Of a stretch of DNA of 34,452 bases, positions 1-34,452 are shown in pieces. Position numbers and translations under genes: made by a program. The notes below the pieces were generated by a model. The model did not search any database. It worked only from the letters and a program-made list of their open reading frames with translations, and was not told the DNA's origin. Source of the DNA: Bacillota bacterium (GTDB lineage Bacteria > Bacillota > Sulfobacillia > Sulfobacillales > Sulfobacillaceae); the NCBI GenBank assembly GCA_021841025.1, contig JAKBWA010000073.1, positions 1 through 34,452 of the forward strand, written 5' to 3'. Within the stretch, counting starts at the first letter, position 1, and each line of letters begins with the position of its first letter.

Positions 1-105
1 GTGAATGGTGCGGCGAACATCCTACGCAAAAGTAACCACAGACTCGACTTTGAGCGAGTGGCTAGGGGGCTTTTGGCAAACCCCTTGCGAGTAAAGCTCA
101 TCTGA
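1..105 (+). CDS. tnpB: TnpB RNA-guided nuclease, C-terminal 34 codons (5' part outside window)
   Basis: Frame 1 is open from the first base to TGA at 103-105. It begins VNGAANILRKS, which matches the segment right after the last RuvC aspartate in TnpB proteins (D-x-N-x-A-x-N-I). The Asp itself would be the codon just before the window. TnpB is the guide-RNA-directed DNA endonuclease of IS200/IS605 elements and the ancestor of Cas12. The tail (FERVARGLLANPL) is followed at once by the element's right-end hairpin, which confirms gene and orientation. Whether the full gene is intact cannot be judged here. Confidence 0.82.
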   Translation: MNGAANILRKSNHRLDFERVARGLLANPLRVKLI

Positions 106-149
106 GTTCCTCGCAAGAATCCCCCGGTTTGAGCCGGGGGGAGTGTCAA
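60..149 (+). ncRNA. 3' part of the TnpB guide RNA (omega/reRNA) scaffold
   Basis: In characterised TnpB systems the guide RNA comes from the end of tnpB plus the right end of the element, and its guide is copied from the flanking DNA just beyond that end. Two stems are visible: CTTGCGAG (84-91) with CTCGCAAG (110-117), an 8-bp match around an 18-nt loop, and the 7-bp CCCCCGG/CCGGGGG hairpin at 121-140. By analogy the present guide would start near base 150, inside the permease 3' end. The 5' limit of the RNA is not visible and the start given is nominal. Confidence 0.6.
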
Positions 150-1567
150 GATTCTGCCTCAGAACTTGACGAGATTTTCTCGGCGCTCTCAAAGACGTGA
201 AGCGGGCCATCTTGGCTGCGAAAGGAAAATACGAGAGCGAGTACGAGAATGCCAATGGTTATTCCATCAATTTGGAATCCCATGACTTTAGGGGCCAGGA
301 CCCAAAACAGAACAAGAAGAGATAACAGCAATAACGACGTGAAATACGAAAGAACACGGAGAAGCCCGTGTCCATGGTCGTTCGCGTGGGGCCAATGACG
401 ATGATGGAGTTTGGATAGAAACCATGAGGCGCTTAAGCTGTCCAAGAAGAATTCCATCGTGAGAAAAAACCCGGCAGAAGATAAGACGAGCTGGAAAAGT
501 TGCTTGAGTGAAGGCAACCACAATTGCAAAGAGACAATGCTTAAAGTAAGCACCAGTGGCAAAATGATGGACCAATAAGGAACTTTTTGGCCATTCATAC
601 GTATGAAGGGGCGCGGCAAGAGCTGATCACGGCCGAGGGCAAATAGCACGCGGCTTAAGATATAGGTGGTGAGCCACAAAGAGCCGGCAGTAGACGCTAA
701 AATCGGCACCAAGATCAGCCAGTGGGCATCGGGAAATATACGAAAGGCCCAGGCACTAAGCGGATCGGCATTATAACCAATTTTTCCCGAAGGGGTTTCT
801 TGTAGGATCAAGGGAAACAGCACGGCATAAATGGCTAGAGCGAATAAGGCGCCAAAAATTCCCGAAAGCCCTGGATCTTTTTGTGGAGATACCGCTTCTT
901 CGGCAGCGTAACTATCGATTTCCCACCCATCCATAATGGTCGAGGCTATCACGGCAGCAAGCAGAATGTTGGTCCAGGGGGTGCTGGTATGGAATGATGC
1001 CTGGGGAGATAGGGTATGCAAGGCGGGGAAACGAATGAGGGCTGCTAGAATCAAGATGGCCAAAGATATGATTTCCACGCTTAAAAACAACTGGGTAAAC
1101 CGGGCTGTGGGTCTTGACCCCATAAGCAGCGGGATCATCGCGACGAAAACCCACATGGCACTAATCAGGAAGAGTTGCCAAGATGTGGGATGGCTATGCG
1201 GAAAGACAAGAACCCAACTATACTGGGCTTGTGGCATCACTATGGGGGGTAATGACACAAAATAGGCGACAATCACTACCATTGCCTGAAACCGGCCATA
1301 GGTGGCTCCCATCACTTGTCTTCCCCAGTGGTAGGACGCTCCTGCGTTGGGGAAGTGCTGATTAAGCAAGCGAAAAATAAAGGCACTGGCCAGAAGGGGC
1401 ACGGCAATGATGACAACGGCTAGCAAAACCTTGGAACCTGCCAGTTGAAGCATCACACCGCCCGCGGCAGCAATGCTAAAAAGAGGCCCGACACTGGAAA
1501 CAGAAAGTGAGGTTAGATCACTCAGTCGCAAAACTTGCTGAAATTTGGGAAATGGGCCAGGTTTCAA
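146..1567 (-). CDS. APC-family amino acid/polyamine permease
   Basis: A 473-residue, very hydrophobic protein with about 12 predicted membrane helices. The N-terminal helix-1 region (SSVGPLFSIAAAGG) and the PNAGASYHWGRQ segment near residue 75 match the first conserved blocks of the APC superfamily, which imports amino acids or amines with protons at the cytoplasmic membrane. Substrate cannot be assigned. Translation starts at a TTG; the minus strand has GGAGG about 10 nt upstream. The TGA stop (146-148) falls within the last bases of the neighbouring IS200/IS605 right end, so the final residues (EAES) may not be the ancestral C-terminus. Length is normal for the family, so function need not be lost. 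Confidence 0.8.
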   Translation of the reverse strand: MKPGPFPKFQQVLRLSDLTSLSVSSVGPLFSIAAAGGVMLQLAGSKVLLAVVIIAVPLLASAFIFRLLNQHFPNAGASYHWGRQVMGATYGRFQAMVVIVAYFVSLPPIVMPQAQYSWVLVFPHSHPTSWQLFLISAMWVFVAMIPLLMGSRPTARFTQLFLSVEIISLAILILAALIRFPALHTLSPQASFHTSTPWTNILLAAVIASTIMDGWEIDSYAAEEAVSPQKDPGLSGIFGALFALAIYAVLFPLILQETPSGKIGYNADPLSAWAFRIFPDAHWLILVPILASTAGSLWLTTYILSRVLFALGRDQLLPRPFIRMNGQKVPYWSIILPLVLTLSIVSLQLWLPSLKQLFQLVLSSAGFFLTMEFFLDSLSASWFLSKLHHRHWPHANDHGHGLLRVLSYFTSLLLLSLLVLFWVLAPKVMGFQIDGITIGILVLALVFSFRSQDGPLHVFESAEKISSSSEAES

Positions 1568-1716
1568 TGTTTACAATCCTCCAATTTATCATGTTAGTGA
1601 TCATAGCAGATCGTGTTTGATCCCGGGCTATAGTATTTTGAAAGTATAAGACGGATTGTTGCTCAAGGGTGGGGAAGTTTCATAAAATGAGATCGAATTC
1701 GAAGAGAGGCGAAGGT

Positions 1717-2166
1717 ATGCAAATTCGACCATATCGTCCACAGCAAGATTACCGTGCGATATTAAATGCACAATGCGACTTATATAAAATCAATTTTCCG
1801 CGATTTGTCTGTACGCCAGCGTTTTTGGCCGACCAGTCGCAACGTTTGCGTGCTGCGGCGCGTAGGCCATTTGAAAATGGAATTTTTGTGCTAGCGGATG
1901 AAACTGAGCTGGCGGGCTTCATCTGGGTAGCTTTGCGCATGGATTTGCAGGGAACTTACGGATCCATTGATCAGGTCTATTTGCGGGAGCCATATCGCAG
2001 GAAGGGCTATGGAGAACTATTAATGGAGGCAGCCCACGACTTTATTCGCAAGCAGGGAATTGCCGTTGCCCGGCTTTATGTAACTGCGGACAATGCCGAC
2101 GCCGTACATTTGTATGAACGGCAAGGCTATCACACGACGCGGTTGGAAATGGAGCGTATGCTGTAA
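1717..2166 (+). CDS. GNAT-family N-acetyltransferase
   Basis: A 149-residue protein with the GNAT acetyl-CoA-binding motif: an antiparallel strand ending in VYLREPYRRKGYGELLMEA gives the R/Q-x-x-G-x-G/A signature (RRKGYG), and a later strand/helix carries VHLYERQGY, typical of the C-terminal half. It transfers an acetyl group to an amine; the substrate (antibiotic, ribosomal protein or metabolite) is unknown. I chose ATG 1717 because AGAGG lies 8 nt upstream and the protein then begins MQIRPYRPQQD, a usual GNAT start. An in-frame ATG at 1687 would add 10 residues. It is monocistronic, followed by a terminator, and converges on the HtrA gene. Confidence 0.8.
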   Translation: MQIRPYRPQQDYRAILNAQCDLYKINFPRFVCTPAFLADQSQRLRAAARRPFENGIFVLADETELAGFIWVALRMDLQGTYGSIDQVYLREPYRRKGYGELLMEAAHDFIRKQGIAVARLYVTADNADAVHLYERQGYHTTRLEMERML

Positions 2167-2178
2167 AGAGAGAAAGGT

Positions 2179-2217
2179 ACGCCCCGGGAGTTCCCGGAGC
2201 GTGCTATTTTTATTTTT
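2179..2217 (+). terminator. Intrinsic terminator after the acetyltransferase
   Basis: ACGC-C-CCGGG, loop AGTT, CCCGG-A-GCGT form a 9-pair hairpin with one mismatch (2179-2202), followed by a U-rich run at 2206-2217. It lies between convergent genes; the minus-strand flank is only moderately U-rich, so it may also serve htrA. Confidence 0.75.
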
Positions 2218-3435
2218 CTAAAAGCTTGGAGTGGACGAGGGTGGAGTAATAGGGCCATTAGGTTCCTGACCAATGGTGACGGTTTTTGTTAGTGTTTTGC
2301 CCTGGTTATTAACGGTTATGGTGGCTGTTTGCCCAACTTTCATTTTGTCAATTAAGTTTTTCAGTTGGGTGTCACTCGTTACCGTCTGACCATTGACTTG
2401 AGTTATGATTTCGCCTGACCTTAAGCCCGCATTTTCTGCCGGACTATTGGGCTCTACGCTGACGATAACAACGCCGTGACTCGTGGCTAGCCCATCTTGA
2501 TGAGCGATGTTTTTGGTGTCGGTAACGATAAATACGCCTAACCAAGGTCGAATCACATGCCCATATTTTATAAGCTGCGGCAAGATTTGTTCCACTGTAG
2601 AGGTCGGGATTGCAAACCCGATGCCTTGCCCCTGGGTGGAAACGGCTGTGTTAATACCAACGACCTGTCCGGCCAAATTAAGTAAGGGCCCCCCGCTGTT
2701 TCCGGGATTTATGGCCGCGGAGGTTTGCAATAAATTCCGGTAGTGTCTATTGCCTATGGTCAACGGTCGGCCTTTGGCGCTAATCACGCCTTCGGTGACG
2801 GTATGGCTGAGATCGTAAGGATTGCCGATTGCCACAACCCAGCCACCAACTGGGGTTTGGTTAGAATTTCCTAGTACGAGATAGGGGACAGGTTTTGGAG
2901 CAGAAATTTTGAGTACGGCCAAGTCAGATGCATAATCCGTGCCAACCCGACTGGCAGTAAAGGCTTTGGAATATCCGGGAACATAAACTTGAATTTTGGT
3001 TGCACCATGGATGACATGATCATTGGTTAACAGATAGCCGCGGCTGTTGATAAAGAAACCAGATCCGATATCGGTTTGTACTGTGGATTGAGGCGTCACA
3101 GGCAACCCGTTGCCAAAAAGCGAACCGAAAAACTGATTGAAATAGGGAGAGGATGACAATGATGTTGACTGCGGTACGGTGGCGACAATCTTCACGACCG
3201 CGGGTCCATCTCGCTTAACGACATTGGCAATGGTATCAGGACCCAGAGGCAGCGTGGAAGGCGTGGCGGTGGCCACCGACGCATAAGGAGTTTTCACTTG
3301 GCGTGTCGATAGGGATAGGGCGGCACTTGCATTGGGATTCATCTGATTATAAGCAAATAGTCCTCCGCTCACGGCCCCGGCACCAACCGCAAAACCGATC
3401 ACAGCGGCGCTTATGGTACGCGTGATAGGGCGCAT
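2218..3435 (-). CDS. HtrA/DegP-like serine protease, membrane-anchored (S1C family with PDZ domain)
   Basis: 405 residues: a short basic N-terminus and one membrane segment (about residues 8-30), a low-complexity linker, a trypsin-like domain with the triad His140 (TNDHVI), Asp171 (SDLAVLKI) and Ser247 (GNSGGP), and one C-terminal PDZ domain (about 300-395). This is the layout of Bacillus HtrA/HtrB/YyxA, extracytoplasmic proteases that degrade misfolded exported proteins. ATG 3435 has GGAGG at good spacing on the minus strand. The product should face outward. In Bacillus such genes respond to secretion stress through CssRS; here a lone receiver gene is divergent and a GTTAC direct repeat lies between them, but no link is shown. 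Confidence 0.92.
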   Translation of the reverse strand: MRPITRTISAAVIGFAVGAGAVSGGLFAYNQMNPNASAALSLSTRQVKTPYASVATATPSTLPLGPDTIANVVKRDGPAVVKIVATVPQSTSLSSSPYFNQFFGSLFGNGLPVTPQSTVQTDIGSGFFINSRGYLLTNDHVIHGATKIQVYVPGYSKAFTASRVGTDYASDLAVLKISAPKPVPYLVLGNSNQTPVGGWVVAIGNPYDLSHTVTEGVISAKGRPLTIGNRHYRNLLQTSAAINPGNSGGPLLNLAGQVVGINTAVSTQGQGIGFAIPTSTVEQILPQLIKYGHVIRPWLGVFIVTDTKNIAHQDGLATSHGVVIVSVEPNSPAENAGLRSGEIITQVNGQTVTSDTQLKNLIDKMKVGQTATITVNNQGKTLTKTVTIGQEPNGPITPPSSTPSF

Positions 3436-3507
3436 GGGAATTCCTCCTTCATAATCTTTATAAAGAGTCCTTGCGATTTCTTTTCAACGATAGTCTATCC
3501 ACCACTT

Positions 3508-3523
3508 GTTACGAAACCGTTAC
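3508..3523. promoter_or_regulatory. Candidate response-regulator site: GTTAC direct repeat with 11-bp period
   Basis: GTTAC occurs at 3508-3512 and 3519-3523, one helical turn apart, inside TTGTTACGAAACCGTTACAA. Tandem half-sites at 11-bp spacing are typical of OmpR/PhoB-family regulators. It lies between the divergent htrA-like and receiver genes. Only two short copies are present, so chance cannot be excluded. Confidence 0.3.
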
Positions 3524-3623
3524 AATATCTGGAGTTTGATCGGGATTATCCCTGTTTTTAGCAGGATTTTTTGCAAACAACAGAGAAAGAAAGCGTCGGA
3601 AATTGAACGAAAGGAGAAACATT

Positions 3624-3977
3624 ATGAACGTTTGGATTATTGATGATAACGAGGATTTGCTGACCCTGTTGAAATTGGCGTTGGCGGATCTCAATTGGGA
3701 TCTTTACACATTTTCTTCTGGGAGCCAGGTGTTAAAGTCCTTGGCTCATAGCGAGGTGGCCCCGGATGTTGTCGCCATCGACTGGACATTGCCTGATTGG
3801 CCGGCGATTCCTTTGATGGAACACATTGTCCGCGAGTATCCGTCGGCACGACTGATTGTGATGTCGGGCGATTCGCGCGCTCAAGAGCGTGTGCCTAAGA
3901 ATGTTTACTGGTTGAGCAAACCTTTTCATCTCCAAGTTTTCCAGCAACTGATTCAGGATGTGGCCGCAAAGATTTAG
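3624..3977 (+). CDS. Stand-alone response-regulator receiver protein
   Basis: A 117-residue single REC domain with no output domain. Acidic pocket Asp7/Asp8 (IIDDNED), phospho-acceptor Asp53 (AIDWTLPD), Ser81 (VMSGDS) and Lys99 (LSKPF) are all present, so it should be phosphorylatable. ATG 3624 is preferred to the TTG at 3603 because AAAGGAG sits about 8 nt upstream and the protein then starts right at the first beta strand. It could be a phosphorelay intermediate of the Spo0F/CheY kind, but CheY and Spo0F both have a lysine and acidic pattern that this does not distinguish. It is divergent from the htrA-like gene. The partner kinase is unknown. Confidence 0.82.
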   Translation: MNVWIIDDNEDLLTLLKLALADLNWDLYTFSSGSQVLKSLAHSEVAPDVVAIDWTLPDWPAIPLMEHIVREYPSARLIVMSGDSRAQERVPKNVYWLSKPFHLQVFQQLIQDVAAKI

Positions 3978-4232
3978 CTCTATGGCCCTGAAAGCTTGCC
4001 ATTGTGGTGTGCTTATGGTAGGATACCCACGCATTAAAAATTTTGGTGGCTAATTTCTGAAATTTTGGTTACAATAGATGTGATGACTTCAGGAATTCCT
4101 TTTCCGGTAGCGAGTATCCTACCAAGTTCCGGACCGCCAAACTTAGATGTTACTCTCTTCGCGAGATAAATATGTGTTCTTCAATTGTTCCCAAAGTGGT
4201 TTTTTGAAATCTATGAATAATGGAGGCAGACA

Positions 4233-5189
4233 ATGGAGCGCGAACTGGCGCTAGAATTTGTGCGAGTGACTGAAGCTGCAGCCCTCGCTTCGGGCCGCTT
4301 AATTGGGCGTGGCGACAAAAACGGAGCAGACCAGCTGGCGGTTGATGCCATGCGATCCGTTTTGAAAAGCCTCAATATACGAGGTACTGTGGTCATTGGT
4401 GAAGGGGAAATGGATGAGGCGCCAATGCTCTATATTGGCGAAGAGGTTGGCACAGGTGAAGGTGCCGAGGTAGACATTGCCGTTGACCCCTTGGAAGGAA
4501 CCAATCTAGTGGCCAAGGGGATGCCAGGAGCTATAGCGGTGATGGCAGTTGCAGCCAAAGGACATCTTCTTCATGCGCCCGACATGTATATGGAAAAAAT
4601 CGTGACTGGATCTGCAGGGGTCGGTGTTATACACTTGGATGCGCCTATTGAAGAAAACCTTAGGTCCCTAGCCAAAGCTTCGCGTCGTGCTGTCAGCGAG
4701 TTGACTGTGGTGTTGCTTGATCGTGAACGCCACGAAGACAAGATTCGCCGTATTCAAGAAAGTGGTGCACGCGTCAAATTAATCTCGGATGGGGACATCA
4801 CCCCAGCGATCCAAGCTTGCCTACCACATTCCGGGGTTGATATGCTCTTGGGCAGCGGAGGAGCTCCTGAAGGTGTCATAACGGCTGTTGCTGTGAAAAG
4901 TTTAGGCGGTGTGATGCAAGGGCGTCTCATTCCGGAAGATGACGCGCAACTGGAGCGTCTGCGGAAGATGGGCGTGGCTAATAGTGATCATATTCTTAAT
5001 TTGGATGATTTAGTGCAAGGAGATGACGCGTTTTACGTCGCTACCGGCATTACCGGCGGAGACTTGCTGAAAAGCGTGCATTATGGACAAGAATACGCGA
5101 CGACCTATTCCGTCGCGATGCGTGCCCAAAGCGGAACTGTGCGTTACATTACAACCCGGCACCGAATGGAACGAATGGCGGCAAAATGA
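4233..5189 (+). CDS. glpX: Class II fructose-1,6-bisphosphatase GlpX
   Basis: A 318-residue protein, full length for GlpX. It has the metal-binding blocks of the class: GDKNGADQLAVDAM (28-40), IGEGEMDEAP (55-64) and the DPLEGT motif (85-90, preceded by Asp81 and Val84), followed by the GSGGAPEG loop in the second half. It hydrolyses fructose-1,6-bisphosphate to fructose-6-phosphate, the committed gluconeogenic step, and in autotrophs may also serve the Calvin cycle. ATG 4233 has GGAGG 7 nt upstream. The glpX-rho pair is conserved in Bacillus. The 255-bp upstream gap has a TACAAT (4070-4075) without a convincing -35. Confidence 0.93.
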   Translation: MERELALEFVRVTEAAALASGRLIGRGDKNGADQLAVDAMRSVLKSLNIRGTVVIGEGEMDEAPMLYIGEEVGTGEGAEVDIAVDPLEGTNLVAKGMPGAIAVMAVAAKGHLLHAPDMYMEKIVTGSAGVGVIHLDAPIEENLRSLAKASRRAVSELTVVLLDRERHEDKIRRIQESGARVKLISDGDITPAIQACLPHSGVDMLLGSGGAPEGVITAVAVKSLGGVMQGRLIPEDDAQLERLRKMGVANSDHILNLDDLVQGDDAFYVATGITGGDLLKSVHYGQEYATTYSVAMRAQSGTVRYITTRHRMERMAAK

Positions 5190-5228
5190 TGAGCCGTTCT
5201 TTATATAATGAGGAGGACAGACTGATTC

Positions 5229-7598
5229 ATGGTCGGTGAAGAAACTCAAGAGGGCAAGGTTAAAGAACAGAGCAAGTCCAGGCGTGGCAAAGGGTCACGC
5301 AGCAAGAAGGGCGAGGTGGCTTTAGAGACGACGACAACAACGATTCCATCTTCTTCGGGGCCCGAAGGGACAGCAGATGATGGAGAAGGCAAAACTGCGA
5401 AAAAGACAAAATCGACGAAACCTCGAAAGAAGAAGACAGAGGCCTTAAATTCTGGACCCGAGCCTGAGTCTTTAACCGCCCCAGATTCGGCGGCCGAAAG
5501 CGAAAAGAACGTGGTTCAGAGTGAACAAAAATCCGCAACGAGAACGAAATCCCGTTCCAAGCGCCCCACCACAACCCAAGCGGGAGCCGCCGAATCGACC
5601 TCCTCCCAAGAACCGGATGCATTGCCTGCTAAAGAAGAACCCAAGCCGAAAAAGCGTCCGTCACGGAAGAAAGCGGCTCGAGGTCAAGATGCTGTGAGTC
5701 CTGCAACAGATCACGAGCAACCCCAGGCGAGTCAGACTTCGGATAAAGCGTTGGATAAAACGCCGGCCCCAAGCGTAGAGGGTTCCCAACCGTCCCAAGA
5801 AAGTTCCGGTACCGTGCAAGACGCCCCCAAAACAGAGAAGAAGGAACATGGGAGAGCCAAAGGGAGTGTTTCCTCCCAAGCGGATTCTGAAGAACCTGGT
5901 GCCCAGGGTCAAGGGGCCAAAAAGCTTTCCGGGAATGATCGCCCGAAAACTTCAGAGAAGAATGCGGGAACGGGCCGTAAGAATGAAACGTCACCAGGAA
6001 CCGAGAACAGAGAAGGGGAGGTCCTTGCTGATCAACATGATCAGAAGGAGCAAACGGAGAAGGCGGACTCGTCAGTGCCTGGCAGTATTGCCAAGACCCA
6101 GGTGCCCGCACTTAGCGCTCCGCCAGTGATTATCAGTGAAAAGCCTTCTCGAATGGAGAATGAGAAGACAGCGCCCCAATCCGAGTCCTCACCCGCGCCA
6201 GCACCCAACGGGGCCGGGGCTAACGCTTCTCCTGGTGCGAAAGTGATTCCAGGACCAGGGCGTGACAATCGGGGCCGCAATGTGCCAGGGTCGCCAGCTT
6301 CTTCGCGTCGAGATTTGCCTAGACCTACCAGGGAAAATCAGCTCTCCATGGCGCAACTCGACGGGATGACGTTGTTGGATCTCTATAAATTGGCCCGTTC
6401 GTTAAACGTGGAAAATTTTCGTGCCTACCGTAAAGGAGAACTCATCTGGGAAATCCTCCGGGCGAGAACTTACAAGGATGGTTTTATCTTTGTTGAGGGA
6501 CTATTAGATGTGGTGGGAGATTACGGATTCTTGCGTCCCACCGATTTTCAGCGTTCTCGCGAAGATGTTTATGTATCGGCATCGCAAATTCGCCGGTTTG
6601 ATTTGCGTTCTGGAGATATGGTATCTGGTCAGGCGCGGCCTCCCAAAGACGGCGAAAGATATTTTGCCCTCTTGCGAGTGGAAGCTGTCAATCAGATGTC
6701 ACCGGAAAAAGCCTCGGAACGCCCCGATTTCGACGGTTTGACCCCAATTTTCCCCCAGCCTCGTTTCCATTTAGAGACCCAAAGGGACGATTTGGCTAGT
6801 CGTTTGGTAGACATAGTGGCTCCGATCGGCAAAGGACAGCGAGGATTGATCGTCGCTCCGCCCAAAGCCGGGAAAACGGTACTCCTCAAAAAACTGGCCA
6901 ATGCTATTGCCACAAATCATCCGGATACACACCTGATGGTTCTTCTGATTGACGAACGCCCCGAAGAAGTCACCGATATGCAGCGTTCTGTCAAAGCCGA
7001 AGTGGCCAGTTCCACTTTCGATGAGCCCCCAGAGGATCATATCCGCGTGGCGGAAATGGTATTGGAGAGAGCCAAACGGCTAGTGGAAATGGGACAAGAC
7101 GTCGTGATTTTTCTGGACTCTATTACCCGTTTGGCTCGGGCTTACAACTTGACCATTCCCGCTTCCGGACGTACATTGTCAGGAGGCATGGATCCTGCGG
7201 CACTACACAAACCGAAGAGATTTTTTGGTGCCGCCCGCAAAATGGAAGAAGGCGGAAGCTTGACCATTTTGGCCACGGCTCTTGTGGATACCGGATCCCG
7301 CATGGACGACGTTATTTATGAAGAGTTCAAAGGGACTGGCAACATGGAACTGCATCTTGACCGGAAGTTGGCGGAGCGCCGGACATTTCCTGCGGTGGAT
7401 ATTAAGCGCTCGGGGACACGCCGAGAAGACTTGCTGCTGTCGCCGGAGGAATTGGAAGTCGTATGGCTTCTGCGTAAAGCAACGCACAACCTAAAAGATA
7501 TAGAAGCCACCGAGTTGCTGCTGCAGAATTTACGCAGAACCAAGTCTAACCAGGAGTTTTTCCGCATGTTTGCGGCTACGCAAGGAGGATCCAATTAA
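5229..7598 (+). CDS. rho: Transcription termination factor Rho with long disordered N-terminal extension
   Basis: 789 residues, against about 420 for E. coli or Bacillus Rho. Residues 1 to about 373 are a low-complexity K/E/S/P/A/T-rich segment with no predicted fold. The normal protein starts near Met374: Rho_N helix bundle ([20 protein letters not shown]), cold-shock-like RNA-binding domain (GFLRPTD), then the RecA-like hexameric ATPase with Walker A PPKAGKT (544-550) and Walker [16 protein letters not shown], plus the SGGMDP and GTGNMEL loops. It terminates transcription by translocating on RNA. GAGGAGG precedes ATG 5229. It follows glpX by 39 nt, and its own stop touches the next start codon, so glpX-rho-regulator-kinase is probably one transcript. 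Confidence 0.96.
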
Positions 7599-8321
7599 GT
7601 GGATACGGGAGCCAGTGCCAAACCCGTGGTGCTGTTAGTGGATGACGAGGACCATATTCGCGAACTGTGCCGTCTCTATCTCGAAAGCTCTGGGTTTGAA
7701 ATAACTGAAGCTGAAGACGGGGGGAGTGCGCTCAAAAAGCTGGAACAGCAGCAAGTGGATTTGGTCGTGTTAGACATTATGCTCCCTGGAATTGACGGGT
7801 TTGAGGTCTTAAAAACGATCCGTTCCCGTCAGGTCTGGCTTCCTGTTGTGATGCTCACGGCTGTGGGGGATGAAGAAGATCGCATTGCTGGACTGGAACA
7901 GGGCGCGGATGACTATTTGATTAAACCCTTTAGCCCGAAAGAACTCGTGGCTAGGGTTAAAGCGGTTTTGCGCCGTGCTCAAAGTCCGGCAGCGCCCGAA
8001 GATATGGAAGTGATCCGATTCCCACATCTTATGGTTGACGCCTCCCAACATTTGGCCACGGCAGGCGGGGAAGAATTGACTTTAACCCCCAGAGAATTTG
8101 ACTTGCTATGGTTTCTGGCTTCTCATCCTCAGCAAGTGTTTAGCCGGGATCAGTTGCTGGATAGGGTATGGGGGTTTGACTTTGAAGGAGATGGACGGAC
8201 GGTGGATGTCCATATTACCCGCTTACGACAGAAATTGCTGAAAACCCCATCCGCATATCAGTATATTGAAACCATTTGGGGACAGGGATATCGCTTCAAA
8301 CCCCAGCGGCGTGATCAATAG
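7599..8321 (+). CDS. OmpR/PhoB-family response regulator
   Basis: 240 residues: N-terminal receiver with acidic pocket (VDDED), phospho-acceptor Asp59 (VLDIMLPG), Thr87 (MLTAVG) and Lys109 (LIKPFSP), then a winged-helix DNA-binding domain (LTLTPREFDLLWFLA to the GQGYRF end). The GTG start directly follows rho's TAA with no gap; the ribosome-binding site AAGGAGG lies inside the last codons of rho, so it is translationally coupled. The stop overlaps the kinase start (TAGTG). It is the cytoplasmic output partner of the kinase at 8321. Target genes and signal are unknown. This pair is not part of the usual glpX-rho-rpmE order. Confidence 0.93.
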   Translation: MDTGASAKPVVLLVDDEDHIRELCRLYLESSGFEITEAEDGGSALKKLEQQQVDLVVLDIMLPGIDGFEVLKTIRSRQVWLPVVMLTAVGDEEDRIAGLEQGADDYLIKPFSPKELVARVKAVLRRAQSPAAPEDMEVIRFPHLMVDASQHLATAGGEELTLTPREFDLLWFLASHPQQVFSRDQLLDRVWGFDFEGDGRTVDVHITRLRQKLLKTPSAYQYIETIWGQGYRFKPQRRDQ

Positions 8322-9769
8322 TGTTACGGCACCTATGGTCTCGGATGCAAAGGAGTCTTTCTTCGCGACTCATCATCAGTCATGTGGCTGTCACGATCAT
8401 GGTGCTGGCGATTGCTTTGGGTATTTCCAATATTACCTTTCGCAATTATCTCGTCGGATCTCAGGTAAAAAACCTAGCGACCCAGGGTCAAACTTTGGCC
8501 CGGGTAATGCAGAGATATTTTGCGGGAACCTTGTACCGTCCTGATGCCGTGTATTTAATTCATTTGGTTCAAGGCTCCCTCAATGACCGAGTGTATGTGG
8601 TGGATAATATTGGCGAAATTATTATGGAAACAGGAAATAGCCGACTTCCAGCTGCACCATGGTCCCGCAGTATCTTATCCCGGGTTCTTGTGAAAGGTCA
8701 GGAGTTTCAGGGCGTTCTCGAGGGGGCCGGCAAGGCTCCAGAAGCCACAGCGGGAATTCCGGTGATTGTCAATGGACAGGTGGCGGGAGGGATATTTCTC
8801 GAAGCGCCCCTGAGTACTTCCAACCAAACGGCCACATCTTTAACGGGTCTTTTGCTGGTCGGGGAAGCGATAGCCATTGTGATGGCCGGATTCTTAGCTT
8901 ATGGATTCTCCAAGCGTCTGACGCGACCCTTGGTGTCTTTACGCCAGAGCGTATCCAGAATGGGGATCGAAGAGCAAGAACAAACTCACGCCGAAGTTGA
9001 AGGGCCACAAGAAGTCCGGGATCTGGCCCAGGAATTCAACCGGATGAGTGACCGGATTCACATGCAAATGATGCAGTTGCGCAAGGAGTCCGACGTGCGG
9101 GATACGCTACTGGCTCATGTGGCTCACGATCTGCGCACCCCTTTAACCTCCATCCGCGGATTTTTGGAAGCCATCCGAGACCACATGGTAGACGGACCGG
9201 GCCGTGACAGAGCAGTAGAAGTGGCTTGGGAAGAAACGCTGCGGCTCAAACGTCTGGTTGATCGTCTGTTAGCTGCGACACGGATTCAGAGCGGTGCCGG
9301 GAAGAAAAACCCTGTGCATGTCATGACTTGGATAGAAACGACCTTAGAGCGAGTGACACCTTTGATAAAGGAGACGGGCCATTCCTTGGTTTGGAAGCAG
9401 CGGGATGATGCGGTAATTCTAGCCATTGAGGACTATTTGGTTGAAGCGTTAATCAATGTGATTGATAATGCAGCAAAGTGGGGACGAGCTGGAACCCCGA
9501 TTACGATTGACTCGGTGCTGGGTGAAGAGGGACGAACCATTGCGATATCGGTGAAAGACCAAGGCCCCGGTATTTCCCAGGATGTGCTGCCCCACATATT
9601 TGAGCGTTTTGTGACGGGAGATAAGGCGCGGAAAGGATCGAGCGGGCTTGGGCTCTCTATTGTGCATGAAGTCATGGAACAGCATCAAGGGTACGTCACG
9701 GCTAAGAATGATCCTGAGGGAGGTGCTGTGATTACCATGACACTGCCTGTTTTTGATGTGTCAGCCTAA
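8321..9769 (+). CDS. Sensor histidine kinase (membrane-bound, HAMP)
   Basis: 482 residues. Membrane helices at about 17-37 and 173-195 bracket an extracytoplasmic sensor region of about 135 residues; then HAMP (197-250), dimerisation/phosphoacceptor helix with His269 (HVAHDLRTPLTS), and HATPase_c with N box (VIDNAAKWG), G1 (DQGPGIS), F box (PHIFERF) and G2 (GLGLSIV). It autophosphorylates and donates to the regulator encoded immediately upstream. GTG 8321 overlaps that gene's stop by one base. The sensor region is not recognisably a named domain. The G1 box has Q instead of the more common N or T in DxGxG, which is tolerated. Confidence 0.92.
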   Translation: MLRHLWSRMQRSLSSRLIISHVAVTIMVLAIALGISNITFRNYLVGSQVKNLATQGQTLARVMQRYFAGTLYRPDAVYLIHLVQGSLNDRVYVVDNIGEIIMETGNSRLPAAPWSRSILSRVLVKGQEFQGVLEGAGKAPEATAGIPVIVNGQVAGGIFLEAPLSTSNQTATSLTGLLLVGEAIAIVMAGFLAYGFSKRLTRPLVSLRQSVSRMGIEEQEQTHAEVEGPQEVRDLAQEFNRMSDRIHMQMMQLRKESDVRDTLLAHVAHDLRTPLTSIRGFLEAIRDHMVDGPGRDRAVEVAWEETLRLKRLVDRLLAATRIQSGAGKKNPVHVMTWIETTLERVTPLIKETGHSLVWKQRDDAVILAIEDYLVEALINVIDNAAKWGRAGTPITIDSVLGEEGRTIAISVKDQGPGISQDVLPHIFERFVTGDKARKGSSGLGLSIVHEVMEQHQGYVTAKNDPEGGAVITMTLPVFDVSA

Positions 9770-9777
9770 AAACAGTT

Positions 9778-9820
9778 AAGGAGTCCTGCCTTTTTTCTTT
9801 GGGTAGGGCTCCTTTATTTT
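9778..9820. terminator. Bidirectional intrinsic terminator between kinase and DUF1641 genes
   Basis: AAGGAGTCCT (9778-9787) pairs with AGGGCTCCTT (9805-9814), 10 pairs with one G-T, followed by TTATTTT on the plus strand and by a T run (AACTGTTTTT) on the minus strand. It serves the convergent genes on both sides. Confidence 0.8.
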
Positions 9821-9837
9821 CCATTCTTTGCGACTCC

Positions 9838-10623
9838 CTACGACAAAGGGTCCAACATGGACGGCAAGCGGCGCAAGACGCTGAGCAGGGTTTTCATTCC
9901 CTGTTGGATTTCCGGATCTTTTAACATGCGCAATAGACTGCCCAGGGTGATTTTGTGCGGATCTTGCTGGGCTTCGGTCTTAGCTTCTGTCAGTTGCTGG
10001 AGAGCATAAAGCACCATCTGCATTCCGCCGCTACTGATCAACTGATTGACGAATTCGCCTAGCTGAGTGAAGGTGGTTACCAAACGCTCGACCATCAAGG
10101 GATTCAACGAATCCGTCAGAGCCTTAAGTAGGCCTGCCCACTGGGTTAAGGCTGCCCAGGTGCCGTCTTTTTGCCAGCCTGCCAATTGGTCTAACAGGCT
10201 CTGCAGGTCCTGTTGATGGGCCAAGAGTTGGTCCAAGGTAACTTGGGTGTCCGCTTCGGTTAGACGCGCCACCAAAGGACCCATTTGCGCGGCCAATAGA
10301 CCAAGGCGTTCGGCCAAAGGAGCCGTTGCCGAAGCCTGAATGCCAGCTAATAATTGGGCGAGCTCGGTGAGACGAGTCCATGTGCCGTCCTTCTGCCATT
10401 GCTCCACTTGATCCAAGAGGACCTGAAGGGTTTGTTTCCGTTCGAACACTACGGCCAAAGTTTCCTGGGCGTCCAGGCCAGTCATTTGTTGGGTGAATTG
10501 GCCTACCGTAGCCATCATCTCTCCCAGCCGTTCGGCCAAAGCCGGCGTGGCACTGTCTTTAATGGCGGCCAACAATGCCGTCCATTCTTCTAACATTGCC
10601 TGTGAAACCTCGTTTGTTGCCAT
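9838..10623 (-). CDS. DUF1641 protein with three internal repeats, sulfur-operon member
   Basis: 261 residues from ATG 10623 (GGAGG upstream on the minus strand); a longer TTG-type start would overlap the preceding gene. The last 40 residues (SLLRMLKDPEIQQGMKTLL) match the DUF1641 signature. The rest is helical and built from three related units of roughly 75-80 residues, each carrying a variant of 'PLAERLG..', 'LLDQ' and 'GWQKDGTWA.L'. DUF1641 proteins (YrhD in B. subtilis) have no proven biochemical role but recur beside FAD-dependent sulfide oxidoreductases and formate dehydrogenases. No membrane segment or cysteine is present, so it is probably a soluble scaffold or partner of the flavoprotein upstream, 26 nt away. 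That role is inference. Confidence 0.8.
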   Translation of the reverse strand: MATNEVSQAMLEEWTALLAAIKDSATPALAERLGEMMATVGQFTQQMTGLDAQETLAVVFERKQTLQVLLDQVEQWQKDGTWTRLTELAQLLAGIQASATAPLAERLGLLAAQMGPLVARLTEADTQVTLDQLLAHQQDLQSLLDQLAGWQKDGTWAALTQWAGLLKALTDSLNPLMVERLVTTFTQLGEFVNQLISSGGMQMVLYALQQLTEAKTEAQQDPHKITLGSLLRMLKDPEIQQGMKTLLSVLRRLPSMLDPLS

Positions 10624-10649
10624 ATTCCGCCTCCGTTTGGACACCAATT

Positions 10650-11789
10650 TTAGAGCAAGCCTGCAGGCGTGAGCCAATACATTCGGTTGTAGGCTAGTTT
10701 GTAAAGATGAATCATCTCTGTGGGCATGGAGGGCACAGGGGGGTGGTCATAATCAAAAGTAATATAGGTGGCCTCTTTGAGACCCGTTTCAATAAAGCAG
10801 AACACTTTCCCGTCATAGCTCATCATGCCCAGTCCCCCTCGCAACCGGTGAACCAAATTGGCGGCCACCACATCCGCTTCGAAATGGGCAGTTGAGCCGG
10901 CTTTGCTAATAGGCAAATTTGTGGCATCCCCGAGCACAAAAATATTGTCATGGCCAATCATTTGTAAGGTATGCCGATCGGTGGGAATCCACTGGCCTGC
11001 ATCTCCCAGTCCTGATCGGCCAATGACGTCTTGTCCCACATGGGGCGGAATGGCCACCAAGAGATCATAGGACAAAGTATCCCCTTCGAGACTCGTAATG
11101 GTGTGGGTCTCGGGATCAATACTCTCCATATTGAAGAAGGTGTGCGTTTCAATGTGTCGCTCTTCTAAGACCGGAGCCGCCCAGTTCGCCACGGATTCAA
11201 TCGAATGCACCCGGCCAATGGGATAGGTGTACACTACTTCGGTTTTGTCTCCGAGTCCCCTCGTTTTGAGCCATTCCTGGACCATGAAAGTGAATTCCAA
11301 GGGTGCTACCGGACATTTATGGGGGACTCCTACGGTCACCACCAAGCGGCCCCCGGAAAAGTCACGCAGTGCTTGACGCAATTGAATGGCACCGTCTTCA
11401 GTGTAAAATTGATGACCTCCTTCGACCAAGCCGGGAATTTGTTCAGGTGCCGGTCGGCTGCCTGTGGCAATCACCAAGTAATCATAGGGAATCGAGGTGC
11501 CGTCCGTGAGAATAACGCGTTGTGCTTCGGCATCAATTCGATTGGCCTCACCGGAGATTAGGCGTACGTGCCGGTCCAGAATCTGTCGTTCCGGCTTGCG
11601 CATGTCTTGGGGCGTCGCTTGATCAAAAGCCAGATACAGAAACAGGGGTTGATAGATATGGTCGGGAGAATCGGCAATGACGCTGATGCTGACTGTGCCG
11701 TCTTGCAGTTCCTTGTTTAGTTGACGCGCCATCTGATTGGCGACGATACTGCCGCCGGTGCCGCCGCCAACAATTACTACCTGGGGCAT
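10650..11789 (-). CDS. FAD-dependent oxidoreductase of the sulfide:quinone oxidoreductase type
   Basis: 379 residues with an N-terminal FAD-binding fold (VVIVGGGTGGS), the second dinucleotide motif ATGSRP near residue 110, and the late VLGDAT FAD-ribityl motif. Only two cysteines occur: Cys159 (HKCPVAP) and Cys331 (VFCFIETG), the positions that form the redox disulfide in SQR and flavocytochrome c sulfide dehydrogenase. The third SQR cysteine is missing. It probably oxidises sulfide or a persulfide carrier and passes electrons to quinone; the C-terminal LYKLAYNRMYWL helix may touch the membrane. ATG 11789 is preferred over TTG 11795 because AAAGGAG is then 9 nt upstream. The substrate is not proven. 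Confidence 0.85.
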   Translation of the reverse strand: MPQVVIVGGGTGGSIVANQMARQLNKELQDGTVSISVIADSPDHIYQPLFLYLAFDQATPQDMRKPERQILDRHVRLISGEANRIDAEAQRVILTDGTSIPYDYLVIATGSRPAPEQIPGLVEGGHQFYTEDGAIQLRQALRDFSGGRLVVTVGVPHKCPVAPLEFTFMVQEWLKTRGLGDKTEVVYTYPIGRVHSIESVANWAAPVLEERHIETHTFFNMESIDPETHTITSLEGDTLSYDLLVAIPPHVGQDVIGRSGLGDAGQWIPTDRHTLQMIGHDNIFVLGDATNLPISKAGSTAHFEADVVAANLVHRLRGGLGMMSYDGKVFCFIETGLKEATYITFDYDHPPVPSMPTEMIHLYKLAYNRMYWLTPAGLL

Positions 11790-11859
11790 ATGCAATCGCT
11801 CCTTTGTATGGGGATTGGTCGGATGAGGGGACCCGAGGCTGCTCGAACCGCCTGACCGC

Positions 11860-12093
11860 TTAGCGTAATTTTTTCACCTGAATTTTGTAGACTCCGTCTT
11901 CCTCGAAATTTTTGACGAGTTCGTGTTTGGCGCGTTGGACCCATTCGGGAATGTCTTTGGCCGATCCTTGGTCAGACGACCAGATTTCCAAAATGGTACC
12001 GACGGGTTCCTGGCGAATGCCTTTAATCAGTTCCATTAATGGTCCAGGACAGAACGATCCGCGTGCATCCACAATCTTCACCGTTTCAGCCAT
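11860..12093 (-). CDS. tusA: TusA-family sulfurtransferase
   Basis: 77 residues, the normal TusA/SirA size, with the CPGPLMEL motif (Cys15) at the end of the first strand and the beta-alpha-beta-alpha-beta pattern of the family. Cys15 carries a persulfide and hands it to partner proteins. In sulfur oxidisers TusA with DsrE moves sulfane sulfur between oxidoreductases, rather than acting in tRNA thiolation. GGAGG precedes the ATG on the minus strand. It lies between the dsrE-like gene (44 nt upstream) and the flavoprotein (70 nt downstream), which supports the trafficking role. Confidence 0.9.
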   Translation of the reverse strand: MAETVKIVDARGSFCPGPLMELIKGIRQEPVGTILEIWSSDQGSAKDIPEWVQRAKHELVKNFEEDGVYKIQVKKLR

Positions 12094-12137
12094 GATGTGT
12101 CACCTCCGTGAGATTAATGGGAAAGACGATTGGGTCC

Positions 12138-12536
12138 CTACAAGGTATACGTGCTTTCGCCTTCAACTTTGGCAAGAAATCCGGCGACGCCCAGTGTGTC
12201 GTCAAAGAGGTCTACCAAATCGCCCAGAGTCCAGTGATAGACATCCATCACCAGACTGCAGGCATAGAGAGTCACGGGTCCCAACTCCTTGCTTTGCCGA
12301 AACAACTCGAGATAGGACTCGACGCCCTGCTGAACAAGGGTGCGGGCTACAGACCCTTGCGTGATAGAGCTTGCGATTTCGGGATCACGATGAAATGCAG
12401 GCAAGGCCTCCATACTGACAAAGACCCGAACCGGTTTGCCATAACTAGCCGCCACGGTAGTTAGCATTGCCGCTGCCTGGATTTTGGCATAATCCCCGGA
12501 AAGAAGCATAATGTTAATAGCTTGCGGGTCAGCCAT
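12138..12536 (-). CDS. DsrE-family sulfur carrier protein
   Basis: 132 residues with the DsrE/DsrF-like Rossmann-type fold: N-terminal strand INIMLLSGDYAK, a strand-helix VRVFVSMEAL, and the conserved cysteine Cys93 in LYACSLVMDV, the persulfide-accepting position of DsrE2/DsrE3 proteins. It is first in the operon dsrE-tusA-flavoprotein-DUF1641. ATG 12536 has AAGGAA about 9 nt upstream on the minus strand. It should accept sulfane sulfur from TusA or low-molecular thiols in the cytoplasm. A membrane-anchored DsrE2 type is excluded, because no hydrophobic helix is present. Confidence 0.87.
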   Translation of the reverse strand: MADPQAINIMLLSGDYAKIQAAAMLTTVAASYGKPVRVFVSMEALPAFHRDPEIASSITQGSVARTLVQQGVESYLELFRQSKELGPVTLYACSLVMDVYHWTLGDLVDLFDDTLGVAGFLAKVEGESTYTL

Positions 12537-13034
12537 GTTGAATCATTCCTTTCCAGATCGAAATGTTGTCTTGCAATCCATATTTTAGTCGGTTATTCGC
12601 ACTAGCAACCGCCAGTTATTTTAAACTTCTTATAGTCAGACTTTTTAGTCAAGTAATAGCAATGAATTCGAATCTAGTAGTTTTAATCGCTGTTCTGGCA
12701 AAAGGAGGTGCGTTGTTGGCAAATGGGTGGAGTGGATGGCGGCTGTGTCCTCGTGCCGGTTTTTGGCAGGTAAAGGATGTGGACGGATGATCATTCTGCA
12801 GAGGGCGTGTGTCAGTACTGCGACAAATGCTGCGGACATGCTTCAATAGCGTCTATATCGATGGTAATATAGTCGGAACAACTGAATGGCGTATTGTGAT
12901 ACAAAAATGGGCACGTTATTATTGTGCAAGTGAATTATGGCGTATTTATCCCTCTAAATCTTAACGGATTCTCGAACATGAGGATATTGCGCAATAGTAG
13001 AGTCCCAATGGCTCGTGTTTAAGGAGATGTTGTG
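12537..13034. other. Divergent intergenic region between the sulfur operon and the P450
   Basis: About 500 bp without a convincing gene. It holds three copies of TAGTC (12586-12590, 12633-12637, 12646-12650) in front of the sulfur operon; on the minus strand these form GACTAAAAAGTC next to a TTGACT that could be a -35, without a clear -10. A very strong Shine-Dalgarno (AAAGGAGGTG, 12701-12710) is followed only by tiny frames of 21-25 codons starting at GTG 12709 or TTG 12714. TGGCGTATT appears twice further on (12887-12950). No clear P450 promoter was found. Confidence 0.5.
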
Positions 13035-14210
13035 ATGGGAAACAAACCGACAGAACAGTTTGCTTGGTATGATAACATGCGACAGACTTCGCCCGTGCGT
13101 TACGATTCTGAAACCGAGGTATGGGAATTTTTCCGTTACCAGGACGTATTCAAGGCGTTAATGACTCCTGCGGTATTTTCATCTGACATCCACCAGAATC
13201 GGACGGCGAACCAGGAGGATAAATTGAGCCGTCTATTGGGTATGACTTTGCTGTTTCAGGACGGTGAGAGTCACCGGACACTGCGTAAAATTACTCAACC
13301 GGATTTCCAACCCAGATTTATAGATTCCCGGGAGTCTATCATTGTGGATGTGGTGGATGAGCTTTTGGACCGTCTGCAAGAGAAAAAGCCCATGGATTTG
13401 GTCCGGGATTTTGCATTTCCGCTTCCGGTTAAGGTCATTTCGCGCTGGCTCGGCATTAATGAAGGAGATGAAAAGTTATTCCACGACTGGATGACTGAAT
13501 TGTTCGGAGTTCCTCTTAATACGCTTCGTACTAGGGAAAATTCGAAAGAGCAAGAACAAGCTATTGCGCGCCGTAATCGGGTGGTTTTTGACATGCAACA
13601 GTACTTTTCTTCGTATTTTTTCTATTATCGCAATCATCGTGACGCCAGTGTCATCTCTCACATGGTCAACTCCGCGGCACTGGATGAAGAAGGACTTTTG
13701 GCCTATACCTTACTGCTTTTTATTGCCGGGCATATTACTACCACGCGGTTACTTTCAAGCACGTTGTTGCTGTTGTCGGAACGTGATCACGATCGGTGGC
13801 AGATTAAACAAGAGGAAAGCTGGGGCTCAAAATTTCTAGAGGAAACATTGCGTTATTGGTCTCCAGTCCAACTTGTGGTGCGAGAGATCCGGGAGGTTGT
13901 GCAAATGGACAATATTGAAATTCAACCCGGAAGCCACGTGGTATTATGGTTGGGATCAGCGAATCGCGATCCGGCGCAGTTCGTCTCGCCGGACACGTTC
14001 AATGTGAACCGGGACTTTTCCGGTGTCTTAGCATTTGGCATAGGCAACCACTATTGTCTGGGAGCACCGTTGGCGAGGCGGGAGGCGACAATTGGGCTGA
14101 CACATTTTCTTCGCCGCTATCCCGAGTATCAGGTACAAGATTATGTGTTTCCCGACCGCAAACGGCTGATATTTTTCGGGCCTAGCGAATTAAACGCCGT
14201 GATGCTGTGA
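13035..14210 (+). CDS. Cytochrome P450, soluble bacterial type
   Basis: 391 residues, no membrane anchor. The K-helix ExxR is Glu270-x-x-Arg273 (EETLRYW), the PERF-like region is FNVNRDFS, and the heme loop FGIGNHYCLG carries the proximal Cys341. The size and LARRE after the Cys-loop fit the CYP107/CYP109-like soluble families, which need a separate ferredoxin and reductase; neither is in the window. The I-helix reads AGHITT (231-236): the usual acid before the conserved Thr is Ile234. ATG 13035 has AAGGAG 8 nt upstream; a GTG three bases earlier is possible. Substrate is unknown. It is flanked by long gaps and looks like a single-gene insertion between rho and rpmE. Confidence 0.93.
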   Translation: MGNKPTEQFAWYDNMRQTSPVRYDSETEVWEFFRYQDVFKALMTPAVFSSDIHQNRTANQEDKLSRLLGMTLLFQDGESHRTLRKITQPDFQPRFIDSRESIIVDVVDELLDRLQEKKPMDLVRDFAFPLPVKVISRWLGINEGDEKLFHDWMTELFGVPLNTLRTRENSKEQEQAIARRNRVVFDMQQYFSSYFFYYRNHRDASVISHMVNSAALDEEGLLAYTLLLFIAGHITTTRLLSSTLLLLSERDHDRWQIKQEESWGSKFLEETLRYWSPVQLVVREIREVVQMDNIEIQPGSHVVLWLGSANRDPAQFVSPDTFNVNRDFSGVLAFGIGNHYCLGAPLARREATIGLTHFLRRYPEYQVQDYVFPDRKRLIFFGPSELNAVML

Positions 14211-14326
14211 TAGCTTGGATCGGAAACCCAGTAGCCGCGGATTTAACATACTCCAACCTGATAGCCTTTCCTTTGGGGGCAGTAATAGCAAGCTTTGTCT
14301 CGCTGGGACCTGACCCTTTAGCGTAA
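14207..14326 (+). CDS. Possible 39-residue hydrophobic peptide coupled to the P450 stop
   Basis: A GTG at 14207 overlaps the P450 TGA as GTGA, the classic coupling arrangement, and opens 39 codons to TAA 14324-14326. The peptide has a hydrophobic middle (SNLIAFPLGAVIASFVSLG), enough for one membrane span. There is no Shine-Dalgarno of its own, and the opposite strand is also open here, so it may be chance. I do not recognise a family. Confidence 0.2.
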   Translation: MIAWIGNPVAADLTYSNLIAFPLGAVIASFVSLGPDPLA

Positions 14327-14377
14327 GTAGGATGCATCCTTGTAAATCTTTTGCCGGGAAGCGATGCGGGGCTGATC

Positions 14378-14406
14378 TTGCCAATACGAGAGAATTTTGT
14401 TAAAAT
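14378..14406 (+). promoter_or_regulatory. Sigma-A promoter of rpmE
   Basis: TTGCCA (14378-14383), 17-bp spacer, TAAAAT (14401-14406), giving a transcript start near 14413 and a leader of about 34 nt. Confidence 0.75.
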
Positions 14407-14446
14407 ACCTCGTGCATTTGGAATGGACCGGGAAGAAGGTGAGATC

Positions 14447-14647
14447 ATGAAAGAAGGAATTCATCCGGCGTACCAAAAAACCACCGTAACGTGTGCGTGT
14501 GGCGCAGTATATCATATTGGATCAACCAGAACCAATTTACGAATCGAGGTCTGTGGACAGTGCCATCCTCTGTATACAGGGAAGCAGCGAATTGTTGACA
14601 CCGGTGGACGTGTCGAGCGCTTCAAGAGGCGTTATGGTATGAAATAG
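14447..14647 (+). CDS. rpmE: 50S ribosomal protein L31 (zinc form)
   Basis: 66 residues starting [10 protein letters not shown], the usual L31 start, with the zinc ligands Cys16-x-Cys18 and Cys37-x-x-Cys40 (CGQC) of the C+ type and the basic end VERFKRRYG. It sits on the large subunit at the intersubunit bridge. Zn-type L31 is replaced by a zinc-free paralogue under zinc starvation in Bacillus; no such paralogue is in this window. AAGGTGAG precedes ATG 14447. It has its own promoter and a strong terminator, so it is monocistronic. rpmE follows rho directly in Bacillus; here about 6.8 kb separate them. Confidence 0.96.
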
Positions 14648-14654
14648 TTTTCGA

Positions 14655-14680
14655 ACAGAGCCGGTGGCTCTGTTTTTTTT
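14655..14680 (+). terminator. Intrinsic terminator of rpmE
   Basis: ACAGAGCC, loop GGT, GGCTCTGT: a perfect 8-bp stem followed by eight T residues. Confidence 0.93.
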
Positions 14681-14709
14681 GTGTCCTTTCCCAGGTTAAT
14701 GCGTGACAG

Positions 14710-14715
14710 TATAAT
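14710..14715 (+). promoter_or_regulatory. Probable -10 element of the prfA-prmC promoter
   Basis: A perfect TATAAT 21 nt before the prfA start codon and just after the rpmE terminator. No good -35 is visible at 16-18 bp, so activity depends on the -10 alone or on a factor. Confidence 0.5.
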
Positions 14716-14736
14716 CAGAAAGAAGGTGAAGAAGAG

Positions 14737-15810
14737 ATGGATGATACGACGCGCTCGCGATTGGAAGCGGCTATGGTGCATTATCATGAGGTTCAAGAAG
14801 TATTGTCTGATCCTCAGGTTAGTTCCAACCCTCAGTTGTTGCGAAAGTATTCTCAAGAGCTATCCGAGTGGGAGGAAGTGGTCCATTACTATCGGTCCTA
14901 TCTGTCTTTGAGTCAAGAACTGGAGACACTCAAGGATATGGCTCGTGAAGAACCTGATGAACGATCCTGGATCGACGAGGAATTGGGAAGAATTCGCCAA
15001 AAGCTTGAAGACGTTGAGCATGAAATTCAGAGTTTGTTGATGCCTTCGGATCCTAACGACTCGAAAAACGTGATTATGGAAATTCGAGCTGGAGCAGGGG
15101 GAGAGGAGGCCGCATTATTTGCGGCCGAGTTATTCCGCCTCTATGTCCGTTATGCTGAACGTCACGGATGGAAGATGGAGTTGCTATCGGTGAATGAAAC
15201 CGACATTGGGGGATTTAAGGAAATCGTCTTTATGATTGAGGGTTTGGGGGCTTACAGCCACCTAAAATTTGAACGCGGTGTCCACCGGGTGCAGCGGGTT
15301 CCTGTTACTGAAGCGGGTGGCCGGATTCATACATCAACGGTGACAGTTGCGGTATTGCCAGAAGTTGAAGAATTGGAAGTGAGTATCGATCCGGAAGATT
15401 TGCGTATCGACACGATGCGCTCTAGCGGAGCTGGAGGCCAGCATGTCAACAAGACGGAATCTGCGGTTCGTATCACTCATATTCCTACCGGCATTGTAGT
15501 TACATGCCAAGATGAAAAATCTCAGCTCAAGAATCGTGATAAGGCCATGAAAGTACTGAGGGCTCGGCTTAAGCATCTGTATGATTCCACCCAGGCCAAG
15601 GAAATTGCCGATGAGAGACGACAGCAGGTAGGAACAGGAGATCGCTCCGAGCGCATTCGCACCTACAATTTTCCGCAAGGACGGGTAACTGACCATCGGG
15701 TGGGTATTACCTTGCACCAACTGGATGAGGTGTTAGACGGCAATATTGAAGAGTTGATCAGTGCCTTGCAGGCTCAGGAGCAGGAGGAGCGGTTGCAACA
15801 AGAGTCATGA
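14737..15810 (+). CDS. prfA: Peptide chain release factor 1
   Basis: 357 residues, typical RF1 length. The stop-codon recognition tripeptide is P-V-T (189-191), the PxT form of RF1 (RF2 has SPF), giving UAA/UAG specificity. The catalytic GGQ lies at 233-235 (GAGGQHVNK); the N-terminal coiled domain and the C-terminal DHRVG and LxxLDEVLDG blocks are also intact. AAGGTGAAGAAGAG precedes ATG 14737. It overlaps prmC by ATGA, which pairs the factor with the enzyme that methylates its GGQ glutamine. Confidence 0.97.
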
Positions 15811-16661
15811 ACCGTGAATGGCAGACAGTGGTGGAACAAGGTGCGAGAGAATTAAGGGCTGCCGGCATTGAAAGAGCCTATAGGGAGGCCTCCCGGTTAT
15901 GGTTTGGGGTCTCGGGTCAAGAGTTGCCCTATTGGATTCTTTATTCCGGATCCCCGCCTCCCGCCTTAGTTGAAGAATACCGAAAGGCCATCAGACGACG
16001 ATCGGGACGGGAGCCATTTCATTATATCGTGGGAATGCGGGAATTCATGGGACTGAATTTTCATGTCGATTCCCGTGTGCTCATTCCCCGCCCGGAAACA
16101 GAGAAGCTGGTAGAACGCATTTTGGCGGATGCCGGGGCGAAGAAAGATTTAGTCATTGTCGACGTGGGGACTGGGAGCGGAGCCATTGCAATCTCCCTGG
16201 CTTATTTGGGTGACCCAACGTGGCGGGTGATTGCAACGGATGTGAGCGAAGACGCCCTAAAAGTTGCCCAACTCAATTGTGGCCATCTGTTAAAAAAAAG
16301 GCAGATTCATTTTGTTCAGGGTGATTTACTCCGAGGCATTTCTCAACCCGTCGATATCGTTGCGGCTAATCTGCCCTATGTGGCGGAAGACGATAGAGAA
16401 GTCTGTTCTCCTGAAGTGGCTTATGAGCCGAGAATCGCTCTTTATGCTTCAGAAGGTGGATTAAATACCATTGTCCGCTTGATTAACCAATTGCCGGTGA
16501 GACTGACAGATGGAGGGCGTGTCTACTTGGAAGTAGGAATGGGACAGGCGGAGCGAGTGGAGAGATGCTTGACGGCTCAAGGGATGACTATACTTCCCCG
16601 TACCCGTGATTTGGCAGGAATTGAGCGGGTGATTGCTGCTCAAAAACCGCAGGAGCAATGA
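15807..16661 (+). CDS. prmC: Release factor glutamine N5-methyltransferase PrmC/HemK
   Basis: 284 residues: N-terminal helical release-factor-binding domain, linker PRPETEKLV (95-102), then a class I SAM methyltransferase with motif [12 protein letters not shown] (118-128). It methylates the glutamine of the GGQ motif in RF1 and RF2. The active-site tetrapeptide, normally NPPY, is NLPY (188-191); Asn and Tyr, which position the substrate amide, are kept. ATG 15807 overlaps the prfA stop by 4 nt, so the two are translationally coupled. No terminator is seen downstream. Confidence 0.94.
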
Positions 16662-16726
16662 ATTGTACGGTGGTGGTGGAGATCTTTTGATAACTTGTGA
16701 TCTTTATGTAAACATAAGAGTTACAA

Positions 16727-16822
16727 ATGGAACAGAGTAAAAATGCGCAACAAAAGCAAATGGAGTTCCGGCGAGTTGGGGCTAGGGAGGACAAAGAGGC
16801 GCGCATTTTAGAAGACTTTTAA
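16727..16822 (+). CDS. Possible 31-residue charged small protein
   Basis: ATG 16727 to TAA 16820-16822, encoding a highly charged helical peptide (MEQSKNAQQKQMEFRR...). It lies between prmC and the rhodanese gene on the same strand, after a 14-bp TTATGT-AA-ACATAA inverted repeat (16704-16717). The Shine-Dalgarno is weak (AAGAG 7 nt upstream). No family is recognised; it could equally be leader RNA. Confidence 0.3.
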   Translation: MEQSKNAQQKQMEFRRVGAREDKEARILEDF

Positions 16823-16845
16823 AAAGGGAGGCAGGAACCTAGTCA

Positions 16846-17163
16846 ATGGCTGGCGAAATAACTGCTCAGGAATTGCGTGAGCGCTTAAGCTCTCGGAATG
16901 CGGACATTCATCCTATCACGATTATTGATGTGCGGTTAGCACAAATTGGAAAGATTCCTGGAGCTCGGCATGTTCCCGTTACCGATCTGGAAGACAAAGA
17001 ATGGGACTGGGATGCTGAGAGTGAACTCGTCGTTTATTGTCAATTTGGAAAAGGAGGCAGTGACTACGCTGCCGAAGTTTTGGAAGAACAAGGATATCAA
17101 AAAGTTTATAAGTTGGTAGGGGGTATGGATAGTTGGGCCAAGCTCATCCGTGAGAATGCCTAA
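16846..17163 (+). CDS. Single-domain rhodanese-like sulfurtransferase
   Basis: 105 residues, one rhodanese domain: IIDVR (26-30), GARHVP, and the active loop with Cys65 in YCQFGKGGS, followed by the AAEVLEEQGY and LVGGMDSW blocks of GlpE/PspE-type proteins. Cys65 can hold a persulfide and transfer sulfane sulfur to a thiol acceptor. The lack of a signal peptide places it in the cytoplasm. Start ATG 16846 has GGGAGG about 14 nt upstream, longer than ideal; no other in-frame start exists because TAG lies just before. It precedes the transporter by 62 nt, probably in one transcript. It may feed the DsrE/TusA system 4 kb away; that is inference. Confidence 0.88.
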   Translation: MAGEITAQELRERLSSRNADIHPITIIDVRLAQIGKIPGARHVPVTDLEDKEWDWDAESELVVYCQFGKGGSDYAAEVLEEQGYQKVYKLVGGMDSWAKLIRENA

Positions 17164-17225
17164 GGCCTGAAGTCGGGTGGCGCCGAGCTCCCGAGGTTTG
17201 AAAATACAGAGGGGGCCTAAAGGGA

Positions 17226-18485
17226 ATGTCGCAAACACAAATTGCCCTGGCAGCCCTAGTGCTTTTGTACATTTTTCTGATCGGTGATTGGTTTCATCGT
17301 GCCTGGACGGCTTTGGGAGTTGCGGCCCTAATGGTTCTCTTACACGTCGTTACTTTTCGGGATGCGTTTTACTCCATTGATTTTAATACCATTGGCCTAT
17401 TGTTGGGAATGATGGTTCTGGTGGGATTGTTAGGGGAAGCGGGGCTGTTTTTCCGCTTCGGCATCAAAGCTCGGCAGATGGCGCGAGAACAGCCTAAACG
17501 TTTATTGTGGGTCTTCTTTGGATTGACTGTCGTATTGTCTGCGTTTTTGGACAACGTGACAACTATTTTGCTGTTGTCTCCGGCTTTGTTTCGAGCCGCG
17601 GAAGGCATGGATTTGGACCCGGTCCCTTTCTTGATGGCCATGATCGTGGCTTCAAATCTGGGGGGCATGGCGAGTTTAATTGGTGATCCTCCCAATATTC
17701 TCATTGGAACCGCGTCTCACATGTCTTTTAATACATTTGTTGCGCACTTGGGACTACCCGCCCTGTTTTTGTTGACAGGGGTGGCCTTGATACTGCCAAG
17801 GATTTTGGAATGGAAAGCCAATCCTCAAATGATTGCCGTTGATCCCTACCGAGTTCCCCAAGACTTTCCCTTAGCGGATCGTTTGACGCTGTTGTTAATT
17901 GTTCTCGGCATTGTTTTAGCGGCATTCGTTTTGCAAGGGTTGTTTCACTGGACGTCCGGCGCTATTGCTATGGGGGGCGCTTGTTTGGGTCTTTTGGTGT
18001 CGGGTAGAAGGGCCGGAAGATTTTGGCGTGTGGTAGATTGGGGAACTTTAGGCTTTTTTGTGGGCATATTCATACTGGTGGGAGCACTAGAAAGGGGCGG
18101 GATCGTAGTCCGGCTGGCCAATACATTGGCCCACTGGCACACCAATAATTTGGCTTTGATAATACTTTTGACGAGCGCTGTGTTGTCAGCCTTGGTGGAC
18201 AATGTGCCGTTGGTTGCTGCGATGATTCCCCTTATCCGTCATCTTCTTCACTTCATGCCTGGTTACGGTTTCCAGTTGTGGATTGCTTTGGCGATGGGGG
18301 CAGCCATTGGCGGAAACGCAACAGTCATGGGAGCCTCGGCGAATGTTGTGGGTCAAGGACTGGCAGAAGAACGAGGCTATACGTTAAATTTTCGCCGTTA
18401 CTTGCCCTTTGGCTTAAAGATATTTGCGTTAAGCTTGCTGTTGGGAGCTTTGTATATTATTGTTCTGAACAAAATCATGGGATAA
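17226..18485 (+). CDS. ArsB/NhaD-type ion transporter (IT superfamily, YbiR-like)
   Basis: 419 residues with about 10-12 membrane helices in two inverted repeats. Each repeat carries a hallmark pair: DNVTTILLLSP and IGDPPNILIG in the first half, DNVPLVAAMIP and GGNATVMGASAN in the second. These are the re-entrant-loop motifs of the ArsB/NhaD/CitMHS group. Members export arsenite, exchange Na+/H+, or move dicarboxylates or sulfate; the substrate here is open. Genes for ArsR or ArsA are not adjacent, so arsenite is not favoured. The rhodanese just upstream hints at a sulfur anion. GGGGG/AAGGG precede ATG 17226. It lies within the prmC-sua5 interval, where Bacillus has other genes. Confidence 0.85.
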   Translation: MSQTQIALAALVLLYIFLIGDWFHRAWTALGVAALMVLLHVVTFRDAFYSIDFNTIGLLLGMMVLVGLLGEAGLFFRFGIKARQMAREQPKRLLWVFFGLTVVLSAFLDNVTTILLLSPALFRAAEGMDLDPVPFLMAMIVASNLGGMASLIGDPPNILIGTASHMSFNTFVAHLGLPALFLLTGVALILPRILEWKANPQMIAVDPYRVPQDFPLADRLTLLLIVLGIVLAAFVLQGLFHWTSGAIAMGGACLGLLVSGRRAGRFWRVVDWGTLGFFVGIFILVGALERGGIVVRLANTLAHWHTNNLALIILLTSAVLSALVDNVPLVAAMIPLIRHLLHFMPGYGFQLWIALAMGAAIGGNATVMGASANVVGQGLAEERGYTLNFRRYLPFGLKIFALSLLLGALYIIVLNKIMG

Positions 18486-18563
18486 AAAGAAAAGGAAAGC
18501 TTATATTTCGCCGGAAGGCATCAATCTGTGGCATTGACTTCGAAGTACGAAGGGGGGAAAGCG

Positions 18564-19589
18564 GTGATAACAGAAATTTTGAGTGCGGACAATCTTAGCC
18601 GTGGCATCGACGCCTTGAAAAATGGAGAAGTGGTGGCTTTTCCCACGGAAACGGTATATGGATTGGGCGCGGATGCGACGAATAGCGAGGCCTGTAAGAA
18701 AATTTTCGAGGCTAAGGGCCGTCCTGCAGACAATCCGTTAATCGTACATGTCCTCGACATCAAAGAACTCGAAAATGTGCTGACAGGACAAATGCCTAAG
18801 TCAGCCCAAAGGTTGGTTGAAAAATTCTGGCCGGGTCCTTTGACTGTCATTGTTCCCTCCAATGACACGATTCCCCTCTTAGTTCGCGGCTTTATGCCCA
18901 CTGTGGCGGTGAGAAGTCCTAGTCATCCAATTGCCCGGGAGCTTATTCAGGCTGTGGGCAGGCCCCTGGCCGCTCCCAGCGCGAATCGATCAGGACGTCC
19001 CAGTCCTACTCGAGCAGCGGATGTGTGGCAGGACTTACGAGGGCGAATACCGTATATCATAGACGGGGGCAATAGTCCGGTTGGGCTGGAATCGACCATT
19101 GTCGATTGTTCGGTCGATCCCCCACTCTTATTGCGTCCCGGGTTTATTGGACTACAGACTTTAGAGTCTGTGTTAGGAGGTCGAGTGTTGAGGCCTGGCG
19201 CTGATGCGCCTCATAAAGCACCAGGAATGAAATATCGACATTATGCACCCCGCGCTCCAGTTATTTGGATTAATATGAAAGAGGATTACCATATTGAGCA
19301 AGCTCTTTTGCAGCTGAAAGAAGAATTTCCTGGTATGGCCCTGATGGCGTCTAGGCAATGGCAGAGATGTGTTGCCGGACCCTTCCTTCAAGTGGAGGAC
19401 ACGGCCCAAGACATTGCGCATAATCTCTTTTCGGGATTTCGGGAGTTAGACCAAGCCAAGCCGGACGCGATTGTTGTGGTGTGGGAAGAGAATGACCAGG
19501 GTGTGGGATTAGCTGTGGCTAATCGCTTAGAGAAAGCCTGTACCAAGCAATTGACGTGGGAAGGATGCGTGAGGCAGGTGACAGACTAA
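18564..19589 (+). CDS. L-threonylcarbamoyladenylate synthase (Sua5/YwlC)
   Basis: 341 residues from GTG 18564 (GGGGGG 7 nt upstream; product then starts MITEILSADN). A GTG at 18528 would add 12 residues and is also possible. The N-terminal YrdC domain has FPTETVYGLGADA, KGRPADNPL and SANRSG, the ATP, bicarbonate and threonine sites. A Sua5-type C-terminal domain follows the conserved linker (SPGMKYRHYAP-like, near residue 230). It makes threonylcarbamoyl-AMP for the universal t6A37 modification of ANN-decoding tRNAs, working with TsaB/D/E. It overlaps the next gene as TAATG. This is ywlC in the conserved prmC-ywlC-ywlE-rpiB order. Confidence 0.93.
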   Translation: MITEILSADNLSRGIDALKNGEVVAFPTETVYGLGADATNSEACKKIFEAKGRPADNPLIVHVLDIKELENVLTGQMPKSAQRLVEKFWPGPLTVIVPSNDTIPLLVRGFMPTVAVRSPSHPIARELIQAVGRPLAAPSANRSGRPSPTRAADVWQDLRGRIPYIIDGGNSPVGLESTIVDCSVDPPLLLRPGFIGLQTLESVLGGRVLRPGADAPHKAPGMKYRHYAPRAPVIWINMKEDYHIEQALLQLKEEFPGMALMASRQWQRCVAGPFLQVEDTAQDIAHNLFSGFRELDQAKPDAIVVVWEENDQGVGLAVANRLEKACTKQLTWEGCVRQVTD

Positions 19590-20068
19590 TGGAAAACCCG
19601 CCCAACATCTTGTTTGTATGCACAGGGAATACTTGTCGAAGTCCCATGGCCGAAGCTTTGTGGAAGAGCCTTTTCTCCGGGGAGTACCCGGTGCAGTCAG
19701 CCGGGCTGGCACCATGGCCCGGACAAGCAGCTCACGAATATGCTCAGGAAGCCGTGAAACCCTATGGGGGAAATCTACAAAACCATCGCGCTAAAGATAT
19801 TCGCGACGTTCAAGGGGATTTTGACTGGATTTTTACCATGACTAGGGAACAAGCGGCGCAACTGCAGCAAATGCGCCCCGAGTGGAAAGACAAAATCTTT
19901 TCCCTTCCGGAGTTTTTAGCGGAAACGGAAGGTATTGCCGATCCAATCGGCACGAACCAGGTGAACTATGATTCTCTGGCCTGGCGGTTATATCGCATGT
20001 TAACGAAATTAAAAAGACGCCTAGTAAAAGGCGAGTCATCCGCTGAGCCGGAAGAAACGGGGGAATAG
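19589..20068 (+). CDS. ywlE: Low-molecular-weight phosphatase, YwlE-like protein-arginine phosphatase
   Basis: 159 residues. The P-loop CTGNTCRSPMAEAL (Cys11 nucleophile, Arg17) and the general acid Asp118-Pro119 (IADPIG) define the LMW phosphatase fold. The second Thr in CTGNT matches B. subtilis YwlE, where this residue makes the enzyme select phospho-arginine over phospho-tyrosine, so arginine phosphatase is the better call. It would reverse McsB kinase marks. ATG 19589 overlaps the sua5 stop by one base, with GAGGCAGGTG upstream. The C-terminal tail (KRRLVKGESSAEPEE) is charged. Confidence 0.9.
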   Translation: MENPPNILFVCTGNTCRSPMAEALWKSLFSGEYPVQSAGLAPWPGQAAHEYAQEAVKPYGGNLQNHRAKDIRDVQGDFDWIFTMTREQAAQLQQMRPEWKDKIFSLPEFLAETEGIADPIGTNQVNYDSLAWRLYRMLTKLKRRLVKGESSAEPEETGE

Positions 20069-20072
20069 GTGA

Positions 20073-20519
20073 ATGAGAATCGCCGCGGGAGCAGATCACG
20101 CCGGGTGGAATTTGAAAGAAGCCTTAGTCAATTACCTCATAGACCGGGGATGGGACGTCGAAGACTTCGGAACGTTCGGACCGGATTCTGTTGATTATCC
20201 CGACTATGCCAATAAGGTGGCTTTGGCGGTCACCAATGCAGACGTGGAACGGGGACTTTTGATATGTGGCAGCGGACAGGGAATGTGTATCGTGGCCAAT
20301 AAAACCCCTGGAGTTCGTGCGTCGTTGGCTCATGATGTCATTTCGGCACGGTTGGCCCGCCAACACAATGATGCTAATGTTTTGACAATGGGAGCCCGAT
20401 TTGTCGCACCAGAATTGGCCCAGGAAATCCTGGAGGTATGGCTGGCAACGCCGTATGAAGGTGGGCGGCACCAGAGGCGCTTAGAAAAAATCGAGCAAAT
20501 TGAAAGGCGCGGTTTATAA
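20073..20519 (+). CDS. rpiB: Ribose-5-phosphate isomerase B
   Basis: 148 residues, RpiB/LacAB fold. It has the N-terminal GADHAGWNLKEAL phosphate loop (Asp8, His9), the Cys-containing catalytic loop CGSGQGMCIVANK (residues 65-77), and the RASLAHD and HNDANVLTMGAR motifs. It interconverts ribose-5-phosphate and ribulose-5-phosphate. It begins 4 nt after ywlE's stop with AGGTGA just upstream of the ATG, so the two are coupled. In B. subtilis ywlF is followed by ywlG and glyA before upp; here a hairpin and then upp follow directly. Confidence 0.95.
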   Translation: MRIAAGADHAGWNLKEALVNYLIDRGWDVEDFGTFGPDSVDYPDYANKVALAVTNADVERGLLICGSGQGMCIVANKTPGVRASLAHDVISARLARQHNDANVLTMGARFVAPELAQEILEVWLATPYEGGRHQRRLEKIEQIERRGL

Positions 20520-20524
20520 AGATT

Positions 20525-20571
20525 TTCCTGAATGCTGCCGCCTTTTCCAGGCGGCCTGGCGCATTCAGGAA
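20525..20571. terminator. Long hairpin between rpiB and upp, probable terminator or processing stem
   Basis: TTCCTGAATGC (20525-20535) pairs perfectly with GCATTCAGGAA (20561-20571). An inner stem GCCGCC (20537-20542) pairs with GGCGGC (20550-20555). No U-tract follows, so it is not a standard intrinsic terminator. It begins 5 nt after the rpiB stop. Confidence 0.55.
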
Positions 20572-20573
20572 TC

Positions 20574-20582
20574 TGGTATATT
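20574..20582 (+). promoter_or_regulatory. Candidate extended -10 promoter of upp
   Basis: TGG followed by TATATT (20577-20582) fits an extended -10; an overlapping TATACT sits at 20582-20587. No good -35 is seen because the upstream hairpin occupies that space. The leader would be about 22 nt. Confidence 0.4.
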
Positions 20583-20610
20583 ATACTTTATAAGGAAACG
20601 GGGAATTTGT

Positions 20611-21237
20611 ATGTTGGTCGTGGTTGATCATCCCCTTATCAAAGTTCACATTTCCATTCTTAGGGATCGCTGGACGGGAACTGATCAATTTCGTACGCAA
20701 TTAACGGCGTTAACACGCTTGTTGGCTTTTCCTGTCTTGCAAGATTTGGAGATTTTGCCGATGACAGTAACCACGCCTTTGGCTGATACTACAGGATATA
20801 GACTTGACAGAGTGCCGGTTTTAGTGCCGGTATTACGAGCGGGCCTTGGAATGGTAGAGGGTTTTCGTGATGTTGTTCCCAATACTGTCGTATCTCATCT
20901 GGGTCTGTACCGTGATCACCGAACACTGAAGGCAATACGGTATTACAGCAATTTTTCCACATCATACCACGATCATCCGGTCATTTTGCTAGATCCCATG
21001 TTGGCCACAGGAGGATCGGCGGTAAACGCGCTCAATTATCTTAAGCAAGAAGGCGCCAGTGAGATTCGAGTCGTCAGTGTCATTGCGGCTCCTGAGGGTA
21101 TTCAGAAAGTTGGCGAGTATCACCCTGATGTGATGGTTTTTGCGGCGCAGTTAGATGATGGACTCAATGAATTAGGCTATATTGTTCCAGGTCTTGGGGA
21201 TGCAGGCGATCGGCAGTTTGGCACGGTCGTCGACTAA
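20611..21237 (+). CDS. upp: Uracil phosphoribosyltransferase
   Basis: 208 residues, standard UPRT size. Motifs: RAGLGMVEGF (base-proximal loop), the PRPP-binding LLDPMLATGGSA near residues 128-139, and the GDAGDRQFGT uracil-binding end. It salvages uracil to UMP using PRPP. The ATG at 20611 gives the usual UPRT start (VDHPLIKVHISILRD, where most have HPLIQHKLTILRD); a GGGGAA lies 6 nt upstream and AAGGA further up. upp precedes the ATP synthase operon here as in Bacillus. Confidence 0.96.
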   Translation: MLVVVDHPLIKVHISILRDRWTGTDQFRTQLTALTRLLAFPVLQDLEILPMTVTTPLADTTGYRLDRVPVLVPVLRAGLGMVEGFRDVVPNTVVSHLGLYRDHRTLKAIRYYSNFSTSYHDHPVILLDPMLATGGSAVNALNYLKQEGASEIRVVSVIAAPEGIQKVGEYHPDVMVFAAQLDDGLNELGYIVPGLGDAGDRQFGTVVD

Positions 21238-21266
21238 TAAATCCCCGCAAGGGGGAGGTTATATTG

Positions 21267-21294
21267 GCCCGCCGCTTCTATTGACGGGCTTTTT
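21267..21294 (+). terminator. Intrinsic terminator of upp, overlapping the atp promoter
   Basis: GCCCG (21267-21271) pairs with CGGGC (21285-21289), followed by TTTTT (21290-21294). The stem is only 5 bp plus one G-T, so efficiency may be modest. Confidence 0.6.
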
Positions 21295-21309
21295 GGCCTG
21301 GACTATACT
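21281..21309 (+). promoter_or_regulatory. Sigma-A promoter of the ATP synthase operon
   Basis: TTGACG (21281-21286), 17-bp spacer, TATACT (21304-21309): each hexamer is one mismatch from consensus. The -35 lies within the upp terminator hairpin. Transcription would start near 21316, giving a leader of about 180 nt before the first atp frame. Confidence 0.82.
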
Positions 21310-21315
21310 TATGGA

Positions 21316-21494
21316 TTGTGAGGGTATGGCCCTCATACCCATATTGGTATCTGCCCGAAAATTGCAGACCGCCACGTTCCCGAAGCAGCTGATCCGAATT
21401 GGCATAGAGAGACTGCAGGGATTTTCCATGCACCGTCTCTTCAGCCAAACCACGTGGGAGAGTCTGCCTGGCGAAAGGGATATAGTTGCCGATA
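21316..21494 (+). other. Structured 5' leader of the atp operon
   Basis: Two hairpins are visible. GGGTATG (21322-21328) pairs with CATACCC (21334-21340) around GCCCT. AGAGAC-TGCA (21408-21417) pairs with TGCA-cc-GTCTCT (21429-21440), 10 pairs with a 2-nt bulge. A plus-strand frame (ATG 21326 to TGA 21514) and a minus-strand frame (GTG 21538 to TAG 21278) are both open across the leader; neither has a ribosome-binding site. Confidence 0.45.
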
Positions 21495-21771
21495 ATGGGC
21501 AAACTTACCACTGAATTGTCCAAGGAGAAGGTGACCACCGACGGGACCCGATAACAATCACAAACGCCCGTTAACTGCAGCGCGGGGCATAGGAATAGCG
21601 TTCACACTGTCGGTTCAGTTAGTGTTTTCTGTCATCATCGGAGTCTTTCTTGGACAGTGGCTTGACAATCTGTGGCATACCACACCGCTTTTCACAGTGC
21701 TGGGTGTTCTTTTAGGTATAGGAGCCGGACTTTATGGGATATACCAGATGGCTCGGGTTTTCTTGAAGTGA
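21495..21771 (+). CDS. AtpZ-like ATP synthase accessory protein, apparent +1 frameshift or non-standard start
   Basis: The frame ending TGA 21769-21771 encodes two hydrophobic helices joined by a short loop, FTLSVQLVFSVIIGVFLGQWLD and GVLLGIGAGLYGIYQMARVFLK. This is the AtpZ/AtpI-like small subunit pattern (GxFLGxWLD, then LGxGAG.Y). That frame has no ATG, GTG or TTG after the upstream TGA at 21532. A different frame starts at ATG 21495 (MGKLTTELSKEK) and stops at 21552-21554. Removing one base near 21547-21550 (ACCC) would join them into a protein of about 91 residues, normal for AtpZ. AtpZ with AtpI is thought to help c-ring assembly or Mg/Ca uptake. The 4-nt overlap with atpI supports translation of this frame. 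Confidence 0.65.
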
Positions 21772-22147
21772 ACGAATTTTCAGCGCTTTGGCGAAAGTCG
21801 GCTGCAGCATCTCTAGGCCTGTCTTTGGCTTTTGTGTTAGTCGGATTGTTGTTTGCCAGTGCAAGAACGGTTTTTTGGAGTCTGGCAATCGGAATCATCC
21901 CTGGGATTGTGGATTTAGTCGGTCTGGGACTGCGCTTGCCGTTGTGGGCACGTCTAAATGCGCGGGCCGGGATGGTCAGCATAAATCTCAGATTATTTTC
22001 GCGGCTGGTCCTTTTAGGGGTGTTTTTCTATGTATTGCAACGCTACACTCACTTAGACCTTGGCTGGGCCTTAGCGGGGGTTTTTTTGCCTCACGCCGTG
22101 TATCTGATTAAAGCGATTTGGAGTTTGCGGCACAAGGGGGTGAACGG

Positions 22148-22151
<4 letters not shown>
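21768..22151 (+). CDS. atpI: ATP synthase protein I
   Basis: 127 residues with four membrane helices and a basic loop (WARLNARAG) between the second and third. Size and position just ahead of atpB fit AtpI, a chaperone-like protein that aids assembly of the c-ring in the membrane. The GTG start overlaps the preceding stop as GTGA and lacks a good Shine-Dalgarno, so translation probably depends on ribosomes finishing the AtpZ frame. It overlaps atpB by ATGA. AtpI sequences are weakly conserved, so the call rests mostly on topology and position. Confidence 0.82.
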
Positions 22152-23132
<981 letters not shown>

Positions 23133-23190
23133 GACAACAGGGATGTCTTTCTTAACATAAAGGAAAGATTGACGAGAAGGGAGCGAAACC

Positions 23191-23688
23191 GTGTCGAGTA
23201 CTACATCGCTAACCTTGGGTAATATGGTTGCTGGCGTGCTACAGTGGGTAATTTTGTTGTTTCTCATGCGTCGTTATGTGTATAAGCCCTTGTTGGGAGC
23301 TATGCAAAAACGGCGGGAGAATATCGCAAAGCAAATTTCTGAGGCAGACAAGTTGCGGGAAGAAGCGGAAAAACTTCGGCAAGAACAAGACAATCTGCTC
23401 AAAAAAGCCCATGATGACGCCAAGGCTTTGATTGCTCAGGCTCGCCGAGAAGGTGAGGAAGAGGCGCGAAAGATTGTGGATCAGGCACAGCGTGAGGCAA
23501 GTTACCGTCAACGAGCTGCATTGGAGGAAATTCACCATGAACGAGACGAAGCTATCAAAATGATTCGGGCCGAAGTTGCGGATCTGGTGCTGATGGCTAC
23601 AGGAAAATTACTTGAGCGCAACATCGATGAAAAGGATCAAGAACGATATCTCGACCAAATTCTACAAGATGCGGGGCAATTGCAATGA
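23191..23688 (+). CDS. atpF: ATP synthase Fo subunit b
   Basis: 165 residues: one N-terminal membrane helix (about 9-28), the KPLLGAMQKRRENI segment typical of b at the membrane exit, and a long charged coiled coil rich in E/K/R/Q. It dimerises to form the peripheral stalk that holds F1 through delta. GTG 23191 is preceded by AGAAGGGAG. It overlaps atpH by ATGA. A second b-like gene (b') is not present, as expected for a non-photosynthetic Firmicute. Confidence 0.95.
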   Translation: MSSTTSLTLGNMVAGVLQWVILLFLMRRYVYKPLLGAMQKRRENIAKQISEADKLREEAEKLRQEQDNLLKKAHDDAKALIAQARREGEEEARKIVDQAQREASYRQRAALEEIHHERDEAIKMIRAEVADLVLMATGKLLERNIDEKDQERYLDQILQDAGQLQ

Positions 23689-24248
23689 CCGATCAACGTG
23701 CTGTCAAACCCTACGCGAAGGCACTCTTTGAACTGGCTAAAGACAACCAATTAATTGATCAAATCGGCAGGGATCTTGATTTTGTCACCAAGATGATTCA
23801 GGAGTCTCAGGAATTGCAGAGATTTCTTTCTCATCCCCTGGTTTCACCCGAAGCCAAGAAAGAGAGCCTGTCCCGGTTAGTGCAAAATTCGGTTCATTCC
23901 TTGCTGCTTAGATTTCTCTATTTGGTTGTGGACAAAGGACGGGAATCTCTTTTGGCGTCAATTTGTGACGAATTTAACAAACTCGCCAGAGAGGATCAGG
24001 GAATCGTGGAAGTGCATATCGACAGTGCCGTACCACTGAGTGAAGATCAGAAGAAACAGTTTGCCGAACGTCTTGGGCAGACTATGGGCAAAGAGATCAG
24101 GATACTGGCTGAAGTTAAGCCGCCTCTCATTGGGGGCGCCAGGATTCGTGTTGGCGATCGCGTTTTGGACGGGAGCGTTCAAAGACGTATGGAGATTTTG
24201 GCAGAACGCTTGCGAGGAAACGGAGGAGGTGTAGTCCTTGAGCATTAA
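23685..24248 (+). CDS. atpH: ATP synthase F1 subunit delta
   Basis: 187 residues: N-terminal six-helix domain ([16 protein letters not shown] start, typical of delta) and C-terminal domain ending [22 protein letters not shown], the conserved tail that binds the b stalk. It links F1 to the stator. ATG 23685 overlaps atpF by 4 nt, and the 3' end overlaps the atpA start by 11 nt, where it carries atpA's ribosome-binding site (GGAGGAGGTG). Confidence 0.95.
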
Positions 24249-25746
24249 GCCTGAGGAAATCAGTGCAATCCTCAAAGAAGAAATTCAAAAGTATGACGTG
24301 GAGACCGAATTATCGGAGTCCGGGGTCGTTCTCACGGTTGGAGACGGTATTGCCAGAATTTACGGTTTGACCGACTGTATGGCGGGAGAAATGCTAGAGT
24401 TTGACAACGGAGTCTTTGGAATGGCTCTGAATCTCGCTGAGGACAATGTCGGCTGCGTGATTCTGGGCAATGATGTCGGAATAACTGAAGGAATGCGGGT
24501 GAAACGCACCGGTAAAATGGTTGAGGTTCCCGCTGGCGATGCCTTGATTGGGCGTGTTGTGAGCCCTCTTGGTGAGCCTGTTGATGGGAAGGGACCCATT
24601 GAAACCAGCATCAGAAGGCCAGTGGAATATCCTGCTCCGGGCATTATTGCGCGCGAACCTGTGTCACGCCCTCTACAAACGGGAATTAAAGCCATTGATG
24701 CGATGATTCCTATCGGCCGGGGCCAACGGGAACTGATTATTGGTGATCGTCAAACCGGAAAGACCGCCTTGGCCATCGATACGATTCTGAATCAAAAAGA
24801 AGAAGACGTCATTTGTGTTTATGTGGGCATTGGACAAAAGGAGTCGACCATAGCAGGACTGGTGCGCAATCTGGAAGAGCGAGGAGCTATGGACTATACG
24901 CTGGTGGTGTCTGCTCCCGCTGCTCAGGCGGCACCTTTACAGTATCTGGCACCCTATACAGGCTGTGCCATGGCGGAGGAGTTTCGTGACAAGGGAAAAG
25001 ATGTTCTCATCATATACGACGATCTGTCGAAGCATGCGGTCGCGTACCGTGCCATGTCGCTTTTGCTCCGCCGTCCTCCAGGCCGGGAAGCATACCCCGG
25101 TGATGTCTTTTATCTTCATTCACGGCTTTTGGAGCGAGCAGCCAACCTCAATAAGGAGAACGGCGGCGGAAGTTTGACTGCTTTGCCGATTATCGAGACA
25201 CTGGCTGGGGACATTTCGGCGTATATTCCTACAAATGTGATTTCCATCACGGATGGTCAGATATTTCTCGAAAGCGACTTGTTTTTCTCAGGCGTCCGCC
25301 CTGCCGTAAACGTGGGGGCTTCAGTGTCGCGGGTGGGATCGGCTGCTCAAGTGAAGGCCATGAAACAAGTCGCCGGAACTATGCGGCTGGACTTGGCGCA
25401 ATACCGGGAACTGGCGGCTTTCGCCCAATTTGGATCGGATTTGGACAAAGCAACGCAAGCCCGTATTGAACGGGGAAACCGCACCGTGGAAATTCTGAAG
25501 CAACCGCAATATGCCCCGATGCCGGTTGAAGATCAGGTCGTGTCGATTTTCGCGGTGACTCGGGGATTTTTTGACGACATTCCTGTCGAATCGGTACGTG
25601 CTCAGGAGTCGGGACTTTTGCGGTATCTGCATGAGCATCATGAGGAGCTGTTTGACACTCTGCGCAAGAACAAAGCCTTTAATGACGAGTTGATAAAGAG
25701 CTTGAGTACGGCGATTGAGGAATTCAAGAAAACGGCGGTGTTATAA
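24238..25746 (+). CDS. atpA: ATP synthase F1 subunit alpha
   Basis: 502 residues, full length. Walker A GDRQTGKT (169-176), Walker-B-like [12 protein letters not shown], and the arginine finger in [10 protein letters not shown]. It forms the alpha3beta3 head, with the non-catalytic nucleotide sites. The start is a TTG inside the end of atpH with an excellent GGAGGAGGTG upstream; the product then begins [13 protein letters not shown], the normal alpha start, so TTG is well supported. The TAA stop is directly followed by the atpG ATG. Confidence 0.97.
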
Positions 25747-28040
<2,294 letters not shown>

Positions 28041-28055
28041 GGTTGGGGGGATAAC

Positions 28056-28478
28056 ATGCCAAGTACCTATCACTTGAAAATTGTAACTCCTGAGAGGACA
28101 ATTTTTGACGGACCTGTGAGTTACATTATCGTACGATCCACAGAAGGAGAAATAGGAATTCTGGCGCATCATATGCAGCTGATTACGCCGTTGATTCCGC
28201 ATATTATTACCGTTTATCCGGAAAATGCCAAAACCGAACAATTCACCATCGGTGGTGGTTTTTTGGAGGTTGGAGACACTTCCACAGTTGTATTGGCTGA
28301 TTCGGCGGAAAGGGCTTCGGAAATTGATGTGGCCCGCGCCGAAAAGGCTCGTCAACGGGCTCTGGAATTGATTGGCAAACAGGAGCCGAATATAGATTTG
28401 TTACGAGCCAAACGAGCTTTGGCTCGTGCGGAAAATCGGCTCAAATTAGCCGGCCGGCCCACAGCGATGACCCACTAA
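28056..28478 (+). CDS. atpC: ATP synthase F1 subunit epsilon
   Basis: 140 residues: N-terminal beta sandwich (LKIVTPERTIFDGPVSYIIV, then GEIGILAHHMQLITPL) and a C-terminal two-helix hairpin (ARAEKARQRALELI...RAKRALARAENRLKLA). The C-terminal helices can extend and inhibit ATP hydrolysis. A GGTTGGGGGGAT region lies upstream of ATG 28056. Last gene of the operon, followed by a terminator. Confidence 0.95.
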   Translation: MPSTYHLKIVTPERTIFDGPVSYIIVRSTEGEIGILAHHMQLITPLIPHIITVYPENAKTEQFTIGGGFLEVGDTSTVVLADSAERASEIDVARAEKARQRALELIGKQEPNIDLLRAKRALARAENRLKLAGRPTAMTH

Positions 28479-28516
28479 TGAGCCCTGAGTTTCGATCCCC
28501 ACTCAAAGAACAAAGA

Positions 28517-28556
28517 TTCAGGCCCCTGCTGTTATGGCAAGGGCCTGAAATATTTT
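28517..28556 (+). terminator. Intrinsic terminator of the atp operon
   Basis: TTCAGGCCC (28517-28525) pairs perfectly with GGGCCTGAA (28541-28549), then ATATTTT. A 9-bp stem with a 15-nt loop that can pair further. Confidence 0.85.
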
Positions 28557-28584
28557 GCCAGGTATGAATTCATAATTTCGGTGG

Positions 28585-28605
28585 AACAATCTGGTAAAGA
28601 TTGTT
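28585..28605. promoter_or_regulatory. Inverted repeat just upstream of the ywmB ribosome-binding site
   Basis: AACAATCT (28585-28592), GGTAA, AGATTGTT (28598-28605), ending 5 nt before the AGGAGGG of ywmB. It could be an operator or an mRNA hairpin near the ribosome-binding site. A 12-bp palindrome TATGAATTCATA lies at 28563-28574. Confidence 0.35.
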
Positions 28606-28621
28606 ACCAGGAGGGAAACCG

Positions 28622-29338
28622 ATGAGAAATTGGATTCGTAACGGCTTATGGCTGACGGGAATAGCATTTGTACTATGGGCAGGCGCCAGCGTCCGGGCTG
28701 CTGTGGTATCTCCAGTCATGACGGCCTTCCGTGCTACCAAGGCTCATCCCGCCGGATTCAGTATTAACGGTTGGGTCGAGTTGTCCCCTTCCTTTCGTTC
28801 ACAAAGTTTGGAACATATCATTCGCCGGCTATCACGCAAAACCCATATTCAAGGTGCTGTCCATACGGAACAAGGTACTGGGTACCAAAAGGCTGTGATT
28901 GACCAACACATTGCAGGCTTTTCCAGTGAATTGATTGCGGAACGTCTGGCTTCGGGTTCTACTTATCTGGTGATCGATCGCGTCGGAACTCAACGTTTTA
29001 GCGGTCTTGAAGAAAGTTTGGGACTCATTCGCCATGTGCTTCATGGCTATGGGCCCTTACACTGTTCGCTAACCCTGCAAGGAACTTTACCCCAAAGATT
29101 ATCGACACCCCAGGCCAAACAGGTTGTTGACCAGGCCTTTCGGTCGATTGCCGCTAAGTCTGTCAACGGGATTACTACAGCCCATTATATCTCCGTGGCA
29201 GGGGACACAGGGTTTATCCACAATCATGATGTTCTCCAGGGCCATCCAGTGAACATTCAAATGGCTTTGAACTATAACACCTACTTGCATCGAGAACAAG
29301 TGGATGTAGGGACTCCACTCGTGACGGTCACCTATTAG
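28622..29338 (+). CDS. YwmB-like exported protein
   Basis: 238 residues with an N-terminal signal/anchor helix (about 9-27, cleavage possible after AGASVRA). The C-terminal end RVQ..YNTYLHREQVDVGTPLVTVTY-type pattern (aromatic and polar repeats, then GTP and a terminal TY) fits the YwmB family, whose gene lies right after atpC in Bacillus. The function of YwmB is unknown. The middle has one cysteine (LHCSLTLQG). ATG 28622 with AGGAGGG 8 nt upstream. In Bacillus murAA and spoIID follow; here spoIIQ follows. Family assignment rests on position and the C-terminal pattern. Confidence 0.68.
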   Translation: MRNWIRNGLWLTGIAFVLWAGASVRAAVVSPVMTAFRATKAHPAGFSINGWVELSPSFRSQSLEHIIRRLSRKTHIQGAVHTEQGTGYQKAVIDQHIAGFSSELIAERLASGSTYLVIDRVGTQRFSGLEESLGLIRHVLHGYGPLHCSLTLQGTLPQRLSTPQAKQVVDQAFRSIAAKSVNGITTAHYISVAGDTGFIHNHDVLQGHPVNIQMALNYNTYLHREQVDVGTPLVTVTY

Positions 29339-29428
29339 GTTTGAATTGGGACTTCCTGGGCACAATGGAATTAAGAGGATACGACTCCTCGGTTTCAGAG
29401 TGTACAAAGAGAGTGGAGGAACAAACGC

Positions 29429-30016
29429 ATGGCGAATCGTCGTCTGACTCTGTTTGGTATTATCGGCGGCATTGCGGTAGTGGGGGGCGGGATATTAACC
29501 TTTGCTTTGACACACGGCTCCGTCCGCCCTGCGAGTGGGCCGGTTGCGCACTTACAATCTTCTAAGGGCCGGGCACACCGGGGTAAAGCAAAAGCCCCAG
29601 CTAACAGCACGGCGACACCGCTGTTGATGCCTGTACAGGGAAAAGTGTCTAATCCGTTTGGCTGGCAATATTCAGGAGCCTTAAACGAATGGTATTACAA
29701 TCCCGGGCTAACCATCTCGGCTAAGGCGGGGACGCCTATTCATGCTGCTTGGGGTGGTGTGGTTGCCCAGGTGGAAAATGTCAACCACCAAGGATTGACG
29801 GTTACCATCAAAGATGGCGGTCAGTATGAAACGGTTTACGGGCATCTCGGCAGTACGTCGGTCAAAGCGGGTCAAATGGTTAAACAAGGTCAGATTATCG
29901 GAACCGTGGGGGGAAGCAGCATTTACAGTCACCAGCCCGGTTCGCACCTGGACTTTGGTGTCTACCATGGTTCGGTCGCAACCAATCCCGAGGGCTATCT
30001 TCACCCTTCGTCCTAA
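29429..30016 (+). CDS. spoIIQ: SpoIIQ-like protein with degenerate LytM (M23) domain
   Basis: 195 residues: one N-terminal membrane helix (about 7-28), a short linker, and an M23 peptidase-like domain (65-195). The catalytic-type histidines remain (YGHL His139 and His173 of HLDF), but the three zinc ligands are replaced: the HxxxD pair is Asn91 and Thr95, and the second His of HxH is Asp175. It should therefore be a structural, non-enzymatic protein, like SpoIIQ of B. subtilis, which spans the forespore membrane and holds SpoIIIAH across the intermembrane space during engulfment. Its place directly before spoIIID supports SpoIIQ. GGAGG precedes the ATG. A general M23 protein is the alternative. 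Confidence 0.78.
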   Translation: MANRRLTLFGIIGGIAVVGGGILTFALTHGSVRPASGPVAHLQSSKGRAHRGKAKAPANSTATPLLMPVQGKVSNPFGWQYSGALNEWYYNPGLTISAKAGTPIHAAWGGVVAQVENVNHQGLTVTIKDGGQYETVYGHLGSTSVKAGQMVKQGQIIGTVGGSSIYSHQPGSHLDFGVYHGSVATNPEGYLHPSS

Positions 30017-30025
30017 GACACCATG

Positions 30026-30064
30026 AAATGCCAGAGCAGGAATCATTGCTCTGGCATTTATTTT
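30026..30064 (+). terminator. Intrinsic terminator of spoIIQ
   Basis: AAATGCCAGAGCA (30026-30038), 8-nt loop, TGCTCTGGCATTT (30047-30059): a perfect 13-bp stem followed by ATTTT. Confidence 0.9.
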
Positions 30065-30081
30065 GTTTGCGGCCATATACT
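30054..30081 (+). promoter_or_regulatory. Candidate sigma-E promoter of spoIIID
   Basis: CATATACT (30074-30081) matches the sigma-E -10 (CATACANT) at 7 of 8 positions; GCATTTA (30054-30060) is a fair -35, at a rather short 13-bp spacing. spoIIID is sigma-E-dependent in Bacillus. The -35 overlaps the spoIIQ terminator. Confidence 0.4.
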
Positions 30082-30115
30082 CTACCATGTTCGGGGGGAG
30101 AAAGGGGCCGGAAAT

Positions 30116-30373
30116 GTGAAGGATCATATCTGGCAACGTGTCATGGCCATTGGCAATTATATTTTGACGAACGGGGCAACCGTCAGGGATACAGCCAGGG
30201 TTTTTGGCGTTTCAAAGAGCACTGTACACAAAGATGTTACGGAACGGCTCCCGAAAGTCAATCAAAATTTAGCCATAGAAGTCAAAAAAGTGCTGGACTA
30301 CAACAAAGCGGAACGACATCTTCGCGGTGGCGAGGCCACCCGTCAAAAGTTCCTCACGAACCATTCCGGGTAG
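30116..30373 (+). CDS. spoIIID: Sporulation transcription factor SpoIIID
   Basis: 85 residues, a helix-turn-helix protein with the highly conserved FGVSKSTVHKDVTERLP recognition region and RHLRGGEATRQK tail of SpoIIID. It acts in the mother cell, where it represses and activates sigma-E genes and promotes the switch to sigma-K. GTG 30116 with AAAGGGG about 9 nt upstream gives the normal SpoIIID start (MKDHIWQRVMAIGNYI). It is the best evidence in the window for an endospore former. In Bacillus mbl follows; here it is metK. Confidence 0.96.
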   Translation: MKDHIWQRVMAIGNYILTNGATVRDTARVFGVSKSTVHKDVTERLPKVNQNLAIEVKKVLDYNKAERHLRGGEATRQKFLTNHSG

Positions 30374-30552
30374 TTTTGATGCCTGGACAGATGCCGGGGG
30401 ATCTTGCCCTCCCCCGGTGAGAATCAGACAGTTCCCCAATATACTCAAGATACGACTGGATAGCCTCGGCCTTCATCTCTGGGGGATATGAATGGGTGTC
30501 TTTGGGGGAACAGTGATTATGAAGGGCGAGCGTCTCTCGCGGATTCTTGATG
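30374..30552. other. Intergenic region between spoIIID and the metK promoter
   Basis: It holds a GC-rich hairpin CCGGGGGA (30394-30401) with TCCCCCGG (30410-30417), 21 nt after the spoIIID stop and without a T run, which may end spoIIID transcription. No gene is recognised. A 79-codon minus-strand frame has a short stretch (YPPEMKAEAIQSYLE) that faintly resembles transposase OrfA, but nothing else supports it. Confidence 0.4.
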
Positions 30553-30582
30553 TTGACACAAATATTCATGACGGCATATACT
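30553..30582 (+). promoter_or_regulatory. Sigma-A promoter of the riboswitch-metK transcript
   Basis: Consensus TTGACA (30553-30558), 18-bp spacer, TATACT (30577-30582). Start site near 30589, about 17 nt before the riboswitch. Confidence 0.85.
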
Positions 30583-30605
30583 CTGTAAGACAATTGATCA
30601 TTATG

Positions 30606-30742
30606 CTCTTATCAAGAGCGGCGGAGGGACAGGCCCGATGAAGCCCGGCAACCGGCAGACATGCCATGGTGCCAACCCCGACCCCAATTTGGGGAGGGAT
30701 GAGAGATGCCTTTGAACCTCTTCTCTCGAGAAGAGGATTTTT
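30606..30742 (+). promoter_or_regulatory. SAM-I (S-box) riboswitch with terminator
   Basis: The S-box core is easily read: CTTATCAAGAG, GGAGGGAC, GCCCGATGAAGCCC and GGCAACC in order from 30608. Helix P1 is CTCTTATC (30606-30613) with GATGAGAG (30698-30705). The expression platform is the terminator CCTCTTCT/AGAAGAGG (30717-30736) and ATTTTT. GAGAG of P1 (30701-30705) can pair with CTCTC (30723-30727) to form an antiterminator. So SAM binding should stop transcription of metK: feedback by the product of the gene it controls. Confidence 0.95.
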
Positions 30743-30776
30743 CATATAAAGGCGTGAAAGTGAAGGAGGCTGTTCA

Positions 30777-31976
30777 GTGGGACGTGATTTTCTATTTACA
30801 TCGGAATCGGTTACGGAAGGACACCCGGACAAAATTGCCGATCAAATTTCCGATGCCATTCTCGATCGTATTCTGGCGGAAGATCCGGTGGCGCGGGTGG
30901 CTGCCGAAACCGTTGTTACCACCGGGATGGCTTTGGTTGTAGGAGAAATCTCGACACAAACCTATGTGGATATTCCTCATACCGTGCGGGAAACCATCCG
31001 CTCGATTGGTTATACGCGGGCGAAAATGGGATTTGATGCGGACACCGTGTCTGTTTTAACCTCAATTGATGAACAATCCTCCGATATTGCGCAAGGAGTG
31101 AATCAGGCTCTGGAATCGCGCGAAGGCTCTCAGGACGCCAGGGCAATGATTGGAGCCGGAGATCAGGGCATGGTGTTCGGCTTTGCCTGCAATGAAACCC
31201 CAGAACTTATGCCTCTGCCGATTTCCCTGGCCCACCGTTTGTCATACCGCCTGGCTGAAGTGAGAAAGAGGGGCATTGTACCTTTTTTGTGGCCGGACGG
31301 CAAGACTCAAGTGAGCGTGCGTTATGAAAACGACAAGCCAGTGGGTATCGATACCATTCTCATATCCACTCAACACAAGGGTTCGGTTGATTTGAAGACG
31401 GTTTCCGAAGCCGTTGTCGAAGAAGTCGTCCGTCCTGTCATTGCATCTCACTGGGATTTGTCCAGGACGCGGATTTTAATTAACCCGACAGGCCGTTTTG
31501 TGATAGGAGGTCCCCATGGCGATTCGGGTCTGACCGGGCGAAAAATTATTGTTGATACGTATGGAGGGTATGCCCGTCATGGAGGCGGGGCTTTTTCAGG
31601 AAAAGATCCGACAAAAGTCGATCGTGCGGCATCTTATGCAGCGAGATGGGTGGCCAAAAACCTGGTCGCCGCCAAATTTGCGGACAAAGCGGAAATTCAG
31701 ATTGCTTACGCCATCGGTGTAGCGGAACCTCTATCGGTGATGGTAGACACTTTCGGCACGGGGCGGCTGCCGGATGAAATATTAGCGGGCATCGTGCGGC
31801 AAGTTTTTGACTTGCGTCCTCTGGGCATTATCGAAGATTTGGATCTCAGGCGTCCTATGTATTTGCGGACGGCGGCTTATGGCCATTTCGGCCGAACGGA
31901 CGTGATCTTTCCTTGGGAACAACTCAACCGGGTAGATGCTTTGCTGGCTCAAGCAGAGGTCAGTACCAGAGACTAG
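30777..31976 (+). CDS. metK: S-adenosylmethionine synthetase
   Basis: 399 residues, full length. Motifs: [20 protein letters not shown] start, the [15 protein letters not shown]-loop (residues 121-132), and [17 protein letters not shown] in the C-terminal domain. It makes SAM from methionine and ATP. GTG 30777, with AAGGAGG about 8 nt upstream, gives product [11 protein letters not shown]. It lies under the riboswitch in a single-gene transcript. In many Firmicutes metK is elsewhere; its location here next to spoIIID is lineage-specific. Confidence 0.97.
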
Positions 31977-32361
31977 ACTTCTGTTTAGGATTTTCTTTGT
32001 CGGGTTCACCTTCACGCATAAAGCACGAAGACGGCTATGGGAACAAAATTGTGGCAAAGGACGAATGGCTGATGGATAACCGGACGTGAACGAGCAGTGG
32101 TAAAGGTAAACGAGAAGAAGATCCGATCTCTTTGGGCAAAATTAATGTCATTTTGCCATCCCTGCCCTGGGCGGGTGACATGACTTCCTAGGTGGGGATG
32201 GCAAAAGCATGGTCTTTCCTGGAGGGATATTTTGGACAAATAGAATACCCAGGCCAGCGCACTGATGATCATCATGCTTATTTCCGTAGCCGGAACTCGA
32301 AATCAAGAGGCTTGTGGAAAACGTTGCCGAAGCGTGGAGGGCTCAACACGCGCGATATTGT
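31977..32361. other. Gene-free region between metK and the cold-shock promoter
   Basis: No coding region is convincing. It has a long inverted repeat (32151-32206, listed separately), AGATCCGATCT at 32119-32129, and TGATGATCATCA near 32263. No U-tract terminator for metK was found. Confidence 0.45.
32151..32206. repeat. 12-bp perfect inverted repeat with structured loop
   Basis: TTTTGCCATCCC (32151-32162) pairs with GGGATGGCAAAA (32195-32206) across 32 nt. An inner CCTGCC/GGCGGG hairpin (32161-32175) competes with it. No U run follows, so a plain terminator is unlikely. It may be a small structured RNA, a stem from a lost element, or a bidirectional termination or processing site. Confidence 0.6.
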
Positions 32362-32390
32362 TTGACTTTTTTGGTAGGGGGTGCTATATT
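32362..32390 (+). promoter_or_regulatory. Sigma-A promoter of the cold-shock gene
   Basis: TTGACT (32362-32367), 17-bp spacer, TATATT (32385-32390); start near 32397. Confidence 0.8.
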
Positions 32391-32399
32391 GAACGCGGT

Positions 32400-32418
32400 T
32401 GTCCTGGATGGTAGGACA
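32400..32418 (+). other. Leader hairpin of the cold-shock mRNA
   Basis: TGTCCT (32400-32405), 7-nt loop, AGGACA (32413-32418), at the very 5' end of the leader. Cold-shock genes often carry temperature-sensitive leader folds; the effect here is not shown. Confidence 0.4.
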
Positions 32419-32445
32419 GCTTTAAGAAAGGGGACATATTTTAGC

Positions 32446-32643
32446 ATGACCGGACGTGTCAAATGGTTTAGTGCAGAAAAAGGGTACGGATTCTTAGAGC
32501 GTGAAGACGGCGGTGACGTGTTTGTGCATTACACGGCCATTAATGGCGAAGGTTTCCGTACGCTCAATGAAGGTGAGCGTGTCGAATTTGATGTAGTGGA
32601 GGGTGATCGCGGCCCACAGGCTGCGAACGTCGTCCGCCTCTAA
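32446..32643 (+). CDS. Cold-shock domain protein (CspA/CspB family)
   Basis: 65 residues, a single cold-shock domain. RNP1 is KGYGFLE and RNP2 is VFVHYTAI (usually KGFGFI and VFVHFSAI), and the start [13 protein letters not shown] is typical. It binds single-stranded RNA/DNA as an RNA chaperone. ATG 32446 has AAAGGGG 12 nt upstream. It is transcribed alone from its own promoter with a structured leader, and closed by a terminator. Confidence 0.96.
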
Positions 32644-32662
32644 GATCGACTCGACGAGAATG

Positions 32663-32689
32663 AGCTGGGTTATCCCAGCTTTTTCTTTG
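32663..32689 (+). terminator. Intrinsic terminator of the cold-shock gene
   Basis: AGCTGGG, loop TTAT, CCCAGCT, then TTTTCTTTG. Confidence 0.92.
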
Positions 32690-32770
32690 TTTATATAGGA
32701 TACCCTCCGTTCTACTTTTCTAACCACAAATCATGAAAGCCAAAGCGTGGTTTTTCGCCATTTTTTATCA

Positions 32771-32779
32771 TGCTATAAT
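32771..32779 (+). promoter_or_regulatory. Extended -10 promoter of hpf
   Basis: TGC plus perfect TATAAT (32774-32779). No clear -35 is seen, which fits an extended -10. Start near 32786, leader about 48 nt. Confidence 0.65.
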
Positions 32780-32833
32780 ACTAGTACCAGTCGTCCAAGA
32801 TTGGCACCATAAGCCGTAAAGGGGCGTTACGCG

Positions 32834-33358
32834 ATGGATGTTATCGTTCGCGGTAAGAACGTAGAGATTACGGATGCCTTAAAGGATTACGTGACAAAAA
32901 AAATGAGCAAAATAGCCAAGTTGGTCAATCATTACGCCGACGTAAAGGCCCATATCGTTCTGAGCGTGGAAAAGGATAGGCACATTGTTGAAGTCACCAT
33001 TCCTTTGGAAGGCTATTTGCTTCGAGCCGAACAATCTCATTCAGACATGTACGCATCAATCGATTTAGTGGTTGACAAACTGGAACGCCAATATCGCAAA
33101 TATAAGACACGGGAACGTAAAAAAGTGACGCACGACAATACCCACGTGCATAAGAGCGCTGAACCGACGGAATTGCTGTCTAACGTAGTCAGGCGGAAAA
33201 CGTTTCCGGTCAAACCGATGACATTGGATGAGGCACTTTTACAGATGGACCTTTTGGGTCACGATTTCTTTGCGTTTACTAACGCCGAAACGGACAACAT
33301 TAACGTGCTGTATCGCAGGCACGACGGAGACTATGGTTTGTTGGAACCCATTGGCTAA
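32834..33358 (+). CDS. hpf: Ribosome hibernation promoting factor, long form
   Basis: 174 residues: an N-terminal S30AE domain (VIVRGKNVEITDALKDYVTKK start, about 1-100), a linker, and a C-terminal dimerisation domain (RRKTFPVKPMTLDEALLQMDLLGHDFFAF, about 120-174). The long form dimerises 70S ribosomes to inactive 100S particles in stationary phase. AAAGGGG lies 9 nt before ATG 32834. It is a single-gene transcript. Sigma-B or sigma-H control, as in Bacillus, is not visible. Confidence 0.95.
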   Translation: MDVIVRGKNVEITDALKDYVTKKMSKIAKLVNHYADVKAHIVLSVEKDRHIVEVTIPLEGYLLRAEQSHSDMYASIDLVVDKLERQYRKYKTRERKKVTHDNTHVHKSAEPTELLSNVVRRKTFPVKPMTLDEALLQMDLLGHDFFAFTNAETDNINVLYRRHDGDYGLLEPIG

Positions 33359-33386
33359 GCCGAAAGGTTACTGTATATGCTTGAAG

Positions 33387-33420
33387 AATTTAGGGACCTT
33401 GCCGGAGGTCCCTAAATTTA
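33387..33420 (+). terminator. Intrinsic terminator of hpf
   Basis: AATTTAGGGACCT (33387-33399), 6-nt loop, AGGTCCCTAAATT (33406-33418): a perfect 13-bp stem with AAATTTA at the 3' foot; U-tract short. Confidence 0.8.
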
Positions 33421-33682
33421 TGGCTAATGGGGAAAAAGGCTAGCCGGCCCTAGTGAAGGTTAGCCGAAGTGACCGTAACCATCCCAATTGCCGTTCACGA
33501 AGCTCTTGGGAAATGAAAGGCGTAGCTGTTGAATTCACTATTTGGTTGTCCGTCTCAAACACGTTTGCTTAATTCATTCCATCCTGACAAAAATTTCTTT
33601 GGAATTCGAAGACAAATCCTGAAAAAAAGAAGGATATTGGTATTTGGTGTCGTATTCTTACAGTGTAGCTCAAGGAGGAGAT
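33421..33682. other. Intergenic region with possible leader structure
   Basis: 262 bp without a gene. GGCTAGCC (33439-33446) and GGTTAGCC (33458-33465) are near repeats. I tested it for ydaO/c-di-AMP, raiA and T-box patterns by eye, and none fits in the right order. Confidence 0.3.
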
Positions 33683-34294
33683 ATGGCAGCACATTTACGC
33701 GTATATGAAGACGTCATTCTCCGGATTCCTTATGTCAAGAGTGCCAGCGTGCTCGAAGAAGCTGGCGTGACTCGGATCCAGGTATTAAGTGATGGGAGAA
33801 GACCGCCCCGCCAAATTGTTCGAGAAATTGTTGCGCTAGTGCGGAGTTACGGATTTCGTGATATTTCCAACGATGATGTAACGGTGTTGGAGATTCAGCC
33901 TGATGATGAAGTTCAAGGGCGATCCCGCCTGCAGATTGCGGGGTTGTCGGTTGCCCAATCGACTGTCGGCGTAGAAGCGAGCTGTCGCTTAAGCCGGGGC
34001 CGTGCAACTTTTGAGGGGAAAGGACAGGGCTCTACTCTTGCTATCGCTGTTGCCATGGCGACGGTTGAAGCAGTGAACCAAGCCTTGGCTCCGTTGGAAC
34101 AACTGATATTTCATGGACTAGAGACCACGCGGGTAGGAGGCATTGAGGTCATGGTTGTAACGATAGCCGACCCGGATACAGAGTTTTTAGCCGGCTGCAG
34201 CGTAGTTCGTGACACCATTGAAGATGCCGTAGTTCGGGCCACACTTGACGCAGTGAATAGGAGAGTACGCGTATACTCCGGGCAAAAAGTTTAG
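33683..34294 (+). CDS. Uncharacterised two-domain protein
   Basis: 203 residues from ATG 33683 (AAGGAGGAG upstream; a longer in-frame start at 33644 lacks a site). Not recognised with confidence. Residues 1-75 look like a small alpha-beta domain with TRIQVLSDGRRPPRQIVREIVALVRSYG, reminiscent of a widespread 'PKQIVRDI' motif in hypothetical proteins of Firmicutes. Residues 90-203 look like a second alpha-beta sandwich (VGVEASCRLSRGRATFEGKGQGS, then a helix AIAVAMATVEAVNQAL and a second strand-strand-helix), possibly a ligand-binding or dimerising domain. No membrane span or catalytic motif is evident. Solitary, between hpf and the last gene. Confidence 0.7.
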   Translation: MAAHLRVYEDVILRIPYVKSASVLEEAGVTRIQVLSDGRRPPRQIVREIVALVRSYGFRDISNDDVTVLEIQPDDEVQGRSRLQIAGLSVAQSTVGVEASCRLSRGRATFEGKGQGSTLAIAVAMATVEAVNQALAPLEQLIFHGLETTRVGGIEVMVVTIADPDTEFLAGCSVVRDTIEDAVVRATLDAVNRRVRVYSGQKV

Positions 34295-34381
34295 GAAAGT
34301 TTCGACCAACATTAGACCCAAGCGGCATCATTCATGTTTACCCGAAGCGAGGGGGCATGAAGGCAAATACGATAGGAGTAA

Positions 34382-34452
34382 ATGCCAAAAATGAAAGGTC
34401 TGGTCCGCAACTTAGTCACGAATTTGGTTGATGTGATTGTAGTAGGTTCGGG
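34382..34452 (+). CDS. 5' end of an unidentified gene, cut by the window edge
   Basis: ATG 34382 with AGGAG 5 nt upstream opens a frame to the window end: 23 complete codons beginning MPKMKGLVRNLV and ending in DVIVVGSG. The last residues could be the start of a nucleotide-binding fold or simply hydrophobic. It is too short to name. Confidence 0.5.
   Translation, partial: MPKMKGLVRNLVTNLVDVIVVGS

What the first reader, a model, noticed from the sequence alone, without database searches (positions are those of the whole stretch)
1..149. TnpB guide-RNA end with a readable current guide next to a transporter gene
The window opens in the last RuvC block of TnpB and carries the right-end hairpin and an upstream 8-bp stem (84-91/110-117). 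In known systems the guide is the flanking DNA past the right end, so this RNA should target the permease 3' end (from about base 150).
Basis: partly seen in the sequence, partly recalled or inferred. Interest (0 to 1): 0.6.

Follow-up and report, generated by a model that had tools for sequence, protein, structure and literature searches.

The report
Jumping gene's guide-RNA end, intact
This is the right-hand end of a common bacterial jumping gene (IS200/IS605 type, tnpB-only), whose RNA is predicted to carry a guide matching the DNA next to it so that the site left by the element is cut and refilled; the empty and filled forms of the site could be worked out exactly, but the system itself is a known kind.

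Summary
Confirmed, and an ordinary example of a known kind. Window 1-149 is the right end of a tnpB-only IS200/IS605-type (IS1341-like) element in a Sulfobacillus-like Bacillota genome. The window starts at a contig edge, one codon after the catalytic RuvC-III Asp of TnpB. The 8-bp stem (84-91/110-117) and end hairpin (120-142) are real; the structure covaries across 21 right ends of the genus. The element ends exactly at base 149 (..GTGTCAA|). The missing left half of this insertion lies on another contig of the same genome (C103): convergent neighbour gene, terminator, TTTTTAT, then the left end. Four relatives carry the same two genes without an element. Target/TAM is TTAT (45 of 51 left ends). 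The predicted guide, GATTCTGCCTCAGAAC..., is the last codons of an amino-acid permease and matches only this locus. TTAT precedes it only in the empty site, so the expected target is the donor joint, not the filled copy. The insertion replaced TCA-TAA by TCT-TGA and left the permease unchanged (473 aa). No RNA or nuclease activity was tested. The TnpB has a relocated RuvC-II Glu and no zinc-finger cysteines.

The parts
1..105 (+). 3' end of tnpB: last 34 codons (from just after the RuvC-III Asp) and stop TGA 103-105
   Evidence: in-frame translation; same C-terminus in full TnpBs L042, L051, L039; C88 of the same genome reads NAD|VNGA
36..61 (+). upstream hairpin of the predicted reRNA (36-39/58-61, 43-44/53-54), inside tnpB coding sequence
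   Evidence: compensatory changes at 4 of 6 pairs; perfect long hairpin in L042/L045
67..83 (+). GGG 67-69 / CCC 81-83, possible short helix of the reRNA
   Evidence: 96.8% paired but hardly varies, so weak evidence
84..117 (+). 8-bp stem 84-91/110-117 with inner hairpin 95-99/104-108
   Evidence: sequence; fold; 95.8% of cells paired; inner hairpin has compensatory changes in relatives
120..142 (+). right-end subterminal hairpin, 7 nt before the end of the element
   Evidence: fold; compensatory changes at 3 pairs
143..149 (+). terminal GTGTCAA; element ends after TCAA at 149; on the - strand its TGA (148-146) is the stop codon of the permease gene
   Evidence: flanks diverge after it in 30 copies; translation of filled and inferred empty site
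150..169 (+). predicted guide/target GATTCTGCCTCAGAACTTGA (first ~16-20 nt past the right end)
   Evidence: position by analogy to ISDra2 reRNA (PMC8612924); only exact match in the own genome is here, next best 3 mismatches and without TTAT before it
146..1567 (-). amino-acid permease (APC family), 473 aa, stop supplied by the element
   Evidence: ORF; Pfam PF13520/PF00324; orthologues in G001, G003, G005, G006

Best explanation
Window 1-149 is the right end of a tnpB-only IS200/IS605-type transposon (about 1.43 kb when complete) that inserted 3' of TTAT at the stop codon of an amino-acid permease gene. Its last ~125 nt, overlapping the end of tnpB, are the scaffold of a reRNA (omega RNA), and the RNA runs on past base 149 so that GATTCTGCCTCAGAAC... 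becomes the guide. When a Y1 transposase acting in trans excises the element, the resealed site reads TTTTTAT|GATTCTGCC..., which matches TAM plus guide. TnpB is expected to cut it so that repair from a sister copy restores the element. Shown here: element ends, target site, the reconstructed empty site, empty relatives, conserved RNA fold, unchanged permease protein, uniqueness of the guide match. Inferred from ISDra2 and other TnpBs: transcription, processing, cleavage, trans-mobilisation.
For: TnpB tail in frame. Full-length TnpB of the same subfamily hits NF040570 guided_TnpB (193.9 bits, cut-off 100) and PF07282/PF01385. 20 right-end matches in the own genome; C74 and C8 are 98-99% identical to the window over their 127-128 nt, at different sites. 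reRNA covariation 0/500 shuffles. TTAT before 45 of 51 left ends. Left half of this insertion at the edge of C103 with the convergent neighbour gene. G003, G001, G005 and G006 have the two genes with no element. Autonomous relative with the same left-end core, same TTAT, divergent tnpA and TCAA end in G001.
Against: No RNA, no protein and no cleavage data. The window copy's own tnpB beyond its last 34 codons is not assembled. No transposase of the matching clade was found in this genome's assembly; the Y1 proteins there are at most about 42% identical to it. The canonical RuvC-II Glu is missing and only a relocated candidate Glu is seen. C113 and C103 are joined by synteny and by the reconstituted stop codon, not by reads.
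Confidence: 0.88

Rival explanations
1. The copy is a dead or tnpB-truncated remnant: the right end is kept but TnpB is not made from it, and the conserved hairpins persist only because a Y1 transposase needs them as single-stranded DNA for mobility.
For: Many copies in the genus are frameshifted or internally deleted (L031, L035, L045, L048; C54 and C81 in the own genome). Short versions without a tnpB frame, about 349 bp, are common in the own genome. End hairpins are known Y1 recognition sites (PMC10278001).
Against: The window copy is 98-99% identical to C74 and C8 at the right end, so the group moved recently. The last 34 codons are intact. The upstream hairpins at 36-61 and 84-117 covary too, and lie beyond the single subterminal hairpin.
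Confidence: 0.2
2. The RNA-like hairpins act mainly as a transcription terminator or antisense element for the permease gene rather than as a guide RNA.
For: The insertion separates the permease gene from its native terminator, which now lies beyond the left end.
Against: No terminator-like site by consensus at the right end. The same fold occurs at many unrelated sites with other neighbours.
Confidence: 0.05
3. The guide is used against other sites (regulation or defence) rather than against the donor joint.
For: TnpBs have been recruited for other functions (established knowledge); not tested here beyond the genus.
Against: No second match with fewer than 3 mismatches in eight genomes of the genus, and none of the 3-mismatch sites has TTAT. 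Nearly every copy carries a different flank as guide.
Confidence: 0.03

Closest known systems
ISDra2 TnpB-reRNA (Deinococcus radiodurans; Karvelis et al. 2021, PMC8612924)
   Same: Guide is ~16 nt of flank past the right end; scaffold overlaps the 3' end of tnpB; TAM equals the insertion target; donor joint is the natural target.
   Different: TAM here TTAT, not TTGAT; no tnpA in the element; relocated RuvC-II Glu and no zinc-finger Cys.
'Derived' TnpBs with RuvC-III NADXN (Nety et al. 2023, PMC10278001)
   Same: NADVN motif; omega RNA with two 5' stem-loops and a 3' stem-loop within 10 nt of the guide.
   Different: Membership judged by motif and RNA layout only; no tree was built.
D-phi-G / Ealt TnpBs (Yoon et al. 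2023, PMC10711439)
   Same: RuvC-I DLG; Glu at the place seven residues before the first zinc-finger Cys position (EESYTSKAS), invariant in 7 aligned relatives.
   Different: Zinc-finger cysteines are absent; their search pattern requires them.
IS1341-type tnpB-only elements
   Same: One gene, tnpB, between IS605-like ends.
   Different: None seen that would separate them.
IS608 (Helicobacter pylori), from general knowledge
   Same: 4-nt target ending the left flank, TCAA as right-end cleavage site.
   Different: TTAC target and tnpA present in IS608.

Membership tests
IS200/IS605-superfamily transposon (IS1341-like) | defined ends with subterminal hairpins, no terminal inverted repeats | tested here: met
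   LE TTAT|CAA(A/G)TGCGCCGTAAAACCC-hairpin and RE hairpin-GTGTCAA|
IS200/IS605-superfamily transposon (IS1341-like) | inserts 3' of a fixed short target without duplicating it | tested here: met
   TTAT in 45/51 LEs; inferred empty site TTTTTAT|GATTC restores the permease stop codon; empty relatives
IS200/IS605-superfamily transposon (IS1341-like) | tnpB present, tnpA absent | tested here: met
   complete copies in G003: 1434, 1441, 1429 bp, tnpB only; not readable for the window copy itself
RNA-guided TnpB nuclease | TnpB family protein with RuvC motifs | tested here: met
   NF040570, PF07282; D200 and D385 present
RNA-guided TnpB nuclease | catalytic Glu of RuvC-II | tested here: inconclusive
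   canonical position is Gly (VVGYN); conserved Glu338 at the 'alternative' place (PMC10711439)
RNA-guided TnpB nuclease | zinc-finger cysteines (present in many, not all; not a defining feature) | tested here: not met
   YTSKASFLDGD, no CxxC
reRNA / omega RNA | conserved scaffold with hairpin within 10 nt of the right end | tested here: met
   hairpin ends at 142, 7 nt before 149; covariation
reRNA / omega RNA | transcribed, with ~16 nt of flank at its 3' end | not testable with these tools
   needs small-RNA sequencing
Rfam RNA family | match to a curated family | tested here: not met
   no match up to E=1 in 1-2000

The most novel reading that the evidence does not exclude
The same genome carries about 349-bp versions of the element without tnpB that keep both ends and the full reRNA fold, with compensatory changes. 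They might supply guides in trans to TnpB made by the full copies, so that one TnpB guards a whole set of non-autonomous elements.
Probability: 0.25. Interest if true: 0.45.

Novelty: new member of a known kind. Interest (0 to 1): 0.25.

Why it matters
It gives a fully resolved TnpB element site in an acidophilic Bacillota genus: both junctions, the target, the guide and empty relatives are known from sequence. That makes the 'cut the donor joint and refill' model directly testable with an uncommon TnpB (relocated catalytic Glu, no zinc-finger cysteines). The system is otherwise well described.

Tried and rejected
Rfam search of 1-2000: nothing. PF07282 search of the own genome found only other TnpB subfamilies; the matching ones are cut at contig edges. 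Terminator preference of the insertions: 2 of 45 left-end flanks against 0.8% of TTAT sites, p = 0.06, not claimed (one search had a faulty left-end pattern, but its right-end part stands). Stop-codon replacement as a general habit: only 2 of 30 right-end flanks have an open frame of 100 codons or more ending at the element's TGA, and one of them is the window, so not general. Structure prediction with a two-row alignment failed (mean pLDDT 37.5), so the place of Glu338 near the active site is not shown. No solved structure found by sequence. The pattern search for left ends with 3 mismatches is at chance level; only sites inspected with flank were used. The PNAS 2023 census of TnpBs was not in the library.

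Full report
What was checked. The window is contig C113 of a 118-contig genome. TnpB relatives place it near Sulfobacillus and other Bacillota metagenome genomes. The contig starts inside a repeat: C74, C8, C99, C88 and C64 of the same genome break at about the same place. Bases 1-102 are the last 34 codons of tnpB, with stop TGA at 103-105. The codon just before the window is the RuvC-III Asp: C88 reads 11 bases further and gives NAD|VNGA, as do the full TnpBs.

The RNA. Twenty-one distinct right ends of the genus were aligned. The structure with an upstream hairpin (36-61), the 84-117 stem with an inner hairpin, and the end hairpin (120-142) has 94.5% of cells paired and 26 cells changed on both sides, against 7.9 in shuffles, 0/500. 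Sliding the partners drops pairing to 39-56%. The structure was drawn from these sequences, so the slide control leans towards it, and the shuffles do not correct for relatedness. The plain compensations (GC to CG at columns 112/119 and 78/87, AU to GC at 14/38) are the stronger argument. The layout, two 5' stem-loops and a 3' stem-loop within 10 nt of the guide, is that reported for 'Derived' TnpBs with RuvC-III NADXN (PMC10278001).

The ends and the site. Right ends diverge after GTGTCAA in 30 flanks, so the element ends at 149. Left ends begin CAA(A/G)TGCGCCGTAAAACCC or a close variant, after TTAT in 45 of 51 sites. In four relatives the permease gene is followed, convergently, by a gene that in the own genome is a cytosine/purine-type permease (PF02133), with nothing like the element between. 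The neighbour gene of the own genome lies at the edge of contig C103. Read towards the edge it gives CCCGGTCCCTTGCAAGGGACCGGGTTTTTAT|CAAGTGCGCCGTAAAACCCCCGC, which is the left end. Joining the flanks gives TTTTTAT|GATTCTGCC, in which the permease ends GAA TCA TAA, like GGT TCA TAA in G003. In the window it ends GAA TCT TGA, the T and TGA coming from the element, and the protein stays 473 aa long with the same end. The insertion is therefore silent for the protein but puts the element between the gene and its terminator.

The guide. GATTCTGCCTCAGAACTTGA has one exact match in the own genome, this site; 3-mismatch sites in three genomes have no TTAT before them. In the filled site the guide sequence is preceded by GTGTCAA, so a TTAT-dependent nuclease should spare it. 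The empty site carries TTAT directly before it. G003 has TTTTTTAT but a different sequence behind it, so this guide would not serve there.

The protein and the movers. Complete copies in G003 are 1.43-1.44 kb and encode tnpB alone. The protein is a guided_TnpB with relatives in Peribacillus, Paraclostridium, Finegoldia and cyanobacteria. The RuvC-II Glu is not at its usual place; a Glu at position 338 is invariant in seven aligned relatives and sits at the alternative place described for Fanzors and some TnpBs. Nety et al. report an active TnpB with a rearranged RuvC-II, so loss of the usual Glu does not mean loss of activity. The zinc-finger cysteines are gone. A Y1 transposase whose own element has the same left-end core, TTAT target and TCAA right end is in G001; transposases of its clade with the same left end are in G003, G004 and G002. 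None of that clade was found in the own assembly.

Verdict. It is a new member of a known kind. What is inferred and not shown: that the RNA is made, that TnpB of this clade cuts, and that the transposase works in trans.

Noticed in passing
L010-L018, L020 (G000 C27, C38, C100, C92, C52, C37, C91, C9, C3, C110): Short (about 349 bp in C37) versions of the element without a tnpB reading frame; most keep both ends and the full reRNA fold with compensatory base changes, some are truncated.
   Followed up: partly
L173 (G000 C27 near 149.2 kb): A 45-bp element made of the left end fused to the right end through the hairpin: TTTAT|CAAGTGCGCCGTAAAACCCCCGCCTTTAGCCGTGGGGAGTGTCAA|.
   Followed up: no
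L088 (G001 C1, about 150.9-154.3 kb): Complete IS605-type element with divergent tnpA and a zinc-finger tnpB, sharing the left-end core and the TTAT target with the tnpB-only family; candidate helper for its mobility.
   Followed up: partly
L172 (G000 C96, contig end): Another left end of the same group inserted in the T-tract of a terminator-like hairpin; two such cases in all, not significant.
   Followed up: yes
L062 (G000 C7, 1-791): tnpB copy whose first ~24 codons differ from the family although the frame is open; its left end is not recognisable.
   Followed up: no
window 1669-2166: Acetyltransferase-like gene next to the permease, kept in order with the HtrA-like protease gene in all four relatives.
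   Followed up: no
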